From assembly GCF_900162815.1 (NCBI RefSeq), contig NZ_FUGD01000087.1:1-64000 (forward strand): a stretch of DNA of 64,000 nucleotides. Direction: 5' to 3'. Shown here in pieces: positions 1 to 64,000 of the stretch. The notes under the pieces are model-generated. The model was not told where the DNA came from. It was given only the letters and a program-made list of their open reading frames with translations, and did not search any database. The position numbers were made by a program, and so were the translations under genes. The stretch's first letter is position 1; every line of letters starts with the position of its first letter. This stretch comes from Psychrobacter pasteurii (lineage in GTDB: Bacteria > Pseudomonadota > Gammaproteobacteria > Pseudomonadales > Moraxellaceae).

Positions 1-64
1 AACCGCTTAGACGATTCAGCTCTTTTATGTGTTTGTCTTTAATGCGTAGCTTGAGTGTTTTCAT
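1..64 (-). CDS. tnpB: TnpB/OrfB of an IS200/IS605-type element (5' end only, runs off the window)
   Basis: Reading leftwards from an ATG at 62-64, 21 codons remain before the window edge. The protein opens MKTLKLRIKDKH and continues with a Lys/Leu-rich helix. From memory this is the usual opening of IS200/IS605-family OrfB (TnpB) proteins, RuvC-fold RNA-guided nucleases carried by these elements. The catalytic residues and the zinc finger lie outside the window, so activity cannot be judged. A hairpin typical of an element end lies just upstream at 129-172, which supports the call. The guide RNA, if present, would lie beyond the window on the other side of the gene. Confidence 0.6.
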   Translation of the reverse strand, partial: MKTLKLRIKDKHIKELNRLSG

Positions 65-128
65 ATGCTTAGTATGGCAAGATTAATTTTAGCTTACAAC
101 CTTTTAAACACTACTCACGACAATATGT

Positions 129-172
129 GTCGCCTTATATCCACCCCCTGAAGTGGGTAGTTTTACGGCGAC
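129..172. mobile_element. Imperfect hairpin, probable end of the IS200/IS605-type element
   Basis: GTCGCC at 129-134 is complementary to GGCGAC at 167-172, and CCAC at 141-144 pairs with GTGG inside them, giving a nested imperfect stem. IS200/IS605 elements carry subterminal hairpins instead of terminal inverted repeats. The position just upstream of the tnpB start fits the left end. The exact boundary and target tetranucleotide cannot be fixed from one end. The neighbouring lipoprotein gene ends at 200, so the element sits directly behind it. Confidence 0.5.
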
Positions 173-199
173 TGGTGATAAATCTGAGCTGAGATTTAC

Positions 200-1312
200 T
201 TATTCGTAGCCTGCACGGTCCATTAACTGTACCGCTTCAGCTTGGCGCTGACCGAAGATGCTAACATTAATATTGTCTTGGTTGAAGCTACCCCATGAGC
301 GAAGCATGTCTGACTCATCAACACCTTCTTTTACTGGGAACTCTTTATCACTGCTAGCATACTTGCCTTGAGCCGTATCTGAAGACAACCATTCAATTAG
401 CTTACGAGCGCCTTCTACGTTATCAGAGTTCTTAATGATACCTGCGCCTGATACGTTTACGTGAGTACCGGTCGCTTCAGCACCCTCACCTTGGTTTGCC
501 CAAAATATTTTCACTGGGAAATTAGCATCTTCATCTAAGATACGACCGTAGTAGTAGCTGTTAGCAATACCGACTTCACACTGACCAGAAGCAATGGCTT
601 CTAGTAGCTTAGTGTCATTACTAAATACGGGGGCTGCTAAGTTGGCTACCCAGCCTTTAACAATTTCTTCAGTCTTCTCAGGACCGTAATGCTCAATCAT
701 ACTGGCCACTAAAGACTGATTATATACCTTTTTAGAGGTACGTAAACAAAGCTTACCTTTCCACTTAGGATCAGCAAGATCAGCATAAGTAGATAAGTCA
801 GTTGGCTGTACCTTAGCTGGATCATAGAAGATAGTACGCGCACGTAAAGATAGACCCGTCCATAGATCATCTACTGAACGGTATTTCTCAGGCACGTTGC
901 TATTAATTACTTCAGATTGAATAGGCTGTAGTAGGCCCTGTTGACCTGCTTGCCATAAGTTACCAGCATCTACAGTTAATAAGATGTCAGCAGGAGTATT
1001 GGTGCTTTCTGCTTGCAAACGCGCGATTAGAGGGCCGCTATCATCAGTAACTAGCTCAACAGGAATACCTGTCTCTTTGGTGAATTCATCTAATAAAGGC
1101 TGAATCAGCTGCTCGTTACGCGATGAATAAATGGTGACGGTATCACTTGAAGCTTTATCAGTAGTTTGCACTTCAGTATCTGCAGTCGTTGCGGCCTCTT
1201 CAGTTGACTGATTACAGCCTACTAATGCCAGTGCACCTAGAACAGCAGCGGTTAACATAGTGTATTTGGTGCTTGCTTTAGTAACAGATGTCGCTTCTCG
1301 TGATGTTCCCAT
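200..1312 (-). CDS. fbpA: Ferric iron ABC transporter substrate-binding lipoprotein (FbpA/FutA type)
   Basis: This 370-residue protein is a periplasmic binding protein of the FbpA/FutA class, which captures ferric iron and hands it to an inner-membrane ABC permease. The N-terminus has a hydrophobic stretch ending in a lipobox (ALVGC), so it is probably membrane-anchored. The iron-ligand signature is intact: SYYYGR supplies the paired tyrosines of FbpA. Two cysteines (GKLC and GQCEVG) could form a disulfide. The ATG at 1312 is preceded by AGAGG at a suitable distance. A Fur-box-like site lies about 100 bp upstream. No permease or ATPase gene is in the window, so it acts as an orphan binding protein here or with distant partners. 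Confidence 0.88.
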   Translation of the reverse strand: MGTSREATSVTKASTKYTMLTAAVLGALALVGCNQSTEEAATTADTEVQTTDKASSDTVTIYSSRNEQLIQPLLDEFTKETGIPVELVTDDSGPLIARLQAESTNTPADILLTVDAGNLWQAGQQGLLQPIQSEVINSNVPEKYRSVDDLWTGLSLRARTIFYDPAKVQPTDLSTYADLADPKWKGKLCLRTSKKVYNQSLVASMIEHYGPEKTEEIVKGWVANLAAPVFSNDTKLLEAIASGQCEVGIANSYYYGRILDEDANFPVKIFWANQGEGAEATGTHVNVSGAGIIKNSDNVEGARKLIEWLSSDTAQGKYASSDKEFPVKEGVDESDMLRSWGSFNQDNINVSIFGQRQAEAVQLMDRAGYE

Positions 1313-1414
1313 ATTTGCCTCTTTTATAAAGAATTAAGCGTTTGTTTTGTAGTGATATATCTTTTAGATATAAGAACTATAGGATTAATTTGCTGAAAGC
1401 ATCTTAATCCAAAT

Positions 1415-1433
1415 GGTAATAATTATCAATAAC
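1415..1433. promoter_or_regulatory. Fur-box-like site upstream of fbpA
   Basis: The 19-bp stretch GGTAATAATTATCAATAAC agrees with the classical Fur box GATAATGATAATCATTATC at 14 of 19 positions by hand alignment. A further GATTATCAATT follows at 1444-1454, as expected for overlapping Fur units. Its location before a ferric-binding protein gene fits iron repression. Confidence 0.55.
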
Positions 1434-1478
1434 AATTAGCGACTGATTATCAATTAACTTTAGTCAAAAATAGATACA

Positions 1479-2618
1479 CTACTCTAAAGCTTGGGTCTCC
1501 TCCCCCTCTTCTTCTGGCACTTCAGGTTCTTTTTTTTGGGGTTCAATCTTACGATGATCTTTAATAAAGTCGATTAAAGGGGTTGAATCAGGCTCAAACT
1601 GTGTCCACTCAGGTCGAATCGTCTCCATATTCACCGTATCATCTTTAATGTCTATCACTGGGAAGGTGCTGGTATGAAAAGCAAGCAAGGCCTGCCCGCG
1701 ATCACTGACCAACCACTCCATAAACCTTAAGGCTTGACCCACCTCTTCTCCAGCATCTACCATACCTATGCTAATGGCGTTGGTAATCGCGCCTCTGTTA
1801 ATCTGATTGGGCCACATTAATCGAAGCTGTGTGTTGGGGTGTGTCTTGGCATACCCCCAGAAGGCATCACTGTCTACTATCCCCACATCACAGCCGCCCT
1901 GTTCTATCTGATTAAGGATCTCAGCATTATTAGCCAGTGGACTACCCATATTAGCTTGCCAGTTAGCCAGGATTTCTGGGGTAAGTTTGGTGCCATTATA
2001 AGACATCATCATCTTAGCAATGGCTTGGTTTTCTGGGCTATAAATATCAGTCATGCACAGCTTGCCAAACCATCTACTGGCACCAAGGCCGGCGTAGTTC
2101 ACTAGCTCTCGCTCATTGACTTTATTTTTGTTATAGACAATGCTTCGTGCATATTTGCCTACCCCAAACCATTCCCCATCTGGATCTTGGTAGTGCGCCG
2201 GCACCGTAGTCGCCAAGGTTCGTGACCCTACTGGCTGCAAGACATGGCTGGCACTAGCGTTGGCCAGTGTATAGACGCTATGCATCATTAACATATCTAC
2301 GCCTTTGGGGAGCTTAACATCGAAATGCAAAGGTGGCTCTTCATCAAAATGAATAGTAAAGACGCTTTTATCTACAGGCACCCACTCAATCAATATACCC
2401 GTCTCTTGGCGGTAGGCATCACTAAGCCGACTTAGAGTTTTTATATCTAAATCGGTACCAATTTGGAATCTTTCTTGACTGATTTGGACAGGGTTGTCGG
2501 CCTGATTTTCATCCTCATCTTGGGCATTTGAGCACCCGGTCAAACTTAGCGAGGCAAGAATAAAGACAGACAAAGCTCTTTTTAGCAACTTGCTATTTGA
2601 CCTAACAACCTTGAGCAT
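1479..2618 (-). CDS. Divergent FbpA-like lipoprotein lacking the tyrosine ligands
   Basis: This protein of about 379 residues is a paralogue of the downstream fbpA product. The fold markers agree: a SIVYNKNKV segment, two conserved Cys contexts (GKLC, GGCDVG) and a matching C-terminal domain. Where FbpA has its iron-binding tyrosines, this protein reads VDSDAFWGY, so the metal site is absent. It ends in a Glu/Pro/Lys-rich acidic tail. The start at 2618 is chosen because it gives a clean lipoprotein signal (lipobox SLTGC); a longer reading would overlap rsmE. The ligand could be another anion or small molecule, or the protein could have an accessory role. The family is fairly secure, the substrate unknown. 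Confidence 0.75.
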   Translation of the reverse strand: MLKVVRSNSKLLKRALSVFILASLSLTGCSNAQDEDENQADNPVQISQERFQIGTDLDIKTLSRLSDAYRQETGILIEWVPVDKSVFTIHFDEEPPLHFDVKLPKGVDMLMMHSVYTLANASASHVLQPVGSRTLATTVPAHYQDPDGEWFGVGKYARSIVYNKNKVNERELVNYAGLGASRWFGKLCMTDIYSPENQAIAKMMMSYNGTKLTPEILANWQANMGSPLANNAEILNQIEQGGCDVGIVDSDAFWGYAKTHPNTQLRLMWPNQINRGAITNAISIGMVDAGEEVGQALRFMEWLVSDRGQALLAFHTSTFPVIDIKDDTVNMETIRPEWTQFEPDSTPLIDFIKDHRKIEPQKKEPEVPEEEGEETQALE

Positions 2619-2682
2619 GAAATAGAACCTATAGATAAAAAATGCAGAATCAATGGAGTGTTCAGTATACCTGAAAATCACC

Positions 2683-3396
2683 TTATAAATAACGCCCACA
2701 AAGCGCGTTAACGGCAGCTTCAGTACGTAATATTCGACTGCCTATACTAACAGACTGACAGCCATTATTTTGTAGTAAAGACACTTCATAATCAATCCAG
2801 CCTCCTTCAGCACCGATACATAGCACCTGAGGTAAACCTGCCTGCTCAATATATTTATTAAAAGACAGTGGGCTGTAAGGATGGGCCACCACGAGGCTAC
2901 GATCTTTGGCCCATGCGGCCAGCTCATCTTCCACAAAGGGCTTAAAGCGTTTTTTTAATTGTATCTTCGGCGGTATGGTATCCACCCCTTGCTGCAAGCC
3001 TTCTTTGACAAACTCATCAATCCTTTTGAGCATAGGACTTTGCCAATAGCTTTTATCGGTGCGATAGCTATTAACCAAGATAATTTCAGCCACCCCTATG
3101 GCCGTCATATCCATTATTAACCGGCGCAATACCTTCGGCCGCGGCAAGGCCAAAACCACCGTTAAATCAAGTTTGCTCGGAGGCATCGTATTCAAGTTTA
3201 GCTGACCCAGTTTAAGCTGCTTATCTGACACAGCTTCAATAACCGCTGTGCCTAACTTACCTTTTAAGCTACCTACTTTTAAGCTGTCGCCTGCTTTAAG
3301 CCTAAGCACCTTCTGTACATGGTTAATTTGGTCAAGGTTAGTAATACTAATACAAGACTGATTATTATCTAGCTCAGGTAACAGTAGGATATTCAC
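2683..3396 (-). CDS. rsmE: 16S rRNA m3U1498 methyltransferase RsmE
   Basis: RsmE methylates N3 of U1498 in 16S rRNA within assembled 30S subunits, using S-adenosylmethionine. The 237 residues match the family length. An N-terminal PUA-like part is followed by a SPOUT domain whose knot motifs are visible as CIGAEGGW and SIGSRILRTEAAV near the C-terminus. The start codon is GTG and shares its G with the TAG stop of waaA (TAGTG), so the two genes are translationally coupled. Confidence 0.93.
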   Translation of the reverse strand: MNILLLPELDNNQSCISITNLDQINHVQKVLRLKAGDSLKVGSLKGKLGTAVIEAVSDKQLKLGQLNLNTMPPSKLDLTVVLALPRPKVLRRLIMDMTAIGVAEIILVNSYRTDKSYWQSPMLKRIDEFVKEGLQQGVDTIPPKIQLKKRFKPFVEDELAAWAKDRSLVVAHPYSPLSFNKYIEQAGLPQVLCIGAEGGWIDYEVSLLQNNGCQSVSIGSRILRTEAAVNALCGRYL

Positions 3397-5012
3397 TATG
3401 CCTCATCCTCACCGCGTCTGCGAACTTTAAAGTGGTCTAAATCTACTTCTTCGTCTCTAGGGTCAACCTCTTTATTTGTCATTTTATTGGCCTTTAACAG
3501 ACTCTCTATCATCGCCAATTGCTGCTGCATGGCATTGCTTTTGGTAGTCACCAACTGCTGCCCTTTTTGGCCTGCCAGCTTAGCTTGCTCAGGATAAGTC
3601 AGCCACTCAGCCACACTGTCCGCCAGTGTGGCATTAGGCGTTACATGAGTGTTATCCGCCCCTTTAGAAGCTTTATTATTTCGATCGCCATCAACGGCAT
3701 TGACTACTTTTAAGGCGCCCACATCATTTAAGGCCGCCACCACTTCATGACAAGATTGGGTATAAGGCCCCATAATAATGGGCTTGGCTAAGCTTGCCGC
3801 TTCAATCGGATTATGACCTCCGATATTTACCAAAGACCCACCCACTAAGGCCACATCTGACAGCTGATAACAGGAAGTTAACTCGCCCATGGTGTCTGCC
3901 AGATAAACTTGGGTGTTGGCTTCAATAAGCTGCTCTTGACTACGGCGCTGATAAGTCAAATCGGACTGCTCAATTAGCTCAGCCACTGCATCAAAACGCT
4001 CGGGGTGACGAGGCACTAAAATCAGTAAAGCATTGGCCAATTTAGACTGAGCCATAAGCTGTTTGTGAGCTTCAATGGCTGCCTTCTCTTCCCCTTCATG
4101 GGTACTGCCGGCCACCCAAATAGGGCGATCAAACACTTCAGGACTTGAGCCGAACTCAGCCTGTAAAGCTTGATTTTTAGCCGTTAACTCAAGATTGGAC
4201 TGAGAGGTAGCAGGAGCTGCTCCCGTTGACCACTTCAAAGAATCCGCTCGGCGTATCTTAGCAACTTCAGTTCCTAAGCGGCGAAAGCGTTTCGCTGAGT
4301 CTGCATCTTGAGCAATAATCATGCTGATGTTATGCATCATGCTTTTGCTAACAGACTCATATTTGGCGTAATTTTCGAAAGATTTTTGTGACAATCTGGC
4401 ATTAACCAGCACCGAAGAAATACCTAACTGTTTTAACACCGCCAATATATTGGCCCACAGCTCTGTTTCTACAAACATGGCCAAATCTGGCTTAGCCTTA
4501 GCAACAAACTTCTCAACTATCGCTTTATCATCAACGGGAACAAAAGTATGAACCATCTGCTTGTTAGCAATGGCATCTGCAAAGAGCTGTTCGGTTCGCG
4601 CAAAGCCGGTTTGGGTGGTATTGGTAATCCAAATTTTGGCCCCTTGCTGCAGCATCACTTTTAGCATAGGCGCAATGGTATTGGTTTCTCCTAAAGACAC
4701 AGCATGGCACCAAATATTTGCCCCGTTTAAAGGACTGGCCGCCGAAAGAGATTGGGATGAGGCTATAGCCGGAGGCTGCGGATAGGCACGACCATAACGA
4801 GAGTCAATTTCTTGCTTATAATCGGCCACTGGCATATCGCTTTTTCTGGCTTGCTTATAGCGGCGCCACAACACCAGTCTATAGAGGGGCTTTAACAGTT
4901 TGATTGCTAATTTATAATACCAAGGTGGGGCTATGGCCTTAGTGCTATTGGCAACATGAGATGCTGAAGAATAGGCTGAGTTAGAAACATTGGCGTCTTT
5001 GTTGTCTGTCAT
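3396..5012 (-). CDS. waaA: 3-deoxy-D-manno-octulosonic acid transferase WaaA (KdtA)
   Basis: WaaA transfers Kdo from CMP-Kdo to lipid A precursor at the inner face of the cytoplasmic membrane, starting the LPS core. Recognisable stretches are HAVSLGET, FVETELWAN, VNARLS, HPERFDAV and the C-terminal donor-site GGSLVNIGGHNPIEAA. At 538 residues it is about 100 longer than typical homologues: there is an N-terminal extension of about 30 residues, an insert of NNKASKGADN character near residue 440, and a charged C-terminal tail (DEEVDLDHFKVRRRG). The start at 5012 has AGG seven bases upstream; the TTG two codons earlier is less likely. It overlaps rsmE by one base. Confidence 0.92.
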   Translation of the reverse strand: MTDNKDANVSNSAYSSASHVANSTKAIAPPWYYKLAIKLLKPLYRLVLWRRYKQARKSDMPVADYKQEIDSRYGRAYPQPPAIASSQSLSAASPLNGANIWCHAVSLGETNTIAPMLKVMLQQGAKIWITNTTQTGFARTEQLFADAIANKQMVHTFVPVDDKAIVEKFVAKAKPDLAMFVETELWANILAVLKQLGISSVLVNARLSQKSFENYAKYESVSKSMMHNISMIIAQDADSAKRFRRLGTEVAKIRRADSLKWSTGAAPATSQSNLELTAKNQALQAEFGSSPEVFDRPIWVAGSTHEGEEKAAIEAHKQLMAQSKLANALLILVPRHPERFDAVAELIEQSDLTYQRRSQEQLIEANTQVYLADTMGELTSCYQLSDVALVGGSLVNIGGHNPIEAASLAKPIIMGPYTQSCHEVVAALNDVGALKVVNAVDGDRNNKASKGADNTHVTPNATLADSVAEWLTYPEQAKLAGQKGQQLVTTKSNAMQQQLAMIESLLKANKMTNKEVDPRDEEVDLDHFKVRRRGEDEA

Positions 5013-5212
5013 AATCAACCTATGGTCACCTTGTAAAAAATTACAGCCGTCAATTACTTTAGTGATTTATTTAAAAGCTCATTAATTAACAGCTTTGTTA
5101 AAAAAAAACCAAGTAATCAGGCACTTTGATAAAACGGTTTGGATAAAAAATAGCCGGTATTCTACCGCATTTAAAATTTATAAAATAGCCATTACTATCC
5201 GCAATCTCAGCA

Positions 5213-6973
5213 TTATAGTAAGGGGCTAAACAGACGTATTCCTGAATCAAAAAGCTGTTTGTAAGTCGGTCGACTCTCCCACTCTTCCAGATTTAGCAGC
5301 TCACACTGTGTTAAGTAAGCTTGTTGGCAAGTATGGACCTGCTCTACGATACTTGGGGTGTACAGCGCCAAGCTAATCTCCATGTTCAGATAAAAGCTAC
5401 GCATGTCCATGTTGACGGTACCAAACAGACAATAGTCATCATCAATAACCACTGTCTTAGCATGAAGTAAACCGCCTTTAAATAACGCGATATTCACCCC
5501 TGCTTCCATCAAAATTGAGTAGGAGGCCTGTGAGGCATGTTGAACAAAAAAGGAATCTACTTTTTCGGGTAGGATTAAAGTGACCTCCACCCCTCTTTTA
5601 GCGGCTGTGGTTAAAGCAGCCAGCAAGGCCTCATCCGGTACGAAATAAGGCGTTGTTATCAGAATACGGTGATCCGCTCTATGGAAAATTGTCAAAAGCG
5701 TGTTATAAATCACATGCTCGGTAATGCGCGGCGCTGAAGGGATAACTTGAGCCATAACATTGTCTATCACCGGCATATTAGCAATAGCACGCATATAAGG
5801 CGGTAAGCTTGGGTCTGGATCTACCTCATAATCAGGATCTTGCTCGGAGGCCTTAAAATCATGACCATACTCATCGCTTAAATTCAAAGAAGATATTTGT
5901 CTGGCCAAATAACCGGATGCCTTATCGTTAATGTCATTAATTGCCGGCTTGGGACGATATAGTTTACGGGTATACATATTGATATTGTTTTCAATACGAA
6001 AACCTAGCTGCTGTAAGTTACGGGTACTTTCTGCCCCAATATCGGTGACGTTAACCGCTGCCAATGCGGTAACCACACTCACTGCATTATCACTTTGTAT
6101 GCGCATAATAAGGTCAATCCATTGCCCCACCGCTTTATCCTGTTTAAAGAACTCAGGATCAACTAGGTTAAAGCTACCGGTATAACCAATATCATCATCA
6201 ATCACCACAATTTTTCGATGGTTACGCAAATCACTACGCTTAAATAAGGTTTTGAATAAACCCACGGGCAATGACTGGTGGACAATAACCCCAGCTTCGA
6301 CCAGTTTTTCATACCAATCATCGGTAAAAAAGCTAAAGCTTCCCACACTATCCGCCAATATTTGACACTCTACCCCTCTTTCAACCGCTTCAATTAAAGC
6401 TTGAAACACCTCTTGCACCCGGCCTTTGGGATAAATAATATAAAACTCCATCAAGATTAAGGCAGAGGCGTTATTAATGTCTTGTATTAAAGTATCAAAA
6501 GTACTATCGGCAGAGGTTAATAGCTGCATACGGTGATTGTCATAAACCCCAAAGCCAGTGTCATAGGTACCAATGCGACTCACACCTTGATAGCGCTTAG
6601 GCAGAGCGTCATCCACTTGTGCTAGTTGAATATCTTGACGCTTAGCCACCCCTTTTAACATATTTTGAGCCTGCGAATTACGCAACTTATAGCTCTTGCC
6701 CAAATAAGGCTCACCCACCAACATATAAGCAATAATACTAAAAAACGGGATAGCAAATAATAGAACCAACCAAGCAATAGCAATACCTGTGTTGCGCTGC
6801 GTTGATAAAATACGCACCACCATAAACACGGTTAATACTAAGTGAATGGACACCCCTAACCACGCCCAGTTTCCTGCCGATAGAGATTCTAGCGACGACA
6901 TCACTCGATCTAGTTGCTGGACTAAATCTACTTGAGCAGTCAGGACGAGAGAAGATAGTGCAAAGGGAGCCAT
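5213..6973 (-). CDS. cls: Cardiolipin synthase (phospholipase D superfamily)
   Basis: The protein condenses two phosphatidylglycerol molecules, or a related pair, into cardiolipin at the inner membrane. Two membrane helices lie in the first 80 residues. Two HKD active-site motifs follow: HRKIVVIDD with His near residue 252, and HAKTVVIDDD with His near residue 504, the latter followed by GTVNMDMRSF. At 586 residues it is about 100 longer than E. coli ClsA; the extra length is a hydrophilic, Asp/Pro-rich stretch of about residues 335-400 between the two catalytic halves. It stands alone; downstream 5019-5212 contains nothing recognised. Confidence 0.9.
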   Translation of the reverse strand: MAPFALSSLVLTAQVDLVQQLDRVMSSLESLSAGNWAWLGVSIHLVLTVFMVVRILSTQRNTGIAIAWLVLLFAIPFFSIIAYMLVGEPYLGKSYKLRNSQAQNMLKGVAKRQDIQLAQVDDALPKRYQGVSRIGTYDTGFGVYDNHRMQLLTSADSTFDTLIQDINNASALILMEFYIIYPKGRVQEVFQALIEAVERGVECQILADSVGSFSFFTDDWYEKLVEAGVIVHQSLPVGLFKTLFKRSDLRNHRKIVVIDDDIGYTGSFNLVDPEFFKQDKAVGQWIDLIMRIQSDNAVSVVTALAAVNVTDIGAESTRNLQQLGFRIENNINMYTRKLYRPKPAINDINDKASGYLARQISSLNLSDEYGHDFKASEQDPDYEVDPDPSLPPYMRAIANMPVIDNVMAQVIPSAPRITEHVIYNTLLTIFHRADHRILITTPYFVPDEALLAALTTAAKRGVEVTLILPEKVDSFFVQHASQASYSILMEAGVNIALFKGGLLHAKTVVIDDDYCLFGTVNMDMRSFYLNMEISLALYTPSIVEQVHTCQQAYLTQCELLNLEEWESRPTYKQLFDSGIRLFSPLL

Positions 6974-7298
6974 GAGTTATACGACGGATTGAGTATTTAT
7001 TATTAAGGATAAAGAGCTTAGCGATAGATTACTCGTTTGAGGCTAAAAATGCCAACAATGCTTTCTCATTGGGCGCTTCAAACAGTCTAACAGTCATTAT
7101 AACTACCACACTTAGCTACTGTTGAGGGGGTTATGACTGTCTGCTTAAATAAAATAGTTTTGCATAAAGCGACAACCCTAATTAATAACCCTGCTTTTAT
7201 TTTAAATAGACCACTTCAGTTAACACAGAGGTCACGTTTAGGAGAATGGTTACTGCCTGTAACTTGATTACCCCACTCAAATTCACTGCTAACAAAAA

Positions 7299-7326
7299 AA
7301 GCTGTACCCTATTTTGGGTACAGCTT
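7299..7326 (-). terminator. Intrinsic terminator of the SDR gene
   Basis: Perfect 11-bp inverted repeat (AAGCTGTACCC / GGGTACAGCTT, 6-nt loop), followed on the minus strand by a run of T. It ends the acyl-CoA ligase/SDR pair. The rest of the 6974-7352 gap shows nothing I can name. Confidence 0.85.
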
Positions 7327-7352
7327 CTTATAAGTCTCGAATAACTGCCAAA

Positions 7353-8129
7353 CTAGGTCATTCTAATCGCACCGTCTAAACGAATAACATCAGCGTTTAG
7401 ATAAGCGTTCTCAATAATGTGTGCTACCAAGTTTGCAAACTCTGATGGCTCACCTAAACGCTTAGGATAAGGTACGCTGGCCTTTAGTTGCTCTTGTGCT
7501 TTTTCTGGAAGACCTGCCATCATAGGCGTTGCGAAAATACCTGGGGCAATGGTCATCACTCGAATACCATGACGCGTCAGCTCACGCGCCAAAGGCAGAG
7601 TCATACCTACTACACCTGATTTAGATGAAGAGTAGCTGGCTTGGCCGACTTGACCATCGAAGGCTGCGATAGAGGCGGTATTGATAATAATACCTTGGTC
7701 TTCGTTATTTGGTCCGCCTTCAGCTGCTACCCGCTTAGCGATGCTTGAAGCCACCAAGCGTGCCACGTTGAAGCTGCCTATTAGGTTGACTTGTACCCCT
7801 TTATTAAACTGATCTAGGTCGGCTGGATTGTTATCTCTATCTAGTAGCTTTTGTACAATAGCAATACCTGCACAGTTAACGCTACCGGCTAAACCCCCAA
7901 ACTCTTTTTCCGCAGTTTCAACCGCAGCTTGAACCTGCTCTCCGTTGGTGACATCGCAGCGAACAAAGCGTACGGCCTCACCCAGCTCCTTAGACAACGC
8001 TTGACCTGCTTCTTCATTGAGGTCTGCAATGACCACATTAGCGCCGCGTGATACCAGCTCTCTAGTGGTTGCTTCGCCCAGACCTGAGGCACCGCCGGTT
8101 ACGATAAAAGTTTGTGATTCAGTTTTCAT
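7353..8129 (-). CDS. Short-chain dehydrogenase, 3-hydroxyacyl-CoA dehydrogenase type
   Basis: Classical short-chain dehydrogenase/reductase of 258 residues. The cofactor motif is TGGASGLG near the N-terminus, the acidic residue in VIADLNEE predicts NAD, and the catalytic YSSSK with upstream NTASIAAFDG is intact. The closest recalled relatives are type II 3-hydroxyacyl-CoA dehydrogenases (HSD17B10-like), which oxidise 3-hydroxyacyl-CoA in branched-chain or fatty acid breakdown. It lies 93 bp behind an acyl-CoA ligase on the same strand, suggesting one transcript and a shared acyl-CoA pathway. The exact substrate cannot be read from the sequence. Confidence 0.82.
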   Translation of the reverse strand: MKTESQTFIVTGGASGLGEATTRELVSRGANVVIADLNEEAGQALSKELGEAVRFVRCDVTNGEQVQAAVETAEKEFGGLAGSVNCAGIAIVQKLLDRDNNPADLDQFNKGVQVNLIGSFNVARLVASSIAKRVAAEGGPNNEDQGIIINTASIAAFDGQVGQASYSSSKSGVVGMTLPLARELTRHGIRVMTIAPGIFATPMMAGLPEKAQEQLKASVPYPKRLGEPSEFANLVAHIIENAYLNADVIRLDGAIRMT

Positions 8130-8222
8130 ATAACATCCTTATAATATTTTTATTTAACAAAACGACCCATTAATAAAGTAAAGAGGTACTTCTTCAGCCA
8201 AGTCTTAGTATATTATTATATT

Positions 8223-9878
8223 TTATTGGCGCAATAAGAAGCGCTGAGTTTTACCACTGGGTGTTTTTGGTAATGACTCTACAAATTCCACAAAGCGTGG
8301 GTAAGCATGGGCGGAAAGTCGCTTTTGTACCAGCGCCTTAATTTCGCTCACCAACTCTTCCGTCCCAACAATGCCTTGTTTTAACACCACAAATGACTTA
8401 ATCACATGACCACGCATTTCATCTGGCACCCCAACTGCTGCAGACTCAGCGACCGCTTCATGCTCCATGACACAGTTCTCAACATCGGTAGGCCCAATAC
8501 GATAGCCGGCGGTAATAATAATGTCGTCATCGCGTCCTGCAAACCAGAAAGTACCATCTTCATGACGCTCGACCACATCCCCAGTCAAGTAGTAATCTCC
8601 TGAGAAGGCATCCTTTTCATTCCAGCTGTAGCCTTTAAAATAAAAAGCTGGTGATTCACTGACCACTACTGCCAATTGGCCTTGGGTACCATCTTCAACG
8701 GGCTGCAAGTTATCATCGAGCACCACCAGTTTGTGCCCTGGCATAGGAACCCCCATACTTCCAGTCGGAGTATCATGAGTTAGCGCATGGTGCATACAGC
8801 AGGTCATACCGGTTTCTGTTTGACCATATTGATCAAATACATCACAGCCTAAATTGTCTTTTACCCAGTTAACCACTTCAGTATTTAAGGTCTCACCTGC
8901 TGAGTTAGCAACACGCAGCGATAATTTATCCGCCGCATTTTCAAATACGCCACTAGACTTCATCATTCGAAAGGCCGTTGGTGATGAGGCAATATTGGTA
9001 ATTTTATGACGTTGTAGGAAATCAAGGGTGTTTTGAGCATCAAAGCCCATCTCATTAAAGTGAGTGGTAATACCCATCAATAAAGGACCGGTAATGGCAT
9101 AATACAAGCCATATGCCCAGCCTGGATCTGCCATATTCCAGTAGTTATCCGTTTCCTGCAAATCGATAGCATAACGCATATACAAATAGAAGGTAGATAA
9201 GGCAGCAAGCGGTACACTCACCCCTTTTGACTTACCCACTGTACCTGAGGTAAACATCTGCAAAAACGGCGCATCAGCATCTAGCATAACCGCTTCAAAG
9301 TCAGTGTCGAAACCCTCAATATCTTTAAAATTGGCATCTGTATATTGGCTGGCATCCTCGCCCTCTTTAGTCACTAAAACCATCTGCGGTAAGTTAGTAA
9401 TTTCTTCAAACTTTGATCGGTTATCAAGGTTGGTAAATACCACCTTAGTGTCTGCCTTATCAAGTCTATACTGAATAGCCTCAACCCCAAAGGCAGTAAA
9501 CAAGGGCTGATAAATCGCACCGATACGCCAAGTAGCTAAAACAATAATGAGCAGCTCTGGGGTGCGCGATAGCATTGTCGCCACTCTATCGCCTTTTTTG
9601 ACGCCATAATTTTGTAGCATATGAGCCACTTGAGCGCTTTTTTTATCTAATTCATCAAAGGTAAGTTGAGTTATGTTTTGCTTGGTATCTTCATGAACCA
9701 AGGCAACCTTATCCCCTAAACCATTACGGACATGCCTGCCACAACAAGCTAGGTAAGCATTAAACTGATCTTGAGGATGGTCGTTAAAGATTTCTTTAAT
9801 AAGAGTATCTGGAGTGAATGCTTGATAAAAATCAGCATAATTTTGAGGCGCAATAGACTTTACTGTAGTTACTGACAT
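8223..9878 (-). CDS. AMP-forming acyl-CoA synthetase
   Basis: Member of the ANL adenylating superfamily: ATP and a carboxylic acid give an acyl-adenylate, then acyl-CoA. Motifs in order are FTSGTVGKSKG (phosphate loop), DQYGQTETGM, YLTGDVVERHEDG, the hinge GRDDDIIITAGYRIGP and the C-terminal PKTPSGKTQR with the catalytic lysine. Length 551 fits acetyl- to medium-chain-type synthetases without a membrane segment. It is first in a two-gene unit with the SDR dehydrogenase. The acyl substrate is not determined. Confidence 0.88.
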   Translation of the reverse strand: MSVTTVKSIAPQNYADFYQAFTPDTLIKEIFNDHPQDQFNAYLACCGRHVRNGLGDKVALVHEDTKQNITQLTFDELDKKSAQVAHMLQNYGVKKGDRVATMLSRTPELLIIVLATWRIGAIYQPLFTAFGVEAIQYRLDKADTKVVFTNLDNRSKFEEITNLPQMVLVTKEGEDASQYTDANFKDIEGFDTDFEAVMLDADAPFLQMFTSGTVGKSKGVSVPLAALSTFYLYMRYAIDLQETDNYWNMADPGWAYGLYYAITGPLLMGITTHFNEMGFDAQNTLDFLQRHKITNIASSPTAFRMMKSSGVFENAADKLSLRVANSAGETLNTEVVNWVKDNLGCDVFDQYGQTETGMTCCMHHALTHDTPTGSMGVPMPGHKLVVLDDNLQPVEDGTQGQLAVVVSESPAFYFKGYSWNEKDAFSGDYYLTGDVVERHEDGTFWFAGRDDDIIITAGYRIGPTDVENCVMEHEAVAESAAVGVPDEMRGHVIKSFVVLKQGIVGTEELVSEIKALVQKRLSAHAYPRFVEFVESLPKTPSGKTQRFLLRQ

Positions 9879-10072
9879 AACCGCTATTCCTTTAGCTTAA
9901 TTACTGTTCTAGGGGAAACAAGTACCCCACTCAAAGGCCTATACCTTGCCTCCTTATTTGGAGGTTTCTTTATTTTTAGGACAGTCAGGCCGTTAATTTC
10001 CTTTTAACCCCTCTATTAATAACCGATTTTAATACTTATTTCAATACAAAACGTATCATTAATAAAAATTAT

Positions 10073-10102
10073 AAAAAAAGCAGCAAACCAAAGTTCGCTG
10101 CT
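10073..10102 (-). terminator. Intrinsic terminator of ppnP
   Basis: AGCAGCGAAC pairs with GTTTGCTGCT (one G-U) around a 4-nt loop on the minus strand and is followed by seven T residues. It lies 34 bases past the ppnP stop. Confidence 0.8.
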
Positions 10103-10135
10103 CATTAGAAGTTAAGGCTAATTTATATTTATAGG

Positions 10136-10420
10136 CTACTTACCATAAGTGCAAAGATAAGCGGTTTCAACGGCGACTTTTACCTGAAACTTTTCATTGG
10201 CTTCAATGGTAAAGCTCTGACCGGCGTCATAGGTCACAAACTCATCCGAGCCTGGCAATTTAACGGTTAATGCACCGCTGACCACAGTCATGGTTTCAAA
10301 CTCACTGGTACCAAATTCATACTCACCAATTTCCATCACCCCAACGGTTGCGGGTTTGGTTGCCGTTTGGAAAGCAATTGAAGTCACTTTATTATCAAAA
10401 TACTGATTAACGCTTGGCAT
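10136..10420 (-). CDS. ppnP: Pyrimidine/purine nucleoside phosphorylase PpnP (YaiE)
   Basis: A 94-residue single-domain cupin. The PpnP family phosphorolyses several purine and pyrimidine nucleosides to base and ribose-1-phosphate. The length and the stretches [16 protein letters not shown] and [19 protein letters not shown] match the family as I recall it. It has its own terminator and no obvious operon partner. Confidence 0.85.
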
Positions 10421-10599
10421 AGATTATCCTTAAAAAATGAGTATAGATTAGTAACAGTCACGATGTATATCCCTTACGCATGAAGGGTATATTCAGAGAA
10501 TTAATACTCATTCATTCTACTGAGTTTGCGATTAAAATGACATCTAAATCTTTACGTCACTAAACCATAAGATAGGCGTTACTACACAATCACAGCTCA

Positions 10600-12465
10600 T
10601 TACTCATCTGTTAAGAAACCACCAGTCTGACGCTCCCACAGGCTGGCATACACCCCTTTTTTCGCAAGTAACTCTTGGTGCGTGCCTTGCTCGATAATAC
10701 GTCCTTGATCCATCACCACCAGTCTATCCATCGATGCAATGGTCGATAGTCTATGAGCAATGGCAATCACTGTTTTATCTTGCATTAAGCTATCCAAGCT
10801 TTCTTGAATCGCTGCTTCCACTTCACTATCAAGTGCTGAGGTTGCCTCATCTAAAATTAAAATGGGCGCATCTTTTAATAGCACACGCGCAATGGCAATA
10901 CGCTGACGTTGACCGCCTGATAATTTCACCCCGCGCTCACCGACTTGCGCATCAAGCCCTTTATTACCTTTTAGGTCAACCAATGAATCAATAAATTCAT
11001 CGGCATTGGCTTGTTTAATCGCACGCTGTAGCTCTTCTTCAGTGGCATCAGGCTTACCATAGATGATGTTTTCGCGTACGGTACGGTGCAACAACGACGT
11101 ATCTTGAGTCACCATAGCAATGTGTTCACGCAAGCTTTCTTGCTCTACTTTGCTAATATCCTGCCCATCGATACAGATGCTACCGCCTTGCACATCATAA
11201 AATCTGAGTAGCAAATTGACCAAGGTTGACTTGCCCGCACCCGACCGACCGACTAGGCCAATTCGCTTGCCAGGTTTGATATGTAAATTCAAATCCTTGA
11301 AGATACTTAATGCTTTGTCATCTTCACTGTCGCCATCATTGATACCGGCTCTGTGATAGCTGAATGTTACGTTATTAAAATCAACCTGCGCACCTTTGAC
11401 AGCTAATGGCTGAGCGCCTTCTTTATCGGTTAGCGTCAATGGCTTAGTCAGTAAGCTCATACCATCTCGAACTGTACCCAAGCTTTCAAATAAATCGGTC
11501 AGCTCAAACATCACCCAACGTGACATGCCGAGCAGTCTTAATGCCATCGATACCGCAACCGCAATCGCGCCAAGGCCAACCAAGTCGTTGAGCCACAGAT
11601 AGATACTGAGTGCACTGGTCGCAAAGATAAGAATATAGTTCAAAATGGTCATGGTTATCATCAAGGTTGATAACGTGCCCATTTGCTTATAAACCGTCTG
11701 CAAATAGGTATCCATACTGTCGCGCGCATATTCTGCTTCGCTGTCGGTATGCGCAAATAACTTGACGGTATTAATATTGGTATAGGCATCTACGATACGG
11801 CCGGTCATGGTCGAGCGTGCATCGGACTGCGCTTGCGAATACTGACGTACCTTAGGATTAAAGTAGAATTGCAGCGCAGTATAAATAAACAGCCACACCA
11901 GCATCGGAACTAAGAACCAGGTGTTTAGATTAGTCAATACATACAGCATACTGCCGAAATAAACCAGCACATAGACCATCACCGAGACCGTAATCAAGGT
12001 CACTTCACGCACCGCCATACTGCTTTGCATCACCTTGGTCGCCGCTCGCCCTGCAAACTCATCTTGGAAAAACGACATGCCTTGATTAAGCAAATAACGG
12101 TGTGAACGCCAGCGCACACTCATCGGCAGGTTACCATTTAAGGTACGGCTTCTCAGTGAGGTACGCAGATAGTTAATCAAGGGCATCGCAATCAGCAGCA
12201 ACGCTGAATAACCCAATAAAGTTGGCATCTCGCTTTGCAAAAAGGTCGCTTTGTCATGCTCGCTTAGCAAATCAACCAATTGCCCCATAAAGGCATAGAT
12301 GGCAATTTCACTCACTGCCGATAGCGCCTCTAAGATGCCTAGTGCGAGAAACACCCAACCATAACCCTGATTATGATAACGAATAAAGCCCCACAAAGTA
12401 TTTGGCGGGGTTTGGTTATCAATTTTGGGGAAAGGATTGACGAGTTTTTCGAAAAATAGACTCAT
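10600..12465 (-). CDS. ABC exporter, fused permease and ATPase
   Basis: Half-transporter of about 621 residues that should work as a homodimer. The N-terminal half has about six membrane helices; the C-terminal half is the ATPase with Walker A GRSGAGKST, signature LSGGQRQRIAIAR and Walker B ILILDEATSALD, followed by the switch histidine in AIAHRLS. The start at 12465 is chosen because AAGGAG lies six bases upstream; the upstream in-frame ATG has no such site. General MsbA/multidrug type; the substrate (lipid, drug or peptide) cannot be told. The 318-bp gap upstream contains only the terminator at 12718-12746. Confidence 0.88.
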   Translation of the reverse strand: MSLFFEKLVNPFPKIDNQTPPNTLWGFIRYHNQGYGWVFLALGILEALSAVSEIAIYAFMGQLVDLLSEHDKATFLQSEMPTLLGYSALLLIAMPLINYLRTSLRSRTLNGNLPMSVRWRSHRYLLNQGMSFFQDEFAGRAATKVMQSSMAVREVTLITVSVMVYVLVYFGSMLYVLTNLNTWFLVPMLVWLFIYTALQFYFNPKVRQYSQAQSDARSTMTGRIVDAYTNINTVKLFAHTDSEAEYARDSMDTYLQTVYKQMGTLSTLMITMTILNYILIFATSALSIYLWLNDLVGLGAIAVAVSMALRLLGMSRWVMFELTDLFESLGTVRDGMSLLTKPLTLTDKEGAQPLAVKGAQVDFNNVTFSYHRAGINDGDSEDDKALSIFKDLNLHIKPGKRIGLVGRSGAGKSTLVNLLLRFYDVQGGSICIDGQDISKVEQESLREHIAMVTQDTSLLHRTVRENIIYGKPDATEEELQRAIKQANADEFIDSLVDLKGNKGLDAQVGERGVKLSGGQRQRIAIARVLLKDAPILILDEATSALDSEVEAAIQESLDSLMQDKTVIAIAHRLSTIASMDRLVVMDQGRIIEQGTHQELLAKKGVYASLWERQTGGFLTDE

Positions 12466-12717
12466 GAGACTCCTTAGTAGCAATACTAATATGACAGCAC
12501 AAATGTAAGAATAAAAACTGAGGAAATAACTGTTTAAATAACCTTTTAGATTATTGGTAAATAATTCTGATTATTAAATGGGACTAAATCAGGCTTTTTA
12601 AACCGTTAGCTACATTCAAATAACATTTGCAGGAATTGATATGATAAGGACTCACTTTTATAAAACGTTCTCATGCTAGCCCTTTATAAGCTCATATAGT
12701 TTCATACTAATAATAAA

Positions 12718-12746
12718 AAACCCATTCTACCTTCATAGAACGGGCT
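12718..12746 (-). terminator. Intrinsic terminator behind the small basic ORF
   Basis: CCCGTTCTA pairs with TAGAATGGG (one G-U) on the minus strand with a 6-nt loop, followed by TTTTTTATTA. It lies 38 bases past the stop of the 84-codon gene. Confidence 0.75.
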
Positions 12747-12783
12747 TTTTGTTTGCTTGGCTAAATAAGCGACATCAAACCAT

Positions 12784-13038
12784 TTAGATTTCTGACAACC
12801 AATCCTTTTGACGCAGAATTTTCTTAGTTTCGCGGCGTTTTTTCTTACGCACCGCTTCGATATTGTCTTTTTCATGCACGCCGCCCTTTTTGAGTAGCGG
12901 ATTAAAAGCCACATGATTACGTGGTTTGGTTGCCTCTTTTAGGGCGCTGAGGTTTGCCGTGCTATTAGGGCTAGCATCACTCTTTTTGGCTTGACTTTCT
13001 AGCTGTTTAGCCAGCTTTAGTGTTTGTTTTAAGCTCAT
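12784..13038 (-). CDS. Small basic protein of unknown function
   Basis: An 84-residue, strongly basic protein not assigned to a family. It starts with an amphipathic helix (MSLKQTLKLAKQLESQ), passes through a Ser/Asn-rich stretch, and contains a conserved-looking segment NPLLKKGGVHEK followed by a Lys/Arg-dense helix (VRKKKRRETKK). No membrane segment or signal peptide. The composition suggests RNA or ribosome contact, but that is inference. It lies 220 bp downstream of rtcB on the same strand and has its own terminator. A 31-codon ORF with a stronger ribosome site overlaps its start (13007-13102). Confidence 0.6.
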   Translation of the reverse strand: MSLKQTLKLAKQLESQAKKSDASPNSTANLSALKEATKPRNHVAFNPLLKKGGVHEKDNIEAVRKKKRRETKKILRQKDWLSEI

Positions 13039-13102
13039 ACATTTTTCCTAAATTTATTCGTTTTTTATTTGATTTATAATTTGGTTTTTTGATTAAAAAC
13101 AT
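13007..13102 (-). CDS. Possible upstream ORF of 31 codons overlapping the small basic gene
   Basis: ATG at 13102 lies seven bases behind AAGGAG, a better ribosome site than that of the 84-codon gene. It encodes a Lys/Asn-rich peptide (MFLIKKPNYKSNKK...) and stops at 13007, 32 bases inside the downstream gene in another frame. It may be a leader that couples translation, or a chance reading; there is no homology argument. Confidence 0.3.
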   Translation of the reverse strand: MFLIKKPNYKSNKKRINLGKMYELKTNTKAG

Positions 13103-13189
13103 TTTTATTCTCCTTAATATGTTGACCGACCTATTTTGCTTACTATAGAGGGGTTATTCGTTACTATTTCATCCTGCTACGAGGAAATC

Positions 13190-13228
13190 GAGTGCTGATG
13201 CACTTTTAGGACTTCAATCGAGATTGAA
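13190..13228. repeat. Two small hairpins downstream of rtcB
   Basis: AGTGC-TGAT-GCACT is followed a few bases on by TTCAATC-GA-GATTGAA (13213-13228). They lie between the rtcB stop and the promoter area of the small basic gene. Neither has a good T run, so they may be operators or processing structures. Confidence 0.35.
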
Positions 13229-13257
13229 AACGTAACAGCATTAAATGACACGAATAA

Positions 13258-14472
13258 CTACCCCTTCACACAAAGTACCTGCTTTAAGGTATGCACTACC
13301 TCAACCAAGTCTTTTTGATTGTCCATTACCTCGTCGATGTCTTTGTACGCACCGGGGATTTCATCGAGTACGCTTTTGTCTTTTTTACACTCAACGCCTG
13401 CGGTTTGTGCTTTGAGCTCATCAACGGTAAAGGTCTTAGACGCTTTGGTTCGACTCATTTTACGCCCTGCCCCATGTGAGCACGAGCAAAAGGACTCTTC
13501 GTTACCAAGGCCACGCACGATAAAAGACTTAGCCCCCATAGAGCCTGGAATAATACCCAGCTCACCCTCGTAAGCACTGATAGCGCCTTTACGAGTGACA
13601 TAGACGTTTTCGCCAAAATGAGTCTCTTCTTCCACATAGTTGTGATGACAGTTAATGGCTTCTTTGGTCAAGGTGAAGTGTGGTAATCCTGCCTGCTTGG
13701 ACTGCATCGCACTTAATACCAAGCGCATCATCTCTTTTCGGTTTTGCACCGCATAATCCTGCGCCCACTGCACCGCTTCGAAATAGTCATCAAAGCTGCT
13801 TGAACCTTCAGCAAAATAAGACAAGTCTTTATCAGGCACATGACCAAAGCGTGATTGGTGCTCTTTTTTGGCCAAATTAATAAAATAGCGACCGATACAG
13901 TTGCCAATACCTCGGCTACCCGAATGCAGCATCACCCACACATCGTCATTCTCATCGAGACAAATTTCGATAAAGTGATTACCGCCGCCAAGTGTACCGA
14001 GCTGCTTGGCCCACGTTCGCTCAAAACCTTTGAGCATCTTTAAAAGACCTGGGTGCTTATCGGTAATTGGCTTTAAGCGTTTACCAAGCGGATCAAGCGT
14101 TGATGCTTTGGCCGTGATTTGATTGTGCATATTAAAGCCAACCGGCACTTGCTTCTCAATCGCTGAGCGTACTGCTCTTAGGCTGTCCGGCAAATCGCTG
14201 GCGGTTAGCGAGGTACGCACCGCATTCATACCACAGCCAATATCAACACCGACTGCCGCTGGGATAATGGCAGATTTGGTCGGAATAACACTGCCTACTG
14301 TTGCGCCTTTACCCACGTGCACATCTGGCATCACCGCAATGTGCGAGTGCACAAACTCGAGCTGCGCCATATTGCGTAATTGCTGTATCGCCTCTTGCGC
14401 GATATCTTGGGTGTACACCTTAACCGGTACGCCCTTTTTACTGTTTTCATTCAAAATTAGCTGTATGCCCAT
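13258..14472 (-). CDS. rtcB: RNA ligase RtcB
   Basis: RtcB joins a 2',3'-cyclic phosphate or 3'-phosphate RNA end to a 5'-OH end using GTP and Mn2+. Key residues are visible: D77 and C80 in GVDIGCGM, the GGGNHFIEI metal loop, HSGSRGIG, and SHGAGRKMSR whose histidine at residue 333 corresponds to the guanylylated histidine of E. coli RtcB. Length 404 matches the compact bacterial form. No RtcA cyclase or sigma-54 activator RtcR is nearby, unlike the E. coli operon. A sigma-70-like promoter about 460 bp upstream and a 26-codon ORF in the leader suggest its own regulation. Confidence 0.93.
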   Translation of the reverse strand: MGIQLILNENSKKGVPVKVYTQDIAQEAIQQLRNMAQLEFVHSHIAVMPDVHVGKGATVGSVIPTKSAIIPAAVGVDIGCGMNAVRTSLTASDLPDSLRAVRSAIEKQVPVGFNMHNQITAKASTLDPLGKRLKPITDKHPGLLKMLKGFERTWAKQLGTLGGGNHFIEICLDENDDVWVMLHSGSRGIGNCIGRYFINLAKKEHQSRFGHVPDKDLSYFAEGSSSFDDYFEAVQWAQDYAVQNRKEMMRLVLSAMQSKQAGLPHFTLTKEAINCHHNYVEEETHFGENVYVTRKGAISAYEGELGIIPGSMGAKSFIVRGLGNEESFCSCSHGAGRKMSRTKASKTFTVDELKAQTAGVECKKDKSVLDEIPGAYKDIDEVMDNQKDLVEVVHTLKQVLCVKG

Positions 14473-14712
14473 TTTGTTATTACCTTCATTTTTAGTCGAA
14501 TGTGCTCATGAATCCAATTGATTTACACAAGCACCATTCGTTTTATATTTGTTTTTTTGATTAATAGATTGTTGTGAGTTGAAACCGTGTTAAATAACAG
14601 ACGCAAAAATCCCATTAACCTAAGGTCAATGAGTGTCAGAAATACAAGCAGTGGAGGTTAGATTTGACGCTAATGGTCAATACTTGGAAGGGAAAGCTAA
14701 ATTATATAGAGC

Positions 14713-14793
14713 TTAGCCTAACCTGCGCGAAGTCATAACGAACATCGCATTGCTTTGCATTATCTTGAACACAGTTTTTTGAAACAATTGCAT
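14713..14793 (-). CDS. Micro-ORF of 26 codons in the rtcB leader
   Basis: ATG at 14793 stands seven bases behind a full GGAGG (14801-14805), the strongest ribosome site in this stretch. The peptide begins MQLFQKTVFKIMQ and ends in SRRLG before TAA. It is amphipathic with several Met and Lys/Arg, no clear membrane helix. It lies between the promoter at 14930-14958 and rtcB on the same strand. It may be a leader peptide or an independent small protein; there is no recognised family. Confidence 0.5.
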   Translation of the reverse strand: MQLFQKTVFKIMQSNAMFVMTSRRLG

Positions 14794-14929
14794 GCTGACT
14801 CCTCCGTAGGTTGTGGCTTATTTGTCATTCTTTAGACGACAATAAAGCGGATGAATAAATATAGTAACTCAATAAAATTAGATATTTGACAGCCTAAAGC
14901 CTTGATGGCTTTGGGTCAAAAGTAGGCTG

Positions 14930-14958
14930 ATTATACGGGGCTAATGGACAAACATCAA
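14930..14958 (-). promoter_or_regulatory. Sigma-70-type promoter for the rtcB leader transcript
   Basis: On the minus strand TTGATG (14958-14953) and a perfect TATAAT (14935-14930) are separated by 17 bases. Transcription would start near 14923 and run through a small AAAGCC/GGCTTT hairpin, the micro-ORF and about 240 further bases before rtcB. Confidence 0.65.
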
Positions 14959-15048
14959 CTTTTGCATCATTAACCCCTGTTTATTATTCGTTTAAGTATA
15001 GATTTAACTCAAGCTATTAAACTTAGACTTATAAACTTAAACTTAGAC

Positions 15049-15498
15049 TTAGTTTTTGATTAATTTAGCATGCAACCAAAATCCTGCCAGCATCGCAACG
15101 ACAAAAATCATCGATTCTGTATAACCGGCTAATGCCGTCACCAATACAGGCGCTGGACAAAATCCAAGCATGCCCCAGCCTACCCCAAACATAAGGCTAC
15201 CAATAGCAAGCTGCGGTGTAATCTTGGTCGCTGTAGGTAAATCAAAGTTGCCTTTATTTAAGGCTTTCTCGCCTTTAGCAATTCGGGACTTCACATAAAA
15301 GAAAGTTGGCATCGCAACAGCAATACCGCCGCCCATAACCAAGCCTAGCGAGGGATCCCAGCCATGAAACAGGCGTAAGAAACCCAATACTTTTTCTGGG
15401 TTGACCATACCAGAGACGATAAGGCCAATGGTAAAAATAGATCCTGATAATAGGCTGATAATTAGCGTAATTGGATTGGTTTTATTTGAGGTGCTCAT
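15049..15498 (-). CDS. YeeE/YedE-family membrane protein, C-terminal half (DUF6691 type)
   Basis: A 149-residue inner membrane protein with about four helices. The signature GFCPAPVL near residue 115 carries the cysteine typical of YeeE/YedE (TsuA-like) sulfur-compound channels; SGMVNPEKVLGFL near the start is also typical. It is the second half of a split channel, with the first half encoded just upstream. In related bacteria such pairs move thiosulfate or other sulfur species, often beside sulfide detoxification genes. Direction and substrate are not shown here. Confidence 0.85.
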   Translation of the reverse strand: MSTSNKTNPITLIISLLSGSIFTIGLIVSGMVNPEKVLGFLRLFHGWDPSLGLVMGGGIAVAMPTFFYVKSRIAKGEKALNKGNFDLPTATKITPQLAIGSLMFGVGWGMLGFCPAPVLVTALAGYTESMIFVVAMLAGFWLHAKLIKN

Positions 15499-15562
15499 AA
15501 TATGACCTTGATATAGGGATACATAGATACAGATGGGTTTTGCAATGGGGTAAAAGCCTTAG

Positions 15563-15991
15563 CTAAGCCATTGCAAATAAAGTAGCTGTCACCACACCAC
15601 TAAATAAAAACAAAATGGTGGCGGTGATTGAACGACCTGATAAGCGCGAAATACCGCAAATACCATGACCGCTTGTACAGCCAGAACCCAAACGTGTCCC
15701 AAAGCCAACTAATAATCCTGCCACTATGATTTTCCAAAGGGGCTGCCCCATCTCAAGCTCGGGAAATCCAATAAATAAACTGTACAGCCAAGTGGTGATA
15801 GCCATACCAATGACAAAGGCCAACTGCCAACTAAACTTAGGTAGGCTTGCCAAACTGCTTTTTAAGATACCGCTCATGCCCATGATTTTGCCAATACCGA
15901 CAATCAAAATCGCTGAGGCAAGACCGATGAGTAATCCACCGAATAAAGCGCTCCAAGGGGTAAAGCTTGCCATGTCAATCCAAGCGTACAT
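15563..15991 (-). CDS. YeeE/YedE-family membrane protein, N-terminal half
   Basis: Membrane protein of about 142 residues with four helices and the signature GSGCTSGHGICG, whose two cysteines line the channel in TsuA-type transporters. The start at 15991 is chosen because AGGAG stands five bases upstream; the ATG eight codons earlier has no site. It sits between the ArsR regulator and the partner half, all on one strand with gaps of 64-94 bp, so one operon is likely. Confidence 0.85.
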   Translation of the reverse strand: MYAWIDMASFTPWSALFGGLLIGLASAILIVGIGKIMGMSGILKSSLASLPKFSWQLAFVIGMAITTWLYSLFIGFPELEMGQPLWKIIVAGLLVGFGTRLGSGCTSGHGICGISRLSGRSITATILFLFSGVVTATLFAMA

Positions 15992-16085
15992 ATGCGCTCC
16001 TAATATTACATTCAAATATATATTATTTACGTATCAGTTATGGGCATACTTACTGATGGATTGAGGTAAAAAGCAATCCAAGATC

Positions 16086-16421
16086 CTATTGGTCAGTAGC
16101 ACAAAAACGCTGATACAGAACTTCCATCACTGCCAAGGCATCTTCACTGGCAATGCTATAAAAAATCTGTCGGCCTTCTCGTCTTGTATTCACTAACCCA
16201 TTTTCGCGAAGCACACCAAGTTGTTGAGACAAACTTGGTTGTTTAATACCTGTTGATAGCTCCAAATCACGCACACAGGCTTCACCAGATCCAACAAGTT
16301 GGCAAAGCAATAGTAGGCGATCAGAATGAGAAAGCGACTTAAGCAAAGCTGAGGCTTTAGAAGCAGAAGCCTTTAATGCTTCTACATCAATACTTTCTAC
16401 ATTTAAGGTATTGGTTGACAT
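16086..16421 (-). CDS. bigR: ArsR-family regulator of the BigR/SqrR (persulfide-sensing) type
   Basis: A 111-residue winged-helix repressor. The recognition region reads QPSLSQQLGVLRENGLV and is followed by a REGRQIFYSI wing. Cysteines at residues 40 (LLCQL) and 107 (RFC) match the spacing of the two cysteines that form a tetrasulfide link in BigR and SqrR when sulfane sulfur is present; C49 is extra. In those systems the oxidised protein releases DNA. First gene of the unit with the two YeeE/YedE halves, which it probably controls along with itself. The BigR assignment is by motif, not by search. Confidence 0.82.
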   Translation of the reverse strand: MSTNTLNVESIDVEALKASASKASALLKSLSHSDRLLLLCQLVGSGEACVRDLELSTGIKQPSLSQQLGVLRENGLVNTRREGRQIFYSIASEDALAVMEVLYQRFCATDQ

Positions 16422-16491
16422 TATTACAACATCCTAGATTTATTTTATGGATAATTATTATATACAAAAAACCTAGCCTACACATAAACAT

Positions 16492-16501
16492 ATTATATAA
16501 T
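16492..16501. promoter_or_regulatory. Possible operator of the ArsR regulator
   Basis: The perfect palindrome ATTATATAAT lies 71 bp upstream of the bigR-like start in an AT-rich promoter region. ArsR proteins of this branch bind AT-rich inverted repeats. The short palindrome could be chance in such composition. Confidence 0.3.
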
Positions 16502-16604
16502 TTTGTATACTATTATTGCATAAGTTTATGCCACTTGGCTATAACGTAATCAAACTTATTTTTGTATAGGCAGCTTTAAATCGTACTAACTCTTGTTAAT
16601 AATT

Positions 16605-16637
16605 AAAGGCTACCCCTCAATTGAGGAATAGCCTCTC
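16605..16637 (-). terminator. Hairpin behind hutC, probable terminator
   Basis: AGGCTA and TAGCCT enclose CCTCAATTGAGG, giving a long interrupted stem 30-60 bases past the hutC stop; the T-rich tract after it (TTTAATTATT) is weak. Confidence 0.5.
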
Positions 16638-16665
16638 TTTAGTTTTTACTGAGTATTTGCTGAAA

Positions 16666-17457
16666 TTATAAGGTGCCAGAAATCTGATAACTATCGCCTG
16701 CATGCCACATATTAACAAAGGTGACCACACGCCCAGCTGAGAAAGTCTGACGGCTTAGCAGTAAAGCAGGCGCACCCACAGCCAGGTCTAAAGCTTGAGC
16801 CACTTTTTTTGGCGCTGCAACTGCACGAATGGTATAGCTACCTCCCTGTAGAGGCGCTTGCTGAATTAAGTAATCACTGGTATTGACGATACTAAAATCT
16901 TGTTCGATAAAGCCAGGCACCAAGGACGCATCCACCCAGCGCTCCTCGTATTGAAGCGGCTTACCATCAGCTATATGAATCAGCTTCACCTCGTCAATCA
17001 GATCACTGTCTTCGCGCTGTTGAAAGCTCTTTTGTGATATTGGAGAGTCATCGAGCATGGGCTGGGTTAATAAAGCTAAAATCGGCGGACTCACTTCACT
17101 GGCAACCACTCGATGTTGACTGACCACTTGCGCCTTATACTGTTTTCCTGTGGCTTTGATATCAGCAGCGATATTACGCACCTCTACCACAGTATGATTG
17201 TACTGTTGCTGTGCCACAAAGGTACCTGACCCTTGCCTACGATATAGCACTCGCTCCTCGCTCAACTCCTTTAGCGCCCTATTTACTGTCATTCTAGACA
17301 CAGCAAATTTTTCAGCTAAAGCATGCTCCGTTGGAATAACATCTCCTGCCTGCCATCGGCCTGAATGAATGTTTCTTAAAATGCTTTCTTTGATACGTTG
17401 ATAAGCAGGCTTAGGTTTTCGCTTAGCCTTTGACACTATTGTTTTATTTTTTGACAT
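16666..17457 (-). CDS. hutC: Histidine utilization repressor HutC (GntR family)
   Basis: HutC represses histidine catabolic genes and is released by urocanate. The N-terminal GntR winged helix includes PTEHALAEKFAVSRMTVNRAL and GSGTFVAQ; the C-terminal UTRA domain includes EERWVDASLVPGF and ends FVNMWHAGDSYQISG. The start at 17457 gives 263 residues, close to the family; a longer reading to 17535 is possible and neither start has a convincing ribosome site. It is divergent from hutU, with a perfect HutC-type palindrome in between. Confidence 0.9.
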   Translation of the reverse strand: MSKNKTIVSKAKRKPKPAYQRIKESILRNIHSGRWQAGDVIPTEHALAEKFAVSRMTVNRALKELSEERVLYRRQGSGTFVAQQQYNHTVVEVRNIAADIKATGKQYKAQVVSQHRVVASEVSPPILALLTQPMLDDSPISQKSFQQREDSDLIDEVKLIHIADGKPLQYEERWVDASLVPGFIEQDFSIVNTSDYLIQQAPLQGGSYTIRAVAAPKKVAQALDLAVGAPALLLSRQTFSAGRVVTFVNMWHAGDSYQISGTL

Positions 17458-17667
17458 GATAGAAGACTTATTTTTATAAAGGGCTTTTTTTAAGGGACTA
17501 TAACAATCATCACAATAAGTGAACTTTAATAACATTGGTATAGCGATAATAATACAATTAAGCCAATGACAACAAATTTACTTATAAAAAAAATTTCGCC
17601 GTAAAAACAAAAGCTGGCTTAACGTTAACATAAAAAAAACTTGCATCCTGATTTTTTTCTTGATAAT

Positions 17668-17679
17668 TTGTATATACAA
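17668..17679. promoter_or_regulatory. HutC operator candidate
   Basis: TTGTATATACAA is a perfect 12-bp palindrome 53 bp before the hutU start and about 210 bp before hutC. GntR/HutC proteins bind sites of this TGTATATACA form. One site could control both divergent transcripts. Confidence 0.75.
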
Positions 17680-17732
17680 TAATTGCAACAACACTTCTAT
17701 TAATTCTGATTTGACCACTCAAAGGACTGACT

Positions 17733-19454
17733 ATGACAACCTCTAAATTTACCCGCAGAGACGAAAGCCGCGAAATCGCATCACCTACTGGCCCAACCTT
17801 AACTTGTAAAAGCTGGTTGACCGAAGCACCCTTTCGCATGATTCAAAACAACTTACATCCTGATGTCGCTGAAAACCCAAAAAGCCTAGTTGTGTATGGC
17901 GGCATCGGCCGTGCTGCGCGTAACTGGGAATGCTACGATCAAATCCTAGAGTCTCTAAAAGAGCTTGAAGACGACGAAACCTTATTGGTTCAATCAGGTA
18001 AGCCTGTTGGCGTATTCCAAACTCACGAAAACGCCCCTCGTGTATTAATTGCAAACTCAAACCTTGTGCCTAAATGGGCAACTTGGGAGCACTTTAACGA
18101 GCTAGACCGCAAAGACCTGTTTATGTACGGTCAAATGACAGCAGGTAGCTGGATTTATATCGGTACGCAGGGCATTGTTCAAGGTACTTATGAGACCTTT
18201 GCTGAAGCAGGTCGTCAACATTATGGTGCAGGCGCTGAAACTGCTAGCCCAGATAACTGGAAAGGTCGCTGGATTTTAACCGCTGGTCTAGGTGGTATGG
18301 GCGGCGCTCAGCCACTAGCAGCAACTTTCGCTGGTGCGGTATCTCTAAACATTGAATGTCAACAAAGCAGCATCGACTTCCGTCTACGCACTGGCTACGT
18401 TGACATGCAAGCCAAAGATTTAGATGACGCTTATGAGCTAGTCAAAAAGCATACTGAAGCTGGTGATGCGGTATCTATCGCACTACTTGGTAACGCTGCA
18501 GAAATCTTACCAGAGATGGTAAAACGTGCTAAAGGGGGCGATATTAAGCCTGACTTGGTGACTGACCAAACCTCTGCGCATGACTTGGTGAATGGTTATT
18601 TACCAATCGGCTGGACAGTAGAAGAATGGCGTGCGGCTCAAGAAGATCCTGAGCAGTTTGAAAAAGTGGCTAAAGATGCTGCTCGTTCATGTGCTATTCA
18701 TGTAGAAGCGATGCTTGAGTTCCAAAAAATGGGCGTACCGGCTACTGACTATGGTAACAACATTCGCCAAGTTGCCTTTGATGAAGGTGTTAAAGATGCG
18801 TTTAACTTCCCAGGCTTCGTACCTGCGTATGTTCGCCCTCTATTCTGTCAAGGTAAAGGTCCTTTCCGCTGGGTAGCTTTATCAGGTGATCCAGAAGACA
18901 TCTACAAGACAGACCAGAAGATTAAAGAGCTGTTCCCAGAAAACAAACACGTGCATAACTGGTTAGATATGGCCAATGACCGTATCAAATTCCAAGGTCT
19001 ACCTGCTCGTATTTGCTGGCTTGGCTTAGGTGAGCGTGATAAAGCTGGTCTTGCCTTTAACGAAATGGTTAAAAATGGCGAGCTTAAAGGCCCAATCGTC
19101 ATTGGTCGTGACCATTTAGATACTGGCTCTGTAGCAAGTCCAAACCGTGAAACAGAAAGCATGAAAGATGGTACGGATGCAGTATCAGACTGGGCACTAT
19201 TAAACGGCATGCTAAACGTGGCTGGCGGTGCTACTTGGGTCTCCCTGCATCATGGCGGCGGTGTTGGTATGGGTTACTCACAGCACTCTGGTATGGTTAT
19301 CGTCGCTGACGGTACTGATGAAGCAGCCAAACGTCTGTCACGTGTCTTAGTTAATGACTGTGGCTCAGGGGTTATGCGCCATGCGGATGCCGGTTACGAG
19401 TTAGCGATTAAGACAGCCAAGGAATATGGCCTAAAACTACCTATGATCAAATAG
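17733..19454 (+). CDS. hutU: Urocanate hydratase HutU
   Basis: HutU hydrates urocanate to imidazolonepropionate with tightly bound NAD, the second step of histidine breakdown. The 573 residues are slightly longer than usual; NAD-binding [10 protein letters not shown] and the C-terminal [15 protein letters not shown] are intact. The ATG at 17733 follows AAGGA at seven bases. First gene of the hut operon hutU-yjiH-hutH-hutG-hutI, directly behind the HutC operator. Confidence 0.96.
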
Positions 19455-19657
19455 CTTATTTGAGTCCTTATTAATTTAAATTAAAAAGGACTCTCAGCTT
19501 AATCTGTCTATGTCTGTAAATAGGCAGATTAAGCAAGTAGGCAAATCAAGCAGTGGGCTCAATAGCTGTAGCTTTACCTATATTAACCAATCTCAGCCTA
19601 ACCAATTATTTAGCTCAACACATTCTAACCCATTGCCACAGACAGGGACTTGTCACC

Positions 19658-21049
19658 ATGGAAATCGATAAAAACGTTGAAATGCTTACAGTGGATCAGC
19701 AAGAGTTACATCCGAGCTTATCAGATAACGAAGATCCGCTTTTATCCCGGTCACGCGGCATCTTTCAGCTGATTATTTTTAGCATTATTGGTATCACAAC
19801 GTTTTTTATTCCGTTTACCATTAATGACAAAAGCACTATTTTATTTGATCATATTGCCTCTTATTTGGTCAATGATTTGCATTCGTTAGCAGTTGGCCTG
19901 TTATTCCTCTTGATGGCCTATGGCGCTATCAAACCGATTGTTACGGGTAAATACAAAGAGAGTATTACCCATGCTATTTTAAGTTTTGCCAAAGTAGCGG
20001 GATTAATATTGGCAGGCTTATATGTGCTGGGTATGGCGCCAGACGTTATCATGGAAAAAGACATGATGCCTTTTTTGTTTGAGAAATTGGCACTGCCTGT
20101 AGGCATGATTGTGCCCATTGGTGCGCTGATCTTAGCCTCACTCATTGGCTTTGGTTTGCTTGAGATGATTGGTGTCTTAATGCAGCCGATTATGAAACCT
20201 ATTTGGCGCACCCCTGGCACTTCTGCTATCGATGCGGTGGCCTCCTTTGTGGGCAGCTATTCCATTGGCTTGTTAATCACCAATCGCGTTTATCTTCAAG
20301 GTCATTACTCTACCCGTGAAGCCATTATTATCGCTACTGGATTTTCTACTGTGTCAGCGGCGTTTATGGTAATTGTCGCCAAAACCTTGGGGCTGATGGA
20401 GTTTTGGAATCTGTTTTTTTGGTCTACCTTAATCATCACCTTTATTGTCACAGCCATTACCGCCCGCATTCCGCCCATTAGCCAAGAGCGTAATGATGAT
20501 GCTGACCCTGCGGCGCAAGCTTTGGCGGATGTCAAAGGCAATCGTTTAGGTGCTGCTGTTGAGTTAGGGATTGAAACCTCAAGACGCTCAAGCAATTTAC
20601 CAAAAATATTTTGGTGTAATTTTAAAGACGGCTTAGAGATGGCCGCTGCCATTGTGCCTTCTATTATCGCAGTGGGCTTGGCCGGTTTACTACTGGACAA
20701 ATACACCCCTGTATTTGAAATACTGGGGCTGGTGTTGTATCCCTTTACTTTTATTAGTGGCCTACCTGACCCTCTACTTGCCGCCAAAGGCATATCAGCC
20801 GGTCTAGCAGAGATGTTCTTGCCTGCCTTATTGCTTAGCGAAGCTGATTTTGTGACTCGTTATGTGGCCGGCGTGGTCTCTATTAGTAGCATACTGTTTT
20901 TCTCTGCTATGATTCCTTGTATCTTAGCGACAAAAATACCGTTATCTATCCCAAAAATGCTGATTATTTGGCTACAAAGAACCATTTTAAGTATCTTATT
21001 GGCCTCTGCTTTTGCTCATCTTGCTATTGCAGTAGGCTGGATAGGCTAA
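19658..21049 (+). CDS. YjiH-family membrane protein, putative histidine or urocanate transporter
   Basis: Inner membrane protein of about 463 residues with some ten hydrophobic helices. It resembles the YjiH family with nucleoside-recognition/Gate-type repeats (GTSAIDAVASFVGSYSIGLL is characteristic). The start at 19658 is chosen because the GTG at 19553 would add an unsupported stretch; AGGG lies somewhat upstream. It occupies the place between hutU and hutH where other bacteria carry HutT permease. This context suggests uptake of histidine or urocanate, but no transport substrate is established for the family as I know it. Confidence 0.75.
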   Translation: MEIDKNVEMLTVDQQELHPSLSDNEDPLLSRSRGIFQLIIFSIIGITTFFIPFTINDKSTILFDHIASYLVNDLHSLAVGLLFLLMAYGAIKPIVTGKYKESITHAILSFAKVAGLILAGLYVLGMAPDVIMEKDMMPFLFEKLALPVGMIVPIGALILASLIGFGLLEMIGVLMQPIMKPIWRTPGTSAIDAVASFVGSYSIGLLITNRVYLQGHYSTREAIIIATGFSTVSAAFMVIVAKTLGLMEFWNLFFWSTLIITFIVTAITARIPPISQERNDDADPAAQALADVKGNRLGAAVELGIETSRRSSNLPKIFWCNFKDGLEMAAAIVPSIIAVGLAGLLLDKYTPVFEILGLVLYPFTFISGLPDPLLAAKGISAGLAEMFLPALLLSEADFVTRYVAGVVSISSILFFSAMIPCILATKIPLSIPKMLIIWLQRTILSILLASAFAHLAIAVGWIG

Positions 21050-21215
21050 CCAAACTAATACCCGAATAACAATAAACGCCTAAGTTCAAAGGAGTGACTT
21101 AGGCCAGGCTTTTATCTACTAATGTAGTTTGACTATGACAGTCTTGGAAACTAACAGAAAATAAAACCTAACGTTAAAAAACTAATAATAATAATCATTA
21201 ATAAAGGACTTTCTC

Positions 21216-22775
21216 ATGACCTCTACTCAGACCCTCAGCCTTACCCCACGTAAGCTTACCTTTGCTCAGCTACGACAAGTCTACGACATGCCCGTACAAG
21301 TCAGCTTGGTTGATTCTGCCTATCAAGACATCGATGCCTCACACGACTGCATCAAAGAAATCATTGCTCGTGATAAAAGCGCTTATGGTATTAACACCGG
21401 CTTTGGACTACTGGCCAAGACCCGTATTAGCGATGATCAACTGGGTTTACTGCAATACAACCTTATTGTGTCGCATTCTGTCGGCACAGGTGAACGATTA
21501 GAAGATGGTGTGGTCCGTCTAATTATGGTGATGAAAGTCGCAAGCCTTGCCCAAGGCGTTTCAGGGGTTCGCCGTGATGTGATTGACGGATTAATTGGAC
21601 TGATTAATCACGATATTATTCCGCATATTCCTGCCAAAGGTTCAGTCGGTGCCTCTGGCGATTTAGCACCACTGTCTCACATGACGCTCACCTTGCTTGG
21701 TCAAGGGTCCTGCTATGTGAACGGTCAAGAAATGTCAGCCAAAGATGCTTTAGCACAAGCCGGACTTGAGCCGGTCACCCTAGCCGCTAAAGAAGGTTTG
21801 GCTTTGATTAACGGCACTCAAGTGTCAACAGCGTTAACGCTACGCGGTTATTTCTTGGCCCGTGATTTGGTAGCCACCGCCACTGTGGTCGGCGCATTAT
21901 CGGTTGATGCAGCACGTGGCTCGGACTCTCCTTTTGATGCCCGTATCCATGAAGTGCGTGGCCATCACGGTCAAATCCAAATCGCCAAAGCGCACCGCAG
22001 CTTACTTGCGGGCAGTGAAATCCGCGCCTCACACACCGAAAATGATGACCGAGTACAAGACCCCTACTGTCTGCGCTGTCAGCCACAAGTGGTTGGTGCG
22101 TGCCTTGATATCATCAATCAAGCTGGCAACACCCTGCTTATCGAAGCCAACGCAGTGACTGACAACCCGTTAATCTTTAGAGACGAAGATGGTCCGGTTG
22201 CCATCTCTGGCGGTAACTTCCACGCTGAGCCAGTTGCCTTTGCCGCCGATACCTTAGCACTTGCCATAGCAGAGATTGGCTCTATGTCTGAGCGCCGTGT
22301 GGCACTGCTAATTGATGCCACACTAAATGGCGGCCTACCTCCATTCTTAGTAGACAACCCTGGGGTGAACTCAGGCTTTATGATTGCCCATGTGACCGCA
22401 GCAGCTTTGGCTTCAGAGAATAAGTCTCTGGCACACCCTGCCAGCGTTGACAGCATCCCAACTTCAGCGAACCAAGAAGACCATGTGTCTATGGCCACCT
22501 TCGCTGGTCGCCGCCTGTATGATATGGCCCAAAACACCGCTACCATCGTTGGTATAGAGTTGTTGGCCGCAGGACAAGGCATTGATTTTCATAAAGAATT
22601 ACAAACCTCTAAGTTATTAACACAAGCCCATAACTTACTGCGTGATAAAGTTAGTTTTTATGACAAAGACCGCTACCTTGCCCCAGACATTGAAGCCGCT
22701 AAGCAGTTGGTCTTATCTGCCGCCTTGAATGAGCACTGGTCTGAGCTTCGTAGTGATTGGTTTTTGCAAGATTAA
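21216..22775 (+). CDS. hutH: Histidine ammonia-lyase HutH
   Basis: HutH deaminates histidine to urocanate with the self-made MIO electrophile. The MIO tripeptide Ala146-Ser147-Gly148 lies in [14 protein letters not shown]. The stretches YGINTGFG and QEDHVSM are also diagnostic. Length 519 is typical. The start follows AAAGGAC. Third gene of the hut operon. Confidence 0.97.
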
Positions 22776-22830
22776 CGCAGATTAACCAAGACTAAATTAA
22801 CCCAAATAATGACTTTTGAGAGTGTTTATT

Positions 22831-23940
22831 ATGTCAAGTTCACACCCTGTAACTGATAATGCTAAAGTTGGTGCCGAGCAGGTACCTTTTGATACCAGTC
22901 TTTGGACGGGACGCGCTGAACCTGATGAATCAGAGCGCGCGCTATATTGGTATCAAGTAGTGGGCGCGCATCAAACAGCGGACGATGACGACAGTAAAGC
23001 CAACTCAAAAGTCACCTTAGTAGGCTTTGCTTGTGATCAAGGCGTACGCCGTAATCTGGGCCGTGTGGGTGCTAAGCTTGCACCGCCTGCGATTCGCCAG
23101 ACCTTTGCCAAGCTGCCTATTACCCCTATACTGCAGGATAAGTTTGATAAAGCTGACTATGGTTTATTATTAGCCGATGCTGGGGATGTGATATGCCACG
23201 ACAATGACAGCTTAATGCCAGATGTATTGGAGCAAACTCAAGCTTTATATAGCCAACAAGTGTCAGATATTATCCAGCAAGACAGTCTAGGCATTGGTAT
23301 CGGCGGTGGTCATGCCATCGCATATGCCAGTTATATGGGGCTTTGGCAGGCATTAAATAATGATTCAAAATTAGATGAAAATACGCCTAAGCCTTCACAA
23401 TCTAATGCGCCCAAAATTGGCATCATTAACTTTGACGCACATCTAGACATTCGCAATGCGCCGAAGGGCACGTCAGGAACCCCCTTTCGTCAAATCGCAG
23501 AGCACAATCAAGCGCACGGCCAACCCTTTCATTACTGCGCCATTGGCATTAGTCAATTCTCAAACACCGCTGCGTTATTTGATAGAGCCGATGAACTGGG
23601 TGTGACCATTATTAGCGATGACAACTGCGCCCGTGATAGCTGGGAGAATAGTGCGAAAAAGCTAAATGAGTTCATCGATCAAGTGGATGTGCTGTATGTC
23701 ACCATTGATATGGATGCTTTCCCCGCCAGCATTGTTCCGGGTGTTAGCGCCCCTGCTGCCAAAGGCATTTCACTAGATTTCACAGAGCGCTGCCTTGAGG
23801 TAATTTTCGCCAGTGGCAAAGTAAAAATGGCTGACTTTGCGGAGATTAACCCCACTTACGATATCGATGCTCGTAGCTGTAAAGTCACCGCCCGCTTACT
23901 GGCACTGATGGTTCAGCACCATTTATTATTACAAGATTAA
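22831..23940 (+). CDS. hutG: Formimidoylglutamase HutG
   Basis: Ureohydrolase-fold enzyme that splits N-formimidoyl-glutamate into glutamate and formamide. Mn2+ ligands are visible in GGGHAIAYASY, NFDAHLDIR and TIDMDAFPAS. Its presence without a HutF gene means the pathway ends directly in glutamate and formamide. The ATG at 22831 is chosen over a TTG five codons earlier. The N-terminal region and the segment near residue 185 (SKLDENTPKPSQS) are hydrophilic inserts. Fourth gene of the hut operon. Confidence 0.94.
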   Translation: MSSSHPVTDNAKVGAEQVPFDTSLWTGRAEPDESERALYWYQVVGAHQTADDDDSKANSKVTLVGFACDQGVRRNLGRVGAKLAPPAIRQTFAKLPITPILQDKFDKADYGLLLADAGDVICHDNDSLMPDVLEQTQALYSQQVSDIIQQDSLGIGIGGGHAIAYASYMGLWQALNNDSKLDENTPKPSQSNAPKIGIINFDAHLDIRNAPKGTSGTPFRQIAEHNQAHGQPFHYCAIGISQFSNTAALFDRADELGVTIISDDNCARDSWENSAKKLNEFIDQVDVLYVTIDMDAFPASIVPGVSAPAAKGISLDFTERCLEVIFASGKVKMADFAEINPTYDIDARSCKVTARLLALMVQHHLLLQD

Positions 23941-23998
23941 AGATTTAAATAGATTATAAATAGTACTACTTAACCCATTCATAAACTCGGAGTCTGCT

Positions 23999-25339
23999 AT
24001 GACATCCTCAATAATAAAAGATTTCCCAGAAGATTTTGATACCCTAATTTTACATGCCAATATTGCAACCTTCTCTGAGACATATGGCTTTGATAGAAGC
24101 CTAGCAGTCGCTCACTCAGAAAATACAGATGCCAGCAAATATCACAGCCCTTACGGCCAAATTATAGACGCTGCATTAGCCATTAAAGACGGCAAAATCA
24201 GTTGGATTGGCGATGCTCAAAGTGCATTAAACAGTCCGGCTTATCACAATACGATTATGCAAATTGATGCCGATGACAAAATCATCTATGCCAACCGCCA
24301 ATGGGTGTTACCTGGTCTGATCGACTGCCACACTCATCTGGTTTATGGCGGCAACCGTAGTAATGAGTTTGAAGCACGCCTGCAAGGTGTTAGCTATAAA
24401 GAGATTGCTGAAAACGGTGGCGGTATTGTTGCAACCGTCACTGCCACTCGTGAAGCAGACTTCGATGAGCTATATGCGCAAACTGAGCGTCGCCTACAAG
24501 CGTTACTTGCTGAGGGCATAACCACCATTGAGATAAAATCTGGCTATGGCTTAGATTTAGAGACTGAGCGCAAAATGCTACAAGTGGCGCGTCAATTGGG
24601 TGAGGACCATGACATTACTGTCAAAACCACTTATCTTGCGGCCCATGCCCTGCCCACCGAATATAAAGACAAAGAAAACGGCTCAGATGAGTACATTGAT
24701 GCGGTATGTGAATGGATGCCTATCTTACACAAAGAAGGCTTGATTGATGCAGTAGACGGATTTTGTGAAAACATTGGCTTTAGCAAAGCGCAAATGGCCA
24801 AAGTATTTGATGTCGCAAAACAATTGGGGTTACCGGTTAAACTACATGCCGAGCAACTAAGTGATATGGACGGTAGTGGCTTGGTCGCTGACTATAATGG
24901 GCTTTCGTCTGACCATCTTGAATATTTATCTGAGAGAAATGTTGAGAAAATGGCCGAGCATGATGTGGTTGCAGTCTTGTTACCTGGTGCGTTTTATACG
25001 CTAAAAGAGACCCAATTGCCGCCTATGCAAGCGATGTATAAACACAATGTGGCCATTGCACTATCGACAGACAGCAACCCCGGCACCTCTCCGCTCACCT
25101 CTTTATTAATGACACTCAATATGGGCTGTACTTTATTCGGTATGACACCAGAACAGGCGCTGGCAGGTATCACCACCCATGCCGCCAAAGCATTGGGGCT
25201 TGATAACAAAGGCCGTATTGAAGTGGGCTTGGATGCTGACTTAACCCTTTGGGATATCGAGCGCCCTGCCGATTTAGCCTATCAAATGGGCTTAAACCCG
25301 ATAGAAGGCGTTATGGTAGGCGGTCAATGGCGTGACTAG
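23999..25339 (+). CDS. hutI: Imidazolonepropionase HutI
   Basis: Amidohydrolase that opens imidazolonepropionate to N-formimidoyl-glutamate. Metal ligands appear as HTHLVYGG, the AAHALP and KLHAEQLSD histidines and [10 protein letters not shown]. At 446 residues it is about 40 longer than usual; the extra part is near the N-terminus (residues about 25-60). Last gene of the operon, followed by a strong terminator. Confidence 0.95.
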
Positions 25340-25381
25340 TGTTTTTCATTGTTGTGCCCATAAAAAAAGCATTAAGTCCAC

Positions 25382-25417
25382 AAAAAAGCGCTCCTATTTA
25401 ATTGGAGCGCTTTTTTT
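25382..25417. terminator. Bidirectional terminator between hutI and marC
   Basis: GCGCTCC / GGAGCGC stem with a 9-nt loop, flanked by six A before and seven T after, so it serves both the plus-strand hut operon and the minus-strand marC gene. Confidence 0.9.
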
Positions 25418-25433
25418 GTTGGGGTTTTTAATA

Positions 25434-26024
25434 TTAAGCCATAAACGAAGAAAAACCATTTAGCAGCATTTGTACTGAAATTGAGATAAGAATCATACCC
25501 ATCAAACGCTCAATAGCTTTTAGACCTCGGTGCCCTAGCAGCTTATATAACTTGGTTGAGAAGAATAGAATAACTGCTGAAATAAACCAGGCCAATAGTA
25601 AAGCCATTAACGCCTTTGGAATGCTTTCAGGGTTCTTTTCGGTTAATAAAATTAAGGTAGCTAGAATTGATGGCCCCGCAATTAATGGAACTGCTAACGG
25701 GACAATAAAAGGCTCACCATCTTCATCATCCTCATCGCTCATCACCCCGCCTCGGGTAGGAAAAATCATACGAATAGCGATAATCATCATGACCAAACCG
25801 CCACCAATAGCGACGGCTTCAGTGCTTAACCCTAAGGTATGCAAAATACTGCCACCAGCGAATAAGAACAATATCATTAATAACAGTGCAATCAGCAACT
25901 CTCTAATAATAATAAACTTACGTCTTCCCTCAGGTACTTTATTCAACACCGATAAAAAAATAGGGATATTACCCAAAGGATCCATAATTAAAAACAAAGT
26001 AAGTGCTGTTGCGTAGATTTCCAT
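25434..26024 (-). CDS. MarC-family integral membrane protein
   Basis: About 196 residues, six predicted helices, with the MarC hallmark FLIMDPLGNIPIFLSVL near the N-terminus and PLAVPLIAGPS in the middle. A hydrophilic acidic loop (DEDDEDGE) separates the two three-helix halves. The start at 26024 is set by AAGGAG just upstream. The family is conserved but its function is unsettled; older claims of antibiotic export were not upheld. Confidence 0.87.
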   Translation of the reverse strand: MEIYATALTLFLIMDPLGNIPIFLSVLNKVPEGRRKFIIIRELLIALLLMILFLFAGGSILHTLGLSTEAVAIGGGLVMMIIAIRMIFPTRGGVMSDEDDEDGEPFIVPLAVPLIAGPSILATLILLTEKNPESIPKALMALLLAWFISAVILFFSTKLYKLLGHRGLKAIERLMGMILISISVQMLLNGFSSFMA

Positions 26025-26110
26025 AAAACTCCTTAACAAAAAACTTCAGTTTATTCTTATCTTAAAAAAACGATGATATCAAAAAAATATGACCACTTAT
26101 CCATTCATTT

Positions 26111-26150
26111 ATTTGATTTACAAATCAAATTCAATATTCTAATTTAGAAT
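26111..26150. promoter_or_regulatory. Two adjacent palindromes between marC and the HPP gene
   Basis: ATTTGATTTACAAATCAAAT (26111-26130) is a perfect 20-nt palindrome, and ATTCTAATTTAGAAT (26136-26150) a second one with a 1-nt loop followed by TTTTTAT. They stand in the 303-bp divergent gap, where operators would be expected. The second could also be a weak terminator-like stem. Confidence 0.45.
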
Positions 26151-26327
26151 TTTTTATAGGCATTACTGCATATTGCATTCGCTATTTCAGTTCAGGCACC
26201 TGTGCTAATATCGATGACCCAATTAATAATACTCATCAAAAATACATTTAACTGAGTAATTTTAATGTAAGCACTTTGGCTTTCCAAAGGTCATCAAAAA
26301 GAATTACGCAATCTGGGGCTTTTATTA

Positions 26328-26999
26328 ATGCATTTCTTATTTGATAGAGCAGAAAAACTTCCTGACAACGCCACAAAAACAGACTTATTAAGGTCATTAA
26401 TCGGTGGGACTTTGGGCATATTCGTACTGCTGTTATTAACTGAATATACCGGTAACATGATGATTATGGCGCCCTTTGGTGCGACCTGTGTGCTTTTGTT
26501 TTCAGCCTCTCACTCACCCCTTGCCAAACCGCGCAATGTTATTTTTGGTCACCTAATTGCTGGCTTTGTGGGTCTCGTTATTTTGAAATATGTGGGCGTC
26601 AATATCTTCACCATTGCCTTTGCTGTTGGCTTAGCTATCTTTTTTATGCATCTACTTAAATGCATTCACCCTCCTGCTGGCGCAACTACCTTGGTGGTAT
26701 TGCTAACGGCTGATCAGGTGACTTATGGCTGGGATTTTTTATTAATGCCAGTATTGGCGGGCTCTGTCGCTCTCATAAGCGTTGCACTGGTGGTGAATAA
26801 TATCAAACCGAATGAAAAGTGGCCGGCCTATTGGTTTGCGCTGGTACAAAGCCGCATTGAACATCAAATTGAACAGCACATGGAAGATTATGTCGATAAT
26901 CATGCCATTGAAGATCAAATCCGTGCTCAAAACCCGATTGATGATGCCCAAAACGACTATGACTTTGCTTCACAAAAAATGCTCTCTAATCGCCGATAG
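26328..26999 (+). CDS. HPP-family membrane protein
   Basis: 223 residues with about five membrane helices in the first 165 and a hydrophilic C-terminal tail. The family name motif His-Pro-Pro is in KCIHPPAGATT. Related proteins have been linked to nitrite transport in cyanobacteria and plants, but that cannot be assumed here. It is monocistronic and divergent from marC. Confidence 0.82.
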   Translation: MHFLFDRAEKLPDNATKTDLLRSLIGGTLGIFVLLLLTEYTGNMMIMAPFGATCVLLFSASHSPLAKPRNVIFGHLIAGFVGLVILKYVGVNIFTIAFAVGLAIFFMHLLKCIHPPAGATTLVVLLTADQVTYGWDFLLMPVLAGSVALISVALVVNNIKPNEKWPAYWFALVQSRIEHQIEQHMEDYVDNHAIEDQIRAQNPIDDAQNDYDFASQKMLSNRR

Positions 27000-27125
27000 T
27001 TTCCAGGTGCATTGGCCGATAGTCTCTAGTTGCGTTGATAGATTAAAGATCTATTACAGTCATAAACAGCTGTAGCAATAATACTAAATAGCCATAGCTT
27101 GCTTGAGCGTGCTTTATTTTCCGTA

Positions 27126-27683
27126 CTAAAACTCAAGCACACTGAGCTGACAATAGCCCACAGGTCTGGGCCAGTCTTTTGCCTGACTCGGTACCTCTTT
27201 ACCAGCACAAACCATCTTCGCCGTGGTAATCCAGCCAGCATGCCCCACTGCCAAAATCGGGGCTTTAGGTTTGGCTTCCTCTATCTTCCGTATCTTTAGC
27301 CAAGCTCGTACTCGCTCAAACAGCTGAGTCAAGTTCTCTCCGCCCGCCGGAGCAAAGTGCGCAAAATCATCACACCACTTATCGATCCCATCTTTGCTAA
27401 TTTTCGACCAAGGCTTGCCTTCCCAATCTCCAAAATTAGTCTCCATTAACCGCTCATCAATCTGACAGTCAAAGCCTAGTTGCTGTAAATAGAGTCCTAC
27501 CTGCATAGAGCGCTGTAAAGGACTGACATAAATTTGCTTAGGCAATTGATGTTTTTTGGTATAACTGTCAATCTGATTGGCCAGACGCTTTATTTTACGT
27601 CTATCAACCGCCACTTCGCTTTGACCGAAACACAACCCATGCACCTGCTTAGGTTTGGGGTGGCGCCAAATATATAATTGCAT
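27126..27683 (-). CDS. cobC: Alpha-ribazole phosphatase (histidine phosphatase family), CobC-like
   Basis: A 185-residue histidine phosphatase that in this context should remove the phosphate of alpha-ribazole-5'-phosphate or adenosylcobalamin-5'-phosphate. The active-site motif near the N-terminus is RHP (His8) rather than RHG, followed by GLCFGQSE, typical of CobC-like members as I recall; the second histidine lies in AVGHAGW. It follows cobS by 11 bp, forming cobT-cobS-cobC. Confidence 0.82.
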   Translation of the reverse strand: MQLYIWRHPKPKQVHGLCFGQSEVAVDRRKIKRLANQIDSYTKKHQLPKQIYVSPLQRSMQVGLYLQQLGFDCQIDERLMETNFGDWEGKPWSKISKDGIDKWCDDFAHFAPAGGENLTQLFERVRAWLKIRKIEEAKPKAPILAVGHAGWITTAKMVCAGKEVPSQAKDWPRPVGYCQLSVLEF

Positions 27684-27694
27684 AAAATGACTGT

Positions 27695-28489
27695 CTATCC
27701 CGTAAAGTTGGCCGCTAGACCGGCATAAATGGCAATTTCAGTGATTTGCTGAGTCGCCCCTAAGCCATCTCCTGTATAGCCTTGCAAGCGCCTTTTAAGC
27801 AGCCGATACATATGAGTGATGCCTAATACCGAAAACACCAAAGCCAACAGCCATTGCTGAACCGTAATTTGCTGCAATGCCAGTGGCAACAACAGATACA
27901 GCATGACGCCGATAAATAGAAGCCATAGACTACTGCCAAGCCACTGATTTAGGGTCATTTGCTGTGCCATGGGCTTAGCCTTAGCATGCTCTATCTCACC
28001 CCCATAAGGCAGCAGTACTATCAGTGCAGTACATAATAAACGTGATGCACTGTGGGCGATAACCAAAGCCACCACTGCGGTCATTACAGGCATCGCAGCA
28101 AGCAAACTTACCTTTAATAGCAAGGCACAGGCCAAACCTAACGTACCGTAAGTGCCAATACGCGAGTCCTTCATTATAGTCAGGGTGCGCTCACGAGTCA
28201 GGCCCCCGCCAAGCCCATCACAGGTATCAGCAAGCCCATCTTCATGAAAAGCACCCGTTAGCTTAATCCCAAAAGCCGTGGTAGCAATGGCTGCCACTAA
28301 AGGCGGAAACCCCAAGCTTGCTAGCCAAAATATAGCAGCACAAACCACACCCACCAATAATCCCACACCAGGGAAATGACGGCTACTTTGGTGCAGCCAC
28401 TGGGGCTGATAGTCGTTAAACTGTATTGGAATACGGGTCAGAAATTGGGTGGCGACCAGTAGCAGACGCCATTCTTGTTTAATAGACAT
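27695..28489 (-). CDS. cobS: Adenosylcobinamide-GDP ribazoletransferase CobS
   Basis: Integral membrane enzyme that joins alpha-ribazole (phosphate) to adenosylcobinamide-GDP, closing the nucleotide loop of cobalamin. 264 residues, multiple helices; the diagnostic FHEDGLADTCDGLGGG and KDSRIGTYG are intact. It starts five bases after the cobT stop, so the two are coupled. Confidence 0.93.
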   Translation of the reverse strand: MSIKQEWRLLLVATQFLTRIPIQFNDYQPQWLHQSSRHFPGVGLLVGVVCAAIFWLASLGFPPLVAAIATTAFGIKLTGAFHEDGLADTCDGLGGGLTRERTLTIMKDSRIGTYGTLGLACALLLKVSLLAAMPVMTAVVALVIAHSASRLLCTALIVLLPYGGEIEHAKAKPMAQQMTLNQWLGSSLWLLFIGVMLYLLLPLALQQITVQQWLLALVFSVLGITHMYRLLKRRLQGYTGDGLGATQQITEIAIYAGLAANFTG

Positions 28490-28494
28490 CTGTT

Positions 28495-29622
28495 TTAACG
28501 CTCATCAGCTGTGTCAGCTTGGTCTAATTGGTCTAAATCATCTTGTGAATCTGAGTCACTCTTATTACTAATACCGGCATCACTAAAGCTTGCCATCTCA
28601 TTGATTATGGCGCAGGCAGACTGTAATAAAGGATAAGCTAAAGCTGCTCCACTCCCCTCACCCAAACGTAAGTTAAAGCCCAATAGTGGTTCGGCATCCA
28701 GAGCAGCTAGCATCTTGCTGTGCCCAGGCTCTACTGAGTGATGGGCGAATACTGCAAACTTAGCCACACCGGGTACTAAGCGCTCAGCAACCAACAGAGC
28801 ACTACTGGCAATAAACCCATCTACTAACAAGACACGTCTATCACTGGCAGCTTGAATAAATGCACCGGCCATCATGGCAATCTCAAGCCCGCCCAATGCC
28901 GCTAATATCTCTAGCGGTGTGGTCACTTGCTCGTGACGCTGTAGCACTTGGCTAAGCACCTCAACTTTACGCTGCAATCCAGCATCATCAAGGCCAGTAC
29001 CACGGCCAATACACTCCGCAATAGGCACATCTTCAAGCTTAGCAAGCAATAAACTGGCCGCTGAGGTGTTACCAATGCCCATTTCACCGGCAATAAATAA
29101 GTTACCTTCAAGCTGCTTGGCTACATCCATACCTGCTTGCAGTGCTTGAATACACTCCTCACTACTCATTGCTGGTTCAGTTAACGCATCGCGGCTTCCT
29201 AAGCGTACCTTGTATTCAGTTATTAGCTGAGGATGCTTTTCGACACCAAAATCAGCAAAGTCGGTAGCAACACCGGCATCCACAACCTTCAGCTCAATAT
29301 TATGCTGACGCGCCAGCACATTAATGGCTGCACCCCCATTTAAGAAGTTCAGCACCATTTGTGCGGTCACTTCACTCGGGAACGCAGAGGTACCATGCTT
29401 AGTCAATCCATGATCAGCCGCAAACACCCGAATATGTGGGCTTTCAATTTTTGGCGCCGTGCTGCCTTGGATAAGCCCTATTTGTACTGCTAAAGACTCT
29501 AAACGCCCCAAAGACCTTGGTGGCTTGGTTTTATCATCTAACAAATGTTGCAGTTTGGCAGCCAGTTCTGGATTATCAATATTAGGGATCGTAGGCAGGG
29601 TTAAGCGGTCCAATGTGGGCAT
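28495..29622 (-). CDS. cobT: Nicotinate-nucleotide-dimethylbenzimidazole phosphoribosyltransferase CobT
   Basis: CobT makes alpha-ribazole phosphate from dimethylbenzimidazole and nicotinate mononucleotide. Recognisable are KPPRSLGRLE, VFAADHGLTKHG, GEMGIGNTSAAS and FAHHSVEPGH. A hydrophilic tail of about 25 residues rich in Ser/Asp/Gln (SDSQDDLDQLDQADT) extends the usual length. First of cobT-cobS-cobC. No cobalamin riboswitch was seen in the short upstream gap, and cobU/cobP is not in the window. Confidence 0.93.
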   Translation of the reverse strand: MPTLDRLTLPTIPNIDNPELAAKLQHLLDDKTKPPRSLGRLESLAVQIGLIQGSTAPKIESPHIRVFAADHGLTKHGTSAFPSEVTAQMVLNFLNGGAAINVLARQHNIELKVVDAGVATDFADFGVEKHPQLITEYKVRLGSRDALTEPAMSSEECIQALQAGMDVAKQLEGNLFIAGEMGIGNTSAASLLLAKLEDVPIAECIGRGTGLDDAGLQRKVEVLSQVLQRHEQVTTPLEILAALGGLEIAMMAGAFIQAASDRRVLLVDGFIASSALLVAERLVPGVAKFAVFAHHSVEPGHSKMLAALDAEPLLGFNLRLGEGSGAALAYPLLQSACAIINEMASFSDAGISNKSDSDSQDDLDQLDQADTADER

Positions 29623-29736
29623 CCTTCTTATAGGTTTAATTATTTGCTCAGTTATTTATCGGATATAACTTGGTATTAGTTACTTGTTATTGGTTATAAG
29701 TTGATACGGTAAGGTTTAACCGTTTTTGTGACAGTT

Positions 29737-30159
29737 TTACTCAGACAGTAGCTTAGTCAGCAAAGCCTCAATTTCTTGCTTGAATTCTTTGTCTTCGATT
29801 TTATTGGCTGCGACCTTAGCATTTTTCAGGCTTTCGATAGCCGCTTCAGTTTGACCCATCTCCAGTTGCAGCTCTGCCATAGAAAAAGCTATCGAGGATA
29901 GGTGGTCTTTTGAGTTAATCTCGGTGGCTTTACCCAAAGCTTTTTGATAAATCACCAAAGCTTGATCTAAATCAGCAGTGAAATCCGCCAAGGTTTCCCA
30001 CTGCTCTGGATGATCTTTATCCGTGCCTTCATTGTCGTCACAAATGGCTTTTAGCTCAGCATATAGCTCATCAAAACGGGCTTGATCGTCTTTGCTATCG
30101 GCCTCTAATAAGTCTTCGGCTAAATTATAAATCGCTCGGTATATTTTTGTATTAATCAT
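29737..30159 (-). CDS. Small TPR-like protein
   Basis: 140 residues, predicted all-helical and acidic. Repeats such as LDQALVIYQKALGKATEIN and QTEAAIESLKNAKVAANK have the spacing of tetratricopeptide helices, so it is likely a protein-binding adaptor. No signal peptide. Function unknown; it stands alone 115 bp upstream of cobT on the same strand. Confidence 0.65.
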   Translation of the reverse strand: MINTKIYRAIYNLAEDLLEADSKDDQARFDELYAELKAICDDNEGTDKDHPEQWETLADFTADLDQALVIYQKALGKATEINSKDHLSSIAFSMAELQLEMGQTEAAIESLKNAKVAANKIEDKEFKQEIEALLTKLLSE

Positions 30160-30338
30160 AAAGGGGCCTTAGTGGGATTAATTCATCAAAATGCCCAATA
30201 GCTACTTAACCAACAATTATTTATAGAGTTAGGAGCAGTAAAGCTGGGCATTTTTTGCTAAAAGTTAGCTATGTGACTTCGATTATACCTTATATAGAAG
30301 CCAACCATGGCTACCGTGGATAATTTATGGCCTCAAAT

Positions 30339-30620
30339 CTACGGCAAAGTCTCAATCATTTCATAGCCTGGGCCAGCTATACTGGTAGTGATCAAATAAA
30401 AACCAAGGAAGATAAAAGGCAAAGCCAACAGCGACTTTAAAAAAGGAGATTTACACTTCTCCCAGCGCGTTATGACGTAGTAAAGGTTGGCTAAAGGCAC
30501 AAATAAATACATCAAGCCCCACGCTGTCGATTCTCTAAACGCAATAATGATAAGCTGAATGCCATAAAATAATAGAATAATAAAACCTATAACGACACAA
30601 ACCAAAGCTAAAGTATCCAT
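30339..30620 (-). CDS. Small membrane protein of unknown function
   Basis: 93 residues with two or three hydrophobic helices (VCVVIGFIILLFYGIQLIII near the N-terminus and SLLALPFIFLGFYL near the C-terminus). The middle part AWGLMYLFVPLANLYYVITRWE contains aromatic-rich residues seen in small bacterial membrane proteins. No family assigned. A 14-bp tandem array lies just upstream of its start. Confidence 0.6.
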   Translation of the reverse strand: MDTLALVCVVIGFIILLFYGIQLIIIAFRESTAWGLMYLFVPLANLYYVITRWEKCKSPFLKSLLALPFIFLGFYLITTSIAGPGYEMIETLP

Positions 30621-30660
30621 CTACTTCTCCAAATAAATTATTTTTACTGTGTTTTTTAAA

Positions 30661-30767
30661 TTAAACAAATTAGATTAAACAAATTAGATTAAACAAATTA
30701 GATTAAACAAATTAGATTAAACAAATTAGATTAAACAAATTAGATTAAACAAATTAGATTAAACAAA
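30661..30767. repeat. Tandem array, about 7.6 copies of a 14-bp unit
   Basis: Seven identical copies of TTAAACAAATTAGA run from 30661 to 30758, with a ninth-base partial copy to 30767. There is no spacer. The array stands 40 bp upstream of the small membrane protein and 200 bp upstream of the glycosyltransferase. Identity between copies suggests recent slippage. Nothing else is recognised in the 30621-30968 gap. Confidence 0.97.
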
Positions 30768-30968
30768 AATAAGTTTAAGAGCGTCTACAAAAATTGTCTA
30801 CAACAATCCTCCGCAGTAACCCTCATTCTTGCTATGCGAAATTACTGTGTCTATACTTACCAATAGCTGAGCTTAGAAGCGACCGACTTAGAATAGACCA
30901 CCTTTTGATTTTATTCGGCTTAAACGGTACGCAATGGAATGGACTTATAACAACTTTAAGGTAATTAA

Positions 30969-32177
30969 ATGTCACTTTGTTTAAATATGATCGTGAAGGA
31001 TGAGAGCCACATCATAGAGGCCACCCTACACAATATTTGCCAACATTTTCCCATTACTTATTGGGCCATCTGCGATACTGGTTCAAGCGATAACACCATT
31101 GAATTAATTGAACAATTTTTTCAGAAAAAAGGGATTCAGGGACATATTTATCGAGAGCCTTGGAAAAACTTTAGTCACAATAGAAACGTGGCTTTAAAGC
31201 AATGCGTAGGTAAAAGTGATTATGTCTTAATATTTGACGCTGATGATCATGTAACTGGTGAAATCAACTTGCCCAACCTTGATCCAAAGACAGGTGCAGA
31301 CAGTTATCTGATGCAGTTCACCAGTGAATCTGGTGCCATGAAGTACCTGCGCAAACTTATTATAAAAAATGATAGCAGCTATAGCTGGCGAGGAGTACTA
31401 CACGAATTCATACAGTGCAATCGGTCTGAAACAGTAGCTCAGATTCAGGGCGACTATGCCATTGTATCTGGTAGAAAGGGCAATCGTAGCCTAGATAAAA
31501 ATAAGTATCAAAAGGATGCTCAAATCTTAAAAGATGCTTTTATAGAAGCGCAAGACAGTGACCTACTGCCCCGCTATGCCTTCTATTGTGCCCAATCTTA
31601 TCGAGACGCCGCTATGATAGATGAGGCTATAAAGTGGTATAAAAAGCGTATAGAAATCAAAGCGGGCTGGGCAGATGAAAGATATTGTAGCTATGTCGAA
31701 TTAGGCCTACTGTATGAAAGAAAAAAAGATTTTGATCAAGCCCTCCATTATTGGCAACAGGGCATCGTTCACGATCCCAAACGCGCCGAATGTTGGTACC
31801 ATATGGCACGAAGACACAGCTGGAGCAAACATACCGAGTTAGCCTATGTGTTTGGTCGACAAGCTGCACAGTTACCAATGCCTACAGGCAACCGCTTATT
31901 TTTAGCCAAAAACATTTATCACTATTGGTCTGCTTATGAGTGGTGTATTAATGCTTATAAGCTTGGTCATTATGAAGAGTCGTATCAAGCCTTCAAGCAA
32001 CTAGTCACCCATTGTCCACAAGATTTATTACAAAAAGTGGCTCATCAAATGTCCAGCTACAAACACCTTGTACTACAGGACAGCTTTGCTGAGGTAAGTA
32101 CGCTTACCTTAAATCTAAATCGACTCAATCAAACTAATCTATTACACGAGCTACTGTCTAATGAACCTGTAGCCTAG
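30969..32177 (+). CDS. SunS-like family 2 glycosyltransferase with C-terminal TPR region
   Basis: 402 residues. The N-terminal GT-A domain shows the start typical of SunS-type enzymes (NMIVKDESHIIEATL), DTGSSDNT at 36-43 and the metal-binding D90-A-D92-D motif. From about residue 190 the chain becomes TPR-like (DEAIKWYKKRIEIKAGW, FDQALHYWQQG). SunS attaches sugars to a bacteriocin cysteine; other relatives modify proteins or LPS. No acceptor peptide or LPS cluster is adjacent, so the target is open. Monocistronic. Confidence 0.8.
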   Translation: MSLCLNMIVKDESHIIEATLHNICQHFPITYWAICDTGSSDNTIELIEQFFQKKGIQGHIYREPWKNFSHNRNVALKQCVGKSDYVLIFDADDHVTGEINLPNLDPKTGADSYLMQFTSESGAMKYLRKLIIKNDSSYSWRGVLHEFIQCNRSETVAQIQGDYAIVSGRKGNRSLDKNKYQKDAQILKDAFIEAQDSDLLPRYAFYCAQSYRDAAMIDEAIKWYKKRIEIKAGWADERYCSYVELGLLYERKKDFDQALHYWQQGIVHDPKRAECWYHMARRHSWSKHTELAYVFGRQAAQLPMPTGNRLFLAKNIYHYWSAYEWCINAYKLGHYEESYQAFKQLVTHCPQDLLQKVAHQMSSYKHLVLQDSFAEVSTLTLNLNRLNQTNLLHELLSNEPVA

Positions 32178-32241
32178 CTAATCACCACACCACTACCTTA
32201 AGCTTTTACTTAAACTTCTTGTATACTTTAATAGGATGGTC

Positions 32242-33075
32242 ATGACTCAGATTTTGGCAAATGCCGTAGCGCTCACACCCGTTCCATTTACTCCAAAAAT
32301 CATATTCTTTGATATCGATGACACCTTAAGCCGCAACGGAGTTATCGCACCGCATAACAAAGCCACTTTAGAACAATTGGCCAAAACGGATATTAAGTTA
32401 GTGATTGCTACTGGCCGCTCAAAATCCATTATCCCAGACGATATTATGGCACTACTTGAAGCAGATGTTTTTGATGCCATTGTCTGTACCAATGGGCAAT
32501 ATAACTTTGATAAACAAGGGGTTATTAGTCACTACCCCTTAACCTTAGAACAAGCCAGTAAAATTGATGAGTTATGTCGACACGACCACCTCATTCACAA
32601 ATTTGATTCTGACAAGCATCTGGCTTGGGCTAATGACAATGAAAAAATTCGAGCCTTTGCTGCCCAAAATCCTAGTGCCATCATCGATCCTGACTACTTT
32701 AAACACAATCCTGTCTATCAATGCTCCGTTTTCTTTAATGACGAACAAAGAAAAATGCAGGAAGTAGATTTCGCAGCTTATGGCTTAAAGCTTGTGCATT
32801 GGCATCAAGTGGGCGGCGATATCTTACCCCTTGAGGCTTCTAAAGAAAGAGGCGTACGCGATGTCTGTGAGTATTTTGACATAGATATTAAGGATGCCAT
32901 GGCCATTGGTGATGGATTTAATGACTTAGAGATGTTTGATGCCGTAGGTTATGCCATTGCCATGGGAGATGGCCAACCTGCCTTACAAGAGCGTGCTGAC
33001 TTTGTTACGGGCAGCATTGAAGAGTATGGGTTACAGCAGGTATTACATCCTCTACTTGAGGTCGAGAGCAGCTAA
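32242..33075 (+). CDS. HAD-IIB (Cof-type) phosphatase
   Basis: Haloacid dehalogenase superfamily, Cof subfamily: motif I FFDIDDTLSRNG, motif II VIATGRS, motif IV AIGDGFNDLEMF, with a C2B cap between them. Such enzymes dephosphorylate sugar phosphates, flavin mononucleotide or other small phosphates. The start at 32242 has AGG seven bases upstream; the ATG at 32236 lies directly against it. Length 277 typical. No operon partner; a terminator follows at 33125. Confidence 0.87.
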   Translation: MTQILANAVALTPVPFTPKIIFFDIDDTLSRNGVIAPHNKATLEQLAKTDIKLVIATGRSKSIIPDDIMALLEADVFDAIVCTNGQYNFDKQGVISHYPLTLEQASKIDELCRHDHLIHKFDSDKHLAWANDNEKIRAFAAQNPSAIIDPDYFKHNPVYQCSVFFNDEQRKMQEVDFAAYGLKLVHWHQVGGDILPLEASKERGVRDVCEYFDIDIKDAMAIGDGFNDLEMFDAVGYAIAMGDGQPALQERADFVTGSIEEYGLQQVLHPLLEVESS

Positions 33076-33124
33076 CTTTTAAGCTTATTCATAAACTGCT
33101 CTTCATTTAAAAAGACTACATTAA

Positions 33125-33172
33125 AAAAGACCGCTTAGCTTCAGGTTTTCACCCTCTGCTAAGCGGTCTTTT
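33125..33172. terminator. Bidirectional terminator between the HAD gene and prfB
   Basis: Perfect 15-bp inverted repeat (AAAAGACCGCTTAGC / GCTAAGCGGTCTTTT) with an 18-nt loop. The flanking A and T runs let it work for both converging genes. Confidence 0.88.
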
Positions 33173-33188
33173 AAACTGATAGTTCAGC

Positions 33189-34284
33189 TTACAGTCCTGC
33201 TTTTAAACTTGCTTGGATAAATGGATCCAAGTCACCATCAAGCACCGCACCGGTGTTAAAGGTCTCAACCCCTGTACGCAAGTCCTTGATACGTGAGTCA
33301 TCTAATACATACGAGCGGATTTGACTGCCCCAGCCCACATCAGATTTATTGTCTTCAACAGCCTGCTGCTTCTCCATCCGCTTTTGCATCTCAAGCTCAT
33401 ACAACTTAGCACGCAACATCTTCATTGCAGTGGCCTTGTTACCATGCTGACTGCGCTCATTTTGACACTGCACCACAGTATTAGTTGGCTCATGGGTAAT
33501 ACGAACCGCTGAGTCAGTAGTGTTTACGTGCTGACCCCCAGCGCCACTTGAGCGATAGGTATCAATACGTAAATCAGCAGGATTAATGTCGATTTCAAAA
33601 TCATCATCAATTTCAGGAGACACGAATACCGCAGCAAATGAGGTATGACGCCCATTATTACTGTCAAAAGGAGATTTGCGCACCAAGCGGTGAACCCCAG
33701 TCTCGGTACGTAACCAACCAAAGGCATAATCCCCGCTTACCTTGAAAGAAGCGGATTTAACCCCGGCCACACTACCAGCCGATACTTCAATAATCTCAAC
33801 CTTAAAGCCGTGCGATTCACACCAACGGGTATACATACGCAGTAGCATTTCCGCCCAGTCTTGAGCTTCAGTACCGCCACTGCCCGATTGAATATCAACG
33901 AAGCAGTTGTTGGCATCCATTTCGCCATCGAACATACGCTTGAACTCTAAGTCTTCGACTTTGGCTTGTGCCGTATCAAGCTCACCTTGCACATCTTCAA
34001 GAAGGCTTTCATCATCCGCCTCTACTGCCAACTCAAGCATAGCTGCAGCATCTTCAAGCGTGGTCTCAAGGCCAGTGATGGTATTGATAATGCCATCAAG
34101 CTGACTTTTTTCTTTACTGATTTTGGTCGCACGTTCCGGATCATTCCAAAGCTCTGGACTCTCCATCTCAAGGTTAACTTCTTCTAGGCGCTCTGACTTA
34201 CCATCGAAGTCAAAGATACCTCCGTAGATCCTTTGAACGTTCGGTTAAATCTTTAATTTGCTCTTGGTACTGGTTGGTTTCCAT
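33189..34284 (-). CDS. prfB: Peptide chain release factor 2, with programmed +1 frameshift
   Basis: RF2 reads UGA and UAA. Translation begins at the ATG at 34284 and after 24 codons meets CTT TGA C (TGA at 34210-34212), preceded by an internal GGAGG-like sequence (34219-34225). This is the classical RF2 autoregulatory frameshift site. Shifting +1 gives [11 protein letters not shown] and joins the long frame, for 364 residues. The SPF tripeptide (stop-codon recognition) and the GGQ motif in [10 protein letters not shown] are intact. lysS, a frequent neighbour, is absent. Confidence 0.97.
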
Positions 34285-34334
34285 AAATATTCCAAAAATT
34301 TAAAACTATAGTGTCTGAGTGAGACCAAAGCGGC

Positions 34335-35066
34335 TTAGATAGACCAGTCTTCAACCGCCCAGCGGTGGGCTAAAGCATGGGCATGTAGCACGTCATCCGG
34401 GGTGACTGCTACCGGCACATCAGCCCACTCTAATAAGGGCAGATCATTTTTTGAATCAGAGTAGCCATAGGTTTTGCTATAAGTGACGCCCTGCTCTTTT
34501 TTGGCTTCTAGCCATTTATTCAAGTGGTATATTTTACCTTCTTTAAAGTTGGGTTTGTCGGTTAATTTTCCAGTATAGCGCTCATCTTTTACTTCAAGCG
34601 GGGTGGCTAATACGTTTGCCGCATCGATACCAAAGCGCTGGGCAATGGCTGACACCACAAAGTCATTGGTGGCTGAGATAATAACCACATCATGGCCCGC
34701 TTCAATGTGATGCTGAATGGCGCTGATGGCTTTGGGGCGAATGTGTGGCTCAATTTCAGTCTTAATGTAGTCTTCACGAATCTCAAACAGTCGCGGTAAA
34801 GGCAAAGTGGTCAAGAAGTCTGCCACAAACTCATTATACTCCGTAGCATCTAAAGTACCGGCTATGTACTCTTCATAAAACCTTTGATTGGCCGTTCTAT
34901 ATTGCGCCTCATCTACCAAGCCGTTTTTGACGATATACTCACCCCATAGGTAATCGCTGTCGACATCCAGCAAGGTGTGATCTAAGTCAAATAAAGCCAA
35001 TTCTTTACTGTTGTTTTCCGACTTTGCCAGATTATCTAGCGAACTGTTCGCTGCCTGATTTTGCAT
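34335..35066 (-). CDS. HAD-IB phosphatase, SerB-like
   Basis: 243 residues. Motif I is ALFDLDHTLLD with Asp27 and Asp29; ISATNDF gives motif II and YGYSDSKNDLPLL motif IV. The HAD-IB branch contains phosphoserine phosphatase and lysophosphatidic acid-type or other small-molecule phosphatases. The DHTLLDVDSDYLWGEY opening and RTANQRFYEEYIAGTL cap are typical of the group annotated as HAD-IB hydrolases rather than true SerB. Substrate unknown. Same strand as prfB, 51 bp upstream. Confidence 0.85.
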   Translation of the reverse strand: MQNQAANSSLDNLAKSENNSKELALFDLDHTLLDVDSDYLWGEYIVKNGLVDEAQYRTANQRFYEEYIAGTLDATEYNEFVADFLTTLPLPRLFEIREDYIKTEIEPHIRPKAISAIQHHIEAGHDVVIISATNDFVVSAIAQRFGIDAANVLATPLEVKDERYTGKLTDKPNFKEGKIYHLNKWLEAKKEQGVTYSKTYGYSDSKNDLPLLEWADVPVAVTPDDVLHAHALAHRWAVEDWSI

Positions 35067-35146
35067 TTAGCCCCTCACCCTTTTTATTCAAATCTTTGAT
35101 AGAAATATGTTAATCCAAACTTGCTCTGTAAAAGCTTTTTAAAATA

Positions 35147-35683
35147 TTACTCAGGCGCCTCAATCTGTTCCAGGCCGGTCTTAAACTGCTCAGCCTTCTG
35201 AGTATAATGCAGTGCTGACATTTTCAGCATAGCCACTTGCTGATCAGTTAAAGTTTTAACCACTTTAGCTGGCGCGCCCATTACCAGTGAGTTATCTGGA
35301 ATTTCTTTGCCTTCAGTGACCAAGGCTTTGGCACCAATAATACAGTTTTTGCCAATCTTAGCGTTGTTTAATACCACAGCACCAATACCAATTAGACTGT
35401 TTTCACCAATAGTACAGCCATGTAACATCGCTAAGTGGCCGATGGTAACATAATCGCCAATATTAACTTCAATCCCTGCATCAGTATGGATAACCGCATT
35501 TTCTTGAACATTGGTATAGTTACCGATATTAATGCGTTCGTTATCACCGCGAATGACAGCACCAAACCATACGTTGGCCTGATGACCTAAATAAACATCA
35601 CCGATAACACGAGCGCTGTCTGCAATCCAACCTTGAAACGGAGTGGCAAATTGTGGGGTTTTTTCTAAGTATTTAAAAATCAT
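35147..35683 (-). CDS. Gamma-carbonic anhydrase family protein (YrdA-like)
   Basis: Left-handed beta-helix protein of 178 residues built from hexapeptide repeats (for example VNIGDYVTIGHLAMLHGCTIGENSL, read in overlapping units). The histidines in NAVIHTD and GHLAMLHG are the expected zinc ligands. YrdA/PaaY relatives may hydrate CO2 or hydrolyse thioesters; activity is often weak. The start at 35683 has AAGGA seven bases upstream, better than the ATG at 35692. Confidence 0.87.
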   Translation of the reverse strand: MIFKYLEKTPQFATPFQGWIADSARVIGDVYLGHQANVWFGAVIRGDNERINIGNYTNVQENAVIHTDAGIEVNIGDYVTIGHLAMLHGCTIGENSLIGIGAVVLNNAKIGKNCIIGAKALVTEGKEIPDNSLVMGAPAKVVKTLTDQQVAMLKMSALHYTQKAEQFKTGLEQIEAPE

Positions 35684-35697
35684 GGGGAACATCCTTT

Positions 35698-35739
35698 TAT
35701 AAAGTAACTGATATAAAGTAAATGGTATAAAGTAGCTGT
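35698..35739. repeat. Three imperfect tandem 14-bp repeats
   Basis: TATAAAGTAACTGA, TATAAAGTAAATGG and TATAAAGTAGCTGT follow each other without gap just upstream of the carbonic anhydrase-like gene. They could hold promoter elements. The remaining gap to 36059 is AT-rich with nothing else recognised. Confidence 0.75.
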
Positions 35740-36059
35740 CTTATTAATTGGCTTATAAAGTTATTAGCCTTAACAATTCAAAGATTATTAGCGTTAAAAG
35801 TCATTAGGTTAGCATTAATTTACCGAAAATTTAACAAAATGACTGTATCCTAAGCTATTGGCTGTTTTTGTTCTAACTAATAGCCATTATCTAAGCATTT
35901 ATGTGTAAGTCAATTTATTGTATTTTTCTACCGTGCTATTATCACACCTTAAAATTGTATTTATCTATTACTAGTTGATTAGTCGGTAGCCTGCTAATTA
36001 GCCAAACCACTAATAGAACACTATCAATCTCAACAAATAGCCCTTTTACTGGATAGTCT

Positions 36060-37145
36060 ATGCGTCACTTTTTATTCGATTTTATATTTACCATTGCCTG
36101 TTTGGTCGTCGCTGCTTGGTGGGGTTACTCCCACGGGGGTGTCGGTGGGTTAATGACCGCCCTTGCGGTTACCGCCATCTTAGCCATCATGGAAATCTCT
36201 TTATCTTTTGATAATGCGGTGGTTAACGCCTCTATCCTTAAAGGCTGGAATGACTTTTGGAAAAAAATATTCTTAACTGTGGGTATTCTTGTCGCTGTGT
36301 TTGGTATGCGCTTGGTATTCCCAATCGTCATCGTCGCAGTCACAGCCAAGTTAGGCTTTATGGAAGTCATTCAATTGGCCATTAACGAGCCGGCTCAATA
36401 TGCTGCCCATTTAAATGCTCACCATGCTGAAATCTCAGCTTTTGGCGGTATGTTCTTATTGTTAGTGTTCCTAACCTTTATCTTTGGGGATAAAGAGGTG
36501 CACTGGTTTGATTGGTTTGAGCGCAAGCTAACCCGCTTTAGTAAAGTTGATGCCATGAGTACTTTTGTGGCCATAGTGGTACTTATGGTTTCATTAAGCT
36601 GGGTAGACGAAGCCAAAGAACCTGCCATCTTAATCGCAGGTATTTGGGGTATCTTGATCTACCTTGGGGTCAACGTACTATCTAGCCTACTTGAAGGCGG
36701 CACGGACTCTGATGAAGATGAAGTCATTACCGATGCAAAAGGCAATGTCATTACCAATACTGCCGGTGTGTCTTCTACTATTTTAAAAGGGGGTATTGCC
36801 GGATTTATCTATCTTGAAGTGTTAGATGCCTCATTTAGTTTTGATGGTGTTATCGGTGCTTTTGCCATTACCAACGACGTGATTATTATCATGTTAGGTC
36901 TGGCCATCGGTGCTATGTTCGTGCGTTCAATGACTATTTACTTAGTGGACAAAGGCACTTTAAGTGAGTTTGTATACTTAGAACACGGCGCACACTATGC
37001 TATCGGTGCACTGGCAATTATTATGCTGTTGTCAATGAAGTTCCATGTACCTGAACTGGTTACCGGTCTAATTGGTGTGGCCTTTATTGGATTGTCTTTA
37101 TACAACTCTATTCAATATAAAAAGCGCATGGAAAAGACGCAGTAG
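36060..37145 (+). CDS. DUF475/TerC-like integral membrane protein
   Basis: 361 residues and about nine hydrophobic helices. The paired acidic helix motifs IMEISLSFDNAVVNA (N-terminal half) and YLEVLDASFSFDGVIGAF (C-terminal half) are the hallmark of the DUF475 branch of the TerC/LysE-like superfamily. TerC relatives have been tied to metal (Mn2+) handling and tellurite resistance; whether this branch transports metal is inference. A cytosolic acidic loop (GGTDSDEDEVITDAKG) splits the two halves. Monocistronic or with the PAP2 gene 66 bp downstream. Confidence 0.82.
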   Translation: MRHFLFDFIFTIACLVVAAWWGYSHGGVGGLMTALAVTAILAIMEISLSFDNAVVNASILKGWNDFWKKIFLTVGILVAVFGMRLVFPIVIVAVTAKLGFMEVIQLAINEPAQYAAHLNAHHAEISAFGGMFLLLVFLTFIFGDKEVHWFDWFERKLTRFSKVDAMSTFVAIVVLMVSLSWVDEAKEPAILIAGIWGILIYLGVNVLSSLLEGGTDSDEDEVITDAKGNVITNTAGVSSTILKGGIAGFIYLEVLDASFSFDGVIGAFAITNDVIIIMLGLAIGAMFVRSMTIYLVDKGTLSEFVYLEHGAHYAIGALAIIMLLSMKFHVPELVTGLIGVAFIGLSLYNSIQYKKRMEKTQ

Positions 37146-37211
37146 TCAAGACGCAACAACTTATACTCGACAACTGAGACTCAACTTAGCCCCCCATTAG
37201 GACGCTGATAG

Positions 37212-37763
37212 ATGCTAAATAAGCACAAATCTCTTACTGCTGCTTTATTGTTATCTGGCTCGGCATTGGCTGTTACTCCAGCTTATGCCAAATCAGATAT
37301 TGAAACAGCAGGCGATATTATTGCAGTAACCATCCCTGCCATTGCCTATGGCTCCACTTACTATATGGATGATCCTGAAGGACGTCAGCAATTTTATAAG
37401 TCGTTTTCTACCAATGCGATAGCCACCTATGGCTTAAAAAAAGCGATTGATAAAGATCGTCCTGATCACAGTGATGATGACTCTTTTCCTTCAGGACATA
37501 CCTCAATTGCCTTTCAAGGGGCCAGCTTTATCCATAAGCGTTATGGCTTAGAGTACAGTATCCCTGCTTATGTCGGTGCGACATTTGTCGGCTATAGCCG
37601 TATAGAGGCGGACAAGCATCACACCTCTGATGTCTTAGCAGGGGCTGCACTTGGGGTAGCCAGTAGTATGTTTTTAACCAAGAGCTATCACAATGATGAG
37701 CTTGTTATTAGTGCTAATTTAGCTCCTGAATCTTATCAAGTGGCACTGCATTATCAGTTTTAG
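37212..37763 (+). CDS. Exported PAP2-family phosphatase
   Basis: 183 residues with a Sec signal peptide (cleavage likely after AYA). All three PAP2 motifs are present: KKAIDKDRP (K-x6-RP), PSGH in FPSGHTS and SRIEADKHHTSD (SR-x5-H-x3-D). Related enzymes remove phosphate from phosphatidylglycerophosphate, undecaprenyl pyrophosphate or lipid A. With no membrane helices beyond the signal it is a soluble or peripheral periplasmic form. Substrate unknown. Confidence 0.85.
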   Translation: MLNKHKSLTAALLLSGSALAVTPAYAKSDIETAGDIIAVTIPAIAYGSTYYMDDPEGRQQFYKSFSTNAIATYGLKKAIDKDRPDHSDDDSFPSGHTSIAFQGASFIHKRYGLEYSIPAYVGATFVGYSRIEADKHHTSDVLAGAALGVASSMFLTKSYHNDELVISANLAPESYQVALHYQF

Positions 37764-37826
37764 AGTTTAAGTTTTATTTTTACGGATTATTTCTAGTATT
37801 TCCTAGCCATTTAGGCAAGGGTTTTG

Positions 37827-37832
37827 TATAAT
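37827..37832 (+). promoter_or_regulatory. Promoter -10 of the carA leader
   Basis: A perfect TATAAT lies 18 bases before the leader hairpin. No good -35 is seen at 17 bases (TAGCCA region), so the promoter may depend on an activator or extended contacts. Confidence 0.5.
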
Positions 37833-37849
37833 ACGCAAAATCTGTACCT

Positions 37850-37942
37850 AAGCGAGTAGACATGACCCAGTTAGCAACACTCACTAAAGACCTTTACCTT
37901 AGTGATATTGTTGTTTTCTGTTATTGTCGTACTCGCTTTTTT
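37850..37942 (+). promoter_or_regulatory. Candidate transcription attenuator in the carA leader
   Basis: AAGCGAGTAGACA (37850-37862) pairs with TGTCGTACTCGCTT (37925-37938) with one bulged G, followed by a run of six T, as in an intrinsic terminator. A smaller stem CACTAA/TTAGTG sits in the loop. It lies between a TATAAT and carA, so it would end transcripts before the operon unless disrupted. The leader ORF begins within the 5' arm and passes through the 3' arm. Confidence 0.6.
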
Positions 37943-37957
37943 GTGGCTAAAATTTGA
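37862..37957 (+). CDS. Putative carA leader peptide of 31 codons
   Basis: ATG at 37862 to TGA at 37955. The peptide begins MTQLATLTKDLY and contains Cys-Tyr-Cys-Arg-Thr-Arg. The two Arg codons (37928-37930, 37934-37936) lie inside the 3' arm of the attenuator stem. Its ribosome site is weak and would be buried in the 5' arm. Expression is unproven. Confidence 0.35.
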   Translation: MTQLATLTKDLYLSDIVVFCYCRTRFFVAKI

Positions 37958-38043
37958 TAAAAAATCACTTTTTATAGTTCTCAATCGGTCGCAACTTTAA
38001 CCAATGTCAGGTCATGATAAACACGAATTTAAAGGGTAGGAAT

Positions 38044-39300
38044 ATGGGTATACACCAAGACACAACACAAAATAGCTTAAATGAAGTCGAGGCTATCTTA
38101 GCTTTAGCAGATGGCAGCATCTTCCGTGGCATCTCTATAGGTGCAGCAGGCAGTCGCGTCGGTGAGGTGGTGTTTAATACTTCAATGACAGGATATCAAG
38201 AAATCCTAACTGACCCCAGTTACACCAAACAGATCGTTACTCTAACCTACCCTCATATTGGTAATACTGGCACCAATACTGAAGATGGCGAGTCTGGCGA
38301 TATTAATCGCAAGCATCAGGTTTGGGCGGAAGGCCTAATCATCCGTGATATTACTATGACCACCTCAAACTTCCGTAGCTCTGAAAGCTTAGTAGATTAC
38401 CTAAAGCGTCATGAGACTGTGGCTATTGCTGAGGTTGACACTCGCAAACTAACCCGCATTCTTCGTGAAAAAGGGTCACAAAACGGCTGTATCTTCACCG
38501 CTTCAAATGGTGAAACCATTACCGATGCTGACATTGAGCAAGCCATTAAACTGGCTAATGAATTCTCTGGCCTTGAAGGTTTAGACCTAGCCAAAGAATC
38601 CTCAAGCCAAGACGGCTTTGTGTGGACTGAAGGGACTTGGGAGCTTGCAGACCGCGGCGTACACGGTGTTACTGAAAGTGAAACCGGTGGCTATTTCAAA
38701 AAGCTAGGTGAGCATATCGAACATAAATTCGATGTGGTGGCTTATGACTTTGGCGCAAAAACCAACATCTTACGTATGCTTGTAGATAGAGGCTGTAAAG
38801 TGACTGTGGTTCCTGCCCAAACTCCGGTAGCTGATGTTCTAGCCATGAATCCAGACGGTATCTTCTTATCAAATGGCCCTGGTGATCCTGCAGCTTGTGA
38901 CTACGCGATCGAAAACGTTCGTCATATCATTGAAGAAACCGATATTCCAACTTTCGGTATCTGCTTAGGCCACCAAATCATTGGCCTAGCCAGCGGTGCT
39001 AAAACTATGAAAATGAAAACTGGCCATCATGGTGCCAACCATCCTGTGCAAGACTTAGAAACCAAAGTGGTTATGATTACCAGTCAAAACCATGGCTTCG
39101 CTTTAGACGAAGACAGCTTGCCTGCGCATATTAAATCGACGCACCGCTCTTTATTCGATGGCACCAACCAAGGTATTGAGCTAACCAATAAGCCAGTATT
39201 TAGCTTCCAAGGACACCCAGAAGCCAGCCCAGGTCCTAACGAATCATCGTCTTTATTTGATAAATTTGCGACGATGATGGAACAAAACAAACAAGCTTAA
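38044..39300 (+). CDS. carA: Carbamoyl-phosphate synthase small subunit CarA
   Basis: CarA hydrolyses glutamine and channels ammonia to CarB for carbamoyl phosphate, needed for arginine and pyrimidines. The glutaminase nucleophile is the Cys in FGICLGHQ, with the partner His/Glu in [11 protein letters not shown]. The start at 38044 has AAAGGG at seven bases; an upstream ATG at 38014 lacks one. At 418 residues it is about 35 longer than the E. coli protein, through an N-terminal extension and a mid insert ([10 protein letters not shown] region). Followed by carB after 63 bp. Confidence 0.95.
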
Positions 39301-39363
39301 ACCGCCGTTTTAATCGGATTGCTAAAGAACTTACGCAGAACTAATTATATAAAAGAGAGACTT

Positions 39364-42300
39364 ATGCCAAAACGTACCGATATCAAAAGCATTCTAATCA
39401 TTGGCGCAGGCCCAATCGTCATTGGCCAGGCTTGTGAGTTTGATTACTCTGGCGCTCAAGCATGTAAAGCTCTTCGTGAAGAGGGCTATCGAGTTATCCT
39501 AGTTAACTCAAACCCAGCGACCATCATGACTGACCCAGTTATGGCGGATGCTACCTACATCGAGCCAATCACCTGGCAAACTGTTGAACGTATCATCGAT
39601 AAAGAGCGCCCAGATGCTATCCTACCTACCATGGGTGGTCAGACGGCGCTTAACTGTGCACTAGATTTAGACAAGCACGGTGTACTAACGAAGTACAATG
39701 TTGAGCTAATTGGTGCCACCAAAGACGCTATCGAGATGGCCGAAGACCGTGACTTATTTGACCAAGCAATGAAGCGTATTGGTCTAGAATGTCCTCGCGC
39801 TGAAATTGCAGAGACCATGGAACAAGCCTTTGAAATTCAAGCCAAGCTTGGTTTCCCTTGTATTATCCGTCCTTCTTTCACCATGGGTGGTTCAGGCGGT
39901 GGTATCGCTTACAACCGTGATGAATTTATCGAAATCTGTGAGCGCGGCTTTGACCTATCCCCTACTCACCAGCTATTAATTGACGAATCGTTGATCGGCT
40001 GGAAAGAGTATGAGATGGAAGTGGTACGTGACAAAAACGACAACTGTATCATCATCTGCTCTATTGAAAACTTTGACCCTATGGGCGTGCACACGGGCGA
40101 CTCAATCACAGTAGCACCAGCACAGACGCTTACTGATAAAGAATACCAAATCATGCGTAACGCTTCATTGGCAGTACTACGCGAGATTGGTGTTGAAACT
40201 GGTGGGTCAAACGTACAGTTTGGTGTTAACCCAAAAACAGGTCGCATGGTTGTCATCGAGATGAACCCTCGCGTATCTCGCTCTTCTGCACTGGCCTCTA
40301 AAGCAACCGGTTTCCCTATTGCCAAAATCGCTGCTAAATTAGCGGTAGGTTACACCTTAGATGAGCTTCAAAACGACATCACTGGCGGTCAAACACCAGC
40401 CAGCTTCGAACCTTCAATCGACTATGTTGTGACCAAGATTCCTCGCTTTAACTTTGAAAAATTCCCACAAGCAGACAACATCCTATCTACCCAGATGAAA
40501 TCTGTGGGTGAAGTCATGGCCATTGGTCGTAACTTCCAAGAGTCTATGCACAAAGCCCTACGTGGCTTAGAAACCGGTGCTGACGGCTTTGACGAGCAGA
40601 TCGACTTTGCTGCTCTAAAAGCAGGAAAAATCAGCGAAGATAAAGTTAAATCTGAAATCAAACAACGTCTAACCGTTCCTACTCCTGAGCGTATTTTCTA
40701 TATCGCAGACGCTTTCCGCCTAGGCTTTAGCGTAGAAGATGTATTTGGCTTTACCAACATTGATCCTTGGTTCTTGGTTCAAATTGAAGATATCGTTAAA
40801 ACTGAAGCACAAGTTAAGCAGCTAGGATTTGGCGGCTTAACAGCCAAAAACTTACGCAAACTTAAGCGTAAAGGTCTATCTGACTTACGTTTGGCCAAAC
40901 TTCTTGGGGTATCACAAAAGCAGCTTCGTAAAAAGCGTTGGGACTTAGAAGTATTCCCAGTTTATAAGCGTGTAGATACTTGTGCCGCTGAATTTGCTAC
41001 CTCAACCGCTTACATGTACTCAACTTACGATGAAGAGTGTGAAGCGAACCCAACCGATAACAAAAAAATCATGGTTATCGGTGGCGGTCCAAACCGTATT
41101 GGTCAAGGTATCGAGTTTGATTACTGCTGTGTACACGCAGCATTGGCCATGCGTGAAGACGGTTACGAGACCATCATGGTTAACTGTAACCCTGAAACTG
41201 TATCAACCGACTATGATACCTCTGACCGCTTATACTTCGAATCTATCACCCTAGAAGACGTGTTAGAAATCGTACGTATCGAGAAGCCAGAAGGCGTTAT
41301 CGTTCAATTCGGTGGTCAGACGCCGCTAAAACTTGCTCGTGCTCTAGAAGCAGCTGGCGTTAACATCATTGGTACTTCACCTGACGCTATCGACCGCGCA
41401 GAAGACCGTGAGCGTTTCCAGCACATGATTCATCAATTAAACCTAATTCAGCCCCCTAACGCTTTAGCTACTAGCCTAGAAGACGGTCTGGTTAAAGCCA
41501 AAGATGTGGGCTACCCACTGGTTGTCCGTCCTTCTTATGTACTGGGCGGCCGTGCTATGGAAATTGTCTACAACGAAGAAGAGTTAAAGCACTATCTTCG
41601 CACTGCCGTACAAGCCTCAAACGAAGCGCCTGTATTACTTGACCGCTTCTTAGATGACGCTGTTGAAGTAGACGTGGACTGTGTGAGCGACGGCAATGAA
41701 GTGGTTATCGGCGGTATTATGCAGCACATCGAACAAGCCGGTGTTCACTCAGGTGACTCAGCGTGTTCACTACCTCCTTATTCACTGTCTGATGAGATCT
41801 GTGATGAGATGCGTGCTCAAACTATCGCTATGGCCAAAGAGCTTGGCGTAGTGGGCTTGATGAACGTTCAGTTTGCAGTAAAAGATGGCACGGTATATAT
41901 CTTGGAAGTGAACCCACGTGCAGCGCGTACTGTACCATTCGTCTCTAAGTGCATCGGTACCTCGCTAGCACAGGTTGCTGCCCGTTGTATGGCGGGTCAA
42001 TCTTTAGAGAGCCAACAGTTCACTAAAGAAATCAAGCCAGCATTCTATGCGGTGAAAGAGTCAGTATTCCCATTTGCTAAATTCCCAGGGGTTGACCCAA
42101 TTCTAAGCCCAGAGATGAAGTCTACTGGTGAAGTTATGGGTGTCGGTAAGACCTTTGGCGAAGCTTTCTACAAGAGCATCATCGGTACTAACGAGCGCCT
42201 ACCTGGTCTGCCAGAAGAAGGTGAAAACAAAACTGTATTCATCTCAGTACGTGACAGTGATAAGCCAGGCATCGCTGCCGTTGCTCAGCAGTTAATCGAC

Positions 42301-42642
42301 TATGGCTTTAACCTTGTCGCTACCGCGGGTACAGAGCAGTATCTCACTGAGCAAGGTATTGCGTGTAAGCGTATCAATAAAGTTACTGAAGGCCGTCCTC
42401 ATGTGGTAGATGCCTTGAAAAATGGCGAAATTGACCTTATTATCAATACCACAGAAGGTAAACAAGCACAGGAAGACTCTTTCTCAATCCGTCGTAATGC
42501 CTTACAAAGCAAGGTATTCTATGTCACTACTTTAGGGGCGGCAGAAGCGGTTTGTAAGTCTTACGCTATTAAACTACCTTTTGAAGTTTATAAGTTACAA
42601 ACCTTACATGAGCAGGCTCAAGTAGCTGCGAATAAAGGCTAA
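39364..42642 (+). CDS. carB: Carbamoyl-phosphate synthase large subunit CarB
   Basis: CarB makes carbamoyl phosphate from ammonia, bicarbonate and two ATP. The duplicated ATP-grasp halves both show [12 protein letters not shown] / [11 protein letters not shown] and [11 protein letters not shown] / [12 protein letters not shown]. The C-terminal MGS-like regulatory domain follows from about residue 950. 1092 residues, slightly longer than usual. The start at 39364 ([11 protein letters not shown]) follows AGAGAG. Second gene of carAB. Confidence 0.97.
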
Positions 42643-42760
42643 TAGAAAGCTAAGTAACAAAAATTAGCGATACAGTCTTAACGAAACGCTTATAATGGTC
42701 TAATATTTTAAGTAAGTTCAGCTTGTACTCGTTAATTTATATCCCCTTATTTCTTTATCA

Positions 42761-42815
42761 ATTGCTAATCGAAGGCTTCGGTTAGCAATTTTTGTTATAA
42801 GCCATTGGCTTTTTT
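42761..42815 (+). terminator. Terminator pair behind carB
   Basis: ATTGCTAA-t-CGAAG/CTTCG-g-TTAGCAAT (42761-42789) forms a tight stem followed by TTTTTG. A second hairpin AAGCC-ATT-GGCTT with a T run follows at 42799-42815. Both lie 120-170 bases past the carB stop. Confidence 0.8.
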
Positions 42816-42834
42816 GAGCCAGTAATGAAAAAAC

Positions 42835-42862
42835 TTTGTAGCAAGGTTTTGCCTTCTACAAA
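42835..42862. repeat. Inverted repeat in the carB-greA gap
   Basis: TTTGTAG and CTACAAA enclose AAGG/CCTT, giving an 11-bp interrupted stem. It lies between the carB terminators and the greA leader hairpin and may be a terminator in the minus direction or a regulatory site. Confidence 0.45.
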
Positions 42863-42890
42863 ATAAAACGTATCCAAAATTATGCACTTA

Positions 42891-42926
42891 CAGCACCCTT
42901 GATCGAGGGTGTTGAGGTGTTTTTTT
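42891..42926 (+). promoter_or_regulatory. Hairpin and T run in the greA leader
   Basis: CAGCACCCT pairs with AGGGTGTTG (one G-U, 6-nt loop), then AGGTG and seven T follow, 40-75 bases before the greA start. It may be a leader terminator producing a short RNA, as is known for the greA leader (GraL) of E. coli, or the real end of an upstream RNA. Confidence 0.45.
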
Positions 42927-42966
42927 ATTTATTTGTTCATCTATTTATGTATATGAGGAAGATGAT

Positions 42967-43443
42967 ATGCAACGTTACCCTATGACTCCGCAAGGACATG
43001 CTGCGTTAGAGGCAGAACTTAAGCAACTTAAGACTGTAGATCGTCCCCGTATTACTGCGGCAATTGCTGAAGCTCGTGAACATGGCGACCTAAAAGAAAA
43101 TGCTGAGTATCACGCAGCTCGCGAACAGCAAGGCTTTTGTGAAGCTCGCATCCGTGATATCGAAGCCAAGCTATCAGGCGCTCAAGTAATTGACCCTGCG
43201 ACATTACCTCGTGAAGGCCGTGTGGTTTTCGGAGTTACTGTGGTAATTGAAAACTTAGATACGGAAGAAGAAAAACGCTATCAAATCGTTGGTGATGATG
43301 AAGCGGATTTCAAAAACAACAAAATCTCTGTTAACTCTCCTATTGCCCGTGGTTTAATTGGCAAATCAGAAGGCGATGAAGCACGCATCGAAACCCCAAG
43401 TGGTTTGGTTGAGTTTGAAATTATCGAAGTAATTTATGAATAA
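42967..43443 (+). CDS. greA: Transcription elongation factor GreA
   Basis: GreA enters the RNA polymerase secondary channel and stimulates cleavage of backtracked RNA. The 158 residues match the family: an N-terminal coiled coil with the tip motif [13 protein letters not shown] carrying the catalytic acidic pair, and a C-terminal FKBP-like domain ending [23 protein letters not shown] (read in overlapping parts). GAGGA stands upstream of the ATG. Confidence 0.96.
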
Positions 43444-43483
43444 TCACTAAAACTTAACAATTATTTATAGCCCTCGTCTAATC

Positions 43484-43555
43484 CGCTAGAGTTCAATGTT
43501 TACGCCCTTTGTAAGCCGTTATTAACAAATAATCGCCCAAAATTGAACTCTAGCG
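43484..43555. repeat. Perfect 14-bp inverted repeat with 44-nt centre
   Basis: CGCTAGAGTTCAAT (43484-43497) is exactly repeated in reverse complement as ATTGAACTCTAGCG (43542-43555). It starts 40 bases past the greA stop in a 361-bp gap that is otherwise empty. No T run follows. It may be a small structured RNA, a MITE-like remnant or an operator pair. Confidence 0.85.
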
Positions 43556-43804
43556 TCACTTGCATAATCGCATTGCTTAATGTTAATTTACAAAACGACT
43601 ACATTGGCAAATCAAATTGTGACACTTCATGTGTATCTTTAGCACTTACGGTTTTACAGCCCGTGTTAATAATTTATACAGATATTTATTACTTCCATTA
43701 CTTTGTTAATTAAGTTTTTAATTACGTATTATTTAAATAGTAAATGCATAATCTTTTGAATCCTGTTAAATTATACCCATTAGATTTATGCTTACGAGGC
43801 AATT

Positions 43805-44404
43805 ATGAAGAAATTCTCATCAGCTTTATGTGCATTAGCTTGCATGGTAGGAGCTAGTAACTTAGCTCAAGCTACTGAATCAAAGCAAACTATTAGCGTC
43901 AAAAGCCCAAGCGATATCGACAGCGTCCTCAACGAGTTAGCACGTAAACAAAATCAACCCACCTCGTTACTTCAAACTTCTTTTGAGCCATCAACACTTT
44001 CTACAAACAGCTCATTGATTAGTAACAGAGGATCTAGCAAAGCCAATCAAGGTGATGAGGATGTTCTATCTCATTTAACTTTAGTGGCCTCAAATGCAGT
44101 AAATAAATTCAAACAAAGTGGTCGTGCCTCTTGGTACGGTGGTAAGTTCCATGGCAGAAAAACTGCCAGCGGTGAACGCTTTGATATGAACTCTTTAACC
44201 GCAGCTCACCCTTCTCTTCCTTTTAACACCTACCTCAAAGTAACCAACAAAGGTAATGGTAAAAGCGTTGTAGTAAAAGTGAATGACCGTGGTCCTTTCC
44301 ATGGTAACCGCGTATTAGACTTATCTTACGCCGCTGCCAAACAAATCGGTTTAGTTAGCCGTGGTATTGCTAACGTAACTATTGAAAGAGTGGGTTCGCC
44401 TTAA
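43805..44404 (+). CDS. rlpA: RlpA-like double-psi beta-barrel protein
   Basis: 199 residues with a signal peptide (cleavage after AQA). The C-terminal DPBB domain shows GRASWYGGKFHGRKTASGE and VNDRGPFHGNRVLDLS; the Glu of SGERF and the Asp of NDRGP correspond to the active-site pair of RlpA lytic transglycosylases acting on peptidoglycan lacking stem peptides. No lipobox and no SPOR domain, so it differs from septal RlpA. The region between, residues 28-100, is Ser/Asn-rich linker. Confidence 0.82.
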   Translation: MKKFSSALCALACMVGASNLAQATESKQTISVKSPSDIDSVLNELARKQNQPTSLLQTSFEPSTLSTNSSLISNRGSSKANQGDEDVLSHLTLVASNAVNKFKQSGRASWYGGKFHGRKTASGERFDMNSLTAAHPSLPFNTYLKVTNKGNGKSVVVKVNDRGPFHGNRVLDLSYAAAKQIGLVSRGIANVTIERVGSP

Positions 44405-44473
44405 TTGCCCCTACCCTCTAAATATCCTGCCTACTCATTTAATTGATCCCAATTAAGTGAGTACGGAATAAGA

Positions 44474-44498
44474 AAGATCTGCCTTGCAGGTCTTTTTT
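44474..44498 (+). terminator. Intrinsic terminator of the rlpA-like gene
   Basis: AAAGATCTGC pairs with GCAGGTCTTT (one T-G) with a 3-nt loop, followed by a T run, 70 bases past the stop. Confidence 0.8.
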
Positions 44499-44572
44499 TG
44501 GTTTTATGCCTTCAACTTGTGATTATCCAGCAAGTTAGTTATGATGTTTTATCAAATATAATTAACGTTATT

Positions 44573-44645
44573 CACAGGGGCGCCTTATGGCTGAGATGCA
44601 CCCTTTGAACCTGATCCAGATCATACTGGCGTAGGGAGTGTATAG
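44573..44645 (+). ncRNA. TPP riboswitch (THI element)
   Basis: The conserved THI-box sequences are present in order: CAGGGGCGCC, GGCTGAGATGCACCC, GAACCTGATCCAGATC and a final CTGGCGTAGGGAG. It precedes thiM by about 85 bases, so it controls thiM-thiE-thiD in response to thiamine pyrophosphate. Confidence 0.95.
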
Positions 44646-44730
44646 CAGTTGCAGTAGCCAAGCCCTTTTTTCAAACCTCTACTGTTTTGCTGTGTGTTTC
44701 TAACGCCCTCTTTATCCATATGGAGGGAAT

Positions 44731-45552
44731 ATGCAACCCAAAATTATTCATCACTGTTTTACTACCTTCAAAGACACCTCTCCTTTGGTACATAACATTA
44801 CCAATGATGTGGCCAATAACACGGTAGCCAACGTCCTACTTGCTGCAGGTGCTTCTCCTGCCATGGTTCATGATATTAAAGAAGCACCCGAGTTTGTTAC
44901 TCTAGCCCAAGCCCTATCTATAAATATTGGCACATTAACCCAAACTACCTTACAAAGCATGCTGGCCACAGCTGAAGTGGCTCATAGTCAAAATATCCCG
45001 TGGATACTTGACCCTGTTGCTGTGGGCGCAACTTCCTTTCGGCAGCAAGCTTGTACTGAGCTTTTAAAGTTTAAACCGGATGTTATTCGTGGCAATGCTT
45101 CTGAAATCTTGGCATTGGCGGGAATGAGTAGCCGCACCAAAGGCACAGACAGTGGCGATAGCGTAGAGGGAGCCAAAGAAGCTGCCCAACAACTGACTCA
45201 ATATGCAAAAGTGGTGGTAGTGACTGGCGCTATAGACTGGGTCACTGATGGCACTCAAGGCTATGCCGTTGACCATGGTCACCCGATGATGACTCAAGTG
45301 ACCGCCATAGGGTGTGCATTGACAGCGTTAATAGGTGGCTTTATCGGTGCTAATACATCAAAGACAGAAGAGGCTAACAGTGACTCACTTCTAAACGCAG
45401 CGACTACGGCCCTAGCCTACTATGCCCAAGCTGGCGAAATAGCCGCACAACAAGCCAAGGGGCCAGGTAACTTTTATGTTCATTTTTTAGATGCTTTATA
45501 TAACCTAGAAGCCCAAACCCTAATCGATAATTTAAGAGTAACCTCATCATGA
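44731..45552 (+). CDS. thiM: Hydroxyethylthiazole kinase ThiM
   Basis: ThiM phosphorylates 4-methyl-5-hydroxyethylthiazole, a salvage step of thiamine synthesis. Recognisable are PLVHNITNDVANNTVAN, ILDPVAVGAT, GNASEILAL and the catalytic-site TAIGCALTALIGG. 273 residues. First gene behind the TPP riboswitch; it overlaps thiE by four bases. Confidence 0.95.
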   Translation: MQPKIIHHCFTTFKDTSPLVHNITNDVANNTVANVLLAAGASPAMVHDIKEAPEFVTLAQALSINIGTLTQTTLQSMLATAEVAHSQNIPWILDPVAVGATSFRQQACTELLKFKPDVIRGNASEILALAGMSSRTKGTDSGDSVEGAKEAAQQLTQYAKVVVVTGAIDWVTDGTQGYAVDHGHPMMTQVTAIGCALTALIGGFIGANTSKTEEANSDSLLNAATTALAYYAQAGEIAAQQAKGPGNFYVHFLDALYNLEAQTLIDNLRVTSS

Positions 45553-46238
45553 CCAGCCAATCAGATGTTTCCTTAACTAATTCAAGTAATTTGAGTGTGA
45601 AAAATGGCTCAGCCCTAAAGCTATATTTGGTGACAGATAGCCTAATGTGTCAAAAGCTAGGCCTAGTACAAACCGTGTGTGAGGCAATTGAAGGTGGCGT
45701 AAGTTTTGTGCAACTGCGGGACAAAAAAGCAGACGATGATGAGCTTTATCAAATTGCCTGTGAGCTAAAAGAAGCCATCGCGGGCCGTGTTCCCTTAGTT
45801 ATCAACGATAAGGTGCATATTGCCAAAAAAGCCAAACTTGATGGCGCTCATATTGGTCAAGGTGACCTTAGTGTTACTGAGGCTAGACACATACTGGGTC
45901 CTGACGCTTGGCTAGGTTTATCTATCAATACCTTATCCCAGTTGCAGCATGCCCATAACAACCACCTAGATCAGCTGAACTACTTTGGTTTAGGGCCAGT
46001 ATTTGCCACTCATACTAAGCCCGATCATGCCAGCCCTCTGGGTTTATCGGGACTAGATGATTTAGCAAAAGCAAGTCTATTGCCTACGGTTGCCATCGGT
46101 GGCATTCAGTTAGACAATGCCCGTCAAGTTTATCAAACTCACTGTGATGGCATCGCGGTAGTATCCGCTATTTGTGCTGCCGACGACCCTAAAATTGCAG
46201 CACAAGACCTATTACAACAACACGTTTTGGCTCAATAG
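45549..46238 (+). CDS. thiE: Thiamine-phosphate synthase ThiE
   Basis: ThiE joins hydroxymethylpyrimidine pyrophosphate and thiazole phosphate to thiamine phosphate. TIM-barrel motifs are VQLRDKKADDDE, VINDKVHIAKKAKLDGAHIGQGD and GLGPVFATHTKPDH. A hydrophilic N-terminal extension of about 20 residues is present. It is coupled to thiM by an ATGA overlap. Confidence 0.95.
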   Translation: MTSQSDVSLTNSSNLSVKNGSALKLYLVTDSLMCQKLGLVQTVCEAIEGGVSFVQLRDKKADDDELYQIACELKEAIAGRVPLVINDKVHIAKKAKLDGAHIGQGDLSVTEARHILGPDAWLGLSINTLSQLQHAHNNHLDQLNYFGLGPVFATHTKPDHASPLGLSGLDDLAKASLLPTVAIGGIQLDNARQVYQTHCDGIAVVSAICAADDPKIAAQDLLQQHVLAQ

Positions 46239-46307
46239 CCTATAAAAACTATTCACTCGTTTAGAAAAACAATCTAGCCTATAAAATAATAAGGACGGAG
46301 AGTAAAG

Positions 46308-47096
46308 ATGATTACCAATACACTGACAATCGCGGGTACAGACTGCACCGGTGGCGCTGGGATTCAGGCGGATATCAAAGCCATTAGCGCCAATGGCAGC
46401 TACGCCATGAGTATTATTACCGCTGTTGTGGCTCAAAATACCCAAGGTGTACAAAAGATACAAATGATGCCGCTTGAGATGATCCGATCCCAAATTGATT
46501 CAGTCTTCTCAGACGTACAGGTAGACGCTGTCAAAATAGGCATGCTGGGTAACGCAGAGGTCATTGAGTGCGTGGCTGAGGCTTTAGCTAAGTACAAGCC
46601 TAGCAAGGTCGTATTAGACCCGGTTATGGTGGCTAAAAGTGGCGATAGATTACTAGATGGTGATTCAGTGGCCGCTTTAAGAGATGTCTTACTGCCGCAA
46701 GTGGGCCTTATCACCCCCAACCTTCCTGAAGCCGCTGACTTATTAGGTGTTGCTGAAGCCACCAATCGGGAACAGATGATTGAACAGGCTCAGCGCCTAC
46801 AAGTGCCTACCTTCTTAAAAGGAGGCCATCTATCTGGTAGTGAACAGTCTCCTGACTTGCTATCTGCTGAAGGTGAGCTGCACTGGTTTGAAGGAGAGCG
46901 CATCGCCACTAAGAATAGCCATGGTACAGGCTGTACCTTATCTGCTGCGATTGCTACTTTTTGGGGTCAAGGTGACAGCTTACAAACCGCTTGTGACAAA
47001 GCCAAGCAGTATCTGACGGGTGCTTTAAGTAAAGCCGACACCTTAAATGTGGGCCAAGGCCATGGCCCAGTGCATCACTTTTATAAACACTATTAA
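46308..47096 (+). CDS. thiD: Hydroxymethylpyrimidine kinase ThiD
   Basis: ThiD phosphorylates hydroxymethylpyrimidine twice. The family opening TIAGTDCTGGAGIQAD, VLDPVMVAKSG and the anion hole NSHGTGCTLSAAIA are visible. 262 residues. Last gene of the thi operon; it converges on radA with only 10 bp between stops. No thiC or thiG is here, so the operon is salvage-centred. Confidence 0.95.
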   Translation: MITNTLTIAGTDCTGGAGIQADIKAISANGSYAMSIITAVVAQNTQGVQKIQMMPLEMIRSQIDSVFSDVQVDAVKIGMLGNAEVIECVAEALAKYKPSKVVLDPVMVAKSGDRLLDGDSVAALRDVLLPQVGLITPNLPEAADLLGVAEATNREQMIEQAQRLQVPTFLKGGHLSGSEQSPDLLSAEGELHWFEGERIATKNSHGTGCTLSAAIATFWGQGDSLQTACDKAKQYLTGALSKADTLNVGQGHGPVHHFYKHY

Positions 47097-47106
47097 TATA
47101 AACCCA

Positions 47107-48546
47107 TTAAATTTCAAATGCCCTATCGATGGCATCGTCCAAACGATCGGCAGTGATGACATTGATTCCTTTAAACTGCCCCATTAAGTTTTTTGGGGCA
47201 TTGGCTTTAGGCACGATAGCGTGCGTAAAGCCATGTTTCATGGCCTCTTTTAGACGTTCTTGTCCGTTAGGTACAGGACGGATTTCACCTGATAGCCCTA
47301 CTTCACCAAATACCGCTAAAGAGGAAGGCAGAGGCTTTTCCTTAATACTAGAAGCACAAGCTAGTAGCACCGCTAAATCTGAGCCGGTCTCCATAACTTT
47401 AACCCCACCCACCACGTTGACGTAAACATCTTGGCCACTGGTGTGAATCCCCCCATGTCGATGCATAACGGCTAACAACATGGCCAAACGCTGTGGGTCT
47501 AGACCTAATGCCATACGCCTTGGCTGACCTGCTGAATCATCTACGAGTGCCTGAACTTCCACCAATAAGGGTCTTGTACCCTCACGGCTAACCATAACTA
47601 CTGAACCTGAAATTGGCTTATCGTAGCGACTTAAGAAAATAGCTGAAGGGTTTGCCACTTCTTTTAATCCGGTATCGGTCATACCAAAAATACCCAGCTC
47701 GTTCACTGCACCAAAACGGTTTTTCACCGCTCGAATCATGCGAAAACGCGAGTCCGACTGCCCCTCAAAGTACAGCACAGTATCCACCATATGCTCTAAG
47801 ACTCTTGGCCCTGCCAGCGTTCCTTCTTTGGTCACATGACCCACCAAAAATAACGCCGTTCCTGTTTGTTTGGCATACCGGGTTAACATGGCCGCAGATT
47901 CTCGTATCTGGCTTACCCCACCTGGCGCCGAATTAATGGCATCGGTATAAATGGTTTGAATAGAGTCAATGATGGCCACAGCAGGCTGCTCTTGAGTCAA
48001 TGCAGCACAGATGGTCTCAACATTGGTCTCAGTCATCACTTTTAAATGATCACTTGAGAGCCCTAAACGCTGAGCACGCATCGCTACTTGCGACAAAGAC
48101 TCCTCACCCGTTACATACAAGGCACTACCCGCTAAAGATTCAGGGTTTGCCATATTGGCCGCAGTTTGCAGTAAGATAGTCGATTTACCGATACCTGGGT
48201 CACCCCCGATCAGCACGACTGACCCAGCAACCAATCCGCCACCCAATACACGGTCAAATTCACTAATACCTGTAGGTAGGCGGGTATCAAAAGTGACATT
48301 AACAGAGCCGAGTGTGACCACCCCACTTTGTGAGCCTGAGTAATTCATTCTGTCATTTTTTGCGATACCACCTAAGCTTGGACCCGCTGAAGCCACTGGC
48401 TTACTAGACTTTTTATGATGAGGCATAGACACATTGGGTGCTTCCACCAAAGTATTCCACTCACCACAGTCAGAGCACTGTCCAGACCACTTGCCAAAGT
48501 GTGCCCCACAGTTTTGACAGACAAAGCTGGTTTTAGATTTGGACAT
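47107..48546 (-). CDS. radA: DNA repair protein RadA (Sms)
   Basis: RadA is a RecA-like branch-migration helicase that extends recombination intermediates. Order: N-terminal zinc finger CQNCG...CSDCGEW, Walker A GGDPGIGKST, the KNRFG motif in AVKNRFGAVNE, and a C-terminal Lon-like domain ending ERLKEAMKHGFTHAIVPK. 479 residues, typical plus about 20. Single gene. Confidence 0.96.
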   Translation of the reverse strand: MSKSKTSFVCQNCGAHFGKWSGQCSDCGEWNTLVEAPNVSMPHHKKSSKPVASAGPSLGGIAKNDRMNYSGSQSGVVTLGSVNVTFDTRLPTGISEFDRVLGGGLVAGSVVLIGGDPGIGKSTILLQTAANMANPESLAGSALYVTGEESLSQVAMRAQRLGLSSDHLKVMTETNVETICAALTQEQPAVAIIDSIQTIYTDAINSAPGGVSQIRESAAMLTRYAKQTGTALFLVGHVTKEGTLAGPRVLEHMVDTVLYFEGQSDSRFRMIRAVKNRFGAVNELGIFGMTDTGLKEVANPSAIFLSRYDKPISGSVVMVSREGTRPLLVEVQALVDDSAGQPRRMALGLDPQRLAMLLAVMHRHGGIHTSGQDVYVNVVGGVKVMETGSDLAVLLACASSIKEKPLPSSLAVFGEVGLSGEIRPVPNGQERLKEAMKHGFTHAIVPKANAPKNLMGQFKGINVITADRLDDAIDRAFEI

Positions 48547-48574
48547 AATAGCGATACCTTATAAATGACAAGAT

Positions 48575-48609
48575 AAAAATGGCCAGCCTATTTCAGCCAG
48601 CCATTTTTT
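48575..48609 (-). terminator. Terminator of the kdsD-lptB operon
   Basis: AAAAATGGC (48575-48583) and GCCATTTTT (48600-48608) form the stem; read on the minus strand it ends in a T run. It lies about 100 bases past the lptB stop and just upstream of radA. Confidence 0.75.
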
Positions 48610-48705
48610 ATAATTGGAAAAACAAGAGATACTATCTTTTATATGACCTTTTACACGACCTTTTACATAATCGTTTACACAGCTAAGCCGTGACGGTTTG
48701 CTAGC

Positions 48706-49542
48706 CTAAACTTGGAAGTCTTTACCCAGATAAACCTCTTTTACTAAGGTGTTATTTAACACTTCATCTGAGCTACCGTGAGCGATAATAGCACCTTCAC
48801 TGACGATATAAGCATGCTCACAAATGGCCAAAGTCTCACGCACGTTATGGTCTGTGATCAAAACACCGATACCTCGATGTTTTAAAGCAATAATAACTTC
48901 TTTAATATCACTCACAGATATCGGGTCTACCCCAGCAAATGGCTCATCTAATAAAATAAACTTGGGGTTGGCTGCCAAGGCACGCGCAATCTCACAGCGG
49001 CGGCGCTCACCCCCAGAGACACTCATTCCTAATGAATGGCGCACATGACCTAGGCTAAAGTCAGAAATCAGCTTTTCCAATTCTTGCTTTTGCGCGGCTT
49101 TATCCAGATCTTTTCTGGTTTCTAAAATGGCTAAAATATTGTCTTCGACGGTTAGCTTACGAAAGATAGATGCCTCTTGAGGTAAGTAACCAATCCCAGC
49201 TCTAGCACGCTCGTGCATGGCATACTTAGACAAATCCTGATTGCCAAGCTTTACCACACCTTTATCCATGTTTACCAAGCCAACCACCATATAAAAACTG
49301 GTGGTTTTTCCCGCGCCGTTAGGTCCAAGCAAACCCACTACTTGTCCAGGCTCAACACTAAAAGAGACGTCTTTAACGACCCAGCGTTTGCCATAGCGCT
49401 TGGCTAGATTACGCATGGTCAAAGCCGTATTCGAGGCTTCAGGGATTAAGCTTTGGGTAGTGGCCGACTCAGGCATGACTTCTGCAGCAGTGGGCTGTAC
49501 AGTCTGCTCTGATTCAGCAGGATTTGGCTGTGAGTTACTCAT
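48706..49542 (-). CDS. lptB: LPS export ATPase LptB
   Basis: LptB powers LPS extraction from the inner membrane with LptF/G. Walker [14 protein letters not shown], signature [16 protein letters not shown] and Walker [14 protein letters not shown] are canonical. 278 residues; the first 40 are a Ser/Pro/Gln-rich extension before the ATPase domain, absent in E. coli. A later start at an internal Met would remove part of it. The gap after lptA is three bases. Confidence 0.95.
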
Positions 49543-49545
49543 GGT

Positions 49546-50148
49546 CTATCTAATTCCTGTACGACTGTTTGACTGACTCGGTGGGAAGATCAACTCAACA
49601 CGCTGACTGCCCCCTGCCGTCGCTTCCACATCACCCACTTTTAGGCTATAGCGAATCACGTTACCCGCAAAGCTAGCCCCATTTTGGGTTAATTTAGCAT
49701 TGCCTGTTAAAGTCACAATACCGTTTTGTGCATTGTAATCAATCTTATTGGCTTGACCTTTGGCCAGTCCTTTTTCTTTAGTGACCACTTGCTGCATGGT
49801 AGCGGGACGACCGGTAGCGATAGCAGACTGGATACTACGACCATCTGATAAGTTCACGGTAATATTATCTGCAGCCAACTTTAAGGTACCTTGAGTGATG
49901 GTGACATTCCCTGAATAGGAAGTCACACCTGTCCGCTCACTATAGGTGGCTTTATCCGCCAATAAGCGTATAGGCTGCTGGGCGTCTGAAGGCAATGCAT
50001 TGGCCTGAAAAGAGGCTGTTGAGGCTATTACTGCAGTAGCACATAAGGCAACTCTAGGTAAATTTAACATATATGAGCCCATTACTTTGAGGGTATTTGA
50101 ATATTGGTTTGAGTTGATTAGCGCTTTGATATTAGAGCGTTTATTCAC
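49546..50148 (-). CDS. lptA: LPS transport periplasmic protein LptA
   Basis: LptA forms the beta-jellyroll bridge that carries LPS through the periplasm. After the signal peptide (cleavage after ANA) the repeat LLADKATYSERTGVTSYSGNVTITQG and TGNAKLTQNGASFAGNVIRY are family-typical, read as overlapping parts. The first ATG gives an unusually long N-region; the Met at 50070 would give a normal signal peptide, so the true start is uncertain. Confidence 0.92.
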   Translation of the reverse strand: MNKRSNIKALINSNQYSNTLKVMGSYMLNLPRVALCATAVIASTASFQANALPSDAQQPIRLLADKATYSERTGVTSYSGNVTITQGTLKLAADNITVNLSDGRSIQSAIATGRPATMQQVVTKEKGLAKGQANKIDYNAQNGIVTLTGNAKLTQNGASFAGNVIRYSLKVGDVEATAGGSQRVELIFPPSQSNSRTGIR

Positions 50149-50253
50149 AGTTTAGTTCCTAGACGTTTGGTTTTATAAATTACCAATTTGTTAATTAACC
50201 GATGGTTCTATAGATCTGAACAGATCTTATTTAATAAATGTTTAAATGTTTTT

Positions 50254-50841
50254 TTAGAATAAAGGAGTATCTCTACGGGCCGGCGGCATAAAAGTCACGG
50301 CAACATTGGAGAATTCATAATCGCCGCTATTCACATCCGCCACAAAGCTTGAAGACTCAAAGCTGTTGTTTGCTTGGGTCACTTTAATAGGCTTTTCACT
50401 AAAGACTTTCTTTTGCTCCAAGTCTCCAATTAATTCCGAAGCAACCAACTTCATAGGCGGTTTAGCCGCCTGTGTATTGGCATCTGACTGACTAGAAAAA
50501 AGCACGTTATTTGTCATCACAACTTTTGATTGCTCGTGATACATAACTGCCTCATCAGCATTAATCATCACGTTTTGACTGCTACTGGGGCGCCAGTTGA
50601 GCTTCATGGCCACTAATTTATCAAAGTTCTGGTCTGAATAATGGGTTAAGTTGTCGGCAGTCAGTGAGTATTCCGCCACCCCTTCCTCATTAGTTTGGAC
50701 CGCTAAGATTTCAGTAGCTTCATATTCAATATTGGTGGTAGACATATTTAAAATAGTGTCTAGATCGCCTTGGTTTCTATAAAACCAAACCGCAAACATG
50801 GCTATCAATAGTGAAATTACGAACAGAAACCGGGTATTCAT
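50254..50841 (-). CDS. lptC: LPS export protein LptC
   Basis: Membrane-anchored periplasmic protein of 195 residues that links LptBFG to LptA. One N-terminal helix (FLFVISLLIAMFAVWF) precedes a beta-rich domain with NLTHYSDQNF and ADEAVMYHEQSKVVMTNNV. Sequence conservation in this family is low; the call rests on topology plus the kdsC-lptC-lptA order. Confidence 0.9.
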   Translation of the reverse strand: MNTRFLFVISLLIAMFAVWFYRNQGDLDTILNMSTTNIEYEATEILAVQTNEEGVAEYSLTADNLTHYSDQNFDKLVAMKLNWRPSSSQNVMINADEAVMYHEQSKVVMTNNVLFSSQSDANTQAAKPPMKLVASELIGDLEQKKVFSEKPIKVTQANNSFESSSFVADVNSGDYEFSNVAVTFMPPARRDTPLF

Positions 50842-50911
50842 TACACCTCTTTATTCTCACCAATTATGGCCAATTAACCTAATACCTTATTAGATGGAGA
50901 TTATTAAAACA

Positions 50912-51439
50912 CTAATCAAGGACGTATTGGCTGATATAGTCTTGATACTTACCATGACCCTTTAGAATTAAGTCGCACACTTCTCGTACTGCGCCCTCTC
51001 CACCAATATGTGTAGTCACCATCATAACGCGGCTTAATACTTCTGGATGAGCGTTAGGCACAGTGGCCGAAAAACCCACTGACTGCAAAGCTTTGATATC
51101 AGGTAAATCATCGCCCATGTAAGCACATTCTTCAAGCTCAACTGGTAAATCAAGAAGCAACTGCTTTAAAGCTTCAAGCTTATCATCACGACCTTGAATG
51201 ACGTAATCAATGCCCATTTCTTTCGCACGCTGATTGACCATGGCACTACTTCTGCCTGTAATAATGGCCGTTTTTACCCCTGCTAACTTAACGGACTTAA
51301 CTCCCATGCCATCTTTTACGTTAAAGCATTTTGTTTCTATACCATTAGCATCATAGATAATATAGCCATTGGATAAAATACCATCCACGTCTAATACCAG
51401 TAATTTAACTTTCGATGCCGCTTGAATTAAGTCTTGCAT
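50912..51439 (-). CDS. kdsC: 3-deoxy-D-manno-octulosonate 8-phosphate phosphatase KdsC
   Basis: HAD-superfamily tetrameric enzyme that releases Kdo from Kdo-8-phosphate. Asp17 and Asp19 lie in LLVLDVDGILSNG; AIITGRSS and YMGDDLPDIKAL are the other HAD motifs. 175 residues, cap-less. Within the kdsD-kdsC-lptC-lptA-lptB operon. Confidence 0.95.
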   Translation of the reverse strand: MQDLIQAASKVKLLVLDVDGILSNGYIIYDANGIETKCFNVKDGMGVKSVKLAGVKTAIITGRSSAMVNQRAKEMGIDYVIQGRDDKLEALKQLLLDLPVELEECAYMGDDLPDIKALQSVGFSATVPNAHPEVLSRVMMVTTHIGGEGAVREVCDLILKGHGKYQDYISQYVLD

Positions 51440-51525
51440 AATTGCCTTCTATTTATTTTAAATAATGCTAACTATTTTAAAAGTACCAACCAGGTTAAAA
51501 CCTGAAAAATCAGTGAGTTAACTTA

Positions 51526-52524
51526 TCAGCTCACACCAGCTTGTAGTAAGTCATGGATACTAATCACGCCTTCTAACTGCTGCTCATCATCAACAATTAA
51601 TAACTGACTAATGGCTTTTTCATTCATTAAACTAAGGGCATCAGAGGCTCTCATAGTCTTTGAAACCTGTTTTGGATTTGGCGTCATAATCTCAGACATG
51701 GACGTTTCTAAATCAATTTTTTTCTCTAAGCATCTTCGTAAGTCGCCATCGGTAAAGATACCCACCACTTTATTATTATCATCCACAATTACTGCCATAC
51801 CCAAACGACCACTGGTCATGACAAACAGTGCATTGTACAAAGTGGTGTCTGTAGTCACTAGCGGTAACTGTAAATCCTTTTCAGCTTGATGCATTAAATC
51901 ACTTACCCGCATTAATAACTTGCGACCTAAAGCCCCTGCCGGATGCGATAACGCAAAGTCTTCTGAGGTGAATTGACGCGCATGAACCAAAGCAACCGCA
52001 ATAGCATCACCAAGGGCTAACGTTGCTGTGGTACTAGAGGTGGGAGCTAAACCTAAAGGACAAGCTTCTTCAGAGGCACCTAAAGTTAAGGCCACATCTG
52101 CCGACTTTGGCAACATGCCTCGTTTGTCCCGACTGATACTAATCAGAGGGATGGATAACTGTTTAACCACAGGCAATAAAGTCTTAATCTCATCAGACTC
52201 CCCTGAGTTAGAGATGGCCAGCAGCACATCTCCCGGCACAAGCATGCCCAAATCACCATGACCGGCTTCCCCAGGATGCATAAAAAAGGCAGGCGATCCG
52301 GTTGAAGCAAAAGTAGCCGCAATTTTACGACCAATATGCCCAGACTTACCCATACCAGTTACCACCACTCGCCCTTTACAATTGCGAATAAGCTCGCAGG
52401 CTTGAACAAATCTCTCATCTAACTGCTCTATTAACAGCTCAAGAGCGTTTTGTTCTGTGCGAATCGCATCGACGGCGTAAGTAATATACTGTTCAGCGGT
52501 AGGTGGCTCAATCTGTGTTTTCAT
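51526..52524 (-). CDS. kdsD: Arabinose-5-phosphate isomerase KdsD
   Basis: KdsD converts ribulose-5-phosphate to arabinose-5-phosphate, the first Kdo precursor. An SIS domain (VVTGMGKSGHIGRKIAATFAS, HPGEAGHGDLGM, ISNSGESDE) is followed by two CBS domains from about residue 210. The start at 52524 gives 332 residues, near the family size; the longer reading to 52608 adds an unsupported Lys/Ile-rich stretch. First gene of the Kdo/LPS operon. Confidence 0.94.
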   Translation of the reverse strand: MKTQIEPPTAEQYITYAVDAIRTEQNALELLIEQLDERFVQACELIRNCKGRVVVTGMGKSGHIGRKIAATFASTGSPAFFMHPGEAGHGDLGMLVPGDVLLAISNSGESDEIKTLLPVVKQLSIPLISISRDKRGMLPKSADVALTLGASEEACPLGLAPTSSTTATLALGDAIAVALVHARQFTSEDFALSHPAGALGRKLLMRVSDLMHQAEKDLQLPLVTTDTTLYNALFVMTSGRLGMAVIVDDNNKVVGIFTDGDLRRCLEKKIDLETSMSEIMTPNPKQVSKTMRASDALSLMNEKAISQLLIVDDEQQLEGVISIHDLLQAGVS

Positions 52525-52702
52525 AGTGTCTGAGTACTTTTCTTTATTTTTGTGAAAAATAGCAATAACGATTTTATTTATAGCCCTTTTATTTATAGAG
52601 CTTAGCAAAAACCATATTAGGGACTAAGTTTAGCATATTACCTGTGTTACAAGCAGTCTAGGATGTAAGTTCCGTGTATTAATATCTATAATTTAGTAAT
52701 AA

Positions 52703-52728
52703 AAAAGCCTGCTAATTAGCAGGCTTTT
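52703..52728. terminator. Terminator of hfq
   Basis: A perfect 26-bp palindrome, AAAAGCCTGCTAA and its complement, lies 57 bases past the hfq stop, with A and T runs on both sides. Confidence 0.88.
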
Positions 52729-52784
52729 ATTTCTTTTCATCCAACACAAAGCTAGAAGAAAGTTTATGTTTTACTATAAGCCGA

Positions 52785-53384
52785 TTACTCGTCATCACCA
52801 AAGTTTTTGGTTAAATCATCTTCATCTTGTTGTGATGGGCCAGCAAAGCCACGTTTCTCAAAGCCGCGCTCACCAAACCCGTGCTGTGGACGATTGGCAC
52901 CAAAGGTTCTATCAGAATCAAAACCACGATCGCCTTCAAAGCCGCGCTCAACACCGAAGCCACGCTCTTGTACAAAGCCGCCTCTTTCTTGATTAAAACC
53001 ACGGTCAGCAAAGCCACCACGATTAAAGCCGCTACTGCGCTTATTAGCAAAGCCACCAGGCTCAAAGCCAGGCGCACTACGATCAAAACCTGACGTGGCA
53101 GCAGGATTCGCCCCAAAGCCACCTTGATATCCAGCGGGCTGCTGAGCAATGCCACCGCTAGGCGTTGCGCCACTGCTGCGTGGGTTACGGGCAGGTACTA
53201 CGGTTGAGATGGCATGCTTATATACCATCTGGCTGACTGTATTTTTTAATAAAACCACGTACTGATCAAATGACTCAATTTGTCCTTGGAGTTTTATGCC
53301 ATTGACTAAGAAGATAGACACTGGGATGCGGTCTTTACGCAATGAATTTAAAAACGGGTCTTGTAACGTTTGTCCTTTTGACAT
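52785..53384 (-). CDS. hfq: RNA chaperone Hfq with long Gly/Arg/Phe-rich tail
   Basis: The first 70 residues are a standard Sm-like core: [36 protein letters not shown] and [12 protein letters not shown] form the RNA-binding ring. From about residue 75 a tail of 120 residues follows, rich in Gly, Arg and Phe with repeats of the type (D/E)RGF and RGGF, ending in an acidic tip ([15 protein letters not shown]). Long glycine-rich Hfq tails are a known trait of Moraxellaceae. The tail is likely disordered and may drive condensates or autoinhibit RNA binding. miaA lies 245 bp upstream on the same strand. Confidence 0.94.
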
Positions 53385-53628
53385 CGGGTGTGTCTCCTAA
53401 ATTTTTAATTTATTATATATGGATGACAGATTAGTTATTAGCTTAATACGGTCAATTTAAAATAGCCATTAAGTTTCGTTATAAATTAGCTCTACTCTCA
53501 AACAGAGAGTGTTTATATTTATACTGTCTTTACCATATCATTTTTTTGACTGTCCGTACTAGAAAATTAGTTCACAGTGAGTGTTATATGTGTAAGTAAG
53601 TTTTTTCTAATTATTAGCTTTAGAAATA

Positions 53629-54804
53629 CTATAATCTAGCGTTTAGATAATCTTTTGCCTCGGTAATAGTTGCAAAAGCATGAACCACTTTGTTGCCACG
53701 GTCAAGTTGGGCAGACGTATTGAAGGTATCTGTCTGAGAGAACTGGCGCTGAGTGGTCAGGGAACTATTCTCTTGATCACCATTCGCTGGTTCAACATTT
53801 GAGGGATCAAAGCTGGCTACTAAGTTTCTAAGCCACGTGTACTGGCGTTTTGCAAGCTGTCTTGTGGCATATAATGCCTTATTTTTCATATCTTGACAAG
53901 CAGTTGCCTCGTCAAGGTTATTAACAGCTAAGCCTTTATCTTCAATAGTTTCGCTGTTATTTATTAGTCGCTTCGCCGCTGGATGATTTGTTAAAAGCAA
54001 ATAATCTATCACTTGTCTGTACCCAACACAGCGCATCGAAGGCATATCGGCTGATAGCTCATATTGCTGTAATAGAGCAGTCACTTCCTCAAAGAACCCT
54101 TGCTGCCACATAATCTGTAAACGAAGCTCAATGCGTTCATGTAACCAAGCTCTATCTGGCATGACAGCCAATCCTAGCCAATACTGCTCTGGATTATTAG
54201 ATAAAGCTTGTTTAGGCAATTTTTGCCATTCACTTAACGGTTTCCCCGTTTGTTTATATACTTCAATCGCTCGGGTAATCCTTTGAGTATCTCCTAGTGG
54301 CAAGCGCTCAGCAATAACCGGATCTACCTGTTGTAAATACTGGTGCAGCACTTCAATACCTTGCTGCTTTCGCCAGTGCTCCACCTGTTCACGGATTTGT
54401 GGGTCAGTATCTGGCACTGCCGATAGCCCATCAAACAGAGCCATATAGTACATCATGGTGCCACCCACAAGTAGTGGGATTTTATTGCGGCCATGAATCT
54501 CTTTGATTAGCCGCTCCACATCAGTGACAAAGTTAGCCACACTATAAGAGTCAGTCGGATCAATGATATCTACCAAATAGTGCGGATATTGCAACAACTC
54601 CTCTTCGGTAGGCTTAGCAGTACCGATATTCATATCTTTATAAATTAGAGCTGAATCTACAGAGATAATCTCAAACCTCCCTGTCTCATAAAGCTCATAA
54701 GCCAAAGAGGTTTTACCACTGGCTGTGGGGGCCATCAAACATACCACACTGTTTTTCGGCAAAGGGCTCTTATCTAATGATGATTTTGTCGAGTGGTTAA
54801 CCAT
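53629..54804 (-). CDS. miaA: tRNA dimethylallyltransferase MiaA
   Basis: MiaA prenylates A37 of tRNAs reading UNN codons. The P-loop APTASGKTSLAYEL, DSALIYKDMNIGTAKP and the RAIEVYKQTGKPLSEWQ motif are intact, with ATRQLAKRQYTWLRN near the C-terminus. At 391 residues it is about 75 longer than E. coli MiaA: there is an insert near residues 280-300 and a C-terminal extension of about 60 residues. Precedes hfq, as in many gammaproteobacteria. Confidence 0.95.
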   Translation of the reverse strand: MVNHSTKSSLDKSPLPKNSVVCLMAPTASGKTSLAYELYETGRFEIISVDSALIYKDMNIGTAKPTEEELLQYPHYLVDIIDPTDSYSVANFVTDVERLIKEIHGRNKIPLLVGGTMMYYMALFDGLSAVPDTDPQIREQVEHWRKQQGIEVLHQYLQQVDPVIAERLPLGDTQRITRAIEVYKQTGKPLSEWQKLPKQALSNNPEQYWLGLAVMPDRAWLHERIELRLQIMWQQGFFEEVTALLQQYELSADMPSMRCVGYRQVIDYLLLTNHPAAKRLINNSETIEDKGLAVNNLDEATACQDMKNKALYATRQLAKRQYTWLRNLVASFDPSNVEPANGDQENSSLTTQRQFSQTDTFNTSAQLDRGNKVVHAFATITEAKDYLNARL

Positions 54805-54874
54805 AATAACGGTCTCTTTGGATAATGTACGAATATATTGTTAGTGTTTTATATAGCTTTATAGTTTTTTTGTT

Positions 54875-56806
54875 TTAAAGTCTTTCAATCATCAGTTCAG
54901 CCAACTGTAAAAACGATAACTGAGTTATGGCCTGTGCGATAAGTGGCTTACGGTCTGCCTCCGACAACTCGCCTACTCTGCTGAGCACTGAATTTAGCTC
55001 AGGTAACGACTGCAAGCTCATTGACTCAAACCAAAAGCTGTCTAAATGAGCAGGTAAATCTGCTTTTATGTCCTGTAACCCTGACTTTAACCCCTGCTCT
55101 GTCATCAGATAAATACGTTGACCCTCTTGGATAAGCAGCAGTGAACGGATAGCGGAGGGTTCGACCTGATAGGTACTTTGTAGCTCATTTAATAGAGTTT
55201 GAGATAGAGAATTCTTGTCTAATACAGCCAAGCCCAACAATTGACTGGGCACTACTGCAGTAGCTTCATTTTTGTCTGCAGTGTTAGCAGCTGTGATATT
55301 AGTCGTCGTAGTCTGAACAAATAAACTCTGTGACGTATCATTAGAGGCTGCAGCAAAAACCGATTTATTATCTGCTGCATTGTCTAATGTACTACCTAAG
55401 AAGTTACGCCCCTCACCAAGCTGATAATCAGCTCTAGGCTGTTGAACTGTTTTAAAATTAGCAATCGTAGCAGAGTTGGCGGCAGCTGACTTTAGTTGAG
55501 AATTATATTCTAAGTTATCCTCTAAATTAGCCTCTAAGCTATCCTCTACATAGCCTGTAGCTTTCGAGCCAGAGAGTGTCCTGGCTTCAGGTGCTGCGGC
55601 CACTCTAGCCGGCTGACGGTTTTGCCACAACTGAAGTCCATCTCGAACCCCTACTTCAAGATATGCCATCACATTGGCTAGGTTTTGAATCTTGATACAT
55701 TGCTTAGAAGGGTGAACATTTAAGTTCAACCAAGCCTTAGGCAGATTAAAAAACAACACATAGCCTAGACTATTAATGCCTGGTAAGTTGGCTGCAGTAT
55801 CTCGAATACTCTGAGCGATGCGTCTATCTTTTACCAATCTGCCATTAATATAAATCAGTTTATAGGTCGCGCTCGATAATGTTCTTGGACTGGGGACCAA
55901 AAAGCCTGTAATGGCCAGCCGCTCTTCAGCACCTTGCTGCCAAGCACTTTGTGGTAGTAAGCCTTCTAAGTTAATATTAATTGGTTGCAAATTGCTGTCA
56001 CTAAACAGTTCAGCTTGATCATGGCTGGTTGGTATTAAGGCCATTAATCTTGCCAGCACTGACTGCATGACTGTTGGCTTCATCGCCTCAGAGCCACTTA
56101 CGCTATAAGCACTACTTTCATTAGCACTAGCAATAGATTCAAAGTTAAATCTGCGCTTGTCATTGTGCCATAGCGTAAAGCTGATATCACTGGCAACCAA
56201 AGCCAGCTGCTTCACCACCGTCTCAATATGAGCGTATTCAGTAGAAATGGACTTTAAATTGCCTCGCCGAGCAGGCACATTAAAATATAAATCCTTAACC
56301 GTTACCGTAGTTCCTTTAGAGCGTACCACAGGTAATAATTGCGGTATGTCTTCTAAAATGCCGGCCACATTCAATTCGCGTCCAATCCCACTGTCATCAC
56401 TACAGCTGGTCAACGTCAACCTAGACACCGCAGCTGTCGCTGCCAGCGCCTCACCACGAAATCCTAAGGTCGCAATTCCCTGTAAGTGAGCCACATCAGC
56501 AATTTTACTTGTAGCGAATCGGGTCACCGCCATAATCATGTCATCAGGATGAATGCCGCAGCCATCATCAGACACCTCGATAATACCCATACCCCCTTGA
56601 GTAATTCGAATATCAATGTGCTTGGCACCAGAATCAATGGCATTTTCAATGAGCTCTTTCACCACAGATGCCGGACGCGTCACTACCTCACCCGCGGCAA
56701 GTTGGTTGACCAACAGCGGGGGCAGTTTTTTGATACGGTTGCTGGCACTAACCACAAACGCTGTGTGCTCCTGGGTTAATGCCGTTGAATTACTACGAAA
56801 AGTCAT
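54875..56806 (-). CDS. mutL: DNA mismatch repair protein MutL
   Basis: MutL couples mismatch recognition by MutS to strand cutting. GHKL ATPase motifs are clear: LAAGEVVTRPASVVKELIEN, DDGCGI and TLGFRGEALAA. A linker of residues about 390-520 is low-complexity (Asn/Ala/Ser). The C-terminal domain has no DQHA(X)2E(X)4E endonuclease motif, so incision would depend on a MutH-type partner or another nuclease. 643 residues. Upstream of miaA as in the E. coli order. Confidence 0.96.
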   Translation of the reverse strand: MTFRSNSTALTQEHTAFVVSASNRIKKLPPLLVNQLAAGEVVTRPASVVKELIENAIDSGAKHIDIRITQGGMGIIEVSDDGCGIHPDDMIMAVTRFATSKIADVAHLQGIATLGFRGEALAATAAVSRLTLTSCSDDSGIGRELNVAGILEDIPQLLPVVRSKGTTVTVKDLYFNVPARRGNLKSISTEYAHIETVVKQLALVASDISFTLWHNDKRRFNFESIASANESSAYSVSGSEAMKPTVMQSVLARLMALIPTSHDQAELFSDSNLQPININLEGLLPQSAWQQGAEERLAITGFLVPSPRTLSSATYKLIYINGRLVKDRRIAQSIRDTAANLPGINSLGYVLFFNLPKAWLNLNVHPSKQCIKIQNLANVMAYLEVGVRDGLQLWQNRQPARVAAAPEARTLSGSKATGYVEDSLEANLEDNLEYNSQLKSAAANSATIANFKTVQQPRADYQLGEGRNFLGSTLDNAADNKSVFAAASNDTSQSLFVQTTTTNITAANTADKNEATAVVPSQLLGLAVLDKNSLSQTLLNELQSTYQVEPSAIRSLLLIQEGQRIYLMTEQGLKSGLQDIKADLPAHLDSFWFESMSLQSLPELNSVLSRVGELSEADRKPLIAQAITQLSFLQLAELMIERL

Positions 56807-56926
56807 AATAGGCTATCAATGAGGTTGAAATTGAATAAAAGGCAAATAGGTAGGGGTTTTTATAAGTAGCAAAGCAAGTTTGTCTATGTTTTGCTCAAGC
56901 TATGCTTTACTCAACCCATGTTTTGC

Positions 56927-57409
56927 TCAAAAGATATCAAGGTTAATGCCATCCTCATAGTTTATCTGAACTCGTCTGACCTGCTCATTTTCTTCTGTTG
57001 TCACAGTGATATCTAGTGTCATTTGAGGCTGAGGTAAGTAACCCTCAGCTCGACTGGCCCATTCAATAATAACCAAGGCTTTATTATCTTCTAGATATTC
57101 TTCAAATCCAATAAATGACAATTCTTCAGGGTCTTGTAAACGATACAAGTCCGCGTGATAGACACGCTGTATTAACTCATTATTAGACTCAGTTAACTCG
57201 TACGGCTCGACCAAGGTATAGGTTGGGCTTTTTACTGAGCCCTGATGACCCAAGGCTCTTAGCCAATAGCGAGTCAACGTAGTCTTGCCCGCCCCTAAGT
57301 CACCAGACAGCCAGACGCTCCCAGTAATATTGGCCTTCGCCAGTTGCTGTGCTAAAGCTTCGGTATCGGCTTCAGACTTTAAGATAATCTCTTTATGTTG
57401 GCCTGCCAT
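56927..57409 (-). CDS. tsaE: tRNA threonylcarbamoyladenosine biosynthesis ATPase TsaE
   Basis: TsaE is the ATPase partner of TsaB/TsaD in t6A37 formation. Walker A GDLGAGKTTLTRYWL, KSPTYTLVEPY and HADLYRLQDPEEL are diagnostic. The start at 57409 (MAGQHKEI) has GAGG six bases upstream and gives 160 residues; the ATG at 57472 has none. Lies between mutL and the queD-like gene on one strand. Confidence 0.94.
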   Translation of the reverse strand: MAGQHKEIILKSEADTEALAQQLAKANITGSVWLSGDLGAGKTTLTRYWLRALGHQGSVKSPTYTLVEPYELTESNNELIQRVYHADLYRLQDPEELSFIGFEEYLEDNKALVIIEWASRAEGYLPQPQMTLDITVTTEENEQVRRVQINYEDGINLDIF

Positions 57410-57494
57410 TGTCTGCCTCGCATAATTATTAATGAAGTTTTTAAAGGCGATATCTATTTGATTTAATAGCATTTAGCTATCACTTGAGTCATCA

Positions 57495-58091
57495 CTAAGC
57501 TTTAACTTGAAGGGTTACTTCAGGGTTTACAAAAGTCTCACCCGCTATTAGCTTTTGATACATTTTTGGGTCGGTCCACTCTTGCATCACCTGTTCACTA
57601 AATTCAAAATCTTCTAGCTTTAGAAGCCCCATGTGCTCATTAGTAATGTCTTCTGCAAAGCACTGAGCATAGCCTGTTGCCGTCTCATGCGCGATAACAG
57701 AGTAAACGCTCACGCCCGCTTCTCCATTGGCCATTTTGGTCTGATCTAAAATGCTTTGAGCCCAAAAGAAAATCACTCTTGAGAACTGCTCAGCTGAGGG
57801 AGAGACCGGCAGACTAATCCAGCGCGCACTGAACTTCTTACACATCTCAATGTATTCAGGATCATCTTTGTTCCAAAAACAAATGGCATGATCGAAGCTA
57901 TCAATAATGTCTTTGATAGACGATTTTAATAACCCAAAGTCATAGACCATTTGACCATTGTCTAATCTATCAGCTTGCAAAATAAGCTCAATCTGATAAC
58001 TATGCCCATGTATAGAGCGCTTGCATCTATCTGAGCTACAGTTACGCACAATATGAGCGTTTTCAAACTTGAACAGCTTACGGATTCGCAT
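57495..58091 (-). CDS. queD: 6-carboxytetrahydropterin synthase family protein (QueD-like)
   Basis: Member of the PTPS/QueD family that turns dihydroneopterin triphosphate into 6-carboxytetrahydropterin in queuosine synthesis. Zinc ligands appear as the His in FENAH and HGHSYQIE; the pairing FDHAICFW holds the proton-relay His. At 198 residues it is about 70 longer than E. coli QueD, with inserted and C-terminal parts. No other queuosine genes are adjacent, so the role is by family. Confidence 0.82.
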   Translation of the reverse strand: MRIRKLFKFENAHIVRNCSSDRCKRSIHGHSYQIELILQADRLDNGQMVYDFGLLKSSIKDIIDSFDHAICFWNKDDPEYIEMCKKFSARWISLPVSPSAEQFSRVIFFWAQSILDQTKMANGEAGVSVYSVIAHETATGYAQCFAEDITNEHMGLLKLEDFEFSEQVMQEWTDPKMYQKLIAGETFVNPEVTLQVKA

Positions 58092-58243
58092 GATTTTTTC
58101 TCACTAAAACTTTTATTTGAATTTGGATTGTCTAGGAATAATCGATAGTTTAACACTTTAGCTAGAAAACAAAATGGATAACACTTTTTAGTGTTACCCA
58201 TTATTTAAGCTAATTTTATAAATCTTTGATGACCAGTTAAAAA

Positions 58244-58723
58244 CTAGCCTAGAAGCTTAACGATCTCGGATTCGATAGCTCCAGGTTTAGTGGTAGGCGC
58301 ATAACGATCAACCACCTCACCCTGACGATTCACCAAAAACTTAGTAAAATTCCACTTGATACCATCCGTCAAAAAACCACCTTCTTGTTTTTTCAGCCAA
58401 GTATATAACGGATGCTCATTGTCGCCATTAACCTCTATCTTTTGCATCATTAAGAAGCTAACCCCGTAATTCTTCTGACAAAACTCCCCGATTTCTTCAT
58501 TACTGCCAGGGTCTTGACTGCCAAACTGATTACAAGGAAAGCCAATAACAACCAGTCCTTGATCCTTATAACTTTGATACAACTTCTCTAAGCCTTCAAA
58601 CTGAGGGGTGAACCCACATTTACTGGCCGTATTAACGATTAACAAGACCTTGTCTTTAAATTGAGCAAAGTCTACTACATTGCCATTTAAATCTTTGGCA
58701 TTAAATTCATAAATGTTCGTCAT
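58244..58723 (-). CDS. Glutathione peroxidase-family thiol peroxidase
   Basis: 159 residues, thioredoxin-like fold. The peroxidatic Cys36 is in [23 protein letters not shown] holds the resolving Cys and WNFTKFLV the catalytic Trp/Asn. Cysteine-type enzymes of this branch usually use thioredoxin rather than glutathione and reduce lipid and hydrogen peroxide. Neighbour of msrB, suggesting an oxidative-stress pair. Confidence 0.9.
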
Positions 58724-58848
58724 ACTCTCTTCCTTGATGTGAACTGCTTTTATATAAGCGCCACTGATTTATTTTCTTGAGCTGGTAATTATTGAACTGG
58801 TATTTATTCCACTAGTACTTATTGAGCATAGCATTTACAGAAGTAAAT

Positions 58849-59271
58849 TTAAGCTTTTGGCTCTAAATCTATCGCCACAGAGTTAATACAGTATCTAAGG
58901 CCTGTGGTCTCTCTTGGCCCATCTGGGAACACATGACCTAAATGCCCGCCACAGTTACTACAAGTTACTTCAACTCGGCGCATTCCATGAGAAGTATCTA
59001 AGTGCTCATCAATTGCTAACTCGTCAATAGTGGCATCGAAACTTGGCCAACCACAGCCGGCATCAAACTTATTGTTTGAGTCAAATAGCTTGGCGCCACA
59101 TCCTTTGCAGCGGTAGATACCCTGCTCACTCATATCATTATGAATGCCCGTAAAAGGACGCTCAGTCCCTTTCTCACGTAGCACAAAATACTCTGAGTCA
59201 GTTAAACGCTCACGCCAATCGGCTTCTGTTAATTGGGCTATCTCTTCTTTGGTTAACTGTGAATCTTGCAT
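58849..59271 (-). CDS. msrB: Peptide methionine-R-sulfoxide reductase MsrB
   Basis: MsrB reduces methionine-R-sulfoxide in proteins. Four zinc cysteines are in CKGCG and [12 protein letters not shown]; the catalytic cysteine is in RYCINSVAI, and CGCGWPSF is typical. 140 residues, single domain, without a fused MsrA. Confidence 0.95.
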
Positions 59272-59650
59272 AACGGTTCCTTATTTATCGTAGTCATCTA
59301 TTTATAATGTGCGTCTTATAATGTCCTTCGATTCATCTACTTTAAGACTTTGCCTCTAAAGTATTGATTATTTTTTGGCTCTAGTACTAGTGTAACTATG
59401 TTATGAATTGAAATATTATGAATTTAAAGAAGCTAAGTTAATTAATGAGGCTAAAAGCTTCTGCTTCAAGCATTCAGCCGCCAAAACACCTATTTTTACC
59501 GGCTAACTTTACGATTAGTTACATAATAATAAAAACAGACCCATTGGTTTGTTTTAAACGCCCACTCTCAGTGTTAAGCCTTTTATTTTATTGATGTTTT
59601 TATAAAAAACTATGCTATAACTGTAAGACAATAATAATACAGTCAACTCT

Positions 59651-59671
59651 AATGCAAGATTTACTTGCATT
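59651..59671. promoter_or_regulatory. Palindromic operator candidate 1 upstream of the XRE-aminotransferase
   Basis: AATGCAA-N7-TTGCATT, perfect half-sites (in fact AATGCAAG-N5-CTTGCATT), 117 bp before the start codon. It lies directly upstream of a candidate -35 (TTGATA, 59679-59684). Confidence 0.7.
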
Positions 59672-59694
59672 TAGACTATTGATAAACAAATAGG

Positions 59695-59715
59695 AATGCA
59701 ATAATATCTTGCATT
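59695..59715. promoter_or_regulatory. Palindromic operator candidate 2 upstream of the XRE-aminotransferase
   Basis: A second AATGCAA-N7-TTGCATT, 44 bp after the first (about four helix turns). Its spacer holds TAATAT at 59702-59707, 17 bases from TTGATA, so it would cover the -10 of that promoter. Confidence 0.7.
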
Positions 59716-59787
59716 AGCTAATAAGGTTTATTTTACTAGCTTAGCAATAATAATCATGACCCTTTTAATACTTAGAGAGTAGTCGCT

Positions 59788-61419
59788 ATGAGTGAGCAAT
59801 CTGAATACAAAGCTCAAGGAGAGAGGCTTAGTAAGCTGCGTAAAGCCAAAGGATTAACTGCAGAGCAGCTGGCCACTGCCATGACAGACGCTGGCTCAAA
59901 AGTTAGCCGTGGCGCCATATCAAATTGGGAACGGGGCATAAACGGCATTGTCTCCTCAAAGCTTCCCGCTCTGGCAACTATTTTAGGCTGCTCTGAAGGC
60001 TATTTACTGCGTGGTGAACTGCCAGACAGCCCTTCTAATTCAGCTGATTATTCCGATTCTTTAGCCGCTGAAACTCAAGTTTCTACCAATTCCCAGTCTT
60101 CTAATCAAAGCACGAGTAACCGTACCATGACCAATACAGCCCCTACCCCCGCTCGCCAACCTTTAAAAAAATCTGACAAACTACAAAACGTCTGCTACGA
60201 CATCCGTGGTCCTTTATTAAAGACAGCGATGCAGATGGAAGCTCAAGGTCAAAGAATTTTGAAGCTAAACGTGGGCAACCCTGCTCCCTTTAATCTAGAT
60301 GCGCCTCATGAAATCTTACAAGATGTGGCGCTAAATCTGCATAACGCAACCGGTTATTCAGACTCGCAAGGTATCTTCTCAGCCCGTAAAGCGGTGCTGC
60401 AGTATTATCAATCAAAAGGCTTGCTATCTGCGGTCGATGTGCGTGATGTCTATCTAGGTAATGGGGTGTCAGAGCTTATTGTCATGACCATGCAGGCTCT
60501 GATGAATGATGGCGATGAAGTGCTTATCCCAATGCCAGATTATCCTTTATGGACTGCAGCGGCTAATTTAGCAGGCGGTACCGCAGTTCATTATCGCTGT
60601 AATGAAGATCAAAACTGGCAGCCAGATATTGAAGACATTCGCTCGAAGATTACCGATAAAACTCGCGGTATTGTAGTCATTAACCCAAATAACCCCACAG
60701 GTGCGCTTTATTCCAATGAAGTGTTACTAGAGATTCTTGAACTGGCACGTGAATACAACTTGGTAATCATGGCAGATGAGATTTACGACCGTATTTTATA
60801 TGATGACGCAGTTCATACGCCAATGTGTACACTGGCCCAAGACGTTTTAATTCTAACTTACAACGGTCTGTCTAAGTCACACCGTATTGCCGGCTTCCGT
60901 GCAGGTTGGTTAATGCTATCAGGTAATAAAGAGCATGCCAGCGACTTCATCGAAGGCTTAGATATGCTCGCCTCAATGCGACTGTGTGCCAACGTGCCCG
61001 CTCAACATGCCATTCAAACGGCAGTGGGTGGCTATCAAAGCATGCAGGACTTAACCGCTGAATCTGGTCGCTTGTATAAGCAGCGTCAATTGGCAGTTGA
61101 GCGTCTAAATGCCATCCCAGGTATTTCTTGCACACTACCACAAGGGGCCTTTTACTGTTTCCCTAAACTAGACCGCACCATCTATCCTATCGAAGATGAT
61201 ATGCAGTTTATGATGGACTTATTAATTGAAGAAAAAGTACTAATGGTCCAAGGGACTGGGTTTAACTGGGACGCACCTGATCATTTCCGTGTGGTCTTCC
61301 TACCTAACTTATTTGACTTAGAAGATGCTATGGACAGATTAGATAGATTCTTTGCCGGTAAACGTAAAGAATTTGGTACTGAGCATTTGGTTGAGTCTAA
61401 GCAAGAAAAAACCGCTTAA
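59788..61419 (+). CDS. alaA: XRE-type DNA-binding domain fused to AlaA-type aminotransferase
   Basis: 543 residues in two parts. Residues about 10-75 form an XRE/Cro-like helix-turn-helix (RLSKLRKAKGLTAEQLATAM, then GAISNWERGINGI). A Ser/Asn/Thr-rich linker runs to about 135. The rest is a fold-type I PLP enzyme closely resembling E. coli AlaA (glutamate-pyruvate aminotransferase), with VINPNNPTGALYS, ADEIYDRI and the PLP lysine K363 in LSKSHRIAGFRAGW. Alanine synthesis from pyruvate and glutamate is the likely reaction. The fusion suggests it also binds DNA; two palindromes upstream are candidate targets. Single gene, ended by the terminator at 61470. Confidence 0.9.
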   Translation: MSEQSEYKAQGERLSKLRKAKGLTAEQLATAMTDAGSKVSRGAISNWERGINGIVSSKLPALATILGCSEGYLLRGELPDSPSNSADYSDSLAAETQVSTNSQSSNQSTSNRTMTNTAPTPARQPLKKSDKLQNVCYDIRGPLLKTAMQMEAQGQRILKLNVGNPAPFNLDAPHEILQDVALNLHNATGYSDSQGIFSARKAVLQYYQSKGLLSAVDVRDVYLGNGVSELIVMTMQALMNDGDEVLIPMPDYPLWTAAANLAGGTAVHYRCNEDQNWQPDIEDIRSKITDKTRGIVVINPNNPTGALYSNEVLLEILELAREYNLVIMADEIYDRILYDDAVHTPMCTLAQDVLILTYNGLSKSHRIAGFRAGWLMLSGNKEHASDFIEGLDMLASMRLCANVPAQHAIQTAVGGYQSMQDLTAESGRLYKQRQLAVERLNAIPGISCTLPQGAFYCFPKLDRTIYPIEDDMQFMMDLLIEEKVLMVQGTGFNWDAPDHFRVVFLPNLFDLEDAMDRLDRFFAGKRKEFGTEHLVESKQEKTA

Positions 61420-61469
61420 CTGTAAACTAATCTATAAAGAAACCGACCTATAAAAAAACTAATCATAAA

Positions 61470-61502
61470 AAAAAGAGGGGCTAATTTAGCCCCTCTTTTT
61501 TT
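61470..61502. terminator. Bidirectional terminator between alaA and glnS
   Basis: AGAGGGGCTAA and TTAGCCCCTCT form an 11-bp stem with a 1-nt centre, flanked by long A and T runs on the two sides, serving both converging genes. Confidence 0.92.
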
Positions 61503-61527
61503 TGTTGCTTAAAACTTTAGCTGAATA

Positions 61528-63291
61528 CTACTGCGGCTTATAGTTATCTCGTAAGCTAACAATTTGGTTAAATACCGGTTTATCCGCCGTGTGTTCTTCT
61601 GAATCTGCCACAAAGTAACCTTCACGCTCAAACTGGAAGCGATTGCCCGCTTCAGCATTGGCCAGTGATGGCTCTACTACCGCTTCAAGAACAGTTAATG
61701 AGTTCGGGTTTAAGGCATCATGAAGATCTGGCACGGCACTTGGGTTTTCTGCTGAGAATAAATGCTCATATAAACGCACAGTAGCTGGTACGCCTTTGGT
61801 TGCAGACACCCAGTGAATGACTCCTTTAACCTTGCGGTCTTCTGGGTTTTTACCCAAAGTGGTCTTATCGATAGTGGCTTTTAACTCAACCACATTCCCT
61901 GCTTCATCTAGCACATGCTCAGTCACTGCCAATACATAGGTGTTACGTAAGCGGATTTCTGGCTTTTCAGGAGACAGACGCTTGTAGCCTTTTGGTGGCT
62001 CAAGTTCATAATCGCCTTGATCGATATAAATGGTTTCAGTAAATGGAATTTCACGCTCGCCCATATCAACGTTAGGGTGCTTAGGCTGATTAATCCATAA
62101 GGTTTTTTCAGCCTCATCCCAGCGGGCATTCACGCCATCATCTTTTAAGCTTTCCCACTCACTCAGCGCTTCATCAAAGTTCGTGATGGTCACTTTAAGA
62201 GGTTTTAGCACAGCCATGCCACGTGCCGTTGTGTTCTCAAGTGATTGACGGATACTAAATTCAAGCAAACGGAAGTCTACAACGCTGTCTGACTTAGTCA
62301 CACCCACACGCTCACAGAAGTCACGCAGACCTTCAGGGGTATAACCACGACGACGCATACCTGCAATAGTCGGCATACGCGGATCATCCCAACCGGTTAC
62401 GATACCTTCATCAACCAACTGCTTAAGCTTACGCTTACTGGTCATGGTATGGTCAACGTTTAGACGGCTAAATTCGTACTGATGTGGAGGATATTTAATT
62501 CCGCCTTCAACCCCAACTTTTTCAACAGCCCAATCATAAAACGGACGGTGATCTTCAAACTCTAAGGTACAAATTGAGTGAGTAATCCCTTCAATGGCAT
62601 CTGATAAAGGATGAGCAAAGTCATACATGGGATAGATACACCACTTATCACCCGTTTGGTGATGTGACTGATGCATAACACGGTAGATCACCGGATCCCG
62701 CATGTTCATATTTGGGCTAGCCATATCAATTTTTGCACGTAAAACAGCTTCACCTTCAGCGTACTTACCGTTTTTCATGTCGTCAAAACGTTGTAAGTTT
62801 TCTTCTACACTGGCATCACGCTGAGGAGAGGGCTTACCTGGCTCATTAAATGACCCTCGGGTTTCACGAATCTGTTCTGGCGTTTGCAAGTCCACATAAG
62901 CGTCGCCTTGCTTAATTAGCTTAATGGCCCACTCATGTAACTGATCAAAATAATCAGAAGCATAGTAAGGCTTGTTCGCCCACTCAAAGCCAAGCCAAGT
63001 CACATCTCTTTTGATGTTATCGATATAATCTTGTTTTTCAGCAGTTGGGTTGGTGTCATCAAAGCGTAAGTTACAAATACCTTCAAACTCTTTGGCCACA
63101 CCAAAGTTTAGGCAAATAGACTTCACGTGACCCAAATGCAAGTAGCCATTTGGCTCTGGCGGGAAACGAGTGATAATCTGCTGATACTTATCATTGGCAA
63201 CATCTTCACGGATGATATGACGAATAAAATCGTTTTTTTGATCCTCTTTGAGCTCAGCTGAGGCATTCGCTTTATTATTTTCAGTGCTCAT
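61528..63291 (-). CDS. glnS: Glutamine-tRNA ligase GlnS
   Basis: Class I synthetase charging tRNA-Gln. FPPEPNGYLHLGHVKS is the HIGH region, the MTSKRKLKQLV segment is the KMSKS equivalent, and LRFDDTNP is family-typical. 587 residues, about 30 longer than E. coli through an N-terminal Asn/Lys-rich lead. Single gene converging on alaA. Confidence 0.96.
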   Translation of the reverse strand: MSTENNKANASAELKEDQKNDFIRHIIREDVANDKYQQIITRFPPEPNGYLHLGHVKSICLNFGVAKEFEGICNLRFDDTNPTAEKQDYIDNIKRDVTWLGFEWANKPYYASDYFDQLHEWAIKLIKQGDAYVDLQTPEQIRETRGSFNEPGKPSPQRDASVEENLQRFDDMKNGKYAEGEAVLRAKIDMASPNMNMRDPVIYRVMHQSHHQTGDKWCIYPMYDFAHPLSDAIEGITHSICTLEFEDHRPFYDWAVEKVGVEGGIKYPPHQYEFSRLNVDHTMTSKRKLKQLVDEGIVTGWDDPRMPTIAGMRRRGYTPEGLRDFCERVGVTKSDSVVDFRLLEFSIRQSLENTTARGMAVLKPLKVTITNFDEALSEWESLKDDGVNARWDEAEKTLWINQPKHPNVDMGEREIPFTETIYIDQGDYELEPPKGYKRLSPEKPEIRLRNTYVLAVTEHVLDEAGNVVELKATIDKTTLGKNPEDRKVKGVIHWVSATKGVPATVRLYEHLFSAENPSAVPDLHDALNPNSLTVLEAVVEPSLANAEAGNRFQFEREGYFVADSEEHTADKPVFNQIVSLRDNYKPQ

Positions 63292-63612
63292 CGAATTACT
63301 TCTCCTATAAAAACCTGGATATTACTATAAGTTTGTAAAAATTTGCCCCATTCTATCAGGTTTACCAAACCCTGTAACAGCTAGACACATGACAACCTAA
63401 AAAAAAGAGGTTAGACTACCCCTTTGAATTTAAGAGTATTCATTCTATATAGAGTTAATACGTCTTTTAAACAAGGGGTTATCTGCATAAAGCAGAAATA
63501 AATTAACGAAGGCCTGACCTGGGTTAATATCTTTACCTCTTATCAAACTAATAATGAATACAGCTTGGGTTTGTTTGGCCATCAGTCCAATAAAAGCCCT
63601 CAAGGACATCCT

Positions 63613-64000
63613 GTGAATGCACTTAAAACTTTAGGTTTTGGCACTTTAATGATGCCTCTTTTTTTAATGGGCTGTACCAATACCAATACAACCCAAAACA
63701 ATAATACTGGCACCAATACCAACACCAATGTTACATCTAATGTTAAGGAAACAAAAATGAGTGATATGCCTGTAGTTCAGTTAAATACTTCAATGGGTGA
63801 AGTTGTTATCGAATTAAATGCTGAAAAAGCACCTAAGACCGTAGAAAACTTCGTGTCTTACGTAAAATCTGGTCATTATGATGGCACTATCTTCCATCGC
63901 GTTATCCCAGACTTCATGGTACAAGGCGGTGGTATGGACGCTAACATGGATGAGAAAAACACCAACGCACCTATCGAGAACGAAGCAGACAATGGCCTGA
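63613..64000 (+). CDS. Lipoprotein cyclophilin-type peptidyl-prolyl isomerase (3' end beyond window)
   Basis: GTG at 63613 with AAGGA seven bases upstream begins a lipoprotein signal with lipobox LMGC. A Thr/Asn-rich linker follows, then a cyclophilin domain ([34 protein letters not shown]) that is cut by the window end. The cyclophilin part alone could start at ATG 63757, which has its own AAGGA, so a cytosolic form is possible. The Arg of FHRV and the FMVQGGG segment of the active site are present. The gap 63292-63612 contains nothing I can name. Confidence 0.87.

Follow-up and report, generated by a model that had tools for sequence, protein, structure and literature searches.

A probable self-repressing alanine aminotransferase of Moraxellaceae whose fused DNA-binding domain and promoter motif occur together

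Why should an alanine aminotransferase carry a DNA-binding domain, and what has this domain to do with the two palindromes in front of the gene? The question is raised by a locus in the window analysed here, a stretch of 64,000 nucleotides of Psychrobacter pasteurii DNA (assembly GCF_900162815.1, contig NZ_FUGD01000087.1, positions 1 to 64,000). An initial annotation had seen an XRE-type helix-turn-helix (HTH) domain, a Ser/Asn-rich linker and a complete AlaA-like enzyme in one frame, and the 543-residue open reading frame, Pfam and the match to the AlaA structure 4cvq bear this out. The elements of the locus are as follows.

59651–59671, unstranded: O1, predicted upstream operator AATGCAAGATTTACTTGCATT, an exact palindrome.
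59679–59684, plus strand: -35 element TTGATA, 17 bp ahead of TAATAT.
59695–59715, unstranded: O2, predicted operator AATGCAATAATATCTTGCATT covering the -10 element, an exact palindrome near-identical to the genus consensus.
59702–59707, plus strand: -10 element TAATAT inside O2, from sequence inspection.
59788–61419, plus strand: XRE-AlaA fusion gene, 543 codons plus stop, ATG start; HTH and AlaA share one frame.
59830–60006, plus strand: XRE/HTH_3 DNA-binding domain, residues 15–73 (Pfam HTH_3, E 3.7e-7; P22 C2 repressor, E 6e-4).
60022–60159, plus strand: Ser/Asn/Thr-rich linker, residues 79–124.
60127–60129, plus strand: in-frame ATG (Met114) near the ancestral AlaA start, a possible internal start.
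60148–61362, plus strand: AlaA-type PLP aminotransferase domain, residues 121–525, catalytic Lys363 (4cvq, E 3e-176).
61475–61505, unstranded: probable terminator hairpin AGAGGGGCTAATTTAGCCCCTCT followed by a T run, common to the convergent gene; from sequence inspection, with no tool score.

The window protein scored 30.5 bits with HTH_3, above the Pfam cut-off of 23, and the solved structure nearest to its head is that of the P22 C2 repressor; HTH_31, HTH_19 and HTH_26 were the other HTH families listed up to E 1. Aminotran_1_2 matched residues 157–507 (E 3.9e-58), and E. coli AlaA was the best match in the PDB. Among the 25 best NCBIfam models listed, none reached its cut-off with this protein, the top one being PRK08363 (358.6 bits versus 534). 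The active-site residues were taken from those given for the E. coli enzyme in part of PMC4094517, and the 4cvq alignment revealed that all eight of those checked are retained: E. coli Lys240, Asn179, Tyr210 and Arg378 correspond to Lys363, Asn302, Tyr333 and Arg501 in the window, and Ser105, Tyr129, Ser239 and Arg248 to Ser228, Tyr252, Ser362 and Arg371. We infer from this sequence that XRE-AlaA is a working alanine aminotransferase. One match to the window AlaA at E 1e-30 or better was found in its own genome, and the fusion gene seems to be the sole AlaA there. A mis-called start, or a separate upstream gene in relatives, was ruled out as the origin of the N-terminal part: the HTH lies in frame and is on average 73% identical to its counterparts in 12 orthologues (AlaA domain, 81%), whereas the linker, about 45 residues in the window and of differing length among orthologues, shares only 12%. 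By inspection, the gene is flanked by a divergent msrB-like gene (58849–59271), 516 bp away, and by a convergent glnS-like gene (61528–63291), with which it shares the probable bidirectional terminator.

Both predicted operators are exact copies of the 21-bp pattern AATGCAA-N7-TTGCATT, with starts 44 bp apart and a gap of 23 bp, and the second lies over the -10 element of a TTGATA-N17-TAATAT promoter, just as the initial annotation had described. Its further remark that O1 abuts the -35 element applies in the window, where 7 bp separate the two; this arrangement is not conserved, the O1–O2 start distance varying from 44 to 92 bp between species. With up to two mismatches allowed, two matches in 64 kb are not unusual, since 21 of 100 shuffled sequences reach this number. 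The operator pair carries weight because both copies are exact, are the sole exact matches in the genome and are conserved. A scan of the complete 2.94-Mb genome for the 21-bp site, as had been proposed, was also used to look for a larger regulon; it returned no exact copy beyond O1 and O2. The only one-mismatch site elsewhere (C60:10266) is located within an open frame whose beginning resembles that of a lipoprotein (L003). At up to two mismatches, 20 places matched versus 8 for a reversed-pattern control, and XRE-AlaA may have weak further targets among such sequences.

Scanning 60 Psychrobacter genomes, that of P. pasteurii included, for the exact pattern yielded 59 copies in 45 genomes and none in the other 15; 58 of these copies are found 57–782 bp ahead of the alaA match, with G025:C132 as the one exception. 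The reversed control pattern gave two matches in the same genomes. Promoters were compared in a set of 118 loci, 87 of them distinct, from which L103 was dropped as too short and L126 omitted on account of its record being named Streptomyces. An O1-type plus an O2-type site (TGCAA-N7-TTGCA, at most one mismatch) was present in 83 of the 87 distinct promoters; mononucleotide shuffles gave 0.008 matches per promoter. Most orthologue promoters thus keep the palindromes, contrary to the concern that these might be missing there. Both sites are degenerate in L062, only O2 is present in L119 and L123, and neither in L081. This last locus, from Psychrobacter immobilis Liston1000, has lost both operators. 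Upstream of a point about 60 bp ahead of the gene, its sequence no longer agrees with that of the related locus L080, and the contig stops 182 bp ahead of the gene; the promoter looks as it would after an insertion. The omitted record, named Streptomyces cinereus JCM 3040, holds an XRE-AlaA of Moraxellaceae type and is probably a mislabelled or contaminated assembly; L126 and L169 may be one sequence.

The gene itself was present in 100 of 100 Psychrobacter genomes searched, and the fusion is ancient and widespread in this group. The first aligned stretch spans the HTH in 89 of them and starts in the linker in 11, despite a long frame (566–618 aa) in these; for G020, one of the 11, the HTH was listed as a separate stretch. 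The initial annotation had proposed looking for pairs of XRE and aminotransferase domains across Moraxellaceae, and XRE-AlaA was found in Psychrobacter and in genera g7, g8, g10, g14 and g16. Outside Psychrobacter, the TGCAA-N7-TTGCA core (at most one mismatch) precedes 20 of 27 XRE loci, mostly in one copy. No clear core was seen in the other seven (L048, L049, L051, L136, L137, L138 and L166), which include the sole loci read of g8, g14 and g16.

We consider it very probable that XRE-AlaA is both a functional alanine aminotransferase and a dedicated repressor of its own gene, and that the same loop has been rebuilt by exchange of the head. The proposal that the gene represses itself through the fused HTH is well supported by sequence comparison, since the operators are conserved, nearly single-target and change with the domain. 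We infer DNA binding, repression, dimer geometry and enzyme activity as follows. The enzyme dimer would hold two HTH heads on flexible linkers, which could bind the palindromes O1 and O2. Protein bound at O2 would block RNA polymerase, because this operator covers the -10 element, and O1 would add affinity via a second dimer or a loop of non-critical length. As the enzyme accumulates, transcription would drop, thereby keeping the amount of AlaA at a fixed point. The simplest such loop would be negative autoregulation through the concentration of the protein. In 63 of the 83 Psychrobacter promoters the -35 element is TTGCAT or TTGCAA, itself an operator half-site, so that a third head could bind there. 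TTG is kept at the -35 place in at least 79 of the 83, most commonly as TTGCAT.

Alternatively, the head could activate alaA from O1, or activate and repress depending on occupancy. O1 does lie upstream of the -35 element, as the site of an activator would. However, its start is 44 to 92 bp from that of O2 in different species (three promoters give a nearer partial match at 30) without a clear helical phase, phasing not being clearly supported by a Rayleigh R of 0.39 over 83 promoters and of 0.23 over distinct spacings, and the location of O2 over the -10 element is a repressing one. We therefore regard activation as highly improbable.

It is also conceivable that the protein senses a metabolite, as the initial annotation had it and in the manner of GabR or PutA. 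That is, substrate or the PLP/PMP state would shift the dimer and its heads and alter operator binding, so that transcription of alaA would be set by the supply of alanine. According to part of PMC4094517, AlaA switches between its PLP and PMP forms, and MocR proteins, which have an effector-binding fold type-I domain, are regulators according to the portion of PMC4944035 consulted, both of which would suit a sensor. No sequence feature of XRE-AlaA points to coupling, however, and tight allosteric coupling is doubtful because the linker is long and variable. The occurrence of different kinds of head on the same enzyme, described below, is likewise easier to reconcile with a tether than with the transmission of a conformational change. 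We hold a metabolite sensor to be rather unlikely; autorepression in which the protein counts its own copies would be the more economical loop.

To what extent is this arrangement peculiar to the XRE head? In a family-wide search, an AlaA match at E 1e-60 was obtained in 114 of 119 genomes, and N-termini were read for selected loci. At least five different N-terminal domains are found on the AlaA of Moraxellaceae and one further family.

Head a: XRE; Psychrobacter, g7, g8, g10, g14 and g16; Pfam HTH match.
Head b: StbA-like domain of 60 aa; Acinetobacter (g15) and g9; matches R388 StbA (7pc1) at E 4e-6 in a profile search.
Head c: domain of 62 aa; g13; predicted lambda-repressor-like HTH, no sequence match.
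Head d: domain of 79 aa; g11; nothing in Pfam or PDB above chance.
Head e: P22-Cro-like HTH; family f25 of the same order, 5 of 5 genomes; Pfam HTH, P22 Cro in the PDB at E 1e-7.

Head b is present in 43 of 60 Acinetobacter genomes, with a broken or cut frame in G203 (191 aa) and G215 (118 aa). Its AF2 model has a pLDDT of 81 and no Foldseek match with E under 5, and TALE matches in the profile search are repeat artefacts. Head c gave no Foldseek match with E under 1; it is predicted to be a lambda-repressor-like HTH because its model reaches a pLDDT of 92 and most of the 50 best matches listed are HTH domains of this type, at a TM of about 0.6. Headless alaA occurs within the family in the loci read of g2, g4, g5 and g6, in 17 of 60 Acinetobacter genomes and at one g10 locus. 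In the search for relatives of head b, the one annotated match to the Acinetobacter gene is named plain aminotransferase. A search of the order covered 145 genomes, 124 of which have AlaA, and 20 long-frame regions outside the family were fetched: four belong to f25 and carry the Cro-like head, and the other 16 were judged by eye to be chance open frames. At the level of the class, AlaA was matched at E 1e-100 in 40 of 369 genomes, and 15 regions were fetched, of which a 200-base piece (L268) was useless. In the 14 regions read, 10 from genomes of the class and 4 from the search of the order, no head was seen by eye.

Several heads have relatives on mobile elements. Stand-alone relatives of head b reach 59% identity on Acinetobacter plasmids, and more distant ones occur on Psychrobacter and Moraxella plasmids. 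The best non-alaA relatives of head a are 48% identical in phages and 44% in plasmids, and head d weakly resembles (E 2e-3) hypothetical proteins encoded on small mobilizable plasmids. The heads may thus have been captured from mobile elements, the sequences of head b making the strongest case. The records of Moraxella phages Mcat18 and Mcat15 (L280, L281) hold a complete, unannotated XRE-AlaA gene in their first kilobases, then a reductase-like frame; here, host flank was probably included in the prophage record.

Domain and motif are present or absent together, and most heads have their own conserved motif before alaA. For head b this motif consists of direct repeats. At least three AGCAA copies occur in 36 of 37 distinct promoters from Acinetobacter and g9, and a pair spaced by 11 bp in 34 of 37. 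The tandem pair AGCAAANAGNAAGCA has 49 copies in 60 Acinetobacter genomes, 40 at alaA and 9 elsewhere; of the 43 fused genomes, 40 have it at alaA (all but G199, G204 and G242), versus 0 of the 17 unfused ones. Forward AAGCAA was found within 400 bp neither in any of the 17 unfused Acinetobacter promoters nor in L132–L134, L172 and L173. The plasmid protein R388 StbA binds 9-bp direct repeats spaced by 2, as given in part of PMC3098194. Two small Acinetobacter plasmids (L278, L279) encode StbA-like proteins annotated as hypothetical, whose genes are preceded by GCAAA repeats at a spacing of 11 bp; the number of GCAAA pairs was reached by 0 of 1000 shuffles in either plasmid, and with the shorter GCAA by 12 of 1000 for L279.

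Head c is associated with ATAGGNAATANCCTAT, of which all 7 g13 genomes with the gene have exactly one copy each, located at alaA; the reversed control gave two matches. The motif is lacking in two g13 genomes without an alaA match and before four unfused relatives. All 5 promoters of head d contain one or two copies of GACAGA, which is also present before one of four unfused relatives (L155) and is therefore weak evidence. Testing single promoters for inverted repeats in general gave no information on heads c and d, since the highest-ranking repeat mostly failed to exceed those of shuffled sequences; the motifs of both heads thus rest on conservation. Head e goes with a GTCAA-N6-TTGAC palindrome in 3 of 5 f25 promoters, missing in the other two, and a paired change from AAT/ATT to AAC/GTT keeps the dyad. 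Two tethered heads could thus be offered to a dyad (heads a, c and e) or to tandem repeats (head b), and such different site geometries could all work because the tether is loose.

A further alternative is that O1 and O2 serve another, trans-acting regulator, the fused HTH binding elsewhere or having another role. Conservation of the sites is strong in itself, and a different palindrome, ATAGATT...AATCTAT, which often adjoins a CGCTAG...CTAGC repeat, precedes 15 of 22 headless Acinetobacter-type alaA genes (e.g. among L206–L221 and L173), where it must serve something other than a fused head; another regulator may have taken over alaA in these strains. As for the operators, however, the type of motif switches with the fused domain, the motif is almost exclusively located at alaA and is not seen there in headless genomes (0 of 17), and the StbA-like head goes with direct repeats in the style of StbA. 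A separate regulator of O1 and O2 is thus improbable.

How often has the head changed? A tree of the AlaA core (IQ-TREE) was built from 77 rows, 73 of them different; the pairs L144/L236, L146/L232 and L147/L176 are the same gene twice. Heads c, d and e each form one supported clade, the f25 rows having long branches and an unsure placement. Head b needs four changes because unfused Acinetobacter sequences are nested within it, and the six head states together need nine. A single clade for all XRE rows was rejected (AU p 6e-7), one g8 XRE row falling outside. Judging from these sequences, the XRE head may be the original one, giving way later to b and d, or it may have been captured twice. Head loss coincides with repeat loss in 3 of 3 independent pairs, which are too few for significance (sign test, p 0.25) and for which the motif states were entered from promoter readings as equal to the domain states. 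Common descent explains part of the association between domain and motif.

The initiation codon of the ancestral enzyme may also have been kept. A Met lies within 16 residues before the KSxKL motif in 103 of 104 distinct XRE-type sequences although the linker is unconserved, and in 24 of 34, 7 of 7, 4 of 4 and 1 of 5 sequences with heads b, c, d and e, respectively. The number of Met expected from the upstream linker is 0.16 for XRE and 0.26, 0.63, 0.00 and 0.11 for heads b to e. A G-rich stretch with a Shine-Dalgarno-like match of at least 4 nt precedes the last such Met in 37% of 102 XRE-type sequences. The corresponding figures are 9% for control codons, 17% for the 24 other Mets of the linkers and 8% for 36 true starts picked heuristically. 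The sequences in these Met and Shine-Dalgarno counts are related rows. The conserved ATG may be an internal start yielding a headless AlaA; alternatively, a constraint at the protein level on the MxxLKKS segment may have preserved the Met. An extended scenario would combine these points: AlaA acquired DNA-binding domains of different kinds several times, at least some with relatives in plasmids or phages, each time becoming a nearly single-target self-repressor with head and operator swapped jointly, and, in addition, most such genes make a headless second product that can enter mixed dimers and tune repression. We put this forward as a tentative proposal, slightly more apt to fail than to hold as a whole.

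Taken together, the comparison suggests that head exchange rebuilt the same loop repeatedly in this group, most heads having their own promoter motif. Self-regulating enzymes have been described as single cases, and their origin is an open question. Here, one enzyme with at least five heads, changing operators and losses could make domain capture and operator gain traceable on a tree, and head plus site would provide simple two-part autorepression modules. The finding touches the widely studied genus Acinetobacter and raises the question of why alanine aminotransferase, of all enzymes, needs such a loop in Moraxellaceae. The architecture is probably already known as an annotation label, as the CDD cluster PRK13355, 'bifunctional HTH-domain containing protein/aminotransferase', presumably names it; no paper on the architecture or the label was found in the open-access literature.

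Among known systems, PutA of enterobacteria is closest in logic. PutA is a proline dehydrogenase with an N-terminal ribbon-helix-helix domain and a redox/membrane switch, which also controls putP. Like PutA, XRE-AlaA would combine metabolic catalysis with control of its own gene through a DNA-binding domain at the N-terminus; unlike PutA, it has an HTH_3 rather than a ribbon-helix-helix domain, and its exact sites lie almost only at alaA. E. coli AlaA (4cvq) matches the enzyme domain at E 3e-176 with eight of eight checked residues, but is devoid of such a head, the match being limited to residues 121–525. P22 C2 and Cro represent the nearest HTH families of the Psychrobacter and f25 heads, respectively, and are phage repressors without an enzyme domain. 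R388 StbA (7pc1) is related to the Acinetobacter head and binds repeats around the promoter of its own operon, as described in part of PMC3098194, whereas it is a plasmid stability protein unfused to an enzyme. MocR-type regulators such as GabR and PdxR share the order of N-terminal DNA-binding domain, linker and fold type-I aminotransferase-like domain, according to part of PMC4944035. Their residual activity is an open question in the same part of that source, with no significant catalysis shown in a few cases. Membership of XRE-AlaA in this group was rejected, no GntR family being among the HTH families listed by Pfam up to E 1. The contrast with MocR drawn at the outset therefore stands: the head is an XRE-type HTH and not a winged helix of GntR type, and the active-site residues are kept.
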